Origin: Crossiella sp. SN42
GTDB lineage: Bacteria > Actinomycetota > Actinomycetes > Mycobacteriales > Pseudonocardiaceae
DNA: 64,000 bases
Assembly (NCBI RefSeq): GCF_023897065.1
Contig: NZ_JAMHIV010000008.1
Location: 1 to 64,000, forward strand
Direction of reading: 5' to 3'
The position numbers were made by a program, and so were the translations under genes. Of the stretch, positions 1-64,000 are shown one piece after another (positions within the stretch are counted from its first letter, which is position 1; each line of letters begins with the position of its first letter). Below the pieces are notes generated by a model. That model was given only the letters and a program-made list of their open reading frames with translations, ran no database searches and was not told the origin of the DNA.

Positions 1-68
1 GTTCCGGCGGCACCGCCAGGGGCGGCCTGGGCCCGGCGATCGCGTGCAAGATCCACCACACACGACCT
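1..68. other. window edge, no gene assigned
   Basis: The first 68 bases lie downstream of menA, which runs leftward and ends at 69. Short open frames cross the left edge but none carries a recognisable motif. This could be the end of a rightward neighbour or plain intergenic DNA. Confidence 0.3.
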
Positions 69-941
69 CTAGCCGATCGCCAGGCCGATCCCGGTGCCGA
101 GGGACCACACCAGCATCGCCAGTGCGGTGTCCTTGAGCACCGGGATCAGCTTGAGCCCGGAGTCCCCGCGCAGCACCCGTCGCAGCGAGAAGAACACCAG
201 CGGCGCGGCCAGGAACCCGAGCAGCGCCCACGGTTCCCGGAAGCCGATCAGCGTGGTGAGCAGGAACGGCACCACCACCAGCGCGGTGTAGAGCCCGCGG
301 GTGTCCCGGTCGCCGAGCAGCACGGCCAGGGTGCGCTTGCCGGTCTCCCGGTCCGAGGGGATGTCGCGCAGGTTGTTCGACACCAGCACCGAGGCGGAGA
401 ACAGGCCCGCGCCGACCGCGCCGCCGATGCCCGCGCCGGTGAGCTCGCTGGACTGGATGTAGAGCGTGCCGAGCACCGCGACCGGGCCGAAGAAGAGGAA
501 GACCGCGATCTCGCCGAGGGCCGCGTAGCCGTACGGCTTCTTGCCGCCGGTGTAGAACCAGGCGGCCGCGATGCACACCGCGCCGAGCGGGATGAACCAC
601 CAGTGGCCGGAGGTCACCGCGATCACCGCGCCGGCCACCGCGGACAGCGCGAAGCAGGCCAGCGCGGCGCGCAGCACCGTCTTCGGCGGCGCGGTGCCGG
701 AGCCGACCAGGCGGAGCGGGCCGACCCGGTTGTCGTCGGTGCCGCGGATGCCGTCGGAGTAGTCGTTGGCGAAGTTGACCCCGATGACCAGGCTGAGCGC
801 GACCACCAGGCACAGCACGGCCTGCAGGGCGTTGAAGCCCTCCACCGCGGCGGCGGCGCCCGAGCCGACCACCACCGGCGCCACCGCGTTCGGCAGGGTC
901 CGCAGACGAGCACCTTCAACCCACTGGGCGACTGTCGGCAT
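69..941 (-). CDS. menA: 1,4-dihydroxy-2-naphthoate polyprenyltransferase (MenA)
   Basis: Membrane UbiA-family prenyltransferase, 290 residues, that joins the polyprenyl tail to 1,4-dihydroxy-2-naphthoate to give demethylmenaquinone. Two Asp-rich motifs are visible: NDYSDGIRGTDD near residues 60-75 and DIPSDRETGKR near 180-190. They bind prenyl diphosphate through Mg2+ in this family. About eight hydrophobic segments follow, as expected. I chose the ATG at 941 (MPTVAQWVEGARLRTLP) because the family begins with this W..GAR.RTLP pattern. The same reading frame stays open far upstream, but that part is only the shadow of the next gene. The other menaquinone genes lie within the next 24 kb. Confidence 0.95.
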   Translation of the reverse strand: MPTVAQWVEGARLRTLPNAVAPVVVGSGAAAAVEGFNALQAVLCLVVALSLVIGVNFANDYSDGIRGTDDNRVGPLRLVGSGTAPPKTVLRAALACFALSAVAGAVIAVTSGHWWFIPLGAVCIAAAWFYTGGKKPYGYAALGEIAVFLFFGPVAVLGTLYIQSSELTGAGIGGAVGAGLFSASVLVSNNLRDIPSDRETGKRTLAVLLGDRDTRGLYTALVVVPFLLTTLIGFREPWALLGFLAAPLVFFSLRRVLRGDSGLKLIPVLKDTALAMLVWSLGTGIGLAIG

Positions 942-1009
942 GCCGTCATCCTGCAACACGGCTGGTGGGAACGCGTGCCCGCCCCCGCGCGGGCGGGCAC
1001 GCGCCACGG

Positions 1010-2230
1010 TCAGCAGCGGCCGACCGTGCCCACCCCGGCGATGTAGGCCTTGGAGACGAACTTCCCGGCGCTGATCCGGAACCAGACGTTGCTGGTGCCC
1101 TGGGTGCCGGTCACGTTCTCCCCGGTCACCTGGCACTCCACCTTGACCCTGGCGAAGTTCGCGGCCAGGCCGACCTGGGCGTTGGCCGAGCTGGCCCCGG
1201 TGCGCACGTTGAGCGTGTCGCCCGAGGTGCGCACGGTGCCGAAGGTGCCGCCGCCGGTCCACAGGTACTCCACGGTCACCCAGGAGTTGTCGGTCAGCTT
1301 CAGGCCGTCCCAGAACGTGCCGTCGGCCAGGTCGATCCCGGCCGGGTTGGCCACCTTGCGGCCGAAGCCGTCCTTGCCGCCGTTGTAGCCGTCCTGGTAG
1401 GCGGCCTGGGCCTGCGGCTTGCCCTGCGGCAGGTTCTTCCACATCTCCCTGGTGGCCGAGGGGTTCCAGTAGTCGTCCTTGATGTTCCACGGACCGACGT
1501 CCCACACCGGGGCCCATTCGCAGCGACCGTTGGCCGCGCACACCTTCACGCTGTAGGTGCCGGTGCCCTTGCTGGCCAGGCCGCGCCGGGACGGCAGCGC
1601 GACGAAGTGGTCCCTGGCCACGATCACGTGACCGTTCGCGGTGGTGCCGCCGACCAGGCCCTCCCTGGTGGCGAACACCCGGTAGCTCAGGCCCTGCACG
1701 CCCTGTGCCGACGGGGCGCTGGGCGCGAGGTCGGCGGTGAGGGTGAGCGCGGTGAGCTTGGGCGTCTGGCCCTTGGGCGCGGTGAGCGCGACCCGGATCT
1801 GGATCACCTTGGACGGCGCGGAGATCACCGCAGGCTCGCCGGGCTTGGCCTCGGCCCACTCGGTCCACTCCTCCTCGCCGAGCTGACCGCGGACGTCGAT
1901 GGCCAGCTCCGCGCCTGCCGGGACCTCGCTGCGGACGGCGGCCGCGACGCGGTTGACCGGCTGGTCGAGCTGGTGCGGGGTGAGCTGGAGGAAGCCGGTG
2001 GCCAGGCCGGTGCGCGCGCTGGCGTGCTCGGCCGCGGTGGAGCCGAGGGTGACCGCGCCGCCGGTGGTGCTGACGTTGCTGTCGTCCTCGTCGATCACCG
2101 TGAGATCAGGAGTCCAGGTCGGGGGACCGGTTGGCGTTGCGACTGCTGGTGCGGTTAGCAGGGCGAGCAGGGCAATCGTTGGCATGGCGAGGCCCAGTAA
2201 TCGCGTCCGGGCCTTGTTCGGGACGCGCAT
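1010..2230 (-). CDS. secreted protein with C-terminal SH3-like domain
   Basis: Predicted exported protein of 406 residues. A signal peptide is clear: basic N-terminus, hydrophobic stretch at about residues 11-28, and an Ala-x-Ala cleavage site (AVA) near residue 31. The C-terminal 80 residues contain LNVRTGAS and a following VECQVTG...VWFRI...FVSKAYI pattern typical of bacterial SH3 type-3 domains, which often bind peptidoglycan. The central part (DIRVALTAPK-like strands, then a Tyr/Trp/Asn-rich stretch) has no family I can name, though the N-terminal half resembles beta-sandwich regions of actinobacterial cell-wall enzymes. No catalytic motif is evident. It sits alone between menA and menE, both on the same strand. 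Function is unknown; a cell-wall role is inference. Confidence 0.75.
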   Translation of the reverse strand: MRVPNKARTRLLGLAMPTIALLALLTAPAVATPTGPPTWTPDLTVIDEDDSNVSTTGGAVTLGSTAAEHASARTGLATGFLQLTPHQLDQPVNRVAAAVRSEVPAGAELAIDVRGQLGEEEWTEWAEAKPGEPAVISAPSKVIQIRVALTAPKGQTPKLTALTLTADLAPSAPSAQGVQGLSYRVFATREGLVGGTTANGHVIVARDHFVALPSRRGLASKGTGTYSVKVCAANGRCEWAPVWDVGPWNIKDDYWNPSATREMWKNLPQGKPQAQAAYQDGYNGGKDGFGRKVANPAGIDLADGTFWDGLKLTDNSWVTVEYLWTGGGTFGTVRTSGDTLNVRTGASSANAQVGLAANFARVKVECQVTGENVTGTQGTSNVWFRISAGKFVSKAYIAGVGTVGRC

Positions 2231-2373
2231 GACTGCTCCGTTCCCCGGAGCACGCGGAGCGGATCAACCGCAGCAGGGGCCGCATGTCCGGATCGCCCAG
2301 ACAGGGAAACCGGACAAGTGGTGAGTTGTCAACGGATCGTATGAACCAGTTGAAAGTTGGTAACCGGTTTGGC

Positions 2374-3546
2374 CTAGTCGGGTTCGGCCAGCAGCTCGCC
2401 GACCGCGCGCCGGTCGATCTTGCCTGGTCCGCGCAGGGGCAGCTCGGGCAGGAACACCACCCGGCGCGGCGCGCAGGCCCGGCCCGCGACCTCCCGGACC
2501 GCCTCCCGCAACCGCTCCGGCGCGGGCGGCTCGGTCCAGTCGGCAGGCACCACCGCGGCCGCGACCGCCTGGCCCCACTCCGGATCCGGCACACCGACCA
2601 CGCAGGCCTCCAGCACGCCGGGGCAGTCCGTGAGCGCGCGCTCGACCAGCGCCGGTGGCACCTTCTCGCCACCGGTGATGATCACGTCGTCGGCCCGGCC
2701 GAGGATCTCCAGCCGCCCGTCCCCGGTGAGGCGGCCCAGGTCGCCGGTGCGGAACCAGCCGTCGGCGAACACCGCGGCGGTGGCCTCCGGGGCCAGCCGG
2801 TAGCCGTTGGCCAGCGTCGGACCGCCCAGCTCCACCGCGCCGCCCTCGCCCAGCCGGACCTTGGCCCCGGTCAGCGGCAGGCCGTCGTAGACGCAGCCGC
2901 CCGCGGTCTCGCTCATGCCGTAGGTGGTGGTCACCGCCACGCCTTCGTCCCTGGCCGCGCGCAGCAGCGCGGGCGGGGTGGCCGCGCCGCCGACGATCAC
3001 CGCGGCGAACCCGCGCAGCGCGGCCAGCGCCGCGCCGCCCTCGGCGACCAGTCGGGAGAGCTGGGTCGGCACCAGCGCGGTGTAGGCCCGGCCCTGCGCC
3101 AGCAGCGGCTCGGCGGCCGCGGCGAAGGCGGCCGGGCGGAAGCCGGTGGCGGAGTCGAGCACGCAGGGGTCGAAACCGGCCAGTAGGGACCGAGTGAGCA
3201 CCTGGAGTCCGGCGATGTGGTGCACCGGCAGCGCGAGCAGCCAGCGACCGGGACCGCCCAGCCGCTCGTGCGTGGCGGCCGCCGAGGCGCGCAGCGCGGC
3301 CTCGGTGAGCAGCACGCCCTTGGGCGTCCCGGTCGAGCCGGAGGTGGGCACGATCAGTGCCACACCGAGGTCTTGCTCACCCTCTTCCGGTCTAAGGGCG
3401 GCGGCCACCCGCTGTCCGGCCAGGCCCGGGGCCAGCGGCAACAGCGCCGGACCGCCGTCCAGCGCGGCGCGCAGGGCGTGGTGAGCATCACTAGCCGAGC
3501 CTGCGGTGTTGTCGCAGGTCAGGGTCAGAATCGGACGGCAGCGCAT
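2374..3546 (-). CDS. menE: o-succinylbenzoate--CoA ligase (MenE)
   Basis: Acyl-CoA synthetase of the ANL family, 390 residues, that activates o-succinylbenzoate with ATP and CoA in menaquinone synthesis. The phosphate-binding loop SGSTGTPKGV is at about residues 70-80, YGMSETAGG follows near 215, and FRTGDLGRL near 275. It is shorter than typical acyl-CoA ligases, as actinobacterial MenE proteins are. The ATG at 3546 was chosen because a -10 hexamer (TAGGCT) lies seven bases upstream, giving a leaderless start. The open frame extends over 700 bases further only as a shadow across menB. The gene is divergent from menB, with 18 bases between the two start codons. Confidence 0.93.
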   Translation of the reverse strand: MRCRPILTLTCDNTAGSASDAHHALRAALDGGPALLPLAPGLAGQRVAAALRPEEGEQDLGVALIVPTSGSTGTPKGVLLTEAALRASAAATHERLGGPGRWLLALPVHHIAGLQVLTRSLLAGFDPCVLDSATGFRPAAFAAAAEPLLAQGRAYTALVPTQLSRLVAEGGAALAALRGFAAVIVGGAATPPALLRAARDEGVAVTTTYGMSETAGGCVYDGLPLTGAKVRLGEGGAVELGGPTLANGYRLAPEATAAVFADGWFRTGDLGRLTGDGRLEILGRADDVIITGGEKVPPALVERALTDCPGVLEACVVGVPDPEWGQAVAAAVVPADWTEPPAPERLREAVREVAGRACAPRRVVFLPELPLRGPGKIDRRAVGELLAEPD

Positions 3547-3552
3547 CGGGGT

Positions 3553-3559
3553 TAGCCTA
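3553..3559. promoter_or_regulatory. overlapping face-to-face -10 elements of menE and menB
   Basis: On the + strand TAGCCT at 3553-3558 lies six bases before the menB GTG. On the - strand TAGGCT at 3559-3554 lies seven bases before the menE ATG. Both fit the TANNNT -10 consensus at leaderless spacing, and five of the six base pairs are shared, so only one polymerase could melt this site at a time. Confidence 0.65.
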
Positions 3560-3564
3560 ATCTT

Positions 3565-4434
3565 GTGACCGCGACCGACCCCGCCCACTCCTCGATCGAG
3601 CTCGCTGCCGACTGGAAGTCGGATGGCGACTACCGGGACATCCGGTACGAGACCGCGGAGGGCATCGCCAAGATCACGATCAACCGGCCCGAGGTGCGCA
3701 ACGCGTTCCGGCCGCAGACCCTCTTCGAGCTCTCCGACGCCTTCAACCGCGCGCGCGACGACGACCAGGTTGGCGTCATCATCCTCACCGGGCAGGGCGA
3801 TATGGCCTTCTGCTCCGGCGGTGACCAGCGCATCCGCGGCAACGACGGCTACATCGGCGAGGACGAGGTGGCCCAGAAGGGCATCGGCCGCCTGAACGTG
3901 CTCGACCTGCAGATCCAGATCCGCCGCACGCCCAAGCCGGTGATCGCCATGGTCGCCGGGTACGCCATCGGCGGCGGCCACGTGCTGCACGTCGTCTGCG
4001 ACCTGACCATCGCCGCGGACAACGCCAGGTTCGGCCAGACCGGCCCCAAGGTCGGTTCCTTCGACGGTGGCTACGGCTCCGGTCTGCTGGCCAGGATGGT
4101 CGGGCAGAAGAAGGCCCGCGAGATCTGGTACCTGTGCCGCCAGTACGACGCCCACCAGGCCGAGGCCATGGGCCTGGTCAACACGGTGGTGCCGCTGAAG
4201 GACCTGGAGAAGGAAACCGTGCAGTGGTGCCGCGAGATGCTCCAGCACTCGCCGCTGGCCCTGCGCATGCTCAAGGCCTCGCACAACGCCGCCGACGACG
4301 GCCTGGCCGGCATCCAGCAGCTCGCGGGTGATGCCACCCTGCTCTTCTACATGTCCGAAGAGGCGCAGGAAGGCCGCAACGCCTACACCGAGCGGCGCAA
4401 GCCCGACTTCGGGAAGTTCCCGAAGCGACCGTGA
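3565..4434 (+). CDS. menB: 1,4-dihydroxy-2-naphthoyl-CoA synthase (MenB)
   Basis: Crotonase-fold enzyme, 289 residues, that closes the second ring of the naphthoquinone from o-succinylbenzoyl-CoA. The oxyanion-hole segment [11 protein letters not shown] is near residue 80 and [12 protein letters not shown] near 130. The MenB-specific segment [11 protein letters not shown] near residue 165 carries the catalytic Asp and Ser region. Length matches actinobacterial MenB. The GTG at 3565 is preceded at six bases by TAGCCT, so the message is probably leaderless. Its stop overlaps the menD start by four bases. No menC gene lies between menB and menD. Confidence 0.96.
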
Positions 4435-6212
4435 ACCCTTCCACAGCGCAAGCCAGGGTCGTCGTTGACGAGTTGATCCGCAACGACGTGCGTCAGGTCG
4501 TGCTCTGCCCCGGCTCGCGCAACGCCCCGCTGTCCTTCGCCCTCTACGAGGCCGCGAAGGCAGGCAGGCTCACCCTGCACGTGCGCATCGACGAGCGCAG
4601 TGCGGGCTTCCTCGCCCTCGGCCTGGCCAAGGGACTGGCGCACCGGCCGCACCGGCGCGGGTTCGCCGCCGTGGTGTGCACCTCCGGCACCGCGGTGGCG
4701 AACCTGCACCCGGCGGTGCTGGAGGCGTACCACTCGGGGGCCGCGCTGCTGGTGGTCACCGCGGACCGGCCGCCGGAGGTCTACGGCACCGGGGCGAACC
4801 AGACCATCCAGCAGAACGGCGTCTACGGCGGCGCGGCGGGCACCATCGACTTCCCGGTGGCCGAGCGGCGGGCCGGGCAGAACGCGGTGTGGCGCGGGCT
4901 GGTCTGCCGCGCGGTGGTGCAGGCCGACACCGGCACCCCGGTGCACGTCAACATCCCGTTCCGGGAACCGCTGGTGCCGGACGGGGACCTGGCCGACTGG
5001 CCGGAGCCGCTGGACGGGCGGCCGGAGTCCGAGCGCTGGACCTCGGTCAGCCCCGGCTTCGTCGGCACCGACCCGGTCGGCGGCGGCCCGATCTTCCACC
5101 TGCGGCCGCGCACCCTGGTCGTGGTGGGTGACGCCGACCTCAACGCCGCGCACTCCGCCTGCGAGGTGGCGGCGAAACTGGGCTGGCCGGTGATCACCGA
5201 ACCGACCGCGATGAGCGGGCCGATGGCCTCCGGCGCGGTGGTGCTGCAACACGGTTCGCTGCTGCTCAACGCGGGCGAGCTGCCGGAGCAGCTGCGGCCG
5301 GACTCGGTGGTGGTGATCGGGCGGCCCACCCTCTCCCGCGGGGTGCAGAAGCTGCTCAAGACGGTGCCGGTGGTGCACGTGGTGCGCAACGGCGAGTCCT
5401 GGGCCGACCCGCAGCACGTGGCCACGCACGTCACCGGCTACCTCGGCCTGGACGACCTCAACTACGCGGCCATGGACATCGAGCAGGGCAGCCGCAACTG
5501 GGTGGAGACCTACCCCGGCGACCCGGACTGGCTGACCGACTGGCAGCAGGCCGACGCGCTGGCCTCCTCGGTGGTGGCGGAGCTGCTCGCCGGTGAGCAG
5601 TGGCCCACCGGGCTGCACGTGGCCCGCGCGCTGATGAGCGAGCTGCCGGAGGACGCGGTGCTGTTCCTGGGCAGCTCCAACCCGGTGCGCGACATCGACC
5701 TGGTCGGCGCGCGCAGGCTCGGCCCGGTGGTGATCTCCAACCGCGGCGTGGCCGGTATCGACGGCAGCGTCTCCAGCGCGATCGGCGCGGTGCTCGGCGC
5801 GGTCAGCGCGGACAGCCGGGTCGGCCACGGCTACGCGCTGCTCGGCGACCTGACCTTCCTGCACGACCTCAACGGCCTGCTGCTCGGCCCGCTGGAGCAG
5901 CGGCCGGACCTGACCATCGTGGTGCTCAACGACGACGGCGGCGGCATCTTCTCCTTGCTGGAGCAGGGCGCGCCGGACCACTCGGACTCCTTCGAGCGGG
6001 TCTTCGGCACCCCGCACGGCTCCGACCTCGGCGCGCTGTGCGCCGGCTACGGCATCCGGTACCGGCTGGCCACCGACGGGGCGGACTTCCGGGCGGCGCT
6101 GCGACCGGCGCCGGGCATCCAGGTGGTGGAGGTGCGCGCGGACCGGCAACGGCTGCGCGCCGTGCACGAGCTGTTGCGGACCAGGGTGCGGGCCGTGATC
6201 ACCGCGTCCTGA
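4431..6212 (+). CDS. menD: SEPHCHC synthase (MenD)
   Basis: Thiamine-diphosphate enzyme, 593 residues, that condenses isochorismate with 2-oxoglutarate in the first committed step of menaquinone synthesis. The N-terminal [13 protein letters not shown] and [12 protein letters not shown] motifs (residues 25-65) are typical. The ThDP-binding motif runs from GDLTFLHD near residue 485 to [10 protein letters not shown] about 30 residues later. The GTG start overlaps the menB stop as GTGA, so the two are translationally coupled. The following gene is 133 bases downstream with its own ribosome binding site. Confidence 0.96.
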
Positions 6213-6345
6213 GCTCGTTCAGTTTTTCCGTTTCACCCCATCCCATGTCCTGGGCATACCCGTAACAGCCTGGTGCTGACCTGCGCATCTGACTATGTTC
6301 CAGCGTGCGATTACCTGCACGATCGCACACTCAGGAGGGGCAACC

Positions 6346-7869
6346 ATGCTTCGACGACACAGCCTCCGCGTGGCGGCGGCGACGGCAGCGGCCGTCGCGC
6401 TGCTCGCGTGGCCGGCGTCGGCTGGCATCGATTCGGTCGGTACTCCCGGCATCGGTGACGAGTACCACCCGAACGACGGCAACGGCGGATACGACGTCTC
6501 GCACTACGACATCCGCCTCAAGTACCAACCGGCCAGCGACACGCTGACCGGCACCACGACCATCGTGGCCGCGGCGACCCAGGACCTGACCCGGTTCAAC
6601 CTGGACTTCGCGCTGCCGGTGAAGTCGGTGCGGGTCAACGGGGCCAAGGCGAGCTTCACCCAGACCCCCGAGGCCGAGCTGGTGGTGACCCCGGGCCGCC
6701 AGGCGACCAAGGGCTCGCTGCTGACCGTGGTGGTGGAGTACGAGGGCGTGCCCTCCACGGTCAAGATCAACGGCCAGACGCTGTGGAAGCGGACCTCCGA
6801 CGGGGCGACCGCGATCAACGAGCCGCACATCGCGCGCTGGTGGTACCCGAGCAACGACCACCCCACGGACAAGGCGACCTTCGACATCAGCGTCGCGGTG
6901 CCCACCGGGGTGGAGGTGCTCTCCAACGGCTCGCTGAAGAGCCGGGCGGTGCAGCCGGGCGGCTGGACCCGCTGGAACTGGCGCTCCACCAAGCCGATGG
7001 CGACCTACCTGGCCTTCCTGACCATCGGCCAGTTCGAGATCCACCAGAGCACCGGGCACAAGGGTCAGCCGTTCATCACGGCCTACTCCGAGGGCCTCGG
7101 CGAGTTCGAGGGCGCGGCCAAGGCCTCGCTGGAGCGCACGCCCGAGGTGATCGAGTACCTGGAGACCGTCTTCGGCGAGTGGCCGTTCGAGGCCCAGGGC
7201 GGGGTGGTGCCCAAGGAGGGCCTGACCTTCGCGCTGGAGAACCAGACCCGGCCGACCTACGCGACCGGCTTCTTCCGCAACGGCGTCAACGTCAACGTGG
7301 TGGTGCACGAGCTGGCGCACCAGTGGTTCGGCGACTCGGTGTCGGTGGCCAAGTGGCGCAACATCTGGCTGAACGAGGGCTTCGCCACCTACGCGCCCTG
7401 GCTGTGGTCGGAGCACAAGGGTGAGGGCACCGCGCAGGAGTGGTTCGACTTCACCTACGCGCGCTACGCCGAGAGCGACCCGTTCTGGCAGGTCGTCGTC
7501 GGCGAGCCGGGCTCGGGCAACGAGTTCCACAACGCGGTGTACGACCGCGGCGCGATGGCCGTGCACGCCATCCGCAAGACCGTCGGCGACCAGGTGTTCT
7601 TCCAGACGGTGAAGACCTGGACCGAGAACAAGAAGTACGGCAACGCCACCATCGAGGAGTTCAAGGCGCTGGCCGAGGTGCTCTCCGGCAAGAAGCTGGA
7701 CGAGGTCTTCAACACCTGGCTGTTCACCAAGGGCAAGCCGAAGCTCAACCCCGAGGTCTCCACCCAGGGCACCGAGCGCGCGGCCAAGGTGAAGGAGCCG
7801 AAGAACGCCAAGAAGGCGATCGAGAACCAGCAGATCCTGCACGACCTGTCCGCCCGCGCGGGCAAGTAA
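6346..7869 (+). CDS. secreted M1-family zinc metallopeptidase
   Basis: Exported aminopeptidase-type enzyme, 507 residues. The zinc motif HELAHQWFGD with the distal Glu in NEGFATY is at about residues 320-345. The M1 substrate-binding motif appears as ALENQT near 300. A signal peptide covers roughly residues 1-28 (hydrophobic run ending WPASAG). The N-terminal beta domain and catalytic domain are present, but the large helical C-terminal domain of aminopeptidase N is absent, as in short secreted actinobacterial M1 peptidases. The ATG at 6346 is preferred because AGGAGGGG lies just upstream; an earlier in-frame ATG at 6295 has no such site. A hairpin terminator follows. Confidence 0.9.
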   Translation: MLRRHSLRVAAATAAAVALLAWPASAGIDSVGTPGIGDEYHPNDGNGGYDVSHYDIRLKYQPASDTLTGTTTIVAAATQDLTRFNLDFALPVKSVRVNGAKASFTQTPEAELVVTPGRQATKGSLLTVVVEYEGVPSTVKINGQTLWKRTSDGATAINEPHIARWWYPSNDHPTDKATFDISVAVPTGVEVLSNGSLKSRAVQPGGWTRWNWRSTKPMATYLAFLTIGQFEIHQSTGHKGQPFITAYSEGLGEFEGAAKASLERTPEVIEYLETVFGEWPFEAQGGVVPKEGLTFALENQTRPTYATGFFRNGVNVNVVVHELAHQWFGDSVSVAKWRNIWLNEGFATYAPWLWSEHKGEGTAQEWFDFTYARYAESDPFWQVVVGEPGSGNEFHNAVYDRGAMAVHAIRKTVGDQVFFQTVKTWTENKKYGNATIEEFKALAEVLSGKKLDEVFNTWLFTKGKPKLNPEVSTQGTERAAKVKEPKNAKKAIENQQILHDLSARAGK

Positions 7870-7880
7870 GTCCACAAAGG

Positions 7881-7919
7881 ACGGCGGGAACTCCTTCTTC
7901 GCGAAGGGGTTCCCGCCGT
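7881..7919. terminator. bidirectional hairpin terminator
   Basis: Arms ACGGCGGGAAC (7881-7891) and GTTCCCGCCGT (7909-7919) pair perfectly, with a further CCTTC/GAAGG pairing inside. It sits between the convergent ends of the M1 peptidase gene and menF and ends in a short T run, so it can serve both. Confidence 0.85.
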
Positions 7920-7923
7920 TTCC

Positions 7924-9159
7924 TTATGCCCCTTCGAGCGCGTCCCTGACCGGAATCATCTTGGCCCGCGCCTCCGCCACCTCGGTGTCCGGATCGGAGT
8001 CGGCCACGATCCCGCACCCGGCGAACAGCCGCGCGGTGTTGCCGTCCAGCTGCGCGCACCGCAGCGCGATGCCCAGCTCCCCGTCGCCCGCGCCGTCGAT
8101 CCAGCCCACCGGTCCGGCGTAGCGGCCCCGGTCCATGCCCTCCAGCTCGGCGATCAGCGCCACCGCGTCCGGCGTCGGCGTGCCGCCCACCGCCGCGGTC
8201 GGGTGCACCGCCTGGGCCAGCCGCAACAGCGAGCCGTCGTCGTGCAGCCTGCCGCGCACGTCGGTGGACAGGTGCAGCACGTTGCGCAGCCGCAGCACCT
8301 CCGGCGTGGCCGGGGCGGCCAGCTCGGCGCACAGCGGACCGAGGCAGTCCACGAAGGAGCGCACCGCGTACTCGTGCTCCTCCCGGTTCTTCGCCGAGGC
8401 CAGCAGCTCCGCGGCCAGCTCGTCCTCGGTAGCGCCCTCGCGCGGCCAGGTGGTCCCGGCCAGCACCCGGGAGGAGAACTCGGACCCGTTGCGCCGCAAC
8501 AACAACTCCGGGGTCGCGCCGACCAGCCCGGCCACCGAGTAGGCCCAGCAGCTCGGATACCGGCGGGCCAGCCCGGCCAGCAGGAACCGCGGGTCGAACG
8601 GCTCGGCCGCGGTGGCCAGCAGGTCGTGCGCGAGCGCCACCTTGGCCAGCTCCCCGGCCCGCATCCGGGCCACCGCGGCCCGCACCGCCTCCCGGTACCG
8701 GGTCACCGGCAGCCGGCCCTCGGCGTAGCGCACCAGCCCCGGCCCGCGCACCGGCCGCACCGGGTCCCCGGCCGGCTCGCCGATCTCGGTCCGCCAGGCC
8801 CGCCCGTCCCGCCGCCCGACGATCACCCGCGGCACCACCAGCACTGACTCGGCGGGCCCGTCCGCGAACGTCACGCTGACAAAGGCCACCGCCCCGGTCC
8901 CGGGCAGTCCCACCTCATCCTCGACTTCCACCGAGGCGCGCAGCTCCCGCCACCAGTCATCCGCGGCGGCGAACCGGCCCGGCCCGGAACAGCGGAACTC
9001 GGCCGCCACTCCCCAGCCGACCAGCCCGTCCCCCTCCCGCACCCAGGCGAGCACGTCGTTGGCGTCGGGCAGCTGTCCGAGCAGGTCAACCCCGGCGGGC
9101 AGCTCCCGGGTGCGCACTCGCACGGCGCGCGCACTGCGGCGATACGGAGCGAAGGTCAC
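7924..9159 (-). CDS. menF: isochorismate synthase (MenF)
   Basis: Chorismate-utilising enzyme, 411 residues, converting chorismate to isochorismate, the entry to menaquinone synthesis. The C-terminal catalytic half carries HLSTDVRGRL near residue 290, HPTAAVGGTP near 315, and GPVGWIDGAGDGE near 345, all typical of the MenF/EntC family. The alternative, a siderophore-type EntC, is less likely given the surrounding men genes. The GTG at 9159 has TACGCT (9171-9166 on this strand) six bases upstream, consistent with a leaderless message. Confidence 0.92.
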   Translation of the reverse strand: MTFAPYRRSARAVRVRTRELPAGVDLLGQLPDANDVLAWVREGDGLVGWGVAAEFRCSGPGRFAAADDWWRELRASVEVEDEVGLPGTGAVAFVSVTFADGPAESVLVVPRVIVGRRDGRAWRTEIGEPAGDPVRPVRGPGLVRYAEGRLPVTRYREAVRAAVARMRAGELAKVALAHDLLATAAEPFDPRFLLAGLARRYPSCWAYSVAGLVGATPELLLRRNGSEFSSRVLAGTTWPREGATEDELAAELLASAKNREEHEYAVRSFVDCLGPLCAELAAPATPEVLRLRNVLHLSTDVRGRLHDDGSLLRLAQAVHPTAAVGGTPTPDAVALIAELEGMDRGRYAGPVGWIDGAGDGELGIALRCAQLDGNTARLFAGCGIVADSDPDTEVAEARAKMIPVRDALEGA

Positions 9160-9212
9160 CCCAGCAGCGTATGGCCCGCGCCCGCCCGGCCGCGCGCACT
9201 ACAGTTCGTGCT

Positions 9213-9683
9213 GTGGCGGAGAACGCAGGACTACTGGACCGGCTGCGCCGTCGCGTGGCGACACTGCCCAAGCCGCGCAGGCTGCGCCGCACCTCGGTCG
9301 CGGTGCTGGCGGCCGCGAGCCTGCTCACCCTGATGTGCGTGGTGCTCTTCGGCGCCATGCTGGTCAACGACTACAAGATCGGCAAACGCACCGGCACCGC
9401 CGTGGCCGAGGTCCAGGCCGTCACCTTCGGCCGCACCATCGTCCGCTACAACACCCCCGACGGCGCCATCCACAGCCCCAGCCGCGGCATCCTGTACCCA
9501 CAGGGCCTGGCCGAGGGCAACATGGTCCAGGTCGAGTACGACCTCAACGCCCCGGACGACCTGGTCCGCGTCGCCGGCCGGCACGCCTGGATGGGCATCT
9601 GGCCGATCATCGCGGTGATCGCGGGCGCGTGGGTGGTCGCGTATCCCCTGGTTCGCTGGCTGGAGAAGCGCCGGCAAACCTGA
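9213..9683 (+). CDS. DUF3592-like small membrane protein
   Basis: Predicted inner-membrane protein of 156 residues with a basic N-terminus, a transmembrane helix at about residues 30-52, an extracytoplasmic beta-rich region of about 75 residues, and a second helix near residues 126-146. The order (helix, VQAVTFGRTIVRYNTPDG-like strands, helix) matches DUF3592 proteins, whose role is unknown. The GTG at 9213 is chosen because TACAGT ends seven bases upstream; an ATG at 9171 would add 14 residues but lies inside the divergent menF promoter. Confidence 0.7.
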   Translation: MAENAGLLDRLRRRVATLPKPRRLRRTSVAVLAAASLLTLMCVVLFGAMLVNDYKIGKRTGTAVAEVQAVTFGRTIVRYNTPDGAIHSPSRGILYPQGLAEGNMVQVEYDLNAPDDLVRVAGRHAWMGIWPIIAVIAGAWVVAYPLVRWLEKRRQT

Positions 9684-9800
9684 GCCGGGGAACGATCACG
9701 GCTCGGTCCAGCACGGCCAGCGCAGGATCGCGAACAGCAGCGGCGCCGAGACGGTAAGTCAGTCCCAGCGGGGCCTCCCATCTGCGGGACGCTTGGTGAG

Positions 9801-10097
9801 GTGACAACTGGCCGACGATACGTTCCGGATGTGGCCTACGAAACTCGCGACCCCTGGCAGCCGCTCTGTGACCGCCTCTGCTGGGCCGTGGTTGTCATCA
9901 CGGTCTGCGCCGCGATCTTGGTCTTCTTCCATCCGGTCACCAAGACCATCGTCGCGCTGGGCGGCTGCCTGGTGGCCACGGTCCTAGCGGTGTTCTCCTG
10001 GCGAGCGCCGACCAAGCGGGAGTCGGCTTGGTTCACGCTCGGCGCCTTGGTTGCCCTCGACGTCGCCGGGCTGTGCTTCGCCTGGATTCCCGTGTGA
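9801..10097 (+). CDS. small hypothetical membrane protein
   Basis: Protein of 98 residues with three hydrophobic segments, at about 27-44, 46-66 and 78-96, so probably a small integral membrane protein. No family is recognised. A GTG at 9831 is another possible start. It ends 60 bases before the paa operon, and its 3' end lies next to that operon's promoter. Confidence 0.55.
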   Translation: MTTGRRYVPDVAYETRDPWQPLCDRLCWAVVVITVCAAILVFFHPVTKTIVALGGCLVATVLAVFSWRAPTKRESAWFTLGALVALDVAGLCFAWIPV

Positions 10098-10126
10098 CAC
10101 TTTCTTCCAACTTCGGCGATTCGGTG

Positions 10127-10157
10127 TAACATCGAGCGTGTTCCCGACCGGCCGGAG
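10127..10157 (+). promoter_or_regulatory. probable paa promoter -10 and ribosome binding site
   Basis: TAACAT at 10127-10132 fits a -10 element, and GGAGG at 10153-10157 lies nine bases before the GTG at 10167. No convincing -35 or PaaR-type operator was seen. Confidence 0.4.
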
Positions 10158-10166
10158 GTGTCTGCC

Positions 10167-11120
10167 GTGCTCGAAACCGAACCGCCAGGGCTGGAAGCCG
10201 AGTTCACCGCCACGGTCACCGCGGACGGGCGGATCGAGCCGAGGGACTGGATGCCGGAGGCCTACCGGGCCACCCTGATCCGCCAGATCGCCCAGCACGC
10301 GCACTCGGAGATCATCGGGATGCAGCCGGAGGGCAACTGGATCAGCCGGGCGCCCAGCCTGCGGCGCAAGGCGATTCTGCTGGCCAAGGTGCAGGACGAG
10401 GCCGGTCATGGGCTGTACCTGTACGCGGCGGCGGCCACGCTGGGCGCGGACCGGACCGACCTGACCGAGAAGCTGATCAGCGGGCGGCAGAAGTACTCCT
10501 CGATCTTCAACTACCCCACGCTGACCTTCGCCGACGTCGGCGTGATCGGCTGGCTGGTGGACGGGGCGGCGATCTGCAACCAGGTGCCGCTGTGCCGCAC
10601 CAGCTATGGGCCCTATGCCCGCGCGATGATCAGAGTCTGCAAGGAGGAGTCCTTCCACCAGCGGCAGGGCTACGAGCTGCTGATGACCATGATGCGGGGC
10701 AGCGAGAACCAGCGGCGGATGGTGCAGGAAGCGGTGGACCGCTGGTGGTGGCCGTCGCTGATGATGTTCGGGCCGCCGGATGACAGCTCGCCGAACACCG
10801 AGCAGTCCATGGCCTGGCGGATCAAGCGGCACACCAACGACGAGCTGCGGCAGAAGTTCGTGGACATGTCGGTGCCGCAGGCCGAGGCGCTCGGCGTCAC
10901 CTTCCCCGACCCGGAACTGCGCTGGAACGCCGCGCGCGGGCACTACGACTTCGGCACGCCGGACTTCGCCGAGCTGATGCGGGTGGTCAAGGGCGACGGG
11001 CCGTGCAACGCCGAGCGGATCGAGCACCGGCGGCGGGCGCACGAGGACGGGGCCTGGGTGCGGGAGGCGGCCGCGGCCTACGCGGCCAAGCGGGCGGCAC
11101 GGGCGAAGGGAGTCGCGTGA
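10167..11120 (+). CDS. paaA: 1,2-phenylacetyl-CoA epoxidase catalytic subunit PaaA
   Basis: Di-iron monooxygenase subunit, 317 residues, that epoxidises the ring of phenylacetyl-CoA with oxygen. Ferritin-like ligand motifs are present: DEAGHG near residue 75 and [14 protein letters not shown] near 160. The GTG at 10167 is preferred to the in-frame GTG at 10158 because GGAGG is at good spacing only for the later one. First gene of a five-gene operon paaABCDE with overlapping or near-touching frames. The ring-hydrolysis and beta-oxidation genes (paaZ, paaF-J) and the CoA ligase paaK are not in this window. Confidence 0.95.
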
Positions 11121-11413
11121 TGGCAGAGGTGCGTTCCTCCTGGCCGCTGTGGGAGGTCTTCGTGCGCGGCCGGCGCGGGCTCAACCACGTGCACGTCGGC
11201 TCGCTGCACGCCCCGGACGCGGAGATGGCCGTGCGCAACGCGCGCGACCTCTACACCCGGCGCAACGAGGGCGTGAGCATCTGGGTGGTGCCCGCCGAGT
11301 CGATCACCGCCTCCAGTCCGGACGAGAAGGACCCGTTCTTCGCGCCGGCGGGGGACAAGGTCTACCGGCACCCCACGTTCTACGACATCCCCGACGGCGT
11401 CCCGCACCTGTGA
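11120..11413 (+). CDS. paaB: phenylacetyl-CoA epoxidase subunit PaaB
   Basis: Small structural subunit of the epoxidase, 97 residues. WPLWEVFVRGRRGLNHVHVGSLHA at the N-terminus is diagnostic of PaaB (key residues WEVF and H-VGS-HA), and the length matches the family. The ATG overlaps the paaA stop by one base (TGATG), and paaC starts seven bases after its stop. Confidence 0.96.
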   Translation: MAEVRSSWPLWEVFVRGRRGLNHVHVGSLHAPDAEMAVRNARDLYTRRNEGVSIWVVPAESITASSPDEKDPFFAPAGDKVYRHPTFYDIPDGVPHL

Positions 11414-11420
11414 GGCACTG

Positions 11421-12305
11421 ATGTCCTTCGACAACGCCTACCAGGCACTCGCCGAGGAGCACGACGACGCCCGGTGGGCCTACGGTTCCGGCTTCCACGA
11501 CGAGATGTCCACTGTGGACAGAGCGATTCCGTCCATAGTGGACCGTGCGGACCTGTTCGCCTACGCGCTGATGCTCGGCGACGACGCGCTGGTGCTGTCC
11601 CAGCGCACCGCCGAGTGGTGCTCGAACGCGCCGGAGCTGGAGGAGGACGTGGCGCTGGCCAACATCGCGCTCGACCTGCTCGGCCAGGCCCGGCTGCTGC
11701 TGACCCGTGCGGGCGAGGTCGAGGGCGCGGGCCGCGATGAGGACCGGCTGGCCTACTTCCGGGACGAGACCGAGTTCCGCAACGTCCGGCTGGTCGAGCA
11801 GCCCAACGGCGACTTCGCCCAGACCATCGCCCGCCTGCTGCTGTTCGCCACCGCCCGGCTGGCCCTGTTCGCCAGGCTGTCCGCCTCGGCCGACCCGGTG
11901 CTCGCCGCGGTCGCGGCCAAGGGCGTCAAGGAGCTGGCCTACCACCGCGACCACGCGGCGCAGTGGACCGTCCGGCTCGGCGACGGCACCGAGGAGTCGC
12001 ACCGGCGGATGCAGGCCGGGCTGGACCGGATGTGGCCGTACCTCGAAGAGCTGTTCACCGCGCACCCGGTGGAGCTGCGGCTGGCCGAGGCCGGGGTCGC
12101 GGTGGACCCGAGCGAGCTGCGCGCGGAGGTGGACGCGGTGCTGGACCAGGTGCTGGCCGCGGCCACGCTGACCCGCCCCGAGGTCCTTCCGCTGGCCACC
12201 GTGGGCGGCCGGGCCGGGCGGGACGGCGTGCACTCCAAGCCGATGGGCTACCTGCTGGCCGAGATGCAGCACATCGCCCGCTCCCAGCCGGACGCGGTGT
12301 GGTGA
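11421..12305 (+). CDS. paaC: phenylacetyl-CoA epoxidase subunit PaaC
   Basis: Structural ferritin-like partner of PaaA, 294 residues. LFAYALMLGDDALVLSQRTAEWC near residues 45-70 and ANIALDLLGQARLLL near 80-95 are typical of PaaC. It holds the PaaA/PaaC heterodimer together but lacks the iron-binding set of PaaA. Two copies of a palindromic motif (TCCAYNGTGGA, at 11508 and 11532) sit inside the gene and bring in codons rare for this genome (ACT, AGA, ATT, ATA). Confidence 0.95.
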   Translation: MSFDNAYQALAEEHDDARWAYGSGFHDEMSTVDRAIPSIVDRADLFAYALMLGDDALVLSQRTAEWCSNAPELEEDVALANIALDLLGQARLLLTRAGEVEGAGRDEDRLAYFRDETEFRNVRLVEQPNGDFAQTIARLLLFATARLALFARLSASADPVLAAVAAKGVKELAYHRDHAAQWTVRLGDGTEESHRRMQAGLDRMWPYLEELFTAHPVELRLAEAGVAVDPSELRAEVDAVLDQVLAAATLTRPEVLPLATVGGRAGRDGVHSKPMGYLLAEMQHIARSQPDAVW

Positions 12306-12817
12306 CCGCCATGGCACCGTCCACAGTGGAGCGAGCACGCGCGGCGGCCGAGGCGGTGCTCGACCCCGAGCTGCCCGTGCTCACCCTGGCCGACCTCGGC
12401 GTGCTGCGCGAGGTCGCGGTCAGCGGCGACAGCGTGCTGGTCACCATCACGCCCACCTACTCCGGCTGTCCCGCGCTGGACGAGATGCGCGCCGACCTGC
12501 GCAAGGGCCTGCGTGAAGCGGGATTCGAGCGCGTCGAGGTGCGCACCGTGCTCAGCCCGGCCTGGACCACCGACTGGATCAGCGAGGACGGCCGCCGCAA
12601 GCTCCTCGAGCACGGCATCGCGCCGCCCCAGCGGATCGGGCCGCGGCTGGCCGGACCGGTGCCGCTGCGGCTGGACCCGCCCAGCGCGGTGGTGCCCTGC
12701 CCGCGCTGCGGATCACGGGACACCGTCGAGCTGTCCCGGTTCTCCTCCACCGCGTGCAAGGCCCTGCGCAGCTGCTCGGCCTGCGCCGAACCCTTCGAGC
12801 ACGTCAAGGAGATCTGA
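12302..12817 (+). CDS. paaD: PaaD, Fe-S assembly factor of phenylacetyl-CoA epoxidase
   Basis: MIP18/DUF59-family protein, 171 residues, needed for maturation of the epoxidase. The N-terminal DUF59 part shows DPELPVLTLADLGVLR near residue 20 and TYSGCPALDEM near 55. The C-terminal zinc-ribbon-like part has CPRCGS and CSACAEPF. The GTG at 12302 overlaps the paaC stop as GTGA; an ATG at 12311 is also possible. Stop overlaps the paaE ATG by one base. Confidence 0.93.
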   Translation: MTAMAPSTVERARAAAEAVLDPELPVLTLADLGVLREVAVSGDSVLVTITPTYSGCPALDEMRADLRKGLREAGFERVEVRTVLSPAWTTDWISEDGRRKLLEHGIAPPQRIGPRLAGPVPLRLDPPSAVVPCPRCGSRDTVELSRFSSTACKALRSCSACAEPFEHVKEI

Positions 12818-13902
12818 TGGCCGCTCCGGCGATGTCGCGCCCTCGCGCGGCCTTCCACACCCTGGAGGTGGCCAGGGTCGACCAGTTGTGCGCGGACGCG
12901 GTCGCGGTCACCTTCGCGGTGCCCGAGGAGCTGAGCGCGGAGTTCGCCTTCCGCCCCGGCCAGTACCTGACCCTGCGCAGGCTCACCCCGGACGGCGTGG
13001 AGGAGCGGCGGTCCTACTCGATCTGCGCCCCGCGCGGGCGGGCCCCGCAGATCGGCGTGCGCCGGGTGGACGGCGGCCTGTTCTCCTCCTGGCTGGTGGA
13101 CGAGGTCCGCGCGGGCGAGAAGATCGACGTGCTGCCGCCCTCCGGCGGGTTCAGCCCGACCGAGCTGGGCGGCCACCACGTGCTGCTGGCCGCGGGCTCG
13201 GGCATCACCCCGGTGCTGTCCATCGCGGCCACCCTGCTCGCCGACTGCCCGGACAGCCGGGTCACCCTGTTCTACGGCAACCGGCGCAGCGACACGGTGA
13301 TGTTCGCCGAGGAGCTGGCCGACCTCAAGGACGCCTACCGCGGCCGCCTGCAGCTGGTGCACGTGCTCAGCCGGGAGCGCGGCGACGTGGAGCTGTTCGC
13401 CGGGCGGCTGGACGCCCAGCGGATCGGCAAGCTGCTGGACCTGCTGGTCCCGGTGCGGGATATCGCGCACTGGTGGCTGTGCGGGCCCTACGGCATGGTC
13501 ACCGCGGCCCAGGACGTGCTGCTGGCCAGGCAGGTGCCCGTCGAGCGGGTGCACCAGGAGCTGTTCTACGTCGACGAGCCGCCGCCCGAGCTGGTCCGCG
13601 AGGAAGAGTCCATTGTGGACGGTGAAGCGGCCGAGGTGGTGGTGCTGCTGGACGGCCGGGAGACCGTGCTCGCGCTGCCCAGGGACACCCCGATCCTGGA
13701 CGCCGCGCAGCGGGTCCGCGCCGACCTGCCCTTCGCCTGCAAGGGCGGGGTCTGCGGCACCTGCCGGGCCAAGGTCACCGAGGGCGAGGTGCGGATGCGG
13801 CGCAACTTCGCGCTGGAGCCGCACGAGGTGGCGGCCGGGTTCGTGCTGACCTGCCAGGCCCTGCCGGTGACCGACACCGTGACGGTGGACTTCGACGCCT
13901 GA
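12817..13902 (+). CDS. paaE: phenylacetyl-CoA epoxidase reductase PaaE
   Basis: Oxidoreductase, 361 residues, that passes electrons from NAD(P)H to the di-iron subunit. The FAD domain contains RSYSICA near residue 68, and the NAD(P) domain AAGSGITPVLSIAATLL near 127-143. The C-terminal plant-type 2Fe-2S domain has CKGGVCGTCRAKV plus a later Cys in LTCQA. Domain order and length match PaaE. Last gene of the operon; a palindromic motif TCCATTGTGGA occurs at 13609 at the junction to the ferredoxin domain. Confidence 0.95.
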   Translation: MAAPAMSRPRAAFHTLEVARVDQLCADAVAVTFAVPEELSAEFAFRPGQYLTLRRLTPDGVEERRSYSICAPRGRAPQIGVRRVDGGLFSSWLVDEVRAGEKIDVLPPSGGFSPTELGGHHVLLAAGSGITPVLSIAATLLADCPDSRVTLFYGNRRSDTVMFAEELADLKDAYRGRLQLVHVLSRERGDVELFAGRLDAQRIGKLLDLLVPVRDIAHWWLCGPYGMVTAAQDVLLARQVPVERVHQELFYVDEPPPELVREEESIVDGEAAEVVVLLDGRETVLALPRDTPILDAAQRVRADLPFACKGGVCGTCRAKVTEGEVRMRRNFALEPHEVAAGFVLTCQALPVTDTVTVDFDA

Positions 13903-13930
13903 GCTTGCGGTAGCCCGTAAATTGGGGTGG

Positions 13931-14644
13931 GTGACCACCTTGCCTGGTATTCCGGGCTTGCCCGAGCGCGGGCCGCGCACGTCGCTGGCCCGTGTGCGCG
14001 TCCCCCGGCTGTCCACCTCGACGGCGCTCGGCTCGCTGGCCGGGGCGGTGGCCACCTTCCTCGGCGGCCACCTGCTGGTGCCGGTGGACGCAGACATCCC
14101 GGTGCTCCCTGTGCTGGTGCTGATCAGCCTGGTCGGCGGCGGGCTGGGCGCGCTGGCCGGGGCCACGCTCGGGCTGCTGCGCGGCGGCCCGGTCGCCGAG
14201 GCGCTGCCGGAGCCCGCGCCGGAGCCGGTCGCGCCACCGCGGCCGTCGATGGCCCGGCCCGCCGAGTTCCGCGCGCCGCCGCCGGATGTCTGGACCGCGA
14301 TGTTCGAGGAGTGCGCCGGCTCGCTGCGCCGGGTCCGGCATGCGGCCGAGGCGGTGCCCGCGTCCCCGGCCAAGGACTGGCTGGTCCGGATCCTGCGGAC
14401 CATGCGCGGCGAGCTGGACGCGGCGCGGACGCTGGCCGAGACCGGGCGGCGGCTGCACGCCGGGCCCGAGCACCCGGCGCGGGTGCGGCTGGCCGCGGCG
14501 GTGGCCGAGTTCGCCGCGGCCGAACGGCACCTCGGCGAGATCATCGTGCGGCTGGCCGGCGCGCCAGGGCTGCATCGAGCGGGTGACGAACTGCGCATGC
14601 TGGAACAGCAGCTGCCCCTGTTGCGTCAGATCGACCATGACTGA
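13931..14644 (+). CDS. uncharacterised membrane protein, first of a paralogous pair
   Basis: Protein of 237 residues: two hydrophobic segments at about 33-53 and 57-83, a Pro/Glu-rich linker, then a helical cytoplasmic domain of about 110 residues. That domain reappears in the next gene: both have W...(F/L)..C...., a (A/P)SPA(K/R)DWL turn, an M(R)-EL..AR-LAETGRRLH segment, and end LLEQQLP-LRQ-D. No known family recognised. The GTG at 13931 is chosen because TAAATT ends seven bases upstream (leaderless pattern). Its 3' end overlaps the second copy by eight bases, so the pair is co-transcribed. Confidence 0.65.
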   Translation: MTTLPGIPGLPERGPRTSLARVRVPRLSTSTALGSLAGAVATFLGGHLLVPVDADIPVLPVLVLISLVGGGLGALAGATLGLLRGGPVAEALPEPAPEPVAPPRPSMARPAEFRAPPPDVWTAMFEECAGSLRRVRHAAEAVPASPAKDWLVRILRTMRGELDAARTLAETGRRLHAGPEHPARVRLAAAVAEFAAAERHLGEIIVRLAGAPGLHRAGDELRMLEQQLPLLRQIDHD

Positions 14645-15308
14645 CCGGGATCCGCGCCACCGCGAGCACAACCCGGTGCTGACCGGGTTCCTGATCGGCT
14701 ACGGCGTGGTCTTCCTGCCCTTCCTGCTGATCCTGATCATCAGCGGGTCCTTCGCCGGCGGCACCGCGGTGATCGCGCTGTTCTCGCTGCTGTTCGGCCC
14801 GGCCATCGTCGGCGGGCTGCCCGGACTGGTCATCGGCGGCGTGGTGATGGCGGTCAGCACGGTGGGGGAGCGCCGCCGTCCGGCGCTGCCGCCGCCGATG
14901 CCCGCGCACCGGCCGCTGCCGCCGCTGCCGCCGGTCAACGACGCCTGGTCCCGGCTGCTGGCCGACTGCGAGGGGCCGGTGTGGCGCTGCGACCAGGCCC
15001 TGGCCCAGGTGCCGCCCTCGCCCGCGCGGGACTGGCTCAGCCAGATCGTGGCCACCATGCGGGCCGAGCTGCCCACCGCGCGCTCGCTGGCCGAGACCGG
15101 CCGCCGCCTGCACCCGCCCCGGCAGCCCCGGCTCACCGAGCACCCGCTGTACCGGCGGCTGGTGGCCGCGGCCGCGGAGTTCTCGGCCACCGAGCGCCGG
15201 ATCGGCGAGCTGATCACCCAGCTGATGGCCCAGCCCGACCTCAAGCGGGTGGACAGCCAGCTCCAGCTGCTCGAACAGCAGCTGCCGCACCTGCGCCAGG
15301 CGGACTGA
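14637..15308 (+). CDS. uncharacterised membrane protein, second of a paralogous pair
   Basis: Protein of 223 residues with hydrophobic segments at about 15-38 and 40-75 and the same C-terminal helical domain as its neighbour: CEGPVWRCDQ, PSPARDWLSQI, LAETGRRLHPP, and the terminal LLEQQLPHLRQAD. The N-terminal membrane parts of the two copies have diverged more than the C-terminal parts. The ATG lies within the end of the first gene. Function unknown. The conserved C-terminal domain is probably a protein-interaction module (inference). Confidence 0.65.
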   Translation: MTDRDPRHREHNPVLTGFLIGYGVVFLPFLLILIISGSFAGGTAVIALFSLLFGPAIVGGLPGLVIGGVVMAVSTVGERRRPALPPPMPAHRPLPPLPPVNDAWSRLLADCEGPVWRCDQALAQVPPSPARDWLSQIVATMRAELPTARSLAETGRRLHPPRQPRLTEHPLYRRLVAAAAEFSATERRIGELITQLMAQPDLKRVDSQLQLLEQQLPHLRQAD

Positions 15309-15410
15309 GGCATCGCCTGATCAGTTCGTTTCCCGGCGGAGGGGCTGGTCCCGCTGTTACCGTTCCGCCGAACGGGGGGAAGGACCAGACCGAGTGCGCC
15401 AGAGGACCCC

Positions 15411-16508
15411 ATGTCAGCCATGTCCCGCCTCCTCCCCGGAGTCGTGTGCCTAGTCGCGGTGATCGCGGCGGGCTGCACCACCGCCATCCCCGGCACCCCG
15501 CAGGCCGCGCAGACGCCCAGCGGCGCTGCCCGGCCCACCAGCACCGGACGGCCGGGCGCGCCCGTGGAGTCGGACAAGTCCTCCGAGACCGCGGTCGCGC
15601 TGATGAAGAAGATCCAGGAAGCCGACATCTGTGCGCTGCACGACCAGGAGTTCCTGAAGAAGTTCGGGCCCAAGGTGATCGTCACCCCCGGGCCGGGCTT
15701 CCACGGCTGCACCGGGATCGGCGGCACGCCCAACGCCGAGCACTTCTGGCTCTTCGAGCTCAAGGTGGGCGCGCCGTACGAGCCGAAGGACAAGGCCAAG
15801 GACAAGGCCGAGGACGTGGGTGGCCGCAAGGTCTACTTCCCCACCTTCAGCAGTGGCGACAAGGACGACACCTGCCACGCCAAGATCCAGCTCGGCCAGA
15901 CCGACTTCTCCGCCACCCTGCGCGCCCGGATGGTGCCCAACACCGGTAAGCCCGCGCCCTGGCCCGAGCGCTGCCAGCAGGCAGGCGCCTACCTGGCCCA
16001 GCTCGCGCCGAAGCTGGAGTCGCCGCCCGCGCGCACCGCGGCCCCGGACAGCCGCCTGCTCGGCAAGGACCCGTGCGCCAAGAAGGACCAGCTCACCGCG
16101 CTGTACCCGAACTACCAGCTCCAGCGGGTGGACTACGTCAGCCCGTACGACTGCCGGATCTACCTGACCAGCCCCACCGAGCCGCTCAAGCTGCTGGTCA
16201 GCGTCAGCTGGGACCTCGACGACGAGCCCGAGGCCAACTCCAGCGGCGGCCTGCGCGCCGAGAAGATCACCATGGCCGACCTGCCGGGGGTCCGGGTGAT
16301 GAGCGTGGACCAGGGCAAGGGTGGCCGCTGCCTGAACTCGATCACGGTCAAGCCGGGGCAGAAGGACGTGAAGTTCAGCGCCCACCTGGTCAAGGTGGAG
16401 GCCGACGTCTCGATCGACTTCAGCAAGCCGCCGAACGGCAAGCAGGTGCCGCCCGCCGACTGCGGCACGGTGAACCAGGCCACCGAGCAGGTGCTCGCCG
16501 GGCTCTAG
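15411..16508 (+). CDS. DUF3558-like lipoprotein
   Basis: Predicted lipoprotein of 365 residues. The lipobox is VIAAGC with the modified Cys near residue 22 (24 if the second ATG at 15420 is not used), followed by a Thr/Pro/Ser-rich spacer. Two similar halves can be seen, each with a short Cys-containing segment: DICALHDQEFLKKFG...HGCTG and DPCAKKDQLTALYPN...YDCRIY, then a later C. This is the pattern of DUF3558 proteins, which are common in Pseudonocardiaceae and of unknown function. It follows the paralogous membrane pair by 102 bases and may work with them. Confidence 0.7.
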   Translation: MSAMSRLLPGVVCLVAVIAAGCTTAIPGTPQAAQTPSGAARPTSTGRPGAPVESDKSSETAVALMKKIQEADICALHDQEFLKKFGPKVIVTPGPGFHGCTGIGGTPNAEHFWLFELKVGAPYEPKDKAKDKAEDVGGRKVYFPTFSSGDKDDTCHAKIQLGQTDFSATLRARMVPNTGKPAPWPERCQQAGAYLAQLAPKLESPPARTAAPDSRLLGKDPCAKKDQLTALYPNYQLQRVDYVSPYDCRIYLTSPTEPLKLLVSVSWDLDDEPEANSSGGLRAEKITMADLPGVRVMSVDQGKGGRCLNSITVKPGQKDVKFSAHLVKVEADVSIDFSKPPNGKQVPPADCGTVNQATEQVLAGL

Positions 16509-16518
16509 GCGAGTCGGG

Positions 16519-17241
16519 TTAGGCCCCGCGATGGGTCAGTAGCCGGGCGTACCGGCGGGAGCGCAGGTCCAGGCGCTGCCGCCGGTTCAGCACCACGTGC
16601 AGGAACAGGGTCACCGCGCCGAGCAGTCCGCCGACGACCATCGGCGTGCCGTCCTCGGCCGCCGCGCCCAGCGCCAGCAGCAGCAGGCTCAGGCCGAGCC
16701 CGATCGCCACGGGCGCGTACCTGGTGCCGGGACTCCACACCCACGCCTGGTCCGCCTCGGCCTCCGCGCGCAGGTCCGCCGCGGCCTGGTTGAGCAGCGG
16801 ATCCTCCAGGCCCAGCGCGGTGATCCGGTCGGCCAGCGACCGGCAGGTCTCCGCCTGCCGCCGCGAGATGATCATCGGCGCGCCGCCCCTGGTGTGCGCC
16901 CGGACCTCCAGGCTGTCCGCGTAGAGCGCGAGGCCGAGGTGGAAGCGGGTCACCGGATCGCCCTGGCGCTGGGCGAACCGGGTCTCCATGATCGACAGGG
17001 CCGGCTGGGTGGCGCCGGTGGCCAGCAGCGCGACCACCTCGCCCAGCGCGGCGACCTCGTTGGCCGGGTCCTGGGCGAGCGCGGTGCGGTAGCCGGTCAG
17101 CGCGCCCTCGTGGTCCTGCGCCAGGGCCAGTTCGTCAGCGGTCAGCACCTGCTCGTCGGCCGGGGAGGAGCCGGGGGCCCGCAGTCCCCACTTGGCCCGC
17201 ACGATGGTGCGCAGTCGGTCCGCCTGGACTTCGGTGGTCAT
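16519..17241 (-). CDS. TPR-like protein with C-terminal membrane anchor
   Basis: Protein of 240 residues. The first 170 residues are soluble and helical, with a repeat of the TPR type (LALAQDHEGALTGYRTALAQ, then DPANEVAALGEVVALL). The C-terminus has two hydrophobic segments around residues 187-228 followed by a basic tail (NRRQRLDLRSRRYARLL). I start it at the ATG at 17241 (MTTEVQADRL); the frame stays open to 17349 but that part would overlap the next promoter. It converges with the lipoprotein gene, with 10 bases between stops. Function unknown. Confidence 0.6.
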   Translation of the reverse strand: MTTEVQADRLRTIVRAKWGLRAPGSSPADEQVLTADELALAQDHEGALTGYRTALAQDPANEVAALGEVVALLATGATQPALSIMETRFAQRQGDPVTRFHLGLALYADSLEVRAHTRGGAPMIISRRQAETCRSLADRITALGLEDPLLNQAAADLRAEAEADQAWVWSPGTRYAPVAIGLGLSLLLLALGAAAEDGTPMVVGGLLGAVTLFLHVVLNRRQRLDLRSRRYARLLTHRGA

Positions 17242-17322
17242 GGGTGAAGTCTGGCGATAACGGTCGAATCTTCTGTGACCTATGACGCAGTGGGGCTGCT
17301 CCGCCGGGGCTAGCTTCCTCGA

Positions 17323-17625
17323 GTGCCTCCGAACGGAACCCCCAGGCAACTGAGTTCCTTGGCGCTGGGCGCGGTGCTCGCGCTCGGCTGGCTCACCGTC
17401 AGCGGTGGGGCGATCGCGCTGGTCACGCTGACCGGCGACAGCTATCAGGAATATCCCGTCGAACCGAGCTTCGAGCCCACCGACACCTACTTCCCGACCT
17501 ACTTCCCCACCGCCCGCCCGACCACCCGCACCACCCGGCCCACCACCCGCCGCACCAGCACGCCGACCACCACCGGTGAGACCACCACGACCGGCCCGTT
17601 CGGCGGATTCGGAGGAGAACGGTGA
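17323..17625 (+). CDS. small membrane-anchored or secreted Thr/Pro-rich protein
   Basis: Protein of 100 residues: short basic N-terminus, one hydrophobic segment at about residues 12-34, then an acidic/aromatic stretch (YPVEPSFEPTDTYFPTYFPT) and a tail of Thr, Pro and Arg. The extracellular tail looks disordered and possibly glycosylated. The GTG has TAGCTT six bases upstream, a leaderless pattern. Its end overlaps the next gene as GTGA, so the two are coupled. Confidence 0.6.
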   Translation: MPPNGTPRQLSSLALGAVLALGWLTVSGGAIALVTLTGDSYQEYPVEPSFEPTDTYFPTYFPTARPTTRTTRPTTRRTSTPTTTGETTTTGPFGGFGGER

Positions 17626-19337
17626 CCGACACCGTGTTGCCCTGGGCCAGGACCGCGACCCGCCACGCGGCCAGGGCGCCGTGGCGGCAGGAGGACGAGA
17701 CCACCCGCTACCTGTGCGCCGCCGCCCACCTGGACCAGGAGTTCGCCGACCAGGCGATCCGGGAGACGCTGGTCGAGCCGCTGCGCGCGGCCCCGCCGAT
17801 GCCCGGGGTGAACGTGGGCGCGGTGCTGCGCGAGGCGGTGGCCGCCCGCACCCGCCGCCGGATCCGGGACGCGATCCTGCTGGTGTGCCTGCTCGGCGTG
17901 GTCTACACCGGCGGCTACCTGTTCATGCTGTGGCTGCTCTACGCCATCGCCTGGAGCTACCTCTCACCCCGGCACGCCGCGGGCCAGCGCTCCACCCTGC
18001 TGCGCGAGTGGAGCGGGGTGGTCAAGCTCCAGGCGGTGCGCCGGATCCGGCGCTGGGCGCTGATCCTGTTCCTGGTGCTGGCGGTGCTGGTGGTGGCCAA
18101 CCAGTTCGCGCCCCGGGAGGTCACCGGCTCCCGCCGCGCCCCGGACCCGACCGACATCGGTCTGCTGCCCTGGGTGTTCGTGCTGATCGCGCTGCTGGTG
18201 GTGCTGGCGGATGAGTTCCTGCTGGCCGCGCTGCTGAACCGGAGTTTCCGTCCTGGCCCCGGTTTCCAGGCCGCGCCCGCCGAGGGCGCCTGGCGCGGCG
18301 AACGCCTGGTCCGCAACCTCGGCTTCCCCCGGCTGCGCCGCGCGCTGGGCCGGTTCGAGGAGACCAAGCAGGACACCGACGTGCTGGTCTACCGGGACTA
18401 CCACCCGTTCGTCGGCAGCGGGGTGCCGTTCCAGCCCTGGTCCATCGCGCTGCCGCTGGACCCGGCCGGGGCGAGCCAGCCGACCGGGTTCACCCTCACC
18501 GAGCTGTACGACCACGTCACCACCGAGCTGGCCAAGCTGGGCGGCTCCGCCTCGCTGTCCCCGCAACGCCGGCTGGGCGGCCTGACCCCGCGGCACCAGG
18601 TCGTGGTGGCCGCGGAGACCCTGCTGGACCACCTGCACGACGAGCGGGCAGGCTGGGTGCTGCCGGATGTGGACCGGCCGCCGGTGCGCACCCTGCCCGC
18701 GGAGATCGTCGCCGAGCTGCGCGAACGGCCGCTGGAGTGGATGCGCTACTACCGCTGCTTCCAGGTCGAGACCTGGGACCGCAACCTGGTGGTCTCCACC
18801 TACCTGCACCTGGCCGCGGACAAGGAGATGCTCTACCTGGAGTGGACGCCGTGCGTGCTGCGCCCGGTGGCCGAGCACTACCGGGTCGCCGACCGCCGCC
18901 CGGCCACCCCGTGGGCGCCGATCCGGCACGCCTTCGGCAGCCTGCTCAGCCTGCCGGTCACCGCGCCCCGCCGGATCCAGGGCCTGTTCCGCACCCTGCG
19001 GCCGATCCCGCAGCCGCACGGCATGCTGGTGCCGGACAAGTACGGCGCGGCCGCCAGCCTGCGCGAGCTGACCGCCGATGAGGACGTGGCCAACTACTTC
19101 CAGCGCAAGGACCTGGAGCGCTACCTGCAACTGCTGGAGGCCAAGGCGTTCCGGGCCATCGGCGAGTTCCTCACCGCCCGCGGCATCTCCGTGGTCGAGT
19201 TCCAGGCCCGGGCCAACCAGGTGATCAACAACCACATCGACAACACCGGCGGCAGGCTGAACTTCGTCGGCGGCAACATGGACAGCTCGGTGCAGGCGGG
19301 CAGCGTCAGCGGCGGGGTCAGCCAGGGTGGGAAGTAG
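17622..19337 (+). CDS. large uncharacterised membrane protein with Gly/Ser-rich tail
   Basis: Protein of 571 residues. Hydrophobic segments lie at about 86-116 (probably two helices), 143-164 and 186-208. A long cytoplasmic or surface domain of about 350 residues follows, rich in Trp, Tyr and Arg, with no motif I recognise. The last 40 residues (INNHIDNTGG, FVGGNMDSS, VQAGSVSGGVSQGG) form a Gly/Ser/Asn-rich tail. Similar tails occur in some actinobacterial proteins that carry repeated polar turns. Coupled to the small upstream gene by a GTGA overlap. Its 3' end overlaps the convergent phosphatase gene by 20 bases. Confidence 0.65.
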   Translation: MTDTVLPWARTATRHAARAPWRQEDETTRYLCAAAHLDQEFADQAIRETLVEPLRAAPPMPGVNVGAVLREAVAARTRRRIRDAILLVCLLGVVYTGGYLFMLWLLYAIAWSYLSPRHAAGQRSTLLREWSGVVKLQAVRRIRRWALILFLVLAVLVVANQFAPREVTGSRRAPDPTDIGLLPWVFVLIALLVVLADEFLLAALLNRSFRPGPGFQAAPAEGAWRGERLVRNLGFPRLRRALGRFEETKQDTDVLVYRDYHPFVGSGVPFQPWSIALPLDPAGASQPTGFTLTELYDHVTTELAKLGGSASLSPQRRLGGLTPRHQVVVAAETLLDHLHDERAGWVLPDVDRPPVRTLPAEIVAELRERPLEWMRYYRCFQVETWDRNLVVSTYLHLAADKEMLYLEWTPCVLRPVAEHYRVADRRPATPWAPIRHAFGSLLSLPVTAPRRIQGLFRTLRPIPQPHGMLVPDKYGAAASLRELTADEDVANYFQRKDLERYLQLLEAKAFRAIGEFLTARGISVVEFQARANQVINNHIDNTGGRLNFVGGNMDSSVQAGSVSGGVSQGGK

Positions 19338-20160
19338 TCCCGGCCTGCCACCAGGACAGCACGTCGGCGGCCGCGGCCGGGGTGGCCACCAGCATCCCGT
19401 CCGCGGGCAGCGACCGCCGCCGCCCCTGCCGGTCCAGGATCACCGCGCCGGACTCCAGGGCCAGCGCGATCGACCCGGCCACGTCCCACTCGCGATAGCT
19501 CTCCAGCACCGCGGCCACCGCGTGTCCCAGCGCCACCTGGGCCACCGCCAGCGCCGCCGAGCCGAGCACCCGCACCCCGGTGTGCGCCAGGGCCGCGGCG
19601 GTGATGAACTCGCCCATGCCCGGCCAGGGCCCGGCCCTGGTCAGCTCGGCGCAGACGATGCCGCCGGAGACGCCGGCGTGCGGGTCCAGCCGGACCGGGG
19701 CGCCGTTGGCCCGGATGCCCCGGCCGCGGGCGGCGGCGTAGATCTGGCCGCGGTAGGGGTCGGCGACCACACCGACGACCGGGCCCGCGCTGTCCATCAG
19801 GGCCAGGCTGTAGGCGCACCAGGGAATGCCGGCCACGTAGTTGGCGGTGCCGTCCACCGGGTCGACCAGCCAGCGGTACTCCGCGCCCGGCGGGTGCGCC
19901 TCGGCGCCGAACTCCTCGGCGATCACCGGGATGCCGGGGAACTCCCTGGCCAGCACCCGGCGGGTGTGCCGCTCCAGGGTGTGATCGGTGTCGGTCACCC
20001 AGTCGAAGGGATTGTCCCCGGCCTCCGGGTGCGCGCCGCGGCCCGCGGTGGCGGTGATCACGTCGGCGGCGTCGTTGGCCAGCCGGCCCGCCACCTCCAG
20101 CGCCCTGGACAAAAGCCCTGGTTCGACGGGGTGCGGAGGCGCTGGGGGCACGACGGTCAT
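19318..20160 (-). CDS. inositol monophosphatase family protein
   Basis: Mg2+-dependent phosphatase of the IMPase/FIG superfamily, 280 residues. Metal-binding motifs are present: WVTDTD near residue 54, AEEFG near 82, DPVDGTANY near 100-108, and the C-terminal EWDVAGSIAL near 225. Substrates in the family include inositol phosphate, histidinol phosphate and fructose bisphosphate; this sequence alone does not decide. The neighbouring mannosyltransferase could suggest a role in phosphatidylinositol mannoside or inositol supply, which is inference. The ATG at 20160 is the upstream-most start of the frame. Confidence 0.88.
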   Translation of the reverse strand: MTVVPPAPPHPVEPGLLSRALEVAGRLANDAADVITATAGRGAHPEAGDNPFDWVTDTDHTLERHTRRVLAREFPGIPVIAEEFGAEAHPPGAEYRWLVDPVDGTANYVAGIPWCAYSLALMDSAGPVVGVVADPYRGQIYAAARGRGIRANGAPVRLDPHAGVSGGIVCAELTRAGPWPGMGEFITAAALAHTGVRVLGSAALAVAQVALGHAVAAVLESYREWDVAGSIALALESGAVILDRQGRRRSLPADGMLVATPAAAADVLSWWQAGTTSHPG

Positions 20161-20427
20161 GCCGACCTAGCCTGACCGCGTACGGTGTCAGTGACGCGAA
20201 GCGAAGGTGACGTGTCGGGGATCACCAGGTCAAGACTGCGGTTCGGCCCACGGCGCGCCGGAGTGGCGGGCACCCGCGATGGGGGTGAACATCCGTCTGC
20301 CGGGGTAGTCGGGAAGGAGCTGAGCAGGCGAGGTGCGGCGGTCGTGAAGCAGGACAACGAGGAGTTCGACAACAGTTACGCGGCGCGTCACGCCCGTGTC
20401 GACCCACGGGCCGCGAGTGACGGCACC

Positions 20428-21567
20428 GTGAGTGCCGTGCGAGTCGCGATCGTGACCGAGAGCTTCCTTCCGCAGGTGAACGGCGTGACGAACTCCGTCA
20501 TGCGCGTGCTCGAACACCTGCGCAGGTCGGGGCATGAGGCGCTGGTCATCGCGCCCGGCAACGGCGTCAACGAGTACTGCGGCTACCCGGTGGTCCGGGT
20601 GCCGGAGCTCCAGCTGCCCGTGCTGAAGGCCCAGCCCATCGGCTGGCCCAGCCGCAAGATCCTCAAGGCCCTGCAGGACTTCCGGCCGGACGTGGTGCAC
20701 CTGGCCTCGCCGTTCGTGGTCGGCGCCCGCGGCCTGGTGGCCGCGCGCAAGCTGGGCATCCCGACGGTGGCGGTCTACCAGACCGACGTGGCCGGCTTCG
20801 CCTCCTCCTACGGCCTCGGGCTCACCGCCCGCGCCGCCTGGAAGTGGACGAAGTGGCTGCACACCATGGCCGACCGCACCCTGGCCCCCTCCACCTGGGC
20901 CGTGCAGGCCCTGGAGGAGCACGGCATCCCGAGGGTGCACCGCTGGGCGAGGGGAGTGGACACGGTCCGCTTCAACCCCGGCAAGCGGGACGAGTCCCTG
21001 CGCGCCCGGCTGGCGCCCAACGGCGAGCTGCTGGTCGGCTACGTCGGCCGGGTCGCGCTGGAGAAGTGCGTCGACCGGCTGGCCCCGCTGCACGACATGC
21101 CGGGGGTGCAGGTCGTGGTGGTCGGCGACGGTCCCGAGCTGGGGCACATGCGCAAGCTGCTGCCGGACGCGCACTTCCTCGGCTTCCGCGGCGGCGAGGA
21201 GCTGGCCACCGCCTACGCCAGCCTGGACGTGTTCGTGCACACCGGGCCGTACGAGACCTTCTGCCAGGCGGTGCAGGAGGCGCTGTCCTCCGGCGTGCCC
21301 GCGCTGGCCCCGGACGCCGGCGGCCCGCGCGACCTGGTCACGCCCGGCCGCACCGGCTTCCTGCTGCCGCCCTTCGACGCGGAGGCGCACGCCGAGGCGC
21401 TCTGTGCCGCGGTCAACACGCTGCGTGACCCGGTGCTGCGGGCCAAGTACGGCGCGGAGGCCCGGAAATCGGTGCTCCGCCGCACCTGGCCTGCCGTGTG
21501 TGACGAACTCCTCGGTCACTACGCCGAGGTCACATCCCTGCCCGAAGCGGACAGCCACGCCGCGTAG
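20428..21567 (+). CDS. mgtA: GT4 glycosyltransferase, MgtA-type alpha-mannosyltransferase
   Basis: Retaining GT-B glycosyltransferase, 379 residues if started at the GTG at 20428. The N-terminal [19 protein letters not shown] (nucleotide-sugar enzyme start) and the C-terminal [17 protein letters not shown] with the GT4 E-x7-E motif are clear. In mycobacteria the homologue MgtA, which mannosylates glucuronosyl-diacylglycerol, lies just upstream of menG; the same order holds here, and the family length (about 378) supports this start. The frame is open back to 20185 and a promoter-like TAGCCT occurs at 20168, so a longer N-terminus or a leader of over 200 bases cannot be excluded. The exact acceptor is not shown by the sequence. 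Confidence 0.85.
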
Positions 21568-21614
21568 GGCACTCTGGAAGGGCTCTAGCCCGACTACCAA
21601 GGACCGGTGCCCCG

Positions 21615-22727
21615 ATGCGGATCGTGCAGCTGGCGAACTTCTACGGCCCGCGTTCGGGCGGCCTGCGCACCGCGCTGAACCACCTGGGCGCCGGGTACGT
21701 GGCCGCGGGGCACGAGGTGGTGCTGATCGTGCCCGGCCCGCGCCGGGACGACGAGCTGCTGCCCTCCGGCGTGCGGCGGATCACCCTGCCCGCGCCGAAG
21801 GTGCCGTTCATGGGCGGCTACCGGGTGGTCGACCCGCTGCGCGTGCAGTCGCTGCTGAGCAGGCTGCGGCCGGACCGGCTGGAGGTCTCCGACCGGATCA
21901 CCCTGCGCGGCATGGGCCGCTGGGCCAGCAAGCGCGGGGTGCCCAACGTGGTCATCTCGCACGAGCGCTTCGACCGGCTGCTGGAGCAGTTCTTCCTGCC
22001 GGGTCCGGCCGCCCGCCGGGTCGCCGACTGGGCGAACACCCGGATGGCCGCCGGGTACGAGACCGTGGTGTGCACCACCGAGTTCGCCCGCGAGGAGTTC
22101 GACCGGATCGGCGCGGACAACGTGCTGCGGGTGCCGCTCGGGGTCGACCTGGACACCTTCACCCCGGCCAGGCACGACCCCGCCCTGCGCGCGGAGCTGG
22201 CCGCCGGTGCGGAGAACCTGCTTGTCCACTGTGGACGGTTGTCGGTGGAGAAGCACGTGGAGCGCAGCGTGGACACCCTGGCCGAGCTGCACGAGTCCGG
22301 CCACGACGTGCGGCTGGTGATCGCCGGTGACGGCCCGCGCCGGGAGGCCCTGGAACGCAGGGCCGCCGGGCTGCCGGTGACCTTCCTCGGCTTCGTCAAC
22401 TCCCGCAACGACGTGGCCGACCTGCTGGCCACCTCGGACGTCTCGCTGGCCCCCGGCCCGCACGAGACCTTCGGCCTGGCCGCGCTGGAGGCACTGGCCT
22501 CCGGCACCCCGGTGGTGGTCTCCCAGTCCTCCGCGCTGCGCGAGATCGTCCGCCCGAACTGCGGCGCCGCCGTGCCCGACTACGCCCGCGCCTTCGCCGG
22601 CGCGGTCACCGCCCTGCTGGACAAGCCGGAGGTCGGCCGCCGCGCCGCCGCCCGCGCCCGCGCCGAGCAGTTCCCGTGGCCGCGCGCGGTGGACGGGATG
22701 CTCGAAGCGCTGCAAGTGACCCGATAA
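21615..22727 (+). CDS. GT4 family glycosyltransferase
   Basis: GT-B glycosyltransferase of 370 residues. N-terminal [17 protein letters not shown] is the typical glycine-rich acceptor-side loop. The donor-side part has [13 protein letters not shown] near residue 205 and [19 protein letters not shown] near 285-300, the GT4 E-x7-E motif. It is clearly a different protein from the upstream MgtA homologue, though same fold. Donor and acceptor unknown; a GDP-mannose lipid mannosyltransferase is plausible from context. It lies 47 bases after mgtA and 13 bases before menG. Confidence 0.85.
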
Positions 22728-22740
22728 GTACGCTGCCCCC

Positions 22741-23424
22741 ATGGTCAGGGCTGGTTTGGACAAGAACCCGCGCGAAGTAGCCGAGATGTTCGACGGCGTC
22801 GCGCGGCGCTACGACTTCACCAACACGGTGCTCGCCATGGGCATGGACCGGCGCTGGCGGGCCAAGACCACCCGCGCGCTGGACCTGCGGCCGGGCGACC
22901 GGGTGCTGGACCTCGCGGCGGGCACCGCGACCTCCACCGCGGACCTGGCCAGCACCGGGGCCTGGTGCGTGGCCGCGGACTTCTCCTTCGGCATGCTGCA
23001 GCGCGGCAAGCGGCGCGGGCTGCCCATGGTGGCCGCCGACGGCCTGCGGCTGCCCTTCGCCGACGGGGTCTTCGACGCGGTCACCGTGTCCTTCGGGCTG
23101 CGCAACATGCAGGAGACCAGCCTCGCGCTGAGCGAGCTGGCCAGGGTCACCCGCTCCGGCGGGCGCCTGGTGATCTGCGAGTTCTCCCGGCCCACCTGGG
23201 GTCCGATGCGGCTGGGCTACCACACCTACCTGCGCGCCTTCCCGGTCATCGCGCGCCGGTTCTCCTCCAACACCGACGCCTACGCCTACCTGGCCGAGTC
23301 GATCAAGGCCTGGCCGGACCAGCGCGAGCTGGCCGAGCTGATCGCGGGCGCCGGCTGGGAGGACGTGGCCTGGCGCAACCTCACCGGTGGCGTGGTCGCC
23401 CTGCACCGCGCAGTGAAGCCCTGA
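22741..23424 (+). CDS. menG: demethylmenaquinone methyltransferase (MenG/UbiE)
   Basis: SAM-dependent methyltransferase, 227 residues, that adds the C-methyl group in the last step of menaquinone synthesis. The family signature [17 protein letters not shown] is near residues 22-38, the SAM motif [10 protein letters not shown] near 55-65, and [12 protein letters not shown] near 100. The ATG at 22741 has TACGCT six bases upstream, which suggests its own leaderless transcript even though the glycosyltransferase ends only 13 bases before. menJ follows after a Rex-type operator. Confidence 0.95.
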
Positions 23425-23432
23425 CCACCGAC

Positions 23433-23470
23433 TACACTCCGACTTGGGACTTCGTGAAGAAGTTCACAAG
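23433..23470 (+). promoter_or_regulatory. menJ promoter -10 with Rex-type operator
   Basis: TACACT at 23433-23438 is followed after 12 bases by TTCGTGAAGAAGTTCACAAG (23451-23470). This matches the Rex operator consensus TTGTGAA-N4-TTCACAA in 13 of 14 defined positions. The operator would cover the transcription start, as expected for repression. The nuoA site has the same hexamer, spacing and operator. Confidence 0.8.
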
Positions 23471-23496
23471 CTCGCCCCGATGACTGAGGAGCCTCG

Positions 23497-24795
23497 ATGA
23501 CCACCCCGACCAGCCGACGTCAGCCGCACGAGGACGCCGAGGTCATCGTGGTCGGCGCCGGTCCGGCCGGCTCCACCGCGGCCACCTACCTGGCCCGCGC
23601 CGGCCTGGACGTGCTGCTGCTGGAGAAGAGCGAGTTCCCGCGCGAGAAGGTCTGCGGCGACGGCCTCACCCCGCGCGGGGTGAAGCAGCTGATCGACCTG
23701 GGCATCGACACCAGGGAAGAGGCGGGCTGGCTGCACAACCGCGGCCTGCGCGTGGTCGGCGGCGGGGTCACGCTGGAGCTGGACTGGCCCGACCTGGCCA
23801 CCTTCCCGCCCTACGGCGTGGTCCGCCCGCGCCAGGACTTCGACGAGATGCTGGCCCAGAACGCGCAGCTGGCCGGGGCCCGGCTGCTGCAGAACACGCA
23901 CGTCACCGGCGCGGTCACCGACGACCGGACCGGCCGGGTGATCGGCGTGACGGCCAACGCGGGCAAGGAGAAGACCCCGGTCACCTACCGCGCCCCGCTG
24001 GTGCTGGCCTGCGACGGCGTCTCCGCCCGGCTGGCCCTCTCGGTCGGCCTGGAGAAGCGCGACGACCGCCCGATGGGCATCGCGGTGCGCCGCTACTACG
24101 AGTCCCCGCGCAGCAAGGACGACTACCTCGAGTCGCACCTGGAGCTGTGGGACAAGTCCAACGCCGGTGAGCCCAAGCTGCTGCCCGGCTACGGCTGGAT
24201 CTTCGGCATGGGCGACGGCACGGTGAACGTGGGGCTGGGCATCCTGTCCACCTCCAAGGCCTACGGCAAGGTTGACTACCGGCAGCTGCTGCGCTCCTGG
24301 CTGGACGGCACGCCGGAGGAGTGGGGCCTGCGCGAGCCCAACGCGATCGGCAAGGTCGGCGGCGCCGCGCTGCCGATGGGCTTCAACCGCACCCCGCACT
24401 ACCGCAACGGCCTGCTGCTGGTCGGCGACGCGGGCGGCATGGTGAACCCGTTCAACGGCGAGGGCATCGGCTACGCCATGGAAAGCGCCCGGCTGGCCGC
24501 CGAATGCGTCGTGCACGCCCTGGCCCGCCCGGAAGGCCTCAGCCGCGAGCGCGCCCTGCACCGCTACCCGGTGGCCGTCTCCGAGGCCCTCGGCGGCTAC
24601 TACCGGCTCGGCAACATCTTCAGCAAGCTGATCGGCAACCCGACGATCATGCGCACCGCCACCAAGTACGGCATGCCGATCAAGCCGCTGATGCGCTTCG
24701 TGCTCAAGCTGCTGGCCGGCCTGTACGACCCCAAGGACGGCGACGCGATGGACCGCGTGATCACCGCCGCCACCAAGCTCGCCCCGACTGCCTGA
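23497..24795 (+). CDS. menJ: menaquinone reductase (MenJ), geranylgeranyl reductase family
   Basis: FAD-dependent enzyme, 432 residues, that saturates one isoprene unit of menaquinone. The FAD-binding VVGAGPAGSTAA is at residues 12-23, followed by EKVCGDGLTPRG, which is typical of geranylgeranyl reductases. The second FAD motif, LLVGDAGGMVNPFNGEGI, is near 308-325. Position after mgtA and menG and before a polyprenyl diphosphate synthase (after the nuo operon) mirrors the mycobacterial menJ locus, which supports MenJ over chlorophyll or archaeal lipid reductases. Preceded by a Rex-type operator and followed by a strong terminator. Confidence 0.9.
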   Translation: MTTPTSRRQPHEDAEVIVVGAGPAGSTAATYLARAGLDVLLLEKSEFPREKVCGDGLTPRGVKQLIDLGIDTREEAGWLHNRGLRVVGGGVTLELDWPDLATFPPYGVVRPRQDFDEMLAQNAQLAGARLLQNTHVTGAVTDDRTGRVIGVTANAGKEKTPVTYRAPLVLACDGVSARLALSVGLEKRDDRPMGIAVRRYYESPRSKDDYLESHLELWDKSNAGEPKLLPGYGWIFGMGDGTVNVGLGILSTSKAYGKVDYRQLLRSWLDGTPEEWGLREPNAIGKVGGAALPMGFNRTPHYRNGLLLVGDAGGMVNPFNGEGIGYAMESARLAAECVVHALARPEGLSRERALHRYPVAVSEALGGYYRLGNIFSKLIGNPTIMRTATKYGMPIKPLMRFVLKLLAGLYDPKDGDAMDRVITAATKLAPTA

Positions 24796-24811
24796 TCCCC
24801 CAAGCGAAACC

Positions 24812-24849
24812 GGCCCGGCCCGCGTCCGTTCCAGGACGCGGGCCGGGCC
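24812..24849 (+). terminator. hairpin terminator after menJ
   Basis: A perfect 16-bp stem (GGCCCGGCCCGCGTCC at 24812-24827 paired with 24834-24849) with a six-base loop, 16 bases after the menJ stop. It isolates menJ from the nuo operon. There is no long T tract, as is common in high-GC actinobacteria. Confidence 0.85.
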
Positions 24850-24963
24850 TGCTTCACGCTGCGGACTGGGCTGTTCGGTGGTAACCACTGATCTTGATGG
24901 CGCAGCCCCGGCGGGGGAGATCGGCGGCGTGATCCCGGCGCGCGGGGGCAGTGGGACAGGTCA

Positions 24964-25001
24964 TACACTTGCCCATTGGAGTTCGTGAACGAGTTCACAA
25001 G
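24964..25001 (+). promoter_or_regulatory. nuoA promoter -10 with Rex-type operator
   Basis: TACACT at 24964-24969, then 12 bases, then TTCGTGAACGAGTTCACAAG (24982-25001), an almost perfect inverted repeat of the Rex operator type. The rest of the 342-base gap between menJ and nuoA holds the menJ terminator upstream and about 136 bases of leader downstream, with a second possible -10 (TACTAC near 25038). Rex control of nuo is established in Streptomyces coelicolor. Confidence 0.85.
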
Positions 25002-25137
25002 CTCCGGCAGCACCTTCCCAGCTAGTTAGGTGAACCTTACTACAAGGGGTGGTGCACCGGGTGCCTAGGGTGCCCATCGGACGGCGGCTGTCACGGCCGT
25101 TGACGAGCGCGGATGAGGAAAGGACGGCGGCGGGACA

Positions 25138-25503
25138 GTGCTCCACTCTTACCTCCCCCTCGTGCTGATGTTCTTGCTGGCCTTGGTGTTCGCCCTGGGC
25201 TCGGTCGCGGTCGCGCCGTACATCGGGCCCCGCCGGTACAACAAGGCCAAGCTCGACGCGTACGAGTGCGGAATCGAGCCCTCGCCCCAGCCGGTGGTCG
25301 GCGGTGGGCGGATGCCGGTCGCCTACTACCTGACGGCGATGCTGTTCATCCTGTTCGACATCGAAATGGTGTTCCTCTACCCCTTCGCGGTCACCGCGGG
25401 CCAGCTCGGCCTGTTCGGACTGGTAGAGATCGCCCTCTTCATCGGCACGGTCGGCTTCGCCTACGTCTACGTGTGGCGGCGCGGCGGCCTGGACTGGAGC
25501 TGA
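25138..25503 (+). CDS. nuoA: NADH-quinone oxidoreductase subunit A
   Basis: Membrane subunit of complex I, 121 residues, three transmembrane helices. The conserved KLDAYECGIEP (residues 37-47) and FDIEMVFLYPFA (75-86) motifs identify NuoA. GTG start. First gene of the 14-gene operon nuoA-N, all on this strand with gaps of at most seven bases or with overlaps. Confidence 0.97.
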   Translation: MLHSYLPLVLMFLLALVFALGSVAVAPYIGPRRYNKAKLDAYECGIEPSPQPVVGGGRMPVAYYLTAMLFILFDIEMVFLYPFAVTAGQLGLFGLVEIALFIGTVGFAYVYVWRRGGLDWS

Positions 25504-25506
25504 GTC

Positions 25507-26058
25507 ATGGGTCTTGAGGAGAAGCTGCCCAACGGAATCCTGTTGGCCAGCGTGGAGAAACTGGTCAACTGGTCCCGCAAGTCCTCGCTGTGGCCTGCCA
25601 CCTTCGGGCTGGCCTGCTGCGCGATCGAGATGATGACCACCGGCGCGCCGCGCTACGACCTCGGCCGCTTCGGCATGGAGGCCTTCCGCGCCTCCCCGCG
25701 CCAGGCCGACCTGATGATCGTGGCCGGCCGGGTGACCAACAAGATGGCCCCGGTGCTGCGCCAGATCTACGACCAGATGCCCGAGCCGCGCTGGGTGCTC
25801 GCGATGGGCGTGTGCGCCTCCTCCGGCGGCATGTTCAACAACTACGCGGTGGTCCAGGGCGTCGACCACATCGTGCCGGTGGACATGTACCTGCCGGGCT
25901 GTCCGCCGCGGCCGGAGATGCTGCTGGACGCGATCCTGAAGATCCACGCCAAGATCATGGACGAGCCGCTCGGGCCCAAGCGGGCCGCGCTGCGGGCCGC
26001 CAGCGGCGCGCGCACCGAGATGATCCCGTCCTCCGTCCGGTACGCCAAGAAGAAGTGA
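25507..26058 (+). CDS. nuoB: NADH-quinone oxidoreductase subunit B
   Basis: Subunit of the hydrophilic arm, 183 residues, that carries cluster N2, the electron donor to quinone. The Cys ligands are in LACCAIEMM (residues 36-37), GVCASSGG (near 102) and LPGCPPRPE (near 132). It starts three bases after the nuoA stop. A second, shorter NuoB is encoded at 53634. Confidence 0.97.
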
Positions 26059-26064
26059 TCGGCT

Positions 26065-26817
26065 GTGACTGACGCGAACCTCCCCGAGCCCAAGGGTGAA
26101 GCCCACAGCTCGGCGGACATGACCGAGGCCCAGCACGAGGAGCACCTCGCCGCTGGCGGTGTCGTGGCCGGCAAGAACCGCAAGGGCATGTTCAACGTCT
26201 CCGGCTCCGGCGACACCTCCGGTTTCGGCGGCCTGCGCCTGCCCGCCTACGCGCCCGCGCCGAGCGAGCGCCCCTACGGCGGCTGGTTCGACGAGTTCGT
26301 CGACGAGCTGTCCATGGCCATGGCGGAGAAGGGCATCCCGGCCGAGGCGGTCCAGCAGATCACCGTGGACCGCGGCGAGATCACCTTCTACGTCCGCCGC
26401 GAGCACCTGCTCGAACTGTGCCGGCTGCTCCGCGACGACCAGGCCCTGCGCTTCGAGCTGTGCAGCTCGGTCTCCGGCGTGGACTACGGCGTGGACGTGC
26501 CGCAGCGCCTGCACTCGGTCTACCACCTGACCTCGATGACCTACCGCCGCCGGATCCGGCTCGAGGTCGCCATGGACATCGAGGACCCGCACGTGCCCAG
26601 CGTGGTCGAGGTCTACCCGACCGCGGACTGGCAGGAGCGGGAGGCCTGGGACATGTTCGGCATCGTCTACGACGGCCACCCCGCGCTGACCCGGATCCTC
26701 ATGCCGGACGACTGGGACGGCCACCCCCAGCGCAAGGACTACCCGCTCGGCGGGATCCCGGTCGAGTACAAGGGCGCGGAAATTCCTCCGCCGGACCAGA
26801 GGCGGTCTTACTCATGA
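26065..26817 (+). CDS. nuoC: NADH-quinone oxidoreductase subunit C
   Basis: 30-kDa subunit of the hydrophilic arm, 250 residues. The signature [18 protein letters not shown] leading into [20 protein letters not shown] (residues about 190-225) is clear. The first 60 residues are a polar, family-variable extension common in actinobacteria. GTG start; end overlaps nuoD as ATGA. Confidence 0.96.
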
Positions 26818-28217
26818 GCCACGAACGTCTCGCCGACGTCACCGACGGCACCGACACCAGCGCCACGGGCAGCGACAGCACGGTCGCCGGCACCGCCACC
26901 GGTGGGCGCGACCCGTACGCCGCCGACTCCCGGCAGACCACCGAGGGCCCGGTCTACACCGTCAGCGGCGGTGACTGGGACGAGGTGCTGGAGGACGCCA
27001 CCCACGACGAGCGCATCGTCATCAACCTGGGTCCGCAGCACCCCTCCACGCACGGGGTGCTCCGCCTGGTGCTGGAGCTGGAGGGCGAGACCGTCACCCA
27101 GGCCCGCTCGGTGATCGGCTACCTGCACACCGGCATCGAGAAGAACGTCGAGTACCGCAACTGGACCCAGGGCGTCACCTTCGTGACCCGCATGGACTAC
27201 CTGGCGCCGCTGCACAACGAGGCCGCCTACTGCCTCGCGGTGGAGAAGCTGCTCGGCGTCACCGCGCCGCGCCGCGCCCAGGTGGTCCGGGTGCTGCTGA
27301 TGGAGCTCAACCGGATCAGCTCGCACCTGGTGGCGCTGGCCACCGGCGGCATGGAGCTGGGCGCGCTGACCGCGATGACCGCGGGCTTCCGCGAGCGGGA
27401 AGAGGTCCTGCACCTGCTGGAGCACCTGACCGGCCTGCGGATGAACCACGCGTTCATCCGGCCCGGCGGGCTCGCCCAGGACCTGCCGGAGGACTACCAC
27501 GAGAAGATCACCGACTTCCTCAAGGTGATGCACTCCCGGCTGCCGCAGTACGACAAGCTGCTCACCGGCCAGCCGATCTGGCGCCGCCGCCTGGAGGGCG
27601 TCGGCTACCTGCCGCTGGACGGCTGCATGCAGCTGGGCATCACCGGACCGATCCTGCGTTCGGCCGGGCTGCCCTGGGACCTGCGCAAGGTCGAGCCGTA
27701 CTGCGGGTACGAGGAGTACGACTTCGAGGTCCCCACCTCGACCGAGGCGGACTGCTTCGCCCGTTACCTGCTGCGGGTGGAGGAGATCCACCAGTCGCTC
27801 AAGATCGTCAAGCAGTGCCTGGCGAAGCTGGAGCCCGGCCCGGTGATGGTCGAGGACGGCAAGATCGCCTGGCCCGCGCAGCTGACCATCGGCTCCGACG
27901 GCATGGGCAACTCGCTGGAGCACGTCCGCAAGATCATGGGCCAGTCCATGGAGTCCCTCATCCACCACTTCAAGCTGGTGACCGAGGGCTTCGACGTGCC
28001 TGCCGGGCAGGTGTACGTGCCGGTGGAGTCCCCGCGCGGCGAGCTGGGCTACCACCTGGTCTCCGACGGCGGCACCCGCCCGCTGCGCGTGCACGTGCGC
28101 GAACCCAGCTTCGTGAACCTGCAGTCGATGCCCGCGATGAGCGAGGGCAGCCTGGTCGCCGACGTGATCGCCGCGGTGGCCTCGATCGACCCGGTGATGG
28201 GTGGTGTGGACCGATGA
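26814..28217 (+). CDS. nuoD: NADH-quinone oxidoreductase subunit D
   Basis: 49-kDa subunit, 467 residues, that forms the quinone site with Nuo[14 protein letters not shown] near residues 77-89, RMDYLAP near 125 and the C-terminal [14 protein letters not shown] are all typical. About 60 N-terminal residues are low-complexity Thr/Asp/Ser and not part of the fold. The ATG at 26814 overlaps the nuoC stop. Confidence 0.97.
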
Positions 28218-28957
28218 CAAGGACCCCAGAGCGAATGTCCGAAGTGGACAGTGTGGACACTTCCCAGTTCGCGGACATCGTTGACAAAGCTCAGCAGATC
28301 ATCGCGCGCTACCCGGTGAGCCGCTCCGCGCTGCTGCCCATGCTGCACCTGGTGCAATCGGTTGAGGGCCACGTCAGCCAGGCGGGCATCGCCTTCTGCG
28401 CCGAGCAGCTCGACCTGGCCACCGCCGAGGTCAGCGCGGTCGCGACCTTCTACACCATGTACAAGCGCAAGCCCTGCGGCGAGCACCTGGTCAGCGTCTG
28501 CACCAACACGCTGTGCGCGGCCCTGGGCGGGGACGCGATCTACGGCAAGCTGCGCGAGCACCTCGGCGTCGGCCACGAGGAGACCGCCGGTGAGCCCGGC
28601 ACTCCCGGCTCGATCACCATCGAGCACGCCGAGTGCCTGGCCGCCTGCGACCTCGGCCCGGTGCTCCAGGTCAACTACGAGTTCTACGACAACCAGACGC
28701 CCGAGTCGGCGCTGGAGCTGGTCAAGGCGTTGCAGCGGGGGGAGAAGCCGGACCCCACCCGCGGCGCCCCGCTGACCGACTTCAAGCAGGCCGAGCTCCA
28801 GCTCGCCGGTTTCTTCGAGGGCCGCGAGCAGGACGTGGCCGGACCCTCGGCCGCGGTGGAGACCCTGCGCGGAGCCAAGATGGCCAACGAGCGCGGCTGG
28901 ACCGCCCCGGTCATGCCGGAGGACGTCCCGCTCCCGGCCGTCCCCGAGAAGAAGTGA
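28214..28957 (+). CDS. nuoE: NADH-quinone oxidoreductase subunit E
   Basis: 24-kDa subunit, 247 residues, with the thioredoxin-like 2Fe-2S cluster N1a. Ligands are seen in [13 protein letters not shown] (near residues 95-107) and [15 protein letters not shown] (near 140-155). The C-terminal 90 residues extend beyond the Escherichia coli protein, as in other actinobacteria. The ATG overlaps the nuoD stop (ATGA); an in-frame ATG at 28235 is an alternative. Confidence 0.95.
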
Positions 28958-28964
28958 GGCTGGC

Positions 28965-30260
28965 ATGCCCGAGCCGTTGACGCCGGTGCTCACCAAGCGC
29001 TGGCTCTCCCCGACCTCCTGGACGCTGCGCACCTACGAGCAGCTGGAGGGCTACAGCGCGCTGCGCAAGGCCTTCGGCGCGCACCCGGACCAGCTCATCC
29101 AGCTGTGCAAGGACTCCGGCCTCCGCGGTCGCGGCGGCGCTGGCTTCCCGACCGGCCTGAAGTGGGGCTTCATCCCGCAGGGCGACGGCAAGCCGCACTA
29201 CCTGGTGATCAACGCCGACGAGGGCGAACCGGGCACCTGCAAGGACATCCCGCTGATGATGGCCGATCCGCACTCGCTGATCGAGGGCTGCATCATCACC
29301 TCCTACGCGATCAGGGCCAACTTCTGCGCGATCTACGTGCGCGGCGAGGTCCTGCACTGCATCCGTCGGCTCAACGCCGCGGTGCAGGAGGCCTACGCCG
29401 CCGGGTACCTGGGCAAGAACATCCTGGGCAGCGGCTTCGACCTCGACATCGTGGTGCACGCCGGCGCGGGCGCGTACATCTGCGGTGAGGAGACCGCGCT
29501 GCTGGACTCGCTGGAGGGCAAGCGCGGCCAGCCCCGGCTCAAGCCGCCCTTCCCGGCCACCGCGGGTCTGTACGCCTCTCCCACTGTGGTGAACAACGTC
29601 GAGACCATCGCCTCGGTTCCCTACATCGTCAACGGCGGTTCCGGCTGGTTCCGCGAGATGGGCCGGGAGAAGTCCCCTGGCCCGACGATCTACTCGCTGT
29701 CCGGGCACGTGACCAACCCCGGCCAGTACGAGGCGCCGATGGGCACCACGTTGCGCGAGCTGCTGGAGCTGGCCGGTGGCATGAAGGACGGCATCCCGCT
29801 GAAGTTCTGGACGCCGGGCGGTTCCTCCACCCCGCTGTTCACCGCCGACCACCTGGACGTGCCGCTGGACTTCGAGGGCGCGGCCGAGGCCGGTTCGATG
29901 CTGGGCACCAAGGCGCTGCAGATCTTCAACGAGACCGTGTCCGTGCCGTGGGCCGTGATGAAGTGGACCGAGTTCTACAAGCACGAGTCCTGCGGCAAGT
30001 GCACCCCCTGCCGGGAGGGCACCTACTGGCTGGTGCAGATCCTGCAGCGGATGGTGCGCGGCGAGGGCACCCCCGCCGACATCGACACCTTGCTGGACGT
30101 CTGCGACAACATCCTCGGCCGCTCGTTCTGCGCCCTCGGTGACGGCGCGACCAGCCCGATCACCAGTGCCATCAAGTACTTCAAGCACGAGTTCCTCGAG
30201 CTGTGCGCGAAGAACGCCGGGAACGCGCAGGCCGAACTGGCCGGAGCAGGAGCGCACTGA
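28965..30260 (+). CDS. nuoF: NADH-quinone oxidoreductase subunit F
   Basis: 51-kDa NADH-binding subunit, 431 residues, with FMN and a 4Fe-4S cluster. The NADH site [15 protein letters not shown] is near residues 52-66 and the FMN-site region [17 protein letters not shown] near 170-186. The cluster motif [13 protein letters not shown] is near 345, with the fourth Cys in RSFCALGD. Length matches the family. Confidence 0.97.
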
Positions 30261-30261
30261 C

Positions 30262-32703
30262 ATGACCGTCGCACCCGAGAAGAACACCGAGAGCACCCCG
30301 GTGCCCGCGGGCCATGTCCGGCTGACCATCGACGAGCAGGAGATCATCGCGCCCAAGGGCGAGCTGGTCATCCGCACCGCCGAGCGGCTGGGCATCGTGG
30401 TGCCGCGCTTCTGCGACCACCCGCTGCTCGAACCGGCTGGCGCCTGCCGCCAGTGCCTGGTGGACGTGGAGATGGGCGGGCGGCCGATGCCGAAGCCGCA
30501 GGCCTCCTGCACGCTCACGGTGGCCGACGGCATGGTCGTGCGGACCCAGCACACCTCGCCGGTGGCGGACAAGGCGCAGCAGGGCGTGATGGAGCTGCTG
30601 CTCATCAACCACCCGCTGGACTGCCCGATCTGCGACAAGGGCGGCGAGTGCCCGCTGCAGAACCAGGCGCTCAAGCACGGCCGCACCGAGTCCCGGTTCG
30701 TGGAGACCAAGCGGACCTTCCCGAAGCCGATCCCGATCTCCACCCAGGTGCTGCTGGACCGCGAGCGCTGCGTGCTCTGCCAGCGCTGCACCCGCTTCTC
30801 CGACCAGATCGCCGGTGACCCGTTCATCGAGCTGCTGGAACGCGGGGCGCAGCAGCAGATCGGCATCGCCGAGGGCAAGCCGTTCCAGAGCTACTTCTCC
30901 GGCAACACCATCCAGATCTGCCCGGTCGGCGCGCTCACCAGCGCGGCCTACCGGTTCCGCTCCCGGCCGTTCGACCTGGTCTCCACCCCCGGCGTGTGCG
31001 AGCACTGCGCCGGTGGCTGCGCGACCCGCGTCGACACCAGGCGCGGCAAGGTCATGCGCCGCCTGGCCGGCGACGACCCCGAGGTCAATGAGGAATGGCT
31101 GTGCGACAAGGGTCGCTTCGCCTTCGTCTACCCGACCCTGCCCGACCGGATCCGCCGCCCGCTGGTGCGCGACGAGCAGGGCGAGCTGGTCGAGGCCTCC
31201 TGGACCGAGGCGCTGCGCGTCGCGGCCGAGGGCCTGGCCAAGGCCAGGGACGGCAAGGGCGTCGGCGTGCTGCCCGGCGGCCGGCTGACCGTCGAGGACG
31301 CCTACGCCTACAGCAAGTTCGCCAGGGTCGCCGCGCGCACCAACGACATCGACTTCCGGTCCCGCCCGCACTCCGACGAGGAGCTGGCGCTGCTGTCCTC
31401 CTCGATCGTGGGCGTCACCCCGGAGACCGGGGTCACCTACGGCGTGGTCGAGGCCGCGCCCTCGGTGCTCTGCGTCGGCCTGGAGCCGGAGGAAGAGGCG
31501 GGCATCCTGTTCCTGCGCCTGCGCAAGGCGGCGCGCAAGGGCCGGACCAAGGTCTTCCACCTCGGCCAGTACACGACCCCGGCGGTGCGCAAGACCTACG
31601 GCACGCTGATCCCCGCGGTGCCCGGCGGCGAGCCGGCCGCACTGCGCGCGCTGCCCGAGGACGTGGACACCTCGCTGCGCAACCCGGGCGCGGTGCTGCT
31701 GCTCGGCGCCCGCGCGGTGGAGGTGCCCGGCCTGATCTCGGCCGCGGTCGAGCTGGCCACCAGCACCGGAGCCACCCTGGCCTGGATCCCCCGCCGCGCC
31801 GGTGAGCGCGGCGCGGTCGAGGCCGGCGCGCTGCCCACGCTGCTGCCCGGCGGCCGCCCGGTCACCGACGCGGAGGCCCGCGCCGAGATCGAGCTGGCCT
31901 GGGGCGTGGAAGCGGGCTCGCTGCCGGAGACCCCCGGCAGGGACGCGGCGGGCATCCTGGCCGCCGCGGCCGCGGGCGAGCTGGACGCGCTGCTGGTCGG
32001 CGGGGTGGACCCGTTCGACTTCGGCGACCCGGCCGCCGCGCTGGCCGGCGTCCAGGCGGCTGGCTTCGTTGTCTCCCTTGAGCTGCGGCACTCCGCGGTG
32101 ACCGAGCACGCCGACGTGGTGCTGCCGGTGGCCGCCTCGGTGGAGCGCGCGGGCAGCTACCTCAACTGGGAGGGCCGCCGCCGCGAGTTCAAGGCCGCGT
32201 TGGACGTCGCGGGCGTGGTCCCGGACTGCCGGGTGCTGGACACCCTGGCGATCGAGATGGACTCCGACCTGTTCACCCAGACCCCGGCCGCCGCGGCCGC
32301 GGACCTGGCCAGGCTCGGCGCCCACCGCGGCGCCCGGCCGGTGTTCACCCCGGCCGCCGAGGCAGGCGCGCCCGCGCTGACCAACGGCCACCTGGTGCTG
32401 GCCAGCTGGCCGCAGATGCTGGGCAACGGCTCGCTGCAGGACGGCGAGCCCAACCTGGCAGGCACCGCCCGCCCGGCAGTGGCCAGGCTGGCCCCGGCCA
32501 CCGCGGCCAAGCTCGGCCTGGCCGAGGGCGAGCCGGTCAGCGTGGCCACCGAGGCCGGTGCGATCACGCTCCCGCTGGAGCTGGCCGACCTGCCGGAGCA
32601 GGTGGTCTGGCTGCCGGGCAACTCGGGCGCCTCCACCGTGCGCCGCACCCTGGGCGCCGGGCACGGCGCCCTCGTCACCGTCACCGACGGAGGAAACGCA
32701 TGA
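30262..32703 (+). CDS. nuoG: NADH-quinone oxidoreductase subunit G
   Basis: Largest hydrophilic subunit, 813 residues. N-terminal Cys sets for the 2Fe-2S and 4Fe-4S clusters are visible ([38 protein letters not shown]), then a CEHCAGGC motif and a molybdopterin-oxidoreductase-like domain that has lost its cofactor role in complex I. The ATG at 30262 lies one base after the nuoF stop; the frame extends upstream only as shadow. End overlaps nuoH as ATGA. Confidence 0.97.
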
Positions 32704-34031
32704 AGCCCCTCGCAGCCGGGGAGATCGGCGCTCTGCTCGCCGACGACCCGTGGTGGCTGAGCCTGATCAAGGTCGTCGCCGTCTTCGCCTTCCTGGTGGT
32801 ACTGGTGATCGGCCTGGTCTGGGGCGAGCGCCGGATCGTCGGGTTCATGCAGCAGCGGCCCGGGCCGAACCGGGCAGGCCCCTTCGGCATGCTGCAGTCG
32901 GTGGCCGACGCGCTGAAGATGGCCTTCAAGGAGGACATCCGGCCGGTCATGGCGGACAAGTGGGTCTACTTCCTGGCCCCGGTCATCTCCGCGGTGCCCG
33001 CCTTCCTCGCCTTCTCGGTGATCCCGTTCGGTGGCGAGGTCCAGATGTTCGGCGTGCAGACCGCGCTGCAGGTCGCGGACGTGCCGGTGGGCGTGCTGGT
33101 GGTGCTGGCCTGCGCCTCGGTCGGCGTCTACGGCATCGTGCTCTCCGGCTGGTCCTCCGGCTCGCCGTACCCGCTGCTCGGCTCGCTCCGCTCGGCCGCG
33201 CAGGTGATCTCCTACGAGATCGCGATGGGCCTGGCCATCGTCTCGGTGATCCTGTTCGCCGGGTCGCTGTCCACCGGCGACATCGTGAACGCGCAGTCGG
33301 GTGTCTGGTTCGTCTTCACCCTGCTGCCCAGCTTCCTGATCTACGTGATCTCCATGGTCGGTGAGACCAACCGCGCCCCGTTCGACCTCCCCGAGGCCGA
33401 GTCGGAGCTGGTCGGCGGCTTCCACACCGAGTACTCGACCTCGCTGAAGTTCGCCATGTTCTTCCTCGCCGAGTACATCAACATGGCCACCGTCTCCGCA
33501 CTGGCCACCACGCTGTTCCTCGGCGGCTGGCGGGCGCCCTTCGGCCTGAGCTACATCGCCGACGGCATGCTCAACACCGGCTGGTGGCCGCTGCTGTGGT
33601 TCATCGGCAAGATGCTGGCCTTCCTGTTCTTCTTCGTGTGGCTGCGCGCCACCCTGCCCCGGCTGCGCTACGACCAGTTCATGCAGCTGGGCTGGAAGGT
33701 CCTGGTCCCGGTCGCGCTGGTCTGGTTCGTCGCGGTCACCGTGGTCAAGTACATCCGGGAGAACTGGGCCACGATCAGCTCCACCCAGATCCTGATCTTC
33801 GGCGGGGCCGCGCTGGCCGTGCTGATCCTGCTGGTGTTCCTGATCCCGGAGCGCGAGATCCGGGAGGAGCGGGTGCAGGTGGCCGGCAGCGGCTACCCGA
33901 TCCCGCCGCTGGACCTGGCGGTGCCCAAGCCCCCCAAGCGCCGGACCCCCGTGGCCGCCGCGCAGCAGAGTTCCACGCCGGCCGCGATCGGCACCGAAGG
34001 CGGAAAGGAGGCTGGCGATGGGACTTCTTGA
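32700..34031 (+). CDS. nuoH: NADH-quinone oxidoreductase subunit H
   Basis: Membrane subunit next to the quinone cavity, 443 residues, about eight helices. [13 protein letters not shown] near residues 51-63 and the long loop [20 protein letters not shown] near 222-240 identify NuoH. A 60-residue polar C-terminal tail follows the last helix. The end overlaps nuoI by 14 bases. Confidence 0.97.
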
Positions 34032-34557
34032 TCCCATCAAGGGCTTCGGCGTCACCTTCTCGACGATGTTCCGGAAGGTCGTCACCGAGGAATATCCCGA
34101 GGTCATGAAGGTCACCGCGCCGCGGTACCACGGCCGCCACCAGCTGAACCGGCACCCGGACGGGCTGGAGAAGTGCGTCGGCTGCGAGCTGTGCGCCTGG
34201 GCCTGTCCGGCGGACGCGATCTTCGTCGAGGGCGGTGACAACACCGAGGACGCCCGCTACTCGCCGGGTGAGCGCTACGGGGCGGACTACCAGATCAACT
34301 ACCTGCGCTGCATCGGCTGCGGTCTCTGCATCGAGGCCTGCCCGACCCGTTCGCTGACCATGACGAACGAGTTCGAGCTGGCCGATGACAACCGGCAGAA
34401 CCTGATCTACACCAAGGAACAGCTGCTGGCGCCGCTGCTGGAAGGCATGGAGCAGCCGCCGCACCCGATGCGCCTTGGTGAGAACGAACAGGACTACTAC
34501 GTGAACGGGCCGCAGCTCGCTCGCGGAGAGAAGCCCGCCGAGGGGGCCGTGCGTTGA
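34018..34557 (+). CDS. nuoI: NADH-quinone oxidoreductase subunit I
   Basis: Ferredoxin-like subunit, 179 residues, with two 4Fe-4S clusters (N6a and N6b). The motifs are [16 protein letters not shown] near residue 53 and [16 protein letters not shown] near 100. It starts inside nuoH and ends overlapping the nuoJ TTG start. Confidence 0.97.
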
Positions 34558-35432
34558 GCTCCGTCATCGCCATCCTCGCCCAGGCGCCGCCGGCGGCCGA
34601 CGTGGTCGGCATCGGCGAGCAGATCATGTTCTGGGTGCTCGGCCCGGTGTCGCTGATCGGCGCCATGGGCATGCTCTTCGCCCGCAACGCGGTGCACTCC
34701 GCGCTGTGGCTGGTGCTCACCATGCTCAGCCTCGGCGTGCTCTACATCGTGCAGCAGGCGCCGTTCCTGGGCGTGGTGCAGATCATCGTCTACACCGGCG
34801 CGATCATGATGCTGTTCCTGTTCGTGCTGATGCTGGTCGGCAAGGACAGCTCGGACTCGGTGGTGGAGGTGCTGCGCGGCCAGCGGCTCACGGCCACCTT
34901 CCTCGGCCTCGGCCTGGCCGCCCTGCTGGTGGCCGCGCTCTCCCGCGCGTTCACCGACGTGCCCTCGACCGGGCTGGCCCAGGTCAACGGCAGCCAGGGA
35001 CCGGGCAACGTGCTCGGCCTCGGGCAGCTGATCTTCCGCGACTACGTCTTCGCCTTCGAGCTGACCTCGGCGCTGCTGATCACCGCCGCGCTCGGCGCGA
35101 TGCTGCTGGCCTTCGTGGACAAGGAACACTCCACCAAGCGCAGCCAGCGCGAGCTGGTCGAGGCCCGCCTGCGCGGCGAGCACGACCGGCCATCGCCGCT
35201 GCCCGGCCCCGGTGTGTTCGCCACCGCCAACTCGGTGGCCACCCCGGCGCTGCTGCCGGACGGCTCGGTCGCCCCGGAGTCGCTGTCCAAGATCATCGAG
35301 TCCACCTCGCGCGAGCGCCTCGCCGACGACATCACCGAGGTCAAGGGCGCCGGCCCGCAGCCGGACGCGCACGCGCTCACCGGACCGTCCGCCAAGGACG
35401 AGAAGTCCGGTACCGAGGAGGGGAAGGCATGA
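34554..35432 (+). CDS. nuoJ: NADH-quinone oxidoreductase subunit J
   Basis: Antiporter-like-arm subunit, 292 residues, five helices in the first 190. [17 protein letters not shown] and [20 protein letters not shown] are typical. The C-terminal 100 residues are polar and specific to actinobacteria. Probable TTG start overlapping the nuoI stop (TTGA). Confidence 0.95.
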
Positions 35433-35728
35433 CCCCCACCTACTACCTGCTGCTGTCCGCGCTGCTGTTCTCCATCGGCGCGGTGGGCGTGCTGGTCCGG
35501 CGCAACGCCATCGTGGTGTTCATGTGCATCGAGCTGATGCTCAACGCGGTGAACCTGAGCCTGGTGACCTTCGCCCGGATCAACGGCGCGCTGGACGGCC
35601 AGGTGATGGCCTTCTTCGTGATGGTCGTCGCGGCGGCCGAGGTGGTCGTCGGACTCGCGATCATCATGTCGATCTTCCGCACCCGCCGTTCGGCCTCGGT
35701 CGACGACGCCAACCTGCTCAAGTACTGA
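35429..35728 (+). CDS. nuoK: NADH-quinone oxidoreductase subunit K
   Basis: Small three-helix subunit, 99 residues. [20 protein letters not shown] and [15 protein letters not shown] contain the conserved membrane Glu residues used in proton transfer. ATG overlaps the nuoJ stop (ATGA). Confidence 0.97.
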
Positions 35729-35729
35729 G

Positions 35730-37700
35730 GTGCAGACGGTGAAGGGAAACATTCTGGCCGCCACCGAGGTGGTGGAGGCCACCGGCGCGGCCCAGTACGC
35801 CTGGCTGCTGATCTTGCTCCCGCTGATCGGCGCCACCGTGCTGCTGGTCGGCGGCAAGCGCACCAACGGGTGGGGGCACCTGCTCGGCAGCGCGATGGCG
35901 ATCCTGTCCTTCGTCTACGGTGCCGTGCTGTTCGTGCAGACCATCGGCAAGGACGCGGGCTCCAGGGTCGCCGAGCTGCCGGTGTTCGAGTGGTTCAGCG
36001 TGGCCGCGCTCAAGGTCGAGTTCGGCCTGCGCATCGACCCGCTGTCGATGACCTTCGTGCTGCTGATCACCGGTGTGGGCTCGCTGATCCACATCTACTC
36101 GGTCGGCTACATGAGCCACGACGCGGACCGGCGGAAGTTCTTCGCCTACCTGAACCTGTTCGTGGCCGCGATGCTGGTCCTGGTGCTGGGCAACAGCTTC
36201 GTGACGCTGTACCTGGGCTGGGAGGGCGTCGGTCTCGCCTCCTACCTGCTGATCGCCTTCTGGCAGCACAAGCCGGCCGCGGCCACCGCGGCGAAGAAGG
36301 CCTTCCTGATGAACCGGGTCGGTGACGTCGGCCTGGCGCTGGCCATCTTCCTGATGTTCCGGGACCTGGGCACCACCCAGTACACCGAGGTCTTCGCCCG
36401 CGCGGGCGATCTCTCGCCGGGCGTGGTCACCGCGATCGCGGTGCTGCTCCTGCTGGGCGCCTGTGGCAAGTCCGGCCAGTTCCCGCTGCAGGCCTGGTTG
36501 CCGGATGCGATGGAGGGCCCGACCCCGGTCTCCGCGCTCATCCACGCCGCGACCATGGTCACCGCCGGTGTGTACCTGGTGGCGCGGGCCAACCCGATCT
36601 ACAACCTCACCGAGGACGGCCGCCTGGTCGTGGTCATCATCGGCGCGATCACGCTGGTGATCGGGTGCATCATCGGCTGCGCCTACGACGACTTCAAGAA
36701 GGTGCTGGCCTACTCCACGGTCAGCCAGATCGGCTACATGATCCTGGCCGTCGGCCTCGGCCCGGCCGGGTACGCGATCGGCATCATGCACCTGCTCACC
36801 CACGGCTTCTTCAAGGCGGGGCTCTTCCTCGGCGCCGGTTCGGTGATGCACGGCATGAACGACGAGGGCAACATCCGCCGGATGGGCGGGCTGGCCAGGC
36901 ACATGCCGGTCACCTTCGTCACCTGGGGCCTGGGCTACCTGGCGCTGATCGGCTTCCCGCTGCTGTCCGGCTTCTACTCCAAGGACGCCATCATCGAGGC
37001 GGCGCTGGGCCAGGGCGGCTGGCGCGGCTGGGTCTTCGGCGGCGCGGCCCTGCTGGGCGCCGGGCTGACCGCGTTCTACATGACCCGCCTGATGCTGCTG
37101 GTGTTCTTCGGCGAGAAGCGCTGGAAGAACCTGAAGTCGGCGGACGGCCGCGATTACCACCCGCACGAGTCCCCGGCCAGCATGACCGTGCCGATGATCG
37201 TGCTGGCGGTCGGCTCGGTGGGCGCGGGCTTCTTCTTCGCCAGTGGCGGCAGGCTCGCCACCTGGCTGGAACCCGCGCTGGGCAAGCTGGAAGTGGCTGA
37301 GCACGGGGTGATCCCGCACGCGCTGGTGCCGATCCTCACCGTGGCGCTGGCCGCGCTCGGCGCGCTCACCGCCTGGCTGATCTTCGGCCGCAAGCCGGTC
37401 CCGGTGGAACGCCCGGAGAAGGTCTCCTTCCTGGTGCGCGCCGCCCGCAAGGACCTCTACGCCAACTCGATCAACGAGGGGCTGATCGCGAACCCGGGCT
37501 TTTTGCTCACGCGGTTCCTGCTCTTCTTCGACAACAAGGGCGTCGACGGGGTGGTCAACGGCACGGCCGTGCTGCTCCGGGGCGTCTCGAGCCGGGTCCG
37601 CCGGCTCCAGACCGGTTTCGTGCGCTCCTACGCGCTGAGCATGCTGGGCGGTTCGGTCCTCCTGATCGCCGCCCTGCTGATGGTGAGGTTGGCGGGATGA
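35730..37700 (+). CDS. nuoL: NADH-quinone oxidoreductase subunit L
   Basis: Largest proton-pumping membrane subunit, 656 residues, 14 to 16 helices plus the lateral helix. [16 protein letters not shown] near residues 165-180, [21 protein letters not shown] near 255-275 and the SVGYM quinone-oxidoreductase N-terminal motif identify it. GTG start one base after nuoK; end overlaps nuoM as ATGA. Confidence 0.97.
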
Positions 37701-39271
37701 ACGGCCTCGTGCTGCTCGCACTACTGCTGCTGCCGCTGCTCGGCGGCCTGGTGGTGGCGTTCCTGCGTGGCAACGACCGCGCGGCGAAGCTGACCGCGCT
37801 GGGCTTCGCCCTGGCCGAGCTGGCGCTCGCCGCGGTGGCCTGGGCCGGGTTCACCCCCGGCGGGGACCGGATCCAGCTGGCCTTCGGGGTGGACTGGATC
37901 CCGGCCTTCGGCGTGCGCTTCTCCCTCGGCGTGGACGGCATCGCGCTGGTGATGATCGCGCTGATCGCGGTGCTGGTGCCGATCGTGATCGGCGCGGCCT
38001 GGGAGGAGAAGCTGCCGGAGGGCCGCACGGTCGCCGGGTTCTTCTCCCTGCTGCTGGTCATGCAGACCTTCATGATCGGCGTCTTCGCGGCCACCGACGT
38101 GTTCCTGTTCTACGTCTTCTTCGAGGCGATGCTGGTGCCCGCCTACTTCCTGATCGGCCGCTTCGGCGGGCCGCGCAGGCAGTACGCGGCGGTGAAGTTC
38201 TTCCTGTACTCGCTCTTCGGCGGCCTGGTCATGCTGGCCTCGGTGATCGGCGTGTACGTGGTGGCCAGCGGCCGCCTCGGCAAGGGCACCTTCGACTGGG
38301 CCACCCTGGTCGGCATCGCCAAGGACATCCCGCAGGGCGTGCAGATCTGGCTGTTCCTCGGCTTCCTGATCGCCTTCGCGATCAAGGCGCCGCTGGTGCC
38401 GCTGCACACCTGGCTGCCGGACGCCGGTGGCGAGGCCCCGGTGGGCGTGGGCGTGCTGCTGGTCGGCGTGCTGGACAAGGTCGGCACCTTCGGGTTGCTG
38501 CGCTACGGCCTCTCGCTGTTCCCCGACGCCAGCCGGATCCTGGCGCCCTGGGTGCTGACGCTGGCGGTGATCGGCGTGATCTACGGCGCGATCCTGGCCG
38601 CCGGACAGACCGACATGAAGCGGTTCGTCACCTACACCTCGATCGCGCACTTCGGCTTCATCGCGCTGGGCATCTTCGCCTTCAGCACCCAGTCGATCTC
38701 CGGCGCGGTGCTGTACATGGTCAACCACGGCCTCTCCACCGGCATGCTCTTCCTGGTGGTGGGCATGGTGATCGCGCGCGGTGGCTCCAGGCAGTTCAGC
38801 GACTACGGCGGTATGGCCAAGCTCACCCCGGTGCTCGGCGGCATGTTCTTCATCGCCGGGCTCTCCTCGCTGGCGCTGCCCGGCACCAACTCCTTCGTCA
38901 GCGAGTTCCTGGTGCTGATCGGGTCGTTCCCGAGGGAGCCGGTGTTCACCATCATCGCCACGGTCGGCATGGTGCTGGCCGCGCTGTACGTGCTGTGGGC
39001 CTACCAGCGGGTCATGCAGGGCCCGGTGCGCGGCAACGCGCTGGTGGGCCTGGCCGGTGGCCCCGGTTCCGCGGTGGACCCCAGCTCGGAGACGGCCAAG
39101 GCCAAGGTGCCTGACCTGTCCAAGCGGGAGATCGCGGTGCTGACCCCGCTGGTGGTGCTGATCATCGCGCTCGGGGTCTACCCGAAGCCGGTGCTCGATG
39201 TGATCAACCCGTCCGTCGGCGCGACGATGACCGAGGCCGGGCAGCAGGACCTGGTGAAGGAAGGCAAGTGA
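37697..39271 (+). CDS. nuoM: NADH-quinone oxidoreductase subunit M
   Basis: Proton-pumping membrane subunit, 524 residues. [16 protein letters not shown] near residue 137 holds the essential Glu, and [21 protein letters not shown] near 235-255 the antiporter-type Lys/His region. Thirteen to fourteen helices. It ends one base before the nuoN GTG. Confidence 0.97.
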
Positions 39272-39272
39272 C

Positions 39273-40850
39273 GTGGTGACCCTGACTCACCTGGCACAAC
39301 AGCAGCCTCAGCAGCTGCTGGAACTGCCGGACTTCCTGCTCGAGCACATGGTGCCGGTGCTGATCGTGCTCGGCGCGGCCTGTGTCTCGGTGCTGTTCGA
39401 GGCGCTGCTGCCGCGGCACCTGCGCTGGTCGGTGCAGGTGTTCCTGAGCCTGTTCTCGATCGCCGCCGCCGCGGTGGTGCTGGTCGTGAAGGGCTTGGGC
39501 GACAACGGCACCGGTGTGCTGCCGATGGCCAAGGCGCTGGCGGTGGACTACCCCACGCTGTTCCTGTGGGGCACGCTGCTGGCGCTGGGCTTCGGCTCGA
39601 TCCTGCTGATCGCGGACCGCTCGGTGGAGCGCGGCGGCTACTTCGTGGCGCACGCCGCGATCCGCCCCGGCACCATCCAGGACCGCGCCCAGGCGGCCAC
39701 CAGCGGCATGCAGACCGAGGTCTTCCCGCTGGCGCTGTTCGCCCTCGGCGGCATGATGACCTTCGTCGCGGCGAACGACCTGCTGACCATGTTCATCGCG
39801 CTGGAGGTGCTCAGCCTCCCGCTGTACCTGCTGTGCGCGCTGGCCCGTCGGCGCAGGCTGATCTCGCAGGAAGCCGCGGTCAAGTACTTCCTGCTCGGCG
39901 CGTTCGCCTCGGCGTTCTTCCTCTACGGCCTGGCGCTGCTCTACGGCTACGCGGGCTCGGTGAACCTGGCCGCGATCGCCAACGCGGCCGCGGGCAACGA
40001 GCGCTCCGACACCCTGCTCTTCGCCGGGGTCGGGCTGCTGGTGGTCGGCTTGCTGTTCAAGGCGGCGGTCGGCCCGTTCCACACCTGGAGCCCGGACGTC
40101 TACCAGGGTGCGCCCACGCCGGTGACCGCGTTCATGGCCGCCTGCACCAAGGTGGCGGCCTTCGGCGCGATCCTGCGGGTGTTCCAGGTGGCGCTGAAGT
40201 CCAGCAGCTGGGAGTGGCAGTACGTGCTGTGGGCGGTGGCCATCGTGTCCATGGTCATCGGCGCTGTGCTCGGTCTCACGCAGAGCGACATCAAGCGGAT
40301 GATCGCCTACTCCTCGGTGGCGCACGCGGGCTTCCTGCTCGTCGGCTCGATCGCGCTCACCCCGCAGGGCCTCTCCGGCACGATGTTCTACCTGCTGGCC
40401 TACGGCTTCACCACGCTGGCCGTCTTCGGCGTGATCAGCCTGGTCCGGGACAGCAACGGCGAGGCGACCGACATCAAGCAGTGGGCCGGTCTGGCCAAGC
40501 GGTCGCCACTGGTGGCCGCGGTGTTCTCCTTCCTGCTGCTCGCACTGGCCGGCATCCCGCTCACCAGCGGGTTCATCGGCAAGTTCGTGGTGTTCGCGGC
40601 GGCGATCGAGGACGGGGCCGCGCCGCTGGTGGTGGTCGGCCTGGTGACCAGCGCGGTGGCCGCGTTCTTCTACCTGCGGATCATCGTGCTGATGTACTTC
40701 CAGGAGCCGAAGGAGGACGGCCCCACGGTCACCGTGCCCGGGGCGTTCACGGTCATGGCCATCACACTCGGTGTGACCGTGACCTTGCTGCTCGGAGTCG
40801 TTCCGCAGTTCGCCCTCAACTGGGCGGACCTCGGGGTGTTCGCGTTCTGA
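39273..40850 (+). CDS. nuoN: NADH-quinone oxidoreductase subunit N
   Basis: Third antiporter-like subunit, 525 residues. IALEVLSLPLYLLCAL near residue 172 and PFHTWSPDVYQGAPTPVTAFMA near 268-290 are diagnostic. GTG start. Last gene of the operon; the polyprenyl synthase follows after 20 bases but has its own promoter-like sequence. Confidence 0.97.
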   Translation: MVTLTHLAQQQPQQLLELPDFLLEHMVPVLIVLGAACVSVLFEALLPRHLRWSVQVFLSLFSIAAAAVVLVVKGLGDNGTGVLPMAKALAVDYPTLFLWGTLLALGFGSILLIADRSVERGGYFVAHAAIRPGTIQDRAQAATSGMQTEVFPLALFALGGMMTFVAANDLLTMFIALEVLSLPLYLLCALARRRRLISQEAAVKYFLLGAFASAFFLYGLALLYGYAGSVNLAAIANAAAGNERSDTLLFAGVGLLVVGLLFKAAVGPFHTWSPDVYQGAPTPVTAFMAACTKVAAFGAILRVFQVALKSSSWEWQYVLWAVAIVSMVIGAVLGLTQSDIKRMIAYSSVAHAGFLLVGSIALTPQGLSGTMFYLLAYGFTTLAVFGVISLVRDSNGEATDIKQWAGLAKRSPLVAAVFSFLLLALAGIPLTSGFIGKFVVFAAAIEDGAAPLVVVGLVTSAVAAFFYLRIIVLMYFQEPKEDGPTVTVPGAFTVMAITLGVTVTLLLGVVPQFALNWADLGVFAF

Positions 40851-40851
40851 G

Positions 40852-40864
40852 GCCTACGTAGGCT
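40852..40864. promoter_or_regulatory. 12-bp palindrome over the -10 of the polyprenyl synthase
   Basis: GCCTACGTAGGC at 40852-40863 is a perfect palindrome. It overlaps TAGGCT (40859-40864), which lies six bases before the GTG at 40871. This suggests a leaderless promoter with an operator over its -10. Confidence 0.5.
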
Positions 40865-40870
40865 GCAAGT

Positions 40871-41881
40871 GTGACGACGAGTGAGCAGGCCGGTCGGGGC
40901 GCCGGCATCGTGCTGGCCGACCCCGACCTCGAGGCCACGGTCCTTGCCGGACTGGCCGCGGTCGAGGCAGTGCTGCAGGACTCGGTCCGCAGCGACCTCG
41001 ACTTCGCGACCGAGGCCTCCCTGCACCTGATGGAGGCGGGCGGAAAACGAATCCGCCCGCTCTTCGCCCTCCTGGCCGCCCACTTCGGTGACCCGAGCCG
41101 CCAGGAGGTCATCACCTCGGCCGTCGTGGTGGAGCTGATCCACCTGGCCACGCTCTACCACGACGACGTGATGGACGAGGCGCCGATGCGGCGGGGCGCG
41201 CTCAGCGCCAACGCCCGCTGGAACAACTCGGTGGCCATCCTCACCGGCGACTTCCTGTTCGCGCACGCCTCCAGGCTGGTGGCCGACCTGGGCACGGACG
41301 CCGCCCGGATCATCGCGAACACCTTCGCCGAGCTGGTCACCGGCCAGATGCGGGAGACCGTCGGCCCGGCTGAGGGCGTGGACCCGGTCGCGCACTACCT
41401 GTCGGTGATCGATGAGAAGACCGGTTCGCTGATCGCCACCGCGGGCCGCTTCGGCGGCATGTTCGCCGGGGTGCCGGAGCCGCAGGTCGAGGCGCTGCGC
41501 CGGTACGGCGACGTGATCGGCGCGGCCTTCCAGATCTCCGACGACATCATCGACATCGCCTCACCCGCGGTGGAGTCCGGCAAGACCCCCGGCACCGACC
41601 TGCGCGAGGGCGTGCGCACGCTGCCGATGCTCTACGCGCTGGCCGACGACCACGTCTCCGGCGCCCGGCTTCGTGAGCTGCTGTCCCGGCCGCTGGAGAC
41701 CGACGCCGAGGTCGAGGAGGCGCTGGAGCTGCTGCGGGCGTCCTCGGGCCTGGAAGAGGCCCGCAAGACCCTCAACGAGTACTCCGAGCGCGCGCACGCC
41801 GCCCTGGTGGACCTGCCGGAGTGCCCGGCCCGCTCGGCGCTGTCCGCACTGGCGAACTTCGTGGTGGCCCGCTCCCAGTAA
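40871..41881 (+). CDS. long-chain polyprenyl diphosphate synthase
   Basis: Trans-isoprenyl diphosphate synthase, 336 residues, that probably makes the C40-C50 tail used by MenA. The first Asp-rich motif, YHDDVMDEAPMRRG, is near residues 96-109 and the second, QISDDIIDI, near 222-230. GGKRIRP is near 58-64. In mycobacteria the homologue GrcC1 is next to menJ; here the nuo operon lies between. The residues that set chain length are not enough for me to fix the product length. Confidence 0.9.
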   Translation: MTTSEQAGRGAGIVLADPDLEATVLAGLAAVEAVLQDSVRSDLDFATEASLHLMEAGGKRIRPLFALLAAHFGDPSRQEVITSAVVVELIHLATLYHDDVMDEAPMRRGALSANARWNNSVAILTGDFLFAHASRLVADLGTDAARIIANTFAELVTGQMRETVGPAEGVDPVAHYLSVIDEKTGSLIATAGRFGGMFAGVPEPQVEALRRYGDVIGAAFQISDDIIDIASPAVESGKTPGTDLREGVRTLPMLYALADDHVSGARLRELLSRPLETDAEVEEALELLRASSGLEEARKTLNEYSERAHAALVDLPECPARSALSALANFVVARSQ

Positions 41882-41882
41882 G

Positions 41883-42821
41883 TCAGGTGATCTGCGGGGC
41901 CGGTTCCGCCCGGCTCCGCAGCGTCGCCGCCCTGGTGGCCCTGGCCGCGCGCACCCCGTCCACGGTGAACACCAGCACCGCCACCCACACCAGCGCGAAC
42001 CCGGTCCACCGGCCCGGCGACATCGGCTCACGCATGACCAGCACGCCCCAGGCGAACTGCAGGATCGGCGCCAGGTACTGCAGGATGCCCAGCGTGGTCA
42101 TGGAGACCCGGCGCGCGGCCACGTTGAACAGCAGCAGCGGCAGCGCGGTGATCGGCCCGGTGACCGCCAGCAGCACGTCGTGCGCCGTGCCCGCGCCGAG
42201 GAAGGTGCCCTGCCCCGCCAGACCCAGCCAGATGAGGAACACGATCGCGGGCGGGCCCAGCACCACGCTCTCCGCGGTCAGCGAGTCCACCGCGGCCAGC
42301 TTCGTGGTCTTCTTCAGCAGCCCGTAGGTGCCGAAGCTGGCGGCCAGCACCAGCGCGATCACCGGCACCTGCCCGTGCTCGACGGTCAGCACGCACACCG
42401 CGGCGCCGCCGACGGCCACCGCGACCCACTGCGGCCAGCGCAGCCGCTCGTTGAACACCAGCACGCCGAAGAGCACCGAGACCAGCGGGTTGATGAAGTA
42501 GCCCAGCGAGGTTTCCACGACCTGCCCGCTGGTCACCCCGTAGATGTAGGTGCCCCAGTTCACCGCGATGAGTGCTGCCCCGGCGGCGGCCAGCGCCCAG
42601 GTGACGGGGGAGAGGCTCAGCAGGATCTTGCCGCGGCGGAGGAGCAGGGTGACCAACGCCATGACGGCCAGGGTCCAGGCCAGCCGGTGGGCCAGGATCT
42701 CCACGGGACCGGCGGGCGTCAGCAGCGGCCAGAAGGCGGGGAAGAAACCCCACAGCACGTACGCGCCCGCCCCGCACGCCAGCCCGGCCGCACCGGCCGA
42801 GGACGAGGGCGAGGACGGCAC
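41883..42821 (-). CDS. rarD: RarD-type EamA family permease
   Basis: Drug/metabolite transporter of the EamA superfamily, 312 residues, about ten helices. GAYVLWGFFPAFWPLL near residues 17-32, NWGTYIYGVTSGQVVETSLGYFINPL near 95-120 and QYLAPILQFAWGV near 260 match RarD. Substrate is unknown. The GTG at 42821 has TAGGCT six bases upstream, again leaderless. It converges with the polyprenyl synthase with one base between the ends. Confidence 0.87.
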   Translation of the reverse strand: MPSSPSSSAGAAGLACGAGAYVLWGFFPAFWPLLTPAGPVEILAHRLAWTLAVMALVTLLLRRGKILLSLSPVTWALAAAGAALIAVNWGTYIYGVTSGQVVETSLGYFINPLVSVLFGVLVFNERLRWPQWVAVAVGGAAVCVLTVEHGQVPVIALVLAASFGTYGLLKKTTKLAAVDSLTAESVVLGPPAIVFLIWLGLAGQGTFLGAGTAHDVLLAVTGPITALPLLLFNVAARRVSMTTLGILQYLAPILQFAWGVLVMREPMSPGRWTGFALVWVAVLVFTVDGVRAARATRAATLRSRAEPAPQIT

Positions 42822-42965
42822 CAGCCGAGCCTACGCCGCGGAGCTGTTCGCTCAACAAGTAACTTCGTCACATACAACTACCGCCACCTGGTCAACAGGA
42901 CGCGGCGGACGGCCCTGCGCGTTAGGGTTCGCCCAAGGTATGGAGAAGGCCGGAGGGATGTCGCG

Positions 42966-44780
42966 GTGTCGTCGTTGTTCGGGCAGGTCTGGCTGTGGAG
43001 CCTGCTCGCATTCGTGATCGGTGGCCTGGCCACCTGGGTGCTCTTCGTCACCCCCGCCCGCCGCGAGCTGGCCGCGCTGGAAGAGGAACGGTCCCGCAGG
43101 CCGCAACCGCCGCCCACGGTGGTGCGCAAGCACGACGAGGACGACGACATCGTCTTCGAGCCCATGCAGACCCCCGTGGCCGCCCCACGCCCGGTCACCA
43201 GCAGCTCCGAGCAGACCACGGTCCTGCCGGCCCAGCCGAAGACCAGCCTGTTCACCCCCGACCCGGCCCACGAACCCACCACCCAGTCCGAGGCCCCCTG
43301 GGAACGCCGCCGCGAACCCACCTGGTCCCAGCCCAGCCCCGCCCCCAGTCAGCAGTGGTCCGCGCAGCGCGCCGAGGATGAGCGTCCGGAGCCCGCGAAG
43401 ACGCAGCAGTGGTCCGCGCAGCGCGCCGAGGATGAGCGTCCGGAGCCCGCGAAGACGCAGCAGTGGTCCGCGCAGCGCGCCGAGGATGAGCGTCCGGAGC
43501 CCGCGAAGACGCAGCAGTGGTCGGCCCAGCGCGCCGAAGATGAGCGTCCGGAGCCCGCGAAGACGCAGCAGTGGTCCGCGCAGCGCGCCGAAGATGAGCG
43601 CCCGGAGCCCGCGAAGACGCAGCAGTGGTCGGCCCAGCGTGCCGAGGACGAGAGCCCCGAGTCCGCGCCCACCCAGCAGTGGTCCACCGCGCGCGCCGAG
43701 GACGACCGCCAGCCGGCGGAGGAGGCCCCGCGCCGCCCCGAGCCCGCCAAGACCCAGCAGTGGTCGGCCCACCGCGCCGAGGACGAGCGCCCGGAGCCCG
43801 CCCCCACCCAGCAGTGGTCCACCCAGCGCATCGAGCCCGAGCCGCGCGAGGACGAAGCCCCCGCCCCGACCGAGTGCTGGTCCGCCCAGCCCCCAGCCGT
43901 CCAGCCCCCGGTCGCTCAGCCCTCAGCCGCCCAGCCCCCGGCCGACGAGCCCGCCCCGGCCCAGCAGCCCACCCAGCAGTGGTCCCGCCACGACGCCGAC
44001 GAGCCTGCCGAGCTGACCTGGACCGCCGCCCAGTCCGAAGCCCCGGCCCAGCCCGAGCCCCCGGCGCCGCGCGAAACCCAGCGCGAGACCCAGCCCGAAG
44101 CCCCGGCCGCCACCCAGCAGTGGTCCACCCCGGAGGACGTCGACGACCAGCCCACCGCCGCCCAGCAGTCCCCGCGCGGCTCCGACCAGCCCACCACCGC
44201 GATCTTCGCCCCGGTCCGCACCCCGGAACCGGCCGCCCAGCCCGCCAAGTCCGACGAGGACGAGCGCCCGCTGTTCTTCGAGGCGGAGACCCCGGCCTAC
44301 GGCATCGCCAAGAGCGAGATCCTGGACGCCCTGGAAGAAGACCCCGAGCCGCGCCAGGCCCAGCGTCCCGTGCCCTCGCCCGCCCCGCCCGCGCCGCAGG
44401 TGAGCGCGCCGCCGGAGCTGGACGTCACCGACACCGAGCTGGCCGACCACCGGCCGTCCCGCCCGCCGCGGCCCGCCCAGCGGGTGGCGCCGCCGCAGTT
44501 CCCGCCGCGGCCGTTGCCGCCGCAGGAGCTCCAGGCCAGGGACACCGCCTACTTCCAGCACCTGGCCGCCAGCTCGGGCAACAACGCGCCGCCGGTGCCG
44601 CCCTCGGTGCCCGCGCCGCCGCGCCAGATGCCGCCGGTGCCGCCCGCCCCGCCGCGCCCGGTCACCCCGGCCGAGCAGCCCCCGCCCCCGCCGGTGGCCC
44701 CGGCCGAGCCGACCACGCCGCCGCGCGGTGAGCGGTCCCGCTCGCTGTTCGAGCCGGTGATCGACCCCGACAAGCAGTGA
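42966..44780 (+). CDS. membrane-anchored repeat protein rich in Pro, Glu and Gln
   Basis: Protein of 604 residues. One N-terminal transmembrane helix at about residues 8-28 is followed by a basic stretch and then a very long disordered region. Residues 129-302 are built from repeats that begin QQWS. Five copies of QQWSAQRAEDERPEPAKT are identical in protein, then several diverged copies follow; isolated QQWS motifs continue to about residue 390. The C-terminal 150 residues are Pro-rich (APPRP, PPPPVAP). No enzymatic domain. The GTG at 42966 is the first start that gives a sensible membrane anchor. Function unknown; a scaffold or envelope-spacer role is inference. Confidence 0.7.
   Translation: MSSLFGQVWLWSLLAFVIGGLATWVLFVTPARRELAALEEERSRRPQPPPTVVRKHDEDDDIVFEPMQTPVAAPRPVTSSSEQTTVLPAQPKTSLFTPDPAHEPTTQSEAPWERRREPTWSQPSPAPSQQWSAQRAEDERPEPAKTQQWSAQRAEDERPEPAKTQQWSAQRAEDERPEPAKTQQWSAQRAEDERPEPAKTQQWSAQRAEDERPEPAKTQQWSAQRAEDESPESAPTQQWSTARAEDDRQPAEEAPRRPEPAKTQQWSAHRAEDERPEPAPTQQWSTQRIEPEPREDEAPAPTECWSAQPPAVQPPVAQPSAAQPPADEPAPAQQPTQQWSRHDADEPAELTWTAAQSEAPAQPEPPAPRETQRETQPEAPAATQQWSTPEDVDDQPTAAQQSPRGSDQPTTAIFAPVRTPEPAAQPAKSDEDERPLFFEAETPAYGIAKSEILDALEEDPEPRQAQRPVPSPAPPAPQVSAPPELDVTDTELADHRPSRPPRPAQRVAPPQFPPRPLPPQELQARDTAYFQHLAASSGNNAPPVPPSVPAPPRQMPPVPPAPPRPVTPAEQPPPPPVAPAEPTTPPRGERSRSLFEPVIDPDKQ
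43350..43871 (+). repeat. tandem 54-bp coding repeats (QQWSAQRAEDERPEPAKT)
   Basis: Units start at 43350, 43404, 43458, 43512 and 43566. The first three are identical in DNA and the next two differ at a few third positions. A diverged 54-bp unit (43620), an 81-bp unit (43674), a 54-bp unit (43755) and a 63-bp unit (43809) follow. The gradient from identical to diverged copies points to recent expansion at the 5' side. Confidence 0.95.
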
Positions 44781-44797
44781 CACGACAAGCAGTGACA
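44768..44797 (+). repeat. 15-bp direct duplication including the stop codon
   Basis: CGACAAGCAGTGACA occurs twice in tandem (44768-44782 and 44783-44797). The first copy contains the TGA stop of the repeat protein and the second supplies an in-frame backup TGA at 44793. Confidence 0.9.
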
Positions 44798-44799
44798 CG

Positions 44800-44834
44800 A
44801 AAAAGCCCCCCGGACGCACCGGGGGGCTTTTTTT
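44800..44834. terminator. bidirectional rho-independent terminator
   Basis: AAAAAGCCCCCCGG, a five-base loop, then CCGGGGGGCTTTTTTT. It has A and T tracts on both sides and lies between the convergent ends of the repeat protein and korB. Confidence 0.95.
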
Positions 44835-44843
44835 GTTGCTGTG

Positions 44844-45910
<1,067 letters not shown>

Positions 45911-45914
<4 letters not shown>

Positions 45915-47791
45915 GCCTTGACCCCCTGGATGATCTCGGTGAACACGTCCTGGAGCTCTTCGGCCTTGAACGGCGTGCCCGCCACCTTCGTGTGGCTGAC
46001 CGCGTCCACCAGGTACTTGGCCCGCAACAACAACGCGAGCTGGCCGAGATTCATTTCCGGGACGAGCACCTTGCGGTAGCTGCCCAGCACCTCACCCAGG
46101 TTCTTCGGGAACGGGTTGAGGTGCCGCAGATGCGCGTGCGCGACCTTGAGGCCGAGCCTGCGGACCCGGCGCGCGGCCGCGCCGATCGGGCCGTAGGTCG
46201 AACCCCAGCCGACCACGAGCACCTCGGCGTCGCCGGTCGGGTCGTCCACCACCAGGTCCGGCACGTCCACGCCGTCGATCTTGGCCTGGCGCAGGCGGAC
46301 CATCTTGTCGTGGTTGTCCGGGTCGTAGGAGATGTTGCCCTGGCCGTCGCCCTTCTCCAGACCACCGATTCGGTGCTCCAGACCGGGCGTGCCCGGCACG
46401 GCCCACGGCCGGGCCAGGGTCTCCGGGTCGCGCAGGTAAGGCCAGAACTCGCCGGAGCCGTCCGGCGCGTTGACCTCGGTGGCGAAGGAGACCCGCAGGT
46501 CGGGCAGGGTGTCCACGTCCGGGATGAGCCAGGGCTCCGACCCGTTGGCGATGTAGCCGTCGGAGAGCAGCAGCACCGGCGTGCGGTACTTCAGCGCGAT
46601 CCGCGCGGCGTCGATGGTCATCTGGAAGCAGTCCGCGGGCGTGGCCGGGGCCAGCACCGGAACGGGCGCCTCGCCGTTGCGGCCGAACATGGCCTGCAAC
46701 AGGTCGGCCTGCTCGGTCTTGGTGGGCAGCCCGGTGGACGGGCCGCCGCGCTGCACGTCGACCACCAGCAGCGGCAGCTCGGTCATCACCGCGAGGCCGA
46801 TGGTCTCGGACTTCAGCGCGATACCGGGACCGGAGGTGGTGGTCACGCCCAGCGCGCCGCCGTAGGCCGCGCCCAGCGCCGCGCCGATACCGGCGATCTC
46901 GTCCTCGGCCTGGAAGGTGGTGATGCCGAAGTTCTTGTGCCGGGACAGCTCGTGCAGGATGTCCGAGGCCGGCGTGATCGGGTACGTGCCGAGGAAGACC
47001 GGCAGCTCCGAGCGCTGCCCGGCGGCGACGATGCCGTAGGCCAGCGCGGTGTTGCCGGTGATCTGGCGGTAGGTGCCCTGGGCCAGCTTGGCCGGGGCGA
47101 CCTCGTAGGTCACCGCGAAGGCCTCGGTGGTCTCGCCGTAGTTCCAGCCGGTGCGGAAGGCCAGCACGTTGGCCTCGGCGATGTCCGGCTTCTTGGCGAA
47201 CTTCTCCCGCAGGAACCGCTCGGTGCCCTCGGTCGGCCGGTGGTACATCCAGGACAGCAGGCCCAGCGCGAACATGTTCTTCGCGCGCTCGGCGTCCTTC
47301 TTCGACAGCCCGGTGGGTTCCAGCGCGCCGCGGGTCAGGGTGGCCATGGCGACCTTGTGCACGACGTAGGGCTCCAGCGAGCCGTCTTCGAGCGGGTCCG
47401 CGGCGTAGCCGACCTTGCTGAGGTTGCGCTTGTTGAACTCATCGGTGTTGACGATGAGGATGCCGCCGTGCGGCAGGTCGGCGATGTTGGACTTCAGCGC
47501 CGCGGGGTTCATCGCGACCAGGACGTCCGGCCGGTCGCCCGGCGTGAGGATGTCGTAGTCGGCGAAGTGCAGCTGGAAGCTGGACACCCCGGGCAGGGTT
47601 CCTGCAGGCGCCCTGATCTCGGCGGGGAAGTTGGGCAGCGTGGCCAGGTCGTTGCCGAAGGCCGCTGCCTCCGATGTGAACCGGTCTCCGGTCAGCTGCA
47701 TGCCGTCACCGGAGTCGCCGGCGAACCTGATGACCACTCGGTCGAGCTTGCGGACCTCCGCGGTCTCGTGGCCCTCGGTGCTCACACTCAT
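45911..47791 (-). CDS. korA: 2-oxoglutarate:ferredoxin oxidoreductase alpha subunit (gamma-alpha fusion)
   Basis: Fused subunit of 626 residues. The N-terminal gamma domain (VIRFAGDSGDGMQLTGDRF, FPAEIRAPAGTLPGVSSFQ, residues 20-75) is followed near residue 240 by the alpha domain (GNTALAYGIVAAGQ, FLGTYPITPASDILHELS). No ferredoxin domain is present, so electrons must go to a separate ferredoxin. A purine-rich GAGAGGGA precedes the ATG. Upstream lies a 250-base gap with a long inverted repeat. Confidence 0.93.
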
Positions 47792-47937
47792 GGGCTCGCG
47801 ATCCCTCTCTTCACCTCACGCGCCTGCATCGGCCATCGAAAACCGATGCCCCCCAACGAGGGTAGTCCGCGTCAGGGACCGTCAGCGTCGGGGAACTCAC
47901 GGATCGGAGTTGCTGGTACTGCCTTGACAACGCTTCG

Positions 47938-47965
47938 AACACGGTAAGGGTGCCCTTGCCGTGTT
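47938..47965. repeat. 13-bp inverted repeat between korA and the enoyl-CoA hydratase gene
   Basis: AACACGGTAAGGG (47938-47950) and CCCTTGCCGTGTT (47953-47965) pair with one G:T-type mismatch around a two-base spacer. It could be the terminator of the leftward echA gene, which ends 77 bases away, or an operator for korA, which starts 147 bases away. There is no T tract. Confidence 0.75.
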
Positions 47966-48041
47966 ATCACTAGAGAGACGCACGTCACACGCGCCATCCC
48001 ACATAGTCGTGCCGAGGCTGGGTGTTACTCCAGAGTAACAG

Positions 48042-48803
48042 TCACTTCCCGCTGATCCGGGCCTTCATCGCGGCCAGGCGCTCGGCGAAGGCCGGGCTGT
48101 TCATGGAGATGAGCTGGGAGACCAGCTCGACCTCCACCGCCTCGGCGTGCTCGGTCACCGCGGCGGTGCGGCGCATGGACTGCTTGGTGGCCAGCACGAG
48201 TTCCCGGGGCGCTCCGGCAGAAGCCGCCGCCAGCTCTACCGCCGCGGCCACCACATCTGCCGGTTCACCTGGTGTCCGTGCCCACACCAGGCCGGCTTTC
48301 TCGGCCGCCTCGGCGTCCAGGACCTGACCGAACAGCGCCATCGCGGTCGCGGTCTGCGGGCCGACGATCTTGTTCAGCATCCAGGTCATGCCGCCGCCGG
48401 GGTGGATGCCCAACTGCAGGAAGCGGGCGTCGAAGCGGGCCAGCGGGCCGGCCAGCCGCACGTCGCAGGCCAGCGCCAGGTTCAGGCCCGCGCCGACCGC
48501 GGCCCCGTTCACCGCGGCGATGGTGGGCAGCGCGCAGTTGGCCACTGCCAGGAACCCGGCGTAGATGGTGCGCAGCCCGGCCTCGCGGGACTCGCCCAGC
48601 GCGGTCAGGTCCGCGCCCGCGCAGAAGGCGGGCGGGGCGCCGGTGACCACCACGGCGTGGATGTCGCCGTTCTGCTCGCAGGCGGTGACCGCCTCGGCGA
48701 GGCGGGTGGAGCTGGCCGGGGTCAGGGCGTTGCGGCGGTCGGGGGCGTTGACCGTGATGATCGCCACCCGGTCGCGCTGCTCCAGGAGCACCTCAGCTGA
48801 CAT
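48042..48803 (-). CDS. enoyl-CoA hydratase/isomerase family protein, probably not a hydratase
   Basis: Crotonase-fold protein, 253 residues. The first oxyanion segment FCAGADLTALGE is near residues 60-71 and NGAAVGAGLNLALACDVRLA near 100-118. The two Glu residues that act in true enoyl-CoA hydratases are not there: the first position falls in GAGLNLA (Asn/Leu) and the second in FDARFLQLGIHPGGG (no Glu). It may be another crotonase activity (isomerase, hydrolase) or a non-catalytic paralogue. It is transcribed toward korA. Confidence 0.8.
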   Translation of the reverse strand: MSAEVLLEQRDRVAIITVNAPDRRNALTPASSTRLAEAVTACEQNGDIHAVVVTGAPPAFCAGADLTALGESREAGLRTIYAGFLAVANCALPTIAAVNGAAVGAGLNLALACDVRLAGPLARFDARFLQLGIHPGGGMTWMLNKIVGPQTATAMALFGQVLDAEAAEKAGLVWARTPGEPADVVAAAVELAAASAGAPRELVLATKQSMRRTAAVTEHAEAVEVELVSQLISMNSPAFAERLAAMKARISGK

Positions 48804-48864
48804 GGCGGTGATCCTGCCGCATCGGAGTGGCCAATTGCCGATCCGGCCGGTGATTTACGCCTCT

Positions 48865-49317
48865 TCAGCGAGGGGGCTCCGGCGCGGGCGGCCGTTCCAG
48901 CAGGGTGGAGAGGATGACCGTGGAGACGGTGCGGTCCACGAAGTCCAGCGCGCGCAGCCGCTCCAGCGCGGTCTCCAGGTGGTGGATGTCCCCGGCACGC
49001 AGGTGCACGATGGCATCGGCCGAGCCGGAGACGGTGTAGGCGGCGACCACCTCGGGCAGCGACTCCAGCCCGGCGCGGATCTTGCCGGGGGTCACGTTGC
49101 CCTGCCCGTGCACCTCCACGAAGGCCTCGGTGCCCCAGCCGAGCGCCTCCGGGTCGACCACCGCGGTGAAGCCACGTAACACGCCCGTATCCAGCAACTT
49201 GTCCACCCGGCGCTTCACCGCGGGGGCGGACAGACCGACGCTGGAACCGATCTCCGCGTAGCTCGATCGGGCGTCGGCGACCAGGCACGAAATGATTCGA
49301 TGGTCGATGGTGTCCAT
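48865..49317 (-). CDS. Lrp/AsnC family transcriptional regulator
   Basis: DNA-binding regulator of 150 residues. The N-terminal helix-turn-helix (MDTIDHRIISCLVADARSSYAEIG..VGLSAPAVKRRVDKL) is classical, and the C-terminal ligand-binding RAM-like domain contains AYTVSGSADAIVHLRAGD near residue 100. An upstream ATG at 49326 would add three residues. Divergent from dimethylargininase with a gap of about 70 bases, so it most likely controls that gene in response to an amino acid such as arginine or a methylarginine (inference). Confidence 0.88.
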   Translation of the reverse strand: MDTIDHRIISCLVADARSSYAEIGSSVGLSAPAVKRRVDKLLDTGVLRGFTAVVDPEALGWGTEAFVEVHGQGNVTPGKIRAGLESLPEVVAAYTVSGSADAIVHLRAGDIHHLETALERLRALDFVDRTVSTVILSTLLERPPAPEPPR

Positions 49318-49391
49318 GCGCAACATTCTGCCCCAATCCGGGCACAATGCGGTGTTGAACGAACGTCAGGTGGCCATTTACATTTCGAATC

Positions 49392-50276
49392 ATGTCCTCC
49401 GCTCTCGACGTCTCGCCCGCCGCCTCGGTGGAGACCTCCGCGACCACCGCCCCGGCGGTCCGCACGCCGACTCGTCGTCGTTACCTGATGTGCCCGCCGC
49501 GTTACTTCACGGTGGAGTACTCGATCAACCCCTGGATGGACCCCAGCCAGCCGGTCAGCGCGGACCGGGCGCTGGAGCAGTGGACTGCCCTGAAATCCGC
49601 CTACGAGTCCCTCGGCCACCAGGTCGAGGTGATCGAGCCCGCCCCCGGCCTGCCCGACATGGTCTTCGCGGCCAACTCCGGCACCGTGGTCGACGGCCGG
49701 GTGCTGGGCGCCCGCTTCCGCGCCCCGCAGCGCGCGGACGAGGCCGAGCACTTCCGCCAGTGGTTCCTGGCCAACGGCTACCGCGACGTGGTCATGCCCG
49801 CCAGCGTCAACGAGGCCGAGGGCGACTTCGCCTGGACCGGCCGCCTGCTGCTGGCAGGCACCGGCTTCCGCACCGACCCCGGCGCGCACGCCGAGGCCCA
49901 GGAGGTGCTCGGCGTCCCGGTGGTCTCGCTGCAGCTGGTCGACCCGCGCTACTACCACCTGGACACCGCGCTCGCGGTGCTCGACGACCGCCCGGAGCAG
50001 GGCCTGGTCGTCTACTACCCGGAGGCCTTCTCCACCGGCTCCCAGCAGGTGCTGCGCTGGCTGTTCCCGGACGCCGTGCTGGCCACCGCCGAGGACGCGG
50101 CCTGCCTCGGCCTCAACGCGGTCTCCGACGGCCGCAACGTCATCCTGCCCACCGAGGCCACCGCCCTCGGCGAACGCCTGGCGATGCGCGGCTTCGACCC
50201 GAGGTACGTGGACATCTCCGAGCTCCGCAAGTCCGGCGGCGGCCCGAAGTGCTGCACGATGGAGCTGCGCGGCTGA
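49392..50276 (+). CDS. ddaH: dimethylarginine dimethylaminohydrolase (dimethylargininase)
   Basis: Guanidino-group-modifying enzyme, 294 residues, hydrolysing methylated arginine to citrulline and methylamines. Family landmarks: YFTVEYSINPWM near residue 38-49, PDMVFAANS near 88, HLDT near 193 (catalytic His), and KCCTMEL at the C-terminus (catalytic Cys). A related arginine or ornithine-forming activity cannot be excluded. TACATT lies seven bases before the ATG, so the start may be leaderless. The ornithine aminotransferase gene (rocD) that often follows ddaH in actinomycetes is absent; a terminator follows instead. Confidence 0.88.
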   Translation: MSSALDVSPAASVETSATTAPAVRTPTRRRYLMCPPRYFTVEYSINPWMDPSQPVSADRALEQWTALKSAYESLGHQVEVIEPAPGLPDMVFAANSGTVVDGRVLGARFRAPQRADEAEHFRQWFLANGYRDVVMPASVNEAEGDFAWTGRLLLAGTGFRTDPGAHAEAQEVLGVPVVSLQLVDPRYYHLDTALAVLDDRPEQGLVVYYPEAFSTGSQQVLRWLFPDAVLATAEDAACLGLNAVSDGRNVILPTEATALGERLAMRGFDPRYVDISELRKSGGGPKCCTMELRG

Positions 50277-50287
50277 TCCGTTGAGCT

Positions 50288-50327
50288 GTGAAGGGCCCGG
50301 TCTGGCAAGCAAGGCCGGGCCCTTCAC
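50288..50327. terminator. bidirectional hairpin terminator
   Basis: A perfect 13-bp stem, GTGAAGGGCCCGG (50288-50300) with 50315-50327, and a 14-base loop. It lies between the convergent ends of ddaH and the DGQHR gene and marks the left edge of the accessory islet. Confidence 0.85.
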
Positions 50328-50346
50328 TTCCCTTATGAGGCATGCC

Positions 50347-51594
50347 TCACAAGGGAAGTTCGCTGCTGATCCCAAGCTGCGCCATGACTTTCCTGGCGGC
50401 GGTGTCCACAGGGCCGCGCAACGTGACGATCTTGCCCCCTGCGGCGACCACGTTTCCGTCCCAGATCGGCGCGTCCCTGCGCCAGTCGATGGCCTGTGCC
50501 AGCTCGACGTACTTCGCCACTCGCTCCTGCTCGGACGACAGCTTGTTGATCTCCCATGCGACCCGGCCGATGATGACCAGCCCGGTGGCAGTCATGTTGA
50601 CGTGGCTACTCCGGAAATCCGGGATCTTGTTCGCCTCGCCGCCCGCAGTGGGGATCTTGGCGATTTCCGACCACGGGTGCATGTTCGCGGTCAGCGTCTC
50701 AATCAACTGGACTGCTTGAGCGATGAACACCTCCTGCTGCTCTTCGGTGCCGATCACCGCCGGTGCTCGTCGGGACAGGTTGTCCTCGGACAGCGCGTAG
50801 TCCCGGAACAGCAGCTCCTTCACCAGTCCTCGAACCTGGTTCAGAAGGAAGATGGACTGCGAGAGCTTGGGCAGAGTCTTGGACGTCTCGTCGATCCGGT
50901 CCCGGAAAAGGCTGCACCTGTCGACGATCGAGGTCAGGACGCGGTTCACCGGTTCGCGGGTGTTGTAGACGGCCAGGAGGCTGGCTGGGATCTGCTTCGT
51001 TTGGGCCGCGTCGGCGAAGTCCTGATGGATCCTCGGGAGCTCAGGCTCGACAACGATCAGAACTGCCAACCCGTCGTTGTGGAAGGTGCCGTCCTCGCCG
51101 TCCAGGAGTCCCGGAGTGGGCGACTTGCCTGTGCGGTGTCCGGCGATCGCTGCGATCCGGTGCTGACCGTCGGTCACGTGGAAGATCGTGGTGTCATCAA
51201 CAACCATGTAGCCGATCCGTACCGCGAAGTTGCCCTTCGGGATGTGCAGTGCGGGCAGTCGGCGAACGTTCAGGGTGACCGGCGGCAGGATGTACTGGCT
51301 GGGGTTCGCGCTCAGGTAGTCCCGAATCGAGCGCACGTGATCCGGGATGAGTGGCCGGTTTGTGGCGCCACGAGGACTGCTGCCCTTGATGGCCGAGTCG
51401 GGCTGTACGTGACGGCGCACGAAGGCCAGCGGGAAACTGGTCGACAACATCAGGCGTTGTCCCTGGCGAAACACGGTGCAGGGGAAGGCGCGCCCGCCCG
51501 ATGCCGCGGCTGCGGCGTTGGCCGCGTCCATAGCCGCCTGGATAGACGCATGCTCGATCGGCTCGGTATCCGACTCGAAGATCGATCTGGTCAT
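50347..51594 (-). CDS. DGQHR-domain protein, DndB-like
   Basis: Protein of 415 residues. The motif DGQHR occurs as HVTDGQHRIAAIAG near residue 145, preceded by a strand-rich region (PPVTLNVRRLPALHIPKGNFAVRIGYMVVDD). This motif defines the DGQHR/DndB family, which includes the regulator of dnd phosphorothioation clusters and ParB-like relatives of DNA-modification islands. No dndA, C, D, E or restriction genes are nearby, so it is an orphan. Codon third positions are visibly less GC-biased than in flanking genes, consistent with recent transfer. The ATG at 51594 is chosen because GAGGGG lies just upstream. Confidence 0.75.
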   Translation of the reverse strand: MTRSIFESDTEPIEHASIQAAMDAANAAAAASGGRAFPCTVFRQGQRLMLSTSFPLAFVRRHVQPDSAIKGSSPRGATNRPLIPDHVRSIRDYLSANPSQYILPPVTLNVRRLPALHIPKGNFAVRIGYMVVDDTTIFHVTDGQHRIAAIAGHRTGKSPTPGLLDGEDGTFHNDGLAVLIVVEPELPRIHQDFADAAQTKQIPASLLAVYNTREPVNRVLTSIVDRCSLFRDRIDETSKTLPKLSQSIFLLNQVRGLVKELLFRDYALSEDNLSRRAPAVIGTEEQQEVFIAQAVQLIETLTANMHPWSEIAKIPTAGGEANKIPDFRSSHVNMTATGLVIIGRVAWEINKLSSEQERVAKYVELAQAIDWRRDAPIWDGNVVAAGGKIVTLRGPVDTAARKVMAQLGISSELPL

Positions 51595-51620
51595 GTAATC
51601 CCCTCTTACGTGTTTGCAAC

Positions 51621-51642
51621 GCCAAGGCAAGGTCACCTTGGC
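51621..51642. promoter_or_regulatory. nested inverted repeats upstream of the DGQHR gene
   Basis: GCCAAGG (51621-51627) pairs with CCTTGGC (51636-51642), and inside lies the perfect palindrome CAAGGTCACCTTG (51628-51640). The site is 27-48 bases before the DGQHR start. TTACGTG is also repeated at 51606 and 51648. An operator is likely, perhaps autoregulatory. Confidence 0.5.
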
Positions 51643-51714
51643 GCGTATTACGTGCCAACTAGCGCGTAAATATGGAGAACTTCGGGATAGCTGGGCTGCA
51701 TCCGCAGCTGATCG

Positions 51715-52692
51715 TCACGGCCCTCGGTGCCACACCAGGCCGTAGAAGATGAACCGGCCGTTGCTCTTCGGCGAGGTCGGCAGTGCGATCACCCGGAGCC
51801 GGGCGTAGCGACCCTCCCGGCTCCGGGCGCACAGGTGCCCGTCCACCCGCAGCGCGGAGAACTCCGCGCGGGTGGTCATGCCGGTGGCGTTGCGGCAGGC
51901 GAACCAGTCCGGCTCCGCGCTGCCGGACATGACGGTCAACTTCGCGCCCAGCGCGGTGAAGATCCCGTTCCGGTCCATGTTCAGGTCGCCGTCCTGCTCG
52001 TGCTGCTGGCGCCAGTAGTCGATCCAGACCGAGTCGTCGCCGGGCGTGGTGTTCAGCGTGACCTCGTGCTGGTGGCTCACCGGCGGCGCCTGTCCGGTGG
52101 TCGGGCCGGGGCCGTCCAGCAGGCGGTCGGTGGTGCTGGGGGACGGGCCGGGCCGCTGCGGTGAGCTGGTCGCGGAGCCGGTCGTGCGGCCTGCGGTGGG
52201 CGATGGCTGCCCCGGCAGGCCGCTGGGACTCGAGCTGGGGCCGGGCGTGCTGCTGCCCGGCTGTCCGGCCGAGGTCGAGCTCGGCGGGGCGTCGGTGGCC
52301 GGCCCACTGGTCTGCCCGCCGCCCCCGCCCTGGGACGCGCCAGGCGGCTGGCCGGAGGACTCGGCGCGGGGCAGCGCCAGCACCAGCCCACCGGCCAGCG
52401 CGAGCACACAGCCGACGGCCAGCAGCAGGCTGCGCCGCCTGCCGTGACGGCCGTGCCTGCGGCCCCAGGCCAGCCACACCAGCAGGTAGGCGCCAACGCC
52501 GAACAGCACCACCACGGTCAGCACGCGGCGGCCGTCCGGGGTCGTCGGGTCCACCTTGAACCCGGTGACCGTCACGGTCACCAGGCCCACCAGCGCGGTG
52601 GAGGCGGTGAACAGCTCCTTGCGCCAGTCGGCGAAGCTCGGTGCCGGTCGCCGCTGCCCGTCTTCCGGGCTCTGGTTCTCTGCCACGTCCAC
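51715..52692 (-). CDS. membrane protein with Ser/Pro/Gly linker and extracytoplasmic domain
   Basis: Protein of 325 residues. Two hydrophobic segments (about 30-50 and 60-78) and a third (88-108) are followed by about 100 residues of Gly/Ser/Pro/Thr linker. The last 110 residues form a compact domain (DSVWIDYWRQQ, LTVMSGSAEPDWFACRNATG, LCARSREGRYARLRV). A similar C-terminal pattern (Y/F..C...T...LC..T..GR.A.L.V) is common at the outside ends of actinobacterial membrane proteins and kinases; its role is unknown. GTG start. Part of the islet with the DGQHR and GntR genes, all on the - strand. Confidence 0.65.
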   Translation of the reverse strand: MDVAENQSPEDGQRRPAPSFADWRKELFTASTALVGLVTVTVTGFKVDPTTPDGRRVLTVVVLFGVGAYLLVWLAWGRRHGRHGRRRSLLLAVGCVLALAGGLVLALPRAESSGQPPGASQGGGGGQTSGPATDAPPSSTSAGQPGSSTPGPSSSPSGLPGQPSPTAGRTTGSATSSPQRPGPSPSTTDRLLDGPGPTTGQAPPVSHQHEVTLNTTPGDDSVWIDYWRQQHEQDGDLNMDRNGIFTALGAKLTVMSGSAEPDWFACRNATGMTTRAEFSALRVDGHLCARSREGRYARLRVIALPTSPKSNGRFIFYGLVWHRGP

Positions 52693-52740
52693 CTCGGGAT
52701 CGGTGTCGAGGCCGCCGCGACCGGCGTTACGTCCTGCTGC

Positions 52741-53499
52741 TCAGGCCGGGAACTCGTACTCCAGCACGTAGGAACCCGCGTCCAAGGTCATCTCGGTGAC
52801 CTCGATCGCCTCGCCGGTGGTGGTGAAGGCGGTGCGCACGATCACCACCAGCGGGGTGCCCGGCTCCAGCCGCAGCGCCTTGGACTCCTCGCCGCGCGGC
52901 ATCCTGGCCCGGATCTCCTCCCGGAAGGCCGCGGCAGGCTTGCCCAGCTCGCGGAGCCGGGCGTACACCCCGCCAGGACCCGGATTGGCCCTGGTGAGCG
53001 CCGAACCGGCGACCAGCGAGGCCGGGAAGTAGGACACCGAGAGCATCACCGGGTGACCGTCCACCAGGTTGCGCCGCCGCCGCGCCCAGACCCTGGCCGG
53101 CTCGTGTAGCCCGAGCACCCGCGCCACGTAGTGCGGCGCCTGCTCCTCGGCCACCTCGACGCTGTCGATGGTCAGCGTCCGGCCGGTCAGGTCGGTCTCC
53201 CACCGGCTCGGCCAGGACGCGCTGCGGTCCCCGCGCAGGCGCTGCGGCGAGTTGCGCCTGATCGGCCGGTCGTCCCGGACGTAGACCCCCGAGCCCCGGC
53301 GGGACCAGGTCAGACCCTCGTTCTTCAGAACCTCCAACGCCGCCCGAACCGTCATCCTCGCCGCGCCGTGCCGCTCCATGAGCTCGTTCTCGCCGGGGAG
53401 GCGCGAGCCGGGCGGGTACTTGCCGCAGGAGATCGCGGATCGGAGCTCGTCGGCTATGCCGCGGAATTTAACCCGGTACGCAGAGCCCGCCTCAGCCAC
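52741..53499 (-). CDS. GntR/HutC family transcriptional regulator
   Basis: Regulator of 252 residues. The N-terminal winged helix-turn-helix (IADELRSAISCGKYPPGSRLPGENELMERHGAARMTVRAAL) is typical of GntR, and the C-terminal 165 residues form a UTRA effector domain. Ligand unknown. GTG start. Divergent from the nuoB2 gene with a 134-base gap, and followed after 48 bases by the membrane protein gene, so it could control either side. Confidence 0.9.
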   Translation of the reverse strand: MAEAGSAYRVKFRGIADELRSAISCGKYPPGSRLPGENELMERHGAARMTVRAALEVLKNEGLTWSRRGSGVYVRDDRPIRRNSPQRLRGDRSASWPSRWETDLTGRTLTIDSVEVAEEQAPHYVARVLGLHEPARVWARRRRNLVDGHPVMLSVSYFPASLVAGSALTRANPGPGGVYARLRELGKPAAAFREEIRARMPRGEESKALRLEPGTPLVVIVRTAFTTTGEAIEVTEMTLDAGSYVLEYEFPA

Positions 53500-53551
53500 T
53501 GGGATCGGCCCCTCTCGAGTCGCAGTTGCCGTTGGCCAGGGTACTCTCTTT

Positions 53552-53571
53552 CCGTAATCAACTAGCTACGG
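53552..53571. promoter_or_regulatory. possible operator in the gntR-nuoB2 gap
   Basis: CCGTA (53552-53556) and TACGG (53567-53571) form a short inverted repeat around an AT-rich centre in an otherwise GC-rich gap. It is a candidate GntR operator, but the arms are only five bases. Confidence 0.25.
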
Positions 53572-53633
53572 TCCGCCTACAAAACCCATGTCAATCGCTG
53601 CTCCAAGTGGGCGGTCTTTTACCCTCGGCAGCT

Positions 53634-54050
53634 GTGAACACCGCTGTTGAGCTGGACTGGGGGACCTCCTACCAGGTCACCGTCCTTGATCTCGGCCTCG
53701 CCTGCTGCGGGGTGGAGGTCATGGCCGCCCTGCACGGCGCCGACCTGGCCGGGTACGGCATCGAACCCACCGGGGGGCCGGAGCGTGCGCACGTGCTGGT
53801 GGTCTCCGGCACGGTGACCGACGTGATGCTGCCCGCGATCCTGGCCACCTACCGCGAGATGCCCGAACCGAAGTACGTGCTCTCCGTCGGCGCCTGCTCC
53901 AACACCGGCGGCCCGTACTGGGACTCCTACGCGGTCACCAAGGGCATCGACCAGCTGCTCCCGGTGCACGTGGCCGTGCCCGGTTGCCCGCCGCGCCCGG
54001 AGGCGCTGCTGGAGGGCATGGTCGCGCTGCACAAGCTGGTGCGGGCATGA
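53634..54050 (+). CDS. nuoB2: second NuoB-type subunit
   Basis: Short NuoB homologue, 138 residues against 183 for the main copy. It keeps all Cys ligands of cluster N2: LACCGVEVM near residue 25, VGACSNTGG near 88 and VPGCPPRPE near 118. It lacks the long C-terminal tail. The GTG at 53634 is chosen because TACCCT lies eight bases upstream and homology begins there. First of three overlapping genes (nuoB2-C2-I2). No second NuoD, the normal partner of NuoB at the quinone site, is in the window. Confidence 0.88.
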
Positions 54051-54628
54051 CCGCGCTGGCCACGGCCGAGGAGCTGGCCGCGCTGCTGCCGGGAGTCACC
54101 GTGAAGACGGCCTTCGGGCAGAGCACCGCGCACGTGCCGGTGGCGTCCTGGGCCGCCGCGGCCCGGCACGCCCGCGCGGACCTGGGCTGCGCGCTGTTCG
54201 ACTGGCTGGGTGCGGAGGACGCCGGTCGCCCCGGCGCGGCCGGCGCCACCCACGCGGTGACCCTGCACGTGCTGCGGCCCGGCCCGTGGACCGGCCTGCT
54301 GCTGCGCACCGAGGTGCCCTCGGGCACGCCGCTGCCCAGCGTGGCCGGGGTGTGGGCGGGCGCGGCCTGGCACGAGCGGGAAGCGGCCGAGATGTTCGGC
54401 CTGGAGCTCACCGGGCACCCGGACCCACGACGGCTGCTGCTGCCGGACTCCTTCGCCGGGCACCCGCTGCGCAAGGACTTCGTGCTGGCCGCCAGGGTGG
54501 TGCGGCCGTGGCCGGGCAGGCTGGAGCCCGGCGAGGACGGCTCCGGCGCGCCCAGCCGCAGGCGGATCGCGCCGCCAGGAGTGCCCGGCCCCGAGTGGGG
54601 ACCGCGTCGAGAAGAGGGAGACCAGTGA
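54047..54628 (+). CDS. nuoC2: second NuoC-type subunit
   Basis: NuoC homologue of 193 residues. The signature is conserved: [26 protein letters not shown] and GHPLRKDF near residues 108-145. The N-terminal half has diverged strongly from the main NuoC. A 45-residue Pro/Arg-rich tail follows. ATG overlaps the nuoB2 stop (ATGA) and the end overlaps nuoI2 (GTGA). Confidence 0.85.
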
Positions 54629-55077
54629 CCGATCCCGAGGACCTGGCGCCGCGGACCCGAGGGGTCATCGCGCTGCTGGAGGCCAACTGCACGGTCTGCA
54701 TGCTGTGCGTGCGGGAGTGCCCGGACTGGTGCATCCACATCACCTCGCACACCGAGACCGTGCAACCGCCAGGCGCCGCCCGGCCGCGGCAGGTCAACGT
54801 GCTGGACCGCTTCGCCATCGACTACGGCCAGTGCCTCTACTGCGGGATCTGCGTGGAGGTCTGCCCGTTCGACGCCCTGCACTGGGCCCCCGACTTCGGC
54901 TATCCCGGCACCGGGTCGGCCGAGGGCGAGGGCGCGGTCGCCGAACTGGTGCACGAGCGGGACCGGCTGGGCGAGTGGGTGGCCGCCGCGCCCCCGCCGC
55001 CACCGCTGGACCCGGCGGCCGAACCGGCCCCGGAGGCCGCGCCCAGGGGCGGCAGGCCGGGCCGCCCAGGAACCTGA
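54625..55077 (+). CDS. nuoI2: second NuoI-type ferredoxin subunit
   Basis: Protein of 150 residues with two 4Fe-4S motifs, [15 protein letters not shown] near residue 24 and [16 protein letters not shown] near 71. The spacing between the two clusters is as in NuoI. The C-terminal 45 residues are Pro/Ala-rich. It completes the reduced cluster of Fe-S subunits: no membrane-arm genes follow, and htpX comes next after 71 bases. Confidence 0.87.
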
Positions 55078-55148
55078 CGCCCCTTTCACACGTTGACTCA
55101 TCAGTAGGCCGGTTCGTCCGACGAGGCCGGGAGGAGGCCGAAGGGACC

Positions 55149-56024
55149 ATGCGAAGTCACTACAACGGGCTCAAGACGGCCCTGCTGCTCGGCGGGCTGA
55201 GTGCGCTGATCATCCTGGTCGGCTCGCTCTTCGGCGGCGTCTGGCTGTGGGTCGCGCTCTTCGGCGCGCTGGCGGTCAACGCCTACGCGTACTTCAACTC
55301 CGACAAGCTCGCGCTGCGCGCCATGCACGCCAGGCCAGCCTCCCAGTGGGAGCAGCCGGGGATGTACCGGATCGTGCGCGAGCTGGCCACCTCGGCCCGG
55401 CAGCCGATGCCCCGGCTGTACCTCAGCCCGACCGCCGCGCCGAACGCCTTCGCCACCGGGCGCAACCCGCGCAACGCCGCGGTCTGCTGCACCACCGGCA
55501 TCCTGGAGCTGCTGGACGAGCGCGAGCTGCGCGCGGTGCTCGGGCACGAGCTGGCGCACGTCTACAACCGGGACATCCTGATCTCCTCGGTGGCCGGCGC
55601 GCTGGCCAGCGTGGTGACCTTCCTGGCCAACATCGCCATGTTCGCCGGGTTCTTCGGCGGCAGCGACGAGGACCGGCCAGGCCCGCTGGCGGTGCTGCTG
55701 ATCGCCATCCTCGGCCCGGTGGCCGCCGGCGTGGTGCAGCTCGCGGTGAGCCGCTCGCGGGAGTACCAGGCGGACGAGTCAGGCGCGGCGCTCACCGGCG
55801 ACCCGCTCGCGCTGGCCTCGGCCCTGCGCAAGCTGGAGCTCGGCACCCAGGCCGCGCCGCTGGCGCCGGAACCGCAGCTGATGTCCCAGTCCCACCTGAT
55901 GATCGCCAACCCGTTCCGGGCGGGCGAGTCGATGGCGCGCTGGTTCTCCACCCACCCGCCGATCGAGGACCGGATCCGGCGGCTGGAGGAGATGGCCCGC
56001 AGCGGCGGCTACGGCCGCTACTGA
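55149..56024 (+). CDS. htpX: membrane zinc protease HtpX
   Basis: M48-family metalloprotease, 291 residues, for quality control of membrane proteins. Two N-terminal helices (about 10-50), the zinc motif [11 protein letters not shown] near residue 135, two more helices (about 150-200) and the third-ligand segment [13 protein letters not shown] near 203. Length and order match HtpX. It directly follows the second nuo cluster, an association I recall from Streptomyces as well. Its end overlaps the convergent rfbA by seven bases. Confidence 0.93.
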
Positions 56025-56908
56025 GCCGCCGGGCTGGCGCCGGCGTTGAGCGCCACGTCCATCACGTACTGGCCGTAACCCGACTTGGCCAGCGCCGCGC
56101 CCAGCGCGTAGCAGGCGTCGGCGTCGATGTAGCCCATGCGCAGCGCGATCTCCTCGAGACAGGCGATCCGCACGCCCTGCCGGTGCTCCAGCACCTGCAC
56201 GAACTGCCCGGCCTCCAGCAGCGAGTCGTGCGTGCCGGTGTCCAGCCAGGCGAAGCCGCGGCCCAGGTCGAGCAGCTTGGCCCGGCCCTGCTTGAGGTAG
56301 GCCAGGTTGACGTCGGTGATCTCCAGCTCGCCCCGGGCCGACGGGGTCAGCTCCTTGGCGATCCGGACCACCTCGTTGTCGTAGAAGTACAACCCGGTGA
56401 TCGCCCGGTTGGACCGGGGCCGCTTCGGCTTCTCCTCGATGGAGACCAGGTTGCCGTCCGCGTCCGCCTCGCCGACGCCGTAGCGCTCGGGGTCCTTGAC
56501 CGGGTAGCCGAAGAGCACACAGCCGTCGAGGCCGCCGACCAGCTGCTGGAGCTGCCGGGAGAAGCCCTGGCCGTAGAAGATGTTGTCGCCGAGCACCAGC
56601 GCCACGTCGTCGTCGCCCACGAAGTCGGCGCCGATGATGAACGCCTCGGCCAGCCCGTTCGGCTGGGGCTGCTCGGCGTAGGACAGGCGCAGCCCGAACT
56701 GGGAGCCGTCGCCCAGCAGTCGCTGGAACATCGGCAGGTCGGCGGGCGTGGAGATGAGCAGGATCTCCCGGATGCCGGCCAGCATGAGCGTGGACAGCGG
56801 GTAGTACACCATCGGCTTGTCATAGACCGGCAGCAGCTGCTTCGACACCGCCTGGGTGATCGGGTGCAGCCGAGTCCCGCTGCCCCCGGCCAGGATGATC
56901 CCCTTCAT
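56018..56908 (-). CDS. rfbA: glucose-1-phosphate thymidylyltransferase
   Basis: Nucleotidyltransferase, 296 residues, that makes dTDP-glucose, the first step to dTDP-rhamnose and other deoxysugars. The N-terminal [18 protein letters not shown] and [12 protein letters not shown] (residues 1-36), LGDNIFYGQ near 107 and [16 protein letters not shown] near 150 are diagnostic. The ATG at 56908 is chosen since the family begins MKG; a GTG at 56917 is also in frame. No other rfb gene is nearby, so the pathway is split. Confidence 0.95.
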
Positions 56909-57036
56909 CGCCCCCACCTTGTCCTACCGACGCTGGTGAAAACCACGGTAGTCCAGATGGGTGGAGCTGCGGTTGAAGAGTGTTCGATGCCATCCCCGCT
57001 TGGCCGCCCCGGCGCGCGGCCGGGGCGGCCCGCGCG

Positions 57037-57528
57037 TCAGCGGTAGTTCGTGAACTGCAGCGCGATCCCGAAGTCCTTGGACTTGAGCATCGCGATGACG
57101 TCCTGCAGGTGGTCCTTCTTCTTGCCGGTGATCCGCAGCTGGTCACCCTGGATCTGCGCCTGGACGCCCTTGGGACCCTCGTCCCGGACCGCCTTGGCGA
57201 TCTCCTTGGCCTTGTCCGATGCGATGCCCTCGATGACCTTGCCGGTGACCTTGTAGATCTTCCCCGACAGCTGCGGCTCGCCCACCTCGAACGCCTTGAG
57301 CGAGATCCCCCGCTTGATCAGCTTCTCCTTGAGCACCTCGATCGCCGCCAGGCACCGTTCCTCGGTCTCCGCCTGGATCGCGATCCCGTCCTCACCGACC
57401 CAGTTGACCTTCGCGTCGACACCCCGGAAGTCGAACCGGGTGGACAGCTCCTTGGTGGCCTGGTTGACCGCGTTGTCCACCTCCTGCCGCTCGACCTTGC
57501 TCACCACGTCGAATGACGGGTCCGCCAC
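57037..57528 (-). CDS. YajQ family nucleotide-binding protein
   Basis: Protein of 163 residues of the UPF0234/YajQ family. The start [23 protein letters not shown] and the internal STRFDFRG are near-invariant in the family; the end carries [11 protein letters not shown]. YajQ binds cyclic di-GMP in Xanthomonas; in actinobacteria the ligand and role are less clear. GTG start. A tRNA gene lies upstream on the other strand. Confidence 0.92.
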
Positions 57529-57670
57529 GTTGCCGCACCTCTCCCAGCTGTGAACTCAAGCCCCCGAAGAGGCTCCTGAGGGCCAAGACGGTACCCGCTG
57601 GATACCCGCTTGCACGCCCCTGCCCAGGGGTATGTAAGCTGCTTCCTGCAGCCGAGAGATCAGCTGCACT

Positions 57671-57751
57671 GGCAGGTTGCCCGAGTGGCCAAAGGGAGCG
57701 GACTGTAAATCCGTCGCGAAAGCTCCGAAGGTTCGAATCCTTCACCTGCCA
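57671..57751 (+). tRNA. tRNA-Tyr (GTA)
   Basis: Acceptor arms GGCAGGT (57671-57677) and ACCTGCC (57744-57750) pair perfectly. The anticodon GTA is at 57705-57707 within a seven-base loop closed by a five-pair stem. A long variable arm, as expected for bacterial tRNA-Tyr, precedes the T arm (GGTTCGAATCC). The CCA end is not encoded. Confidence 0.97.
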
Positions 57752-57757
57752 CACCAG

Positions 57758-57805
57758 CGAGAACACCCCCGTGACCGGTAAGAACAGGTCACGGGGGTGT
57801 TCTCG
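57758..57805 (+). terminator. strong hairpin terminator after tRNA-Tyr
   Basis: A 19-bp perfect stem (57758-57776 with 57787-57805) around a ten-base loop, seven bases after the tRNA end. Its GGTCACGGGGGTGTTC arm is followed by a short T-rich run. Confidence 0.9.
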
Positions 57806-57919
57806 TTTGTTCGCACGCTGAGCCAGTCACGTCACCCGAATGGGGTGGCAACCGTTCCGTGCCTTCACCGGGTCTAGGGCCTGTAGGGGGAAGGTCCAGG
57901 CAACGGGAGGGGGTGTGCG

Positions 57920-58429
57920 GTGGAGGCCGACGGGGAGTTCGACGACTTCGTCCGGGAACGGTACGAACAGTTGTTGCGCTACGCCCTGATCCTGACCGGC
58001 AGCCGGTGGGACGCCGAGGAGGTCGTGCAAGAGGCGCTGTTGCGCTGCCTGCGCCGATGGCGGCGCGTCGTCGCGGACAACCAGATGGCCTATGCCCGCA
58101 AGGCGGTGCTGCACGAGTTCCTCCGCGCCGCCGCCCGCAAGCAGTGGCGGATCACCCCGGCGCCTGAGCGAGTGGAGGACTTCTCGCCGTCGGTGGCCGA
58201 GCGTGGCGACGTCCTCGCGGTGCTGCGACTGCTGCCGCCGAGACAACGGGCCGCGGTGGTGGCCCGGTTCCTCTTCGACCTGTCCGAGCCTCAGGCCGCC
58301 AGGGAGCTCGGCTGCACGGTGGGCACGGTGAAGTCGCTGACCAGCAGGGGACTGGCTCGGATCAGGGAGTCGTGGGGGGTGCCGCCGGGGAGCGCGCTGC
58401 CCGTGGGCAGGGGGAGGGAGTTGTGGTGA
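57920..58429 (+). CDS. ECF-type RNA polymerase sigma factor (SigE family)
   Basis: Sigma-70 family protein, 169 residues. Region 2 is seen as RYALILTGSRWDAEEVVQEALLRCL near residues 19-43, and region 4 as LPPRQRAAVVARFLFDLSEPQAARELGCTVGTVKSLTSRGL near 108-150. This is the actinobacterial SigE-50 type. GTG start with GGGAGGGGG upstream. The stop overlaps the next gene as GTGA, the usual arrangement of an ECF factor with its regulator or target. Confidence 0.9.
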   Translation: MEADGEFDDFVRERYEQLLRYALILTGSRWDAEEVVQEALLRCLRRWRRVVADNQMAYARKAVLHEFLRAAARKQWRITPAPERVEDFSPSVAERGDVLAVLRLLPPRQRAAVVARFLFDLSEPQAARELGCTVGTVKSLTSRGLARIRESWGVPPGSALPVGRGRELW

Positions 58430-59682
58430 ACGCACCGGAACAGGACCTGGTGGAGTCGCGGCTGCGGGTGGAGCTGGCCACCGCGCGGCTCGGGCCCGAA
58501 CTGCGGGCCGGTCAGGTGGACGAGGTGATCAAGGCATGCCGTCGCAGGCGGTCCGAGCAGCGCAGGCAGCGGGTGGCACTGCTGGCCGTGGTGGCCACCG
58601 TGGTCCTGACGACAGCCGGCCTCTGGTCCGTCCTGGGCGGCGCGCCCGCGCCGGAGCGGGTGACGGCGGCGGCTCCAGTTGGTCAGTGGCCGGCCCGCGG
58701 CGAGCTGGCGGCGGACCAGGACCTGTCGCGGCGAGCCGAACAGGTGTGGCGGCAGGCCGGACGCGGCATCGCCCAGGCCGACCGGGTGCACCTCCTCTTC
58801 GCCCAGGCCTCCACCGGCCTGCGGCGCAACGTGCTGGTGGTCGCGCTGTCCGCGTCCGGACCGGACGGCCGCACCAGGGTGGCGTTCGTGACCAGCGCGC
58901 TGACCGCCCGGCCACCGGACCGGGAGCGCCTGCTGCTCCGCGCGGTGGCCGAGGTCAGACCGGAGGTGTCCGCGATCGGTTTCGCCGCCGCACAACCCGA
59001 CCGGCAGGACGAACCGGCTGCCGAGGGGGAGGTCCTCACGTTCGCGCTCGCGGCCCCCGGCAAGGACGGGCTCGGCTTCACCACCAGCGCCGTGGACCAT
59101 GAGCTGACCGACGGCAACCGGTCGGCCGACGCCGCGATCTGGGCGGTGCTGCCCGCCGGAGCCGGCGCCTGGAACACCCGGCTCACACTGTCCTCCGGGA
59201 GCACGCGGACGACGGAGCCGCTGGCCGCCGGCACCGCGGACCCGGCGGTCCAGGCAGGCACGCTGGAGGCGCTGACCGGTCCCGGTACGGCGCGGATCCG
59301 CCCCGAACCGGGCCACCCGGTGGCCATCGGAGATCTGGTGGCTGGCCCGACCGGTCTGGTCGGTGTGGTCAGTGCGGTCGAAGGGGACACGGCCACGGTG
59401 GACACCGGTCTGACGGCCCTGCCGCCGGGCAGCCGCGTTCAGGTCGCGATCTCGGGCATCCCCGGTTCATTGCGTCCCGGGGCCCGCGGCGAGCTGCTGT
59501 TCGAGCCCAGCGGTGGCACCGAACCGGCGGCGGGCAACCGCGTGGTGCTCACCGACCCCGCCCGGCCGGGACTGTTGGTCAACCTGGGCAGACTGGCCAG
59601 CGGCGCCGGTGCCTGGCGAGTGGACCGGCTGGCCGAACCGGATCGCGGCGGGACCGTGGTGATCATCAGCGGTCGCCGCTGA
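58426..59682 (+). CDS. membrane-anchored partner of the sigma factor with MreC-like domain
   Basis: Protein of 418 residues coupled to the sigma factor by a GTGA overlap. One transmembrane helix at about residues 50-70 follows a basic cytoplasmic segment of about 50 residues (DEVIKACRRRRSEQRRQR). The extracytoplasmic part has an unassigned domain (90-280). The last 130 residues show GDLVAGPTGLVGVVSAVEGDTATVDT, then VQVAISGIPGSLRPG, then AGNRVVLTD. This pattern resembles the tandem beta-barrels of MreC, but the coiled coil of MreC is missing. The short N-terminus has no clear zinc-binding anti-sigma motif. Role as anti-sigma or envelope sensor is inference. Confidence 0.65.
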   Translation: MNAPEQDLVESRLRVELATARLGPELRAGQVDEVIKACRRRRSEQRRQRVALLAVVATVVLTTAGLWSVLGGAPAPERVTAAAPVGQWPARGELAADQDLSRRAEQVWRQAGRGIAQADRVHLLFAQASTGLRRNVLVVALSASGPDGRTRVAFVTSALTARPPDRERLLLRAVAEVRPEVSAIGFAAAQPDRQDEPAAEGEVLTFALAAPGKDGLGFTTSAVDHELTDGNRSADAAIWAVLPAGAGAWNTRLTLSSGSTRTTEPLAAGTADPAVQAGTLEALTGPGTARIRPEPGHPVAIGDLVAGPTGLVGVVSAVEGDTATVDTGLTALPPGSRVQVAISGIPGSLRPGARGELLFEPSGGTEPAAGNRVVLTDPARPGLLVNLGRLASGAGAWRVDRLAEPDRGGTVVIISGRR

Positions 59683-59690
59683 GCGACAGG

Positions 59691-59725
59691 GGTGTGGGGC
59701 AGGCCCAGCGAGCCTGCCCCACACC
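59691..59725. terminator. bidirectional hairpin terminator
   Basis: A 14-bp perfect stem, GGTGTGGGGCAGGC (59691-59704) with 59712-59725, and a seven-base loop. It lies between two convergent genes, nine bases after the MreC-like gene. Confidence 0.88.
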
Positions 59726-59745
59726 GGGAACCAGTCGTGAGTCGA

Positions 59746-60294
59746 TCAGTTCTCCGTGGCCGAGCCGTCACCCTTGATCGTGCTCGGGCCAAACGACTTG
59801 ACCAGCTTGAAATAGTGTTCGTGGTCCAGTCTCAGTGCGGTCCAGCAGTATCCGCGGTAATTGCCGTCCATCAGATAGCCGATATCGGAACCGACCTGCG
59901 TGTCCCAGCCATCGGCGTCCCACATCTGGACCGTGAGAGTTTTACCCCAGTCGTCGGGGTTGGTCGTACTCGTCATGCGGAGTGCGACGCACGCCTTTCC
60001 GTGCCCAGACGGCCAGAAATTGCGCGAGTCCAGCGTGCGGGCGAAGTTGAAGTTGTAGTTGAACGGCAGCCGGGTCGCCGTGACGGACCGGTCGCCTCCG
60101 GAGACCTTCGGTGCTTCCCCCTCCACCAGCTCGATGACCGGCACACCTGGGAGATGGCCGGTGGACACGATCTGGGCCTGCTCCACTGGCCGGGGTGCGG
60201 AGCCCTCGGCGAGCGCCGCACCAGGCGCCACCACTGTGGTGATGACCGCGGCAATACCGATAGCGGCCGTGCACACGCGACTTCTCAATGACAT
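59746..60294 (-). CDS. small secreted protein of unknown function
   Basis: Predicted secreted protein of 182 residues. A signal peptide is clear (basic MSLRSRV, hydrophobic run at about 8-26, cleavage after APGAALA). The mature part has two Cys (in KACVALRM and RGYCWTAL), likely a disulfide, and is rich in aromatic and polar residues. No family recognised. The ATG at 60294 is chosen because AGGGGGG lies upstream on this strand. Codon use is less GC-rich than in neighbours, suggesting recent acquisition or fast evolution. Confidence 0.7.
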   Translation of the reverse strand: MSLRSRVCTAAIGIAAVITTVVAPGAALAEGSAPRPVEQAQIVSTGHLPGVPVIELVEGEAPKVSGGDRSVTATRLPFNYNFNFARTLDSRNFWPSGHGKACVALRMTSTTNPDDWGKTLTVQMWDADGWDTQVGSDIGYLMDGNYRGYCWTALRLDHEHYFKLVKSFGPSTIKGDGSATEN

Positions 60295-60622
60295 GAGAAA
60301 ACAAACCCCCCTGAAACATGCGGTCAACTACGCGCGCAGCTGACCGATTCGCCCGGCTGACAATCGGGCAACCCCCTGTGATCGCCCGTCATGGGCATTA
60401 GCGAAGTTAGTGGAGCGATTCTGGCTGTGGTGCCCCCATTCGAGTGAACGAGCGTTGCCAACAATGCGAGTGGTTTAGGCGGCCCATCACCACGCCCTTG
60501 GGCGGCGGGTGAACCGTCTGCCGCCGCCATCCGTATGGGGGTGTGTGGCTGGGCCGACAGGCGGAGTTCCGTCGTGTCGAAACCGGGGCAGTATGGCCGC
60601 ACTTAGGTCTCCTGGAGGCGCC
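60295..60622. other. intergenic region between divergent genes
   Basis: These 328 bases hold the divergent 5' regions of the small secreted protein and the DivIVA-repeat protein. GGAGG at 60614-60618 is the ribosome binding site of the latter. The left half is less GC-rich than the surroundings. A GGCGGC/GCCGCC stem can form near 60500-60525. No gene is supported on either strand. Confidence 0.5.
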
Positions 60623-61459
60623 ATGACGCTGACTCCCGAGGACGTGCGTGATGTCCGGTTCCACCGGCCGCCGTCGGATGTGAAGGGGTACGACGAGCCG
60701 CCGGTGGACGCGTTCCTGGCGCGGATCGAGGACACCCTGCGCGGGCAGGACGGCATCACCGCGCAGGACGTGCTGAAGGTGCGGTTCCCGCCGGCGCCGG
60801 TGGACGGCAACGGTTACGACCGGGACGAGGTCGAGCTGTTCCTCGATCTGGTGGCCACGGTGCTGGAGAAGCGGGCGCTGGCCGAGCAGGGCAGGCTGAC
60901 CGCCGCGGACGTGGCCGAGGTCGGGTTCCAGCGGCCCAAGCCGGGCGCGGTCGGCTACGACGAGCGTGAGGTGGACGCCTTCCTGGCGCGGGTGCAGGCG
61001 ACCCTGCGCGGGGCGGATAACCTGACGCCGCAACAGGTTCAGGCGGTGGAGTTCTCGGCGGCGCCGGTGGGGCGGGGTGGCTACGACCGGGGCGGGGTGG
61101 ATGCCTTCCTGGACCAGGTCGCGGTGGCCTTGCAGCGGGCCGCGGCGCCCCGGCCCCAGCTGGTCCCGGTGCGCGGTGGCCCGTCCCCGGCGGCGCTGAC
61201 CGCCGAGGACGTGCACAACGTCGGGTTCCACCTGGCCGGGGGCGACCGCCGCGGCTACGACGAGGACGAGGTGGACGCCTTCCTGGACCGGATCGAGGGC
61301 ACCCTGCTCGGCGCGGACACGCTCACCCCGCACGACGTGCGCCGGGTCCGGTTCACCGAGCACACCGGCTCCGGCTACGACCCGGACGAGGTGGACGCCT
61401 TCCTCAACCTGGTCGAGGTGCACCTGCGCCGCCGCTACGGCCAGAAGAACACCGGCTAG
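60623..61459 (+). CDS. protein of six tandem DivIVA-type repeats
   Basis: Protein of 278 residues made almost only of six copies of a 40-43-residue unit with the pattern LT..DV..V.F......GYD..EVD.FL......L. The units start at about residues 3, 45, 92, 134, 194 and 237; a Pro-rich linker (RPQLVPVRGGPSPA) separates units four and five. The unit matches the N-terminal membrane-binding segment of DivIVA/Wag31, in which the GYD.(D/E)EVD.FLD core is conserved. The long coiled coil that follows in true DivIVA is missing in every copy. A multivalent adaptor at curved membrane or cell poles is an inference. Good GGAGG site upstream. Confidence 0.85.
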   Translation: MTLTPEDVRDVRFHRPPSDVKGYDEPPVDAFLARIEDTLRGQDGITAQDVLKVRFPPAPVDGNGYDRDEVELFLDLVATVLEKRALAEQGRLTAADVAEVGFQRPKPGAVGYDEREVDAFLARVQATLRGADNLTPQQVQAVEFSAAPVGRGGYDRGGVDAFLDQVAVALQRAAAPRPQLVPVRGGPSPAALTAEDVHNVGFHLAGGDRRGYDEDEVDAFLDRIEGTLLGADTLTPHDVRRVRFTEHTGSGYDPDEVDAFLNLVEVHLRRRYGQKNTG

Positions 61460-61707
61460 AACCGGGGCAGCTTCATCAGCTCGCCCGCCTCGGTGCTGAG
61501 GTACCGGCCGCCGGCCGCCGTCACCTCCACCTTGTTCCAGCCGCTCCAGACGAACATCCGCCAGCCGCGGCGGAGGCGGCTGACCATGGTGGCCGTGCTG
61601 TCGGTGTCCCACTCACTGCTGTTGTCGGCGTTCTGCCAGCGCACCGACTGGATGTGCCGGTAGGTCTCGCCACCGCTCAGGTGGATGTGCGTGATGCGAA
61701 CCTCCAC
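61456..61707 (-). CDS. DUF3892-like small protein
   Basis: Protein of 83 residues beginning VEVRITHIHLSGGETYRHIQSVRW, the pattern of the DUF3892 family, with a C-terminal VTAAGGRYLSTEAG segment. Function of the family is unknown. The GTG at 61707 is decided by an AGGAGG nine bases upstream; a longer frame to 61788 is unlikely. Its end overlaps the DivIVA-repeat gene by four bases (convergent). Confidence 0.7.
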   Translation of the reverse strand: MEVRITHIHLSGGETYRHIQSVRWQNADNSSEWDTDSTATMVSRLRRGWRMFVWSGWNKVEVTAAGGRYLSTEAGELMKLPRF

Positions 61708-61747
61708 GAAGCCGGACCTCCTGTTGATTGTTGATCTCCAGGTGGTC

Positions 61748-61764
61748 TGTCCATCGTGGACAGT
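61748..61764. promoter_or_regulatory. perfect 7-3-7 inverted repeat upstream of the DUF3892-like gene
   Basis: CTGTCCA (61748-61754), three bases, TGGACAG (61758-61764). It is 41 bases upstream of the DUF3892-like start. Its core is one of the TCCAYNGTGGA motifs scattered in the window. Confidence 0.5.
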
Positions 61765-61829
61765 CGTGGCGGGGTTAACCGGCGTCACCGTCCTGTGTCC
61801 TGGCCGTTGCCGATCGTGTCCGGGCCGTG

Positions 61830-62678
61830 TCAGGGCCGTGCCGGACCGCTGCCCGCGCCGGTGCTGATGATCGCCTCGGTGATCTCCGCCAGGTCCGCCT
61901 CGGCCAGCGCCAGGTTCGCGGTCAGCCCCGCGCCGGTGAAGTGGTCGCTGCGCGAGCGCCAGTCGTCAGCGGGCAGCGCGGCCGCCCGTTCCCGGCTGAA
62001 CGCGCCGGTGAGCAGACCGGCCTGCATCGGGCTGTAGACGATCACCCCGGTCTCGTGCGCGGCGCACCACGGCAGCTCCTCGGCGGCCGCGTCCCGCTGG
62101 ATCGCGGAGAACGGCGGCTGCCGGGTGTCCACGTGCCCCAGCTTCTCCGCCAGGGTCAGCTGCTCCGCACTGTGGTTGGACAGTCCGGCGGCGCGGATCT
62201 TGCCCTCCGCCTTGAGCTCCAGCAGCGTCTGCCAGTACTCCTCAAGGCTCGTGCCGTCCCTGGCCGGCCAGTGCACCTGGTACAGGTCGATCCGCTCCGT
62301 GCCCAGCCTGCGCAGCGACCCCTCCACCTCGCGGCGGATGCTGGCCGGCGCGGCCACGGCGGTGGGCTCGGTGGCCGGGTACGGGCGCTCGGCTGCCGGG
62401 ATGTCCCGCAGCGCGGCCGCGACGACCTCCTCGGAGTGGCCGAGGCCGTACACCGCGGCGGTGTCGATCCAGTTGACGCCGCTGGCGACCGCGTGCCGGA
62501 TGGCGGCGATCGAGTCGGCGTCGTCCTGGGCTCCCCAGGTTGCGGAGGCCTGCTCGTCAGGGCCGACCGTTATAGAGCCCAGCCCGCGCCGCCGATGGCC
62601 CAGGCGCCGAAGCCGACCCTGGTGATGTTCATGCCGGTGCGGCCGAGGGGGACGGTGGGAAGTGCTCCGCTTGTCATG
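61830..62678 (-). pseudogene. decayed aldo/keto reductase
   Basis: Remnant of an AKR-family NADPH oxidoreductase. From the ATG at 62678 the frame reads the normal start (LGRTGMNITRVGFGAWAIGG), then stops at TAA after about 35 codons. The rest of the enzyme continues in another frame from WGAQDDADSIAAIRHAV through the catalytic DTAAVYGLGHSEE region and YQVHWP to the usual end GAGSGPARP. About 15 unrelated codons separate the two parts, so a small insertion plus frameshift is likely. A second lesion removes about 60 residues near the C-terminus, between GLTANLAL and AEADLAEI, where the NADPH-binding part normally lies. It is very unlikely to be functional. Confidence 0.8.
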
Positions 62679-63046
62679 TGGCCGATTCTTCTTCGAGACA
62701 TTCCCGCAGTCCAATAGGAGAAAAAGATGCCATTGAGCAGTTGAGGTGATGAGCGTGCGGCCGTCCGGGGTGCCGCTGAGCTGTGGCCGAAACCACGCGG
62801 AGTGACCCTTGTGGTGGCCAGACGTTCACACTCAGGGCCGGTTGACCTTCATCTGATCGGGCTAAGTTGCAGGTCAAACCCCCCGGTGTCATTGCGTTGC
62901 TCCCCCATCTGTGACACCACTACCCGGGCGCCTTCGCCAGTTGGGTGAGAACGCTCCGTCATCGCTCTGGTCAAGCGGCCGTACGTCAGTCACGATCGGC
63001 TGTTGATGCGGTTTGCAAGCTGCAAATCGAGGTGTAAGGAGGGTGG
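62679..63046. other. intergenic region upstream of the signalling protein
   Basis: These 368 bases separate the decayed reductase from the rightward signalling gene. The sequence is markedly less GC-rich than the average. It holds the inverted repeat at 63012-63026 and an AAGGAGGG site just before 63047. No gene is supported on either strand. Confidence 0.5.
63012..63026. promoter_or_regulatory. perfect TTTGCA-N3-TGCAAA inverted repeat
   Basis: TTTGCAAGCTGCAAA, 21 bases before the ATG at 63047 and 10 bases before its ribosome binding site. Operator-like, AT-rich in GC-rich surroundings. It could also lie in the leader. Confidence 0.45.
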
Positions 63047-64000
63047 ATGTCGGATCGCCGACGGCCACTGGACCCGGACTCGCCCCCTGACGCACCGCGT
63101 CCGCTGGCGAGCCCGTTGGACCACGCCGCCCGCGGCCGGGCGTTCACCCGGTTCTCCATGGTCGTGCTGCTGGTCGGCGTCAGCGCCGCGGCCGCGGTCT
63201 CCTACTGGCTGCCCACCGAGCTCGACCCGCAGCTGCTCTGGATCGGCCCGCTGCTGGCCGCGGCCTTCCTGCTGGCCGAGCAGCTGACCATCGACGTCGA
63301 CGTGCGCACCGTCGGCTGGACCATCTCCTTCACCGAGATCCCGTTGGTCATCGGCCTGCTGGTGGCCCCGTTCGAAGTGGTGCTGGCCGCGCACCTGGTC
63401 GCCGGGCTCGGCGCCCAGCTGGGCAGGCGCGGCGGTGACCACGTGATCTACAACGCCGGCGTGATGTGCCTGGAGATCGCGGTCCCGTTCACCGTGGCCA
63501 CCCTGGTGCAGCGCGCCATCACCGACGGCCCGCAGTGGCTGGGCGCGGTGTTCGGCACGGTCACCTCCCCACTGGTCAGCGTGATCTTCGCGCTGGCCGC
63601 GGTGTACGTGCTCGGCGGCGAGATGCGGGTGGCCGGCGCCGCCCGGCTCGGCCTGCGCACCCTGGTCATCGGCCTGCTCAACACCTCCACCGGCCTGGTC
63701 GGCTACGAGATCGTGCGCAGCACCGCCTGGGGCTGGGTGCTGGTGGTGCTGGTCTCGGCCGCGCTGGTGCTGCTCTACCGCGCCTACTCCGGCCTGCTGC
63801 GCGACCAGCGCGACCTGGAGGCGCTCAGCGACGTCAGCCTCACCGTGGCCCGCTCCGGCCAGCAGGCGGTCAGCAGACCCACCGGCGCGGACAACGGCTA
63901 CACCGAGCTGCACACCCCGACCAGCACGGTCGAGTGGCAGCAGATCGCCGAGCGCATCCGCGAGCAGCTCAACGCCACCAGGGTGGTGCTGCACCTGCGC
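63047..64000 (+). CDS. N-terminal part of a membrane signalling protein (cut by window edge)
   Basis: At least 318 residues, no stop before the window ends. A short polar N-terminus is followed by about eight hydrophobic segments between residues 38 and 245. Then comes a linker (LLRDQRDLEALSDVSLTVARSGQQ) and the start of a soluble domain that reads WQQIAERIREQLNATRVVLHLR, like a GAF domain. This layout is common in actinobacterial GGDEF/EAL cyclic di-GMP enzymes and in membrane histidine kinases; the deciding domain is beyond the edge. The ATG at 63047 is supported by AAGGAGGG immediately upstream. Confidence 0.7.
   Translation, partial: MSDRRRPLDPDSPPDAPRPLASPLDHAARGRAFTRFSMVVLLVGVSAAAAVSYWLPTELDPQLLWIGPLLAAAFLLAEQLTIDVDVRTVGWTISFTEIPLVIGLLVAPFEVVLAAHLVAGLGAQLGRRGGDHVIYNAGVMCLEIAVPFTVATLVQRAITDGPQWLGAVFGTVTSPLVSVIFALAAVYVLGGEMRVAGAARLGLRTLVIGLLNTSTGLVGYEIVRSTAWGWVLVVLVSAALVLLYRAYSGLLRDQRDLEALSDVSLTVARSGQQAVSRPTGADNGYTELHTPTSTVEWQQIAERIREQLNATRVVLHLR

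Follow-up and report, generated by a model that had tools for sequence, protein, structure and literature searches.

In Streptomyces avermitilis, Rex has direct control over rex, nuoA1 and wblE, as it bound all three promoters in gel shift, ChIP and footprinting experiments; its regulon comprises rex-hem, nuoA1-N1, wblE, cydA1, atpI, hppA and ndh2 (PMC5355995). The consensus of its binding site is TTGTGAAN4TTCACAA, and Rex bound probes that deviate from it at one or two positions better than probes that deviate at three (PMC5355995). The ROPs of nuoA1 and atpI lie upstream of the start site, whereas those of cydA1 and wblE lie downstream of it (PMC5355995). The text of that report mentions neither menaquinone nor geranylgeranyl, and the Saccharopolyspora spinosa Rex paper makes no mention of an operator, nuo or menaquinone. 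The menaquinones of actinomycetes are partly saturated in the side chain, e.g., MK-9(H4) in Geodermatophilaceae (PMC9686282). In Mycobacterium tuberculosis, the menaquinone reductase is the flavoprotein MenJ (Rv0561c). To our knowledge, no mechanism that controls the degree of menaquinone saturation is known.

The window analysed here, a stretch of 64,000 nt on contig C78 of the 9.72-Mb genome of Crossiella sp. SN42, contains a Rex-type palindrome in front of a menJ-like gene (Table 1). The original prediction of a 13-of-14 fit to TTGTGAA-N4-TTCACAA was borne out, with a single mismatch in the 18-mer TCGTGAAGAAGTTCACAA. Its claim of a 12-base distance also agrees with the coordinates, as the gap between the TACACT hexamer and TTCGTGAAGAAGTTCACAAG (23451-23470) is exactly 12 bases. 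The predicted operator lies 28-45 nt 5' of the start codon, right after the conserved TA[CG]ACT motif, although a generic sigma-70 scan detected no promoter at the menJ-like gene. A second match, TCGTGAACGAGTTCACAA, was found 5' of nuoA, and its TTCG begins 12 bases after another TACACT, the same spacing as at the menJ-like gene. This twin does not appear in the original prediction. With up to three mismatches allowed, the window holds two matches; the mean over dinucleotide shuffles was 0.20, and none of them contained two. A chance palindrome, to which we attach practically no probability, is disfavoured by this count, both sites having only one mismatch, and ruled out by the conservation across many genera described below.

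Table 1. Features of the menJ-nuo region of Crossiella sp. SN42, with positions counted in the window.
Feature	Position	Strand	Evidence or remark
menG (demethylmenaquinone methyltransferase), 5' neighbour	22741..23424	+	NCBIfam NF001241 368 bits, cut-off 327
TACACT, probable -10 element of menJ-like gene	23433..23438	+	TA[CG]ACT just 5' of the site in nearly all aligned relatives
Predicted Rex operator of menJ-like gene (TCGTGAAGAAGTTCACAA)	23452..23469	.	One mismatch to consensus; conserved in relatives
menJ-like gene of the geranylgeranyl reductase family, candidate menaquinone polyprenyl reductase	23497..24795	+	TIGR02032 250 bits, cut-off 158.8
16-bp perfect hairpin 3' of menJ-like gene, probable terminator	24812..24849	+	-43.7 kcal/mol, best 50-nt window
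TACACT, probable -10 element of nuo	24964..24969	+	12-nt spacing to operator, as at menJ-like gene
Second predicted Rex operator, 5' of nuoA (TCGTGAACGAGTTCACAA)	24983..25000	.	One mismatch to consensus
nuoA, first gene of the complex I operon	25138..25503	+	NCBIfam NF005922 172 bits, cut-off 155
nuoB	25507..26058	+	NF005012 256 bits, cut-off 116
nuoC	26065..26817	+	NF005856 394 bits, cut-off 224

The product of the menJ-like gene is a full-length member of the geranylgeranyl reductase superfamily (TIGR02032), scoring above its cut-off; with MenJ it shares the flavoprotein family and a gene position beside menG. Among solved structures, the closest is that of an archaeal digeranylgeranylglycerophospholipid reductase (PDB ID 3oz2), whereas the genomic context in Crossiella is that of menaquinone and complex I rather than archaeal lipids or chlorophyll. 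The top NCBIfam match of the protein is the MenJ model MkRedMenJ (NF045655), and this is the only long match to that model in the genome, no other protein exceeding 38 bits. The "menJ" label of the original prediction is therefore right as to the best match, but the score of 253 bits is far below the NCBIfam MenJ cut-off of 700, so that the name, and any effect on menaquinone saturation, can be given only as putative. Given menG on its 5' side, complex I on its 3' side and the lack of a second long match in the genome, our best guess for the candidate function is that of a menaquinone polyprenyl reductase.

The genome encodes one Rex (PF06971, E 2.5e-19; NF003992, 382 bits against a cut-off of 226). 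Only five sites in the whole genome match the consensus with at most one mismatch, and four of them lie 5' of rex, wblE, the menJ-like gene and nuoA; allowing a second mismatch gives eight matches, against two for a reversed control pattern. The operator consensus of S. avermitilis is thus shared, and rex, wblE and nuoA carry the site in Crossiella too. The site before rex reads TTGTGCATGCGTTCACAA on the rex strand. At the WhiB-family gene that we read as wblE, the site TCGTGAAAGCATTCACAA lies 60 nt 5' of the start (L003:1501-1518) and is nearly identical to the S. avermitilis wblE site TCGTGAAAGCGTTCACAT (PMC5355995). By their predicted position, the Crossiella sites differ from the S. avermitilis nuoA1 and atpI ROPs, which are upstream of the start site; this speaks against the Rex reading, though the ROPs of cydA1 and wblE are downstream. 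In addition, cydA1 belongs to the S. avermitilis regulon, but the cydA locus examined here shows no site even when three mismatches are allowed. The fifth match (L004:1501-1518) lies 26 nt 5' of a gene resembling family-3 glycoside hydrolases, which has a sugar ABC transporter as its neighbour, and may be either a chance occurrence or an additional target.

We also considered a CRP-type site, by which cAMP instead of NADH would govern the menJ-like gene and nuo. The CRP consensus is TGTGA-N6-TCACA, and the core CGTGA-N6-TCACA of the Crossiella site can be read as two CRP half-sites at equal spacing with one mismatch. However, the same motif also precedes rex and wblE, and CRP binding requires neither an A at position 7 nor a T at position 12. 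Among the relatives, albeit in sites picked by the Rex pattern, an A occupies position 7 without exception and a T occupies position 12 almost without exception. Together with the distribution of sites among genomes with and without Rex given below, this leaves control by CRP improbable.

Conservation was examined in 80 named loci with a homologue and 30 loci from further genomes of the order, scanning the region 5' of the menJ-like gene and the stretch that separates this gene from nuoA. A lack of the site before menJ in all close relatives, which the original prediction had named as evidence against itself, is not what these loci show. Outside Streptomycetaceae, the 330 nt upstream of the menJ-like gene contain a site of no more than two mismatches in 53 of 83 loci, counts that are not independent because some loci come from identical or very close species. 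Such sites were found in Saccharopolyspora, Actinopolyspora, Pseudonocardia, Actinoalloteichus and Streptoalloteichus, and further in Micromonospora, Dactylosporangium, Salinispora, Frankia and Actinopolymorpha; the promoter position is conserved in Pseudonocardiaceae, Micromonosporaceae, Frankia and Actinopolymorpha, and a TA[CG]ACT hexamer stands shortly 5' of nearly all of the relatives' sites. Where nuoA was in view, 73 of 75 loci carry a site in front of nuoA, the menJ-like gene or both, and the other 810,344 positions of these loci contain no such site. In 30 distinct sites, chosen with at most two mismatches and an unconstrained spacer, positions 3-7 and 14-16 are invariant and the spacer positions 8-11 hold no more than 0.19 bit; i.e., the arms are kept and the spacers vary freely. 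Two loci showed unusual arrangements. Two Rex-type sites 23 bp apart were observed 5' of the menJ-like gene in one member of the family (G188, L147:1501-1541). In another genome (G028, contig C3:6215-7843; L132 and L142), a pair of identical Rex-type sites flanks oppositely oriented pieces of a second menJ-like gene, as might result from misassembly or from an inverted duplication.

The occurrence of sites is also linked to the presence of Rex. Among 200 genomes of the order, we counted the form TNGTGAAN4TTCACNA in the 173 genomes with Rex and in a contrast set of 24 near-complete genomes without it. Such sites are mostly missing where Rex is absent: the mean was 1.82 sites per genome with Rex and 0.375 without (Mann-Whitney p 4e-10), a contrast for which phylogeny accounts in part, as nearly all Rex-less genomes belong to one mycobacteria-like clade. 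Within the family that holds nearly all of them, five Rex-bearing genomes have 1-2 sites each, and all five carry a site at a wblE homologue. M. tuberculosis, the source of MenJ, keeps a CRP, and the sampled mycobacteria-like genomes mostly have no Rex; the depletion of sites in a clade of this kind argues against CRP. The palindrome in Crossiella thus has at most two mismatches, lies in a promoter region at a conserved place in a genome that encodes Rex, and is of a type whose occurrence tracks the presence of Rex, phylogeny explaining part of the link. We conclude from these comparisons that the 18-bp palindrome is very likely a genuine Rex binding site. The operator reading and the coupling to complex I in the original prediction are well supported by the rex gene with its own site, the nuoA twin, the wide conservation and the depletion in genomes without Rex.

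The position of the operator goes with the layout of the genes. When the gap between the menJ-like gene and nuoA is below 260 nt, the site occurs only before the menJ-like gene in 33 of 35 loci and before nuoA in none; two Pseudonocardiales MAGs with a short gap (L041 and L051) have a Rex-type site before neither gene. When the gap is at least 260 nt, 35 of 40 loci have one or more nuoA sites, ten of those together with a menJ-side site, and five long-gap loci have the menJ-side site only. This pattern is most simply read as an ancestral menJ-nuo operon under a single operator, an operon that was later split in some lineages. The nuoA operators occur in tandem in many long-gap Pseudonocardiaceae, exactly 32 bp apart in 31 of 33 pairs (e.g., L016, L025, L026, L033, L114 and L118), and the Kutzneria pair (L027) is 20 bp apart. 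A spacing of 32 bp, about three helical turns, suggests cooperative Rex binding. In Crossiella, the probable terminator between the two genes has no T-run on the + strand, and a terminator scan also picks this hairpin, on the - strand. That a terminator splits the menJ-nuo unit in the relatives is a weak proposal, because the hairpins of loci that have a nuoA site and those of loci that lack one differed only in their medians (-22.95 versus -30.9 kcal/mol).

No menJ-side site was found in any of the 26 Streptomycetaceae loci, 18 of which have a weaker nuoA site, nor in Lentzea and several other Pseudonocardiaceae. Because of these lineages, Rex control at the menJ-like gene is not universal. 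The operator proposed in the original prediction is conserved, but what Rex controls in many relatives seems to be the whole menJ-nuo unit rather than menJ separately. This raises the question of whether the menJ-side site, even if real, serves complex I as a relic operator of the ancestral operon and has no role in tuning menaquinone, a reading that is compatible with Rex binding and disputes its purpose alone. It would fit the short-gap relatives, whose sole nuo operator is the site before the menJ-like gene, as well as Lentzea and Streptomycetaceae, which have nuo sites and no menJ-side site. However, in Crossiella, where nuo lies beyond the hairpin and has a promoter and an operator to itself, the menJ-side site is needless for nuo, yet 13 of its 14 positions are intact, and Streptoalloteichus (L031 and L032) retains both sites with the genes about 3-4 kb apart. 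We regard a mere relic as less likely than not.

Our preferred reading, which we hold to be highly probable on the present analysis, is that Rex represses the menJ-like gene and complex I until NADH rises, and that the two are separately controlled units in this genome. The operator would lie just 3' of the menJ-like gene's -10 element and cover the transcription start, predicted near 23445. With NAD+ dominant, Rex would, by analogy with S. avermitilis, occupy the operator and block the promoter; with rising NADH, it would be released and the menJ-like gene transcribed. The nuoA operator would act likewise, so that complex I would rise together with the putative menaquinone polyprenyl reductase. 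In many relatives, one operator before the menJ-like gene would serve the apparent menJ-nuo operon, and in Crossiella the hairpin and the second promoter would split this unit into halves, each with its own operator.

Rex control of nuo is already known, and the menJ-like gene would represent a new target in a known regulon. Rex control of menJ is nowhere described in the papers searched, which did not include the 2012 comparative Rex-regulon study and the original S. coelicolor paper, and menJ may have been listed as a Rex target in silico before. We put forward, with somewhat less than even confidence, the broader proposal that a rise in NADH/NAD+ induces complex I together with a menaquinone polyprenyl reductase, that menaquinone saturation is redox-regulated in many non-Streptomyces actinomycetes, and that lineages in which the operon was split either kept the link through a second operator or lost it. 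The operator appears to move with the operon boundary, and Crossiella sp. SN42, Streptoalloteichus, Lentzea and Saccharopolyspora provide a natural setting in which to compare coupled with uncoupled control. Many soil actinomycetes appear, from their sequences, to control the menJ-like gene and complex I jointly, and a conserved NADH-sensing operator before the sole candidate reductase would provide a testable answer to how menaquinone saturation is controlled.
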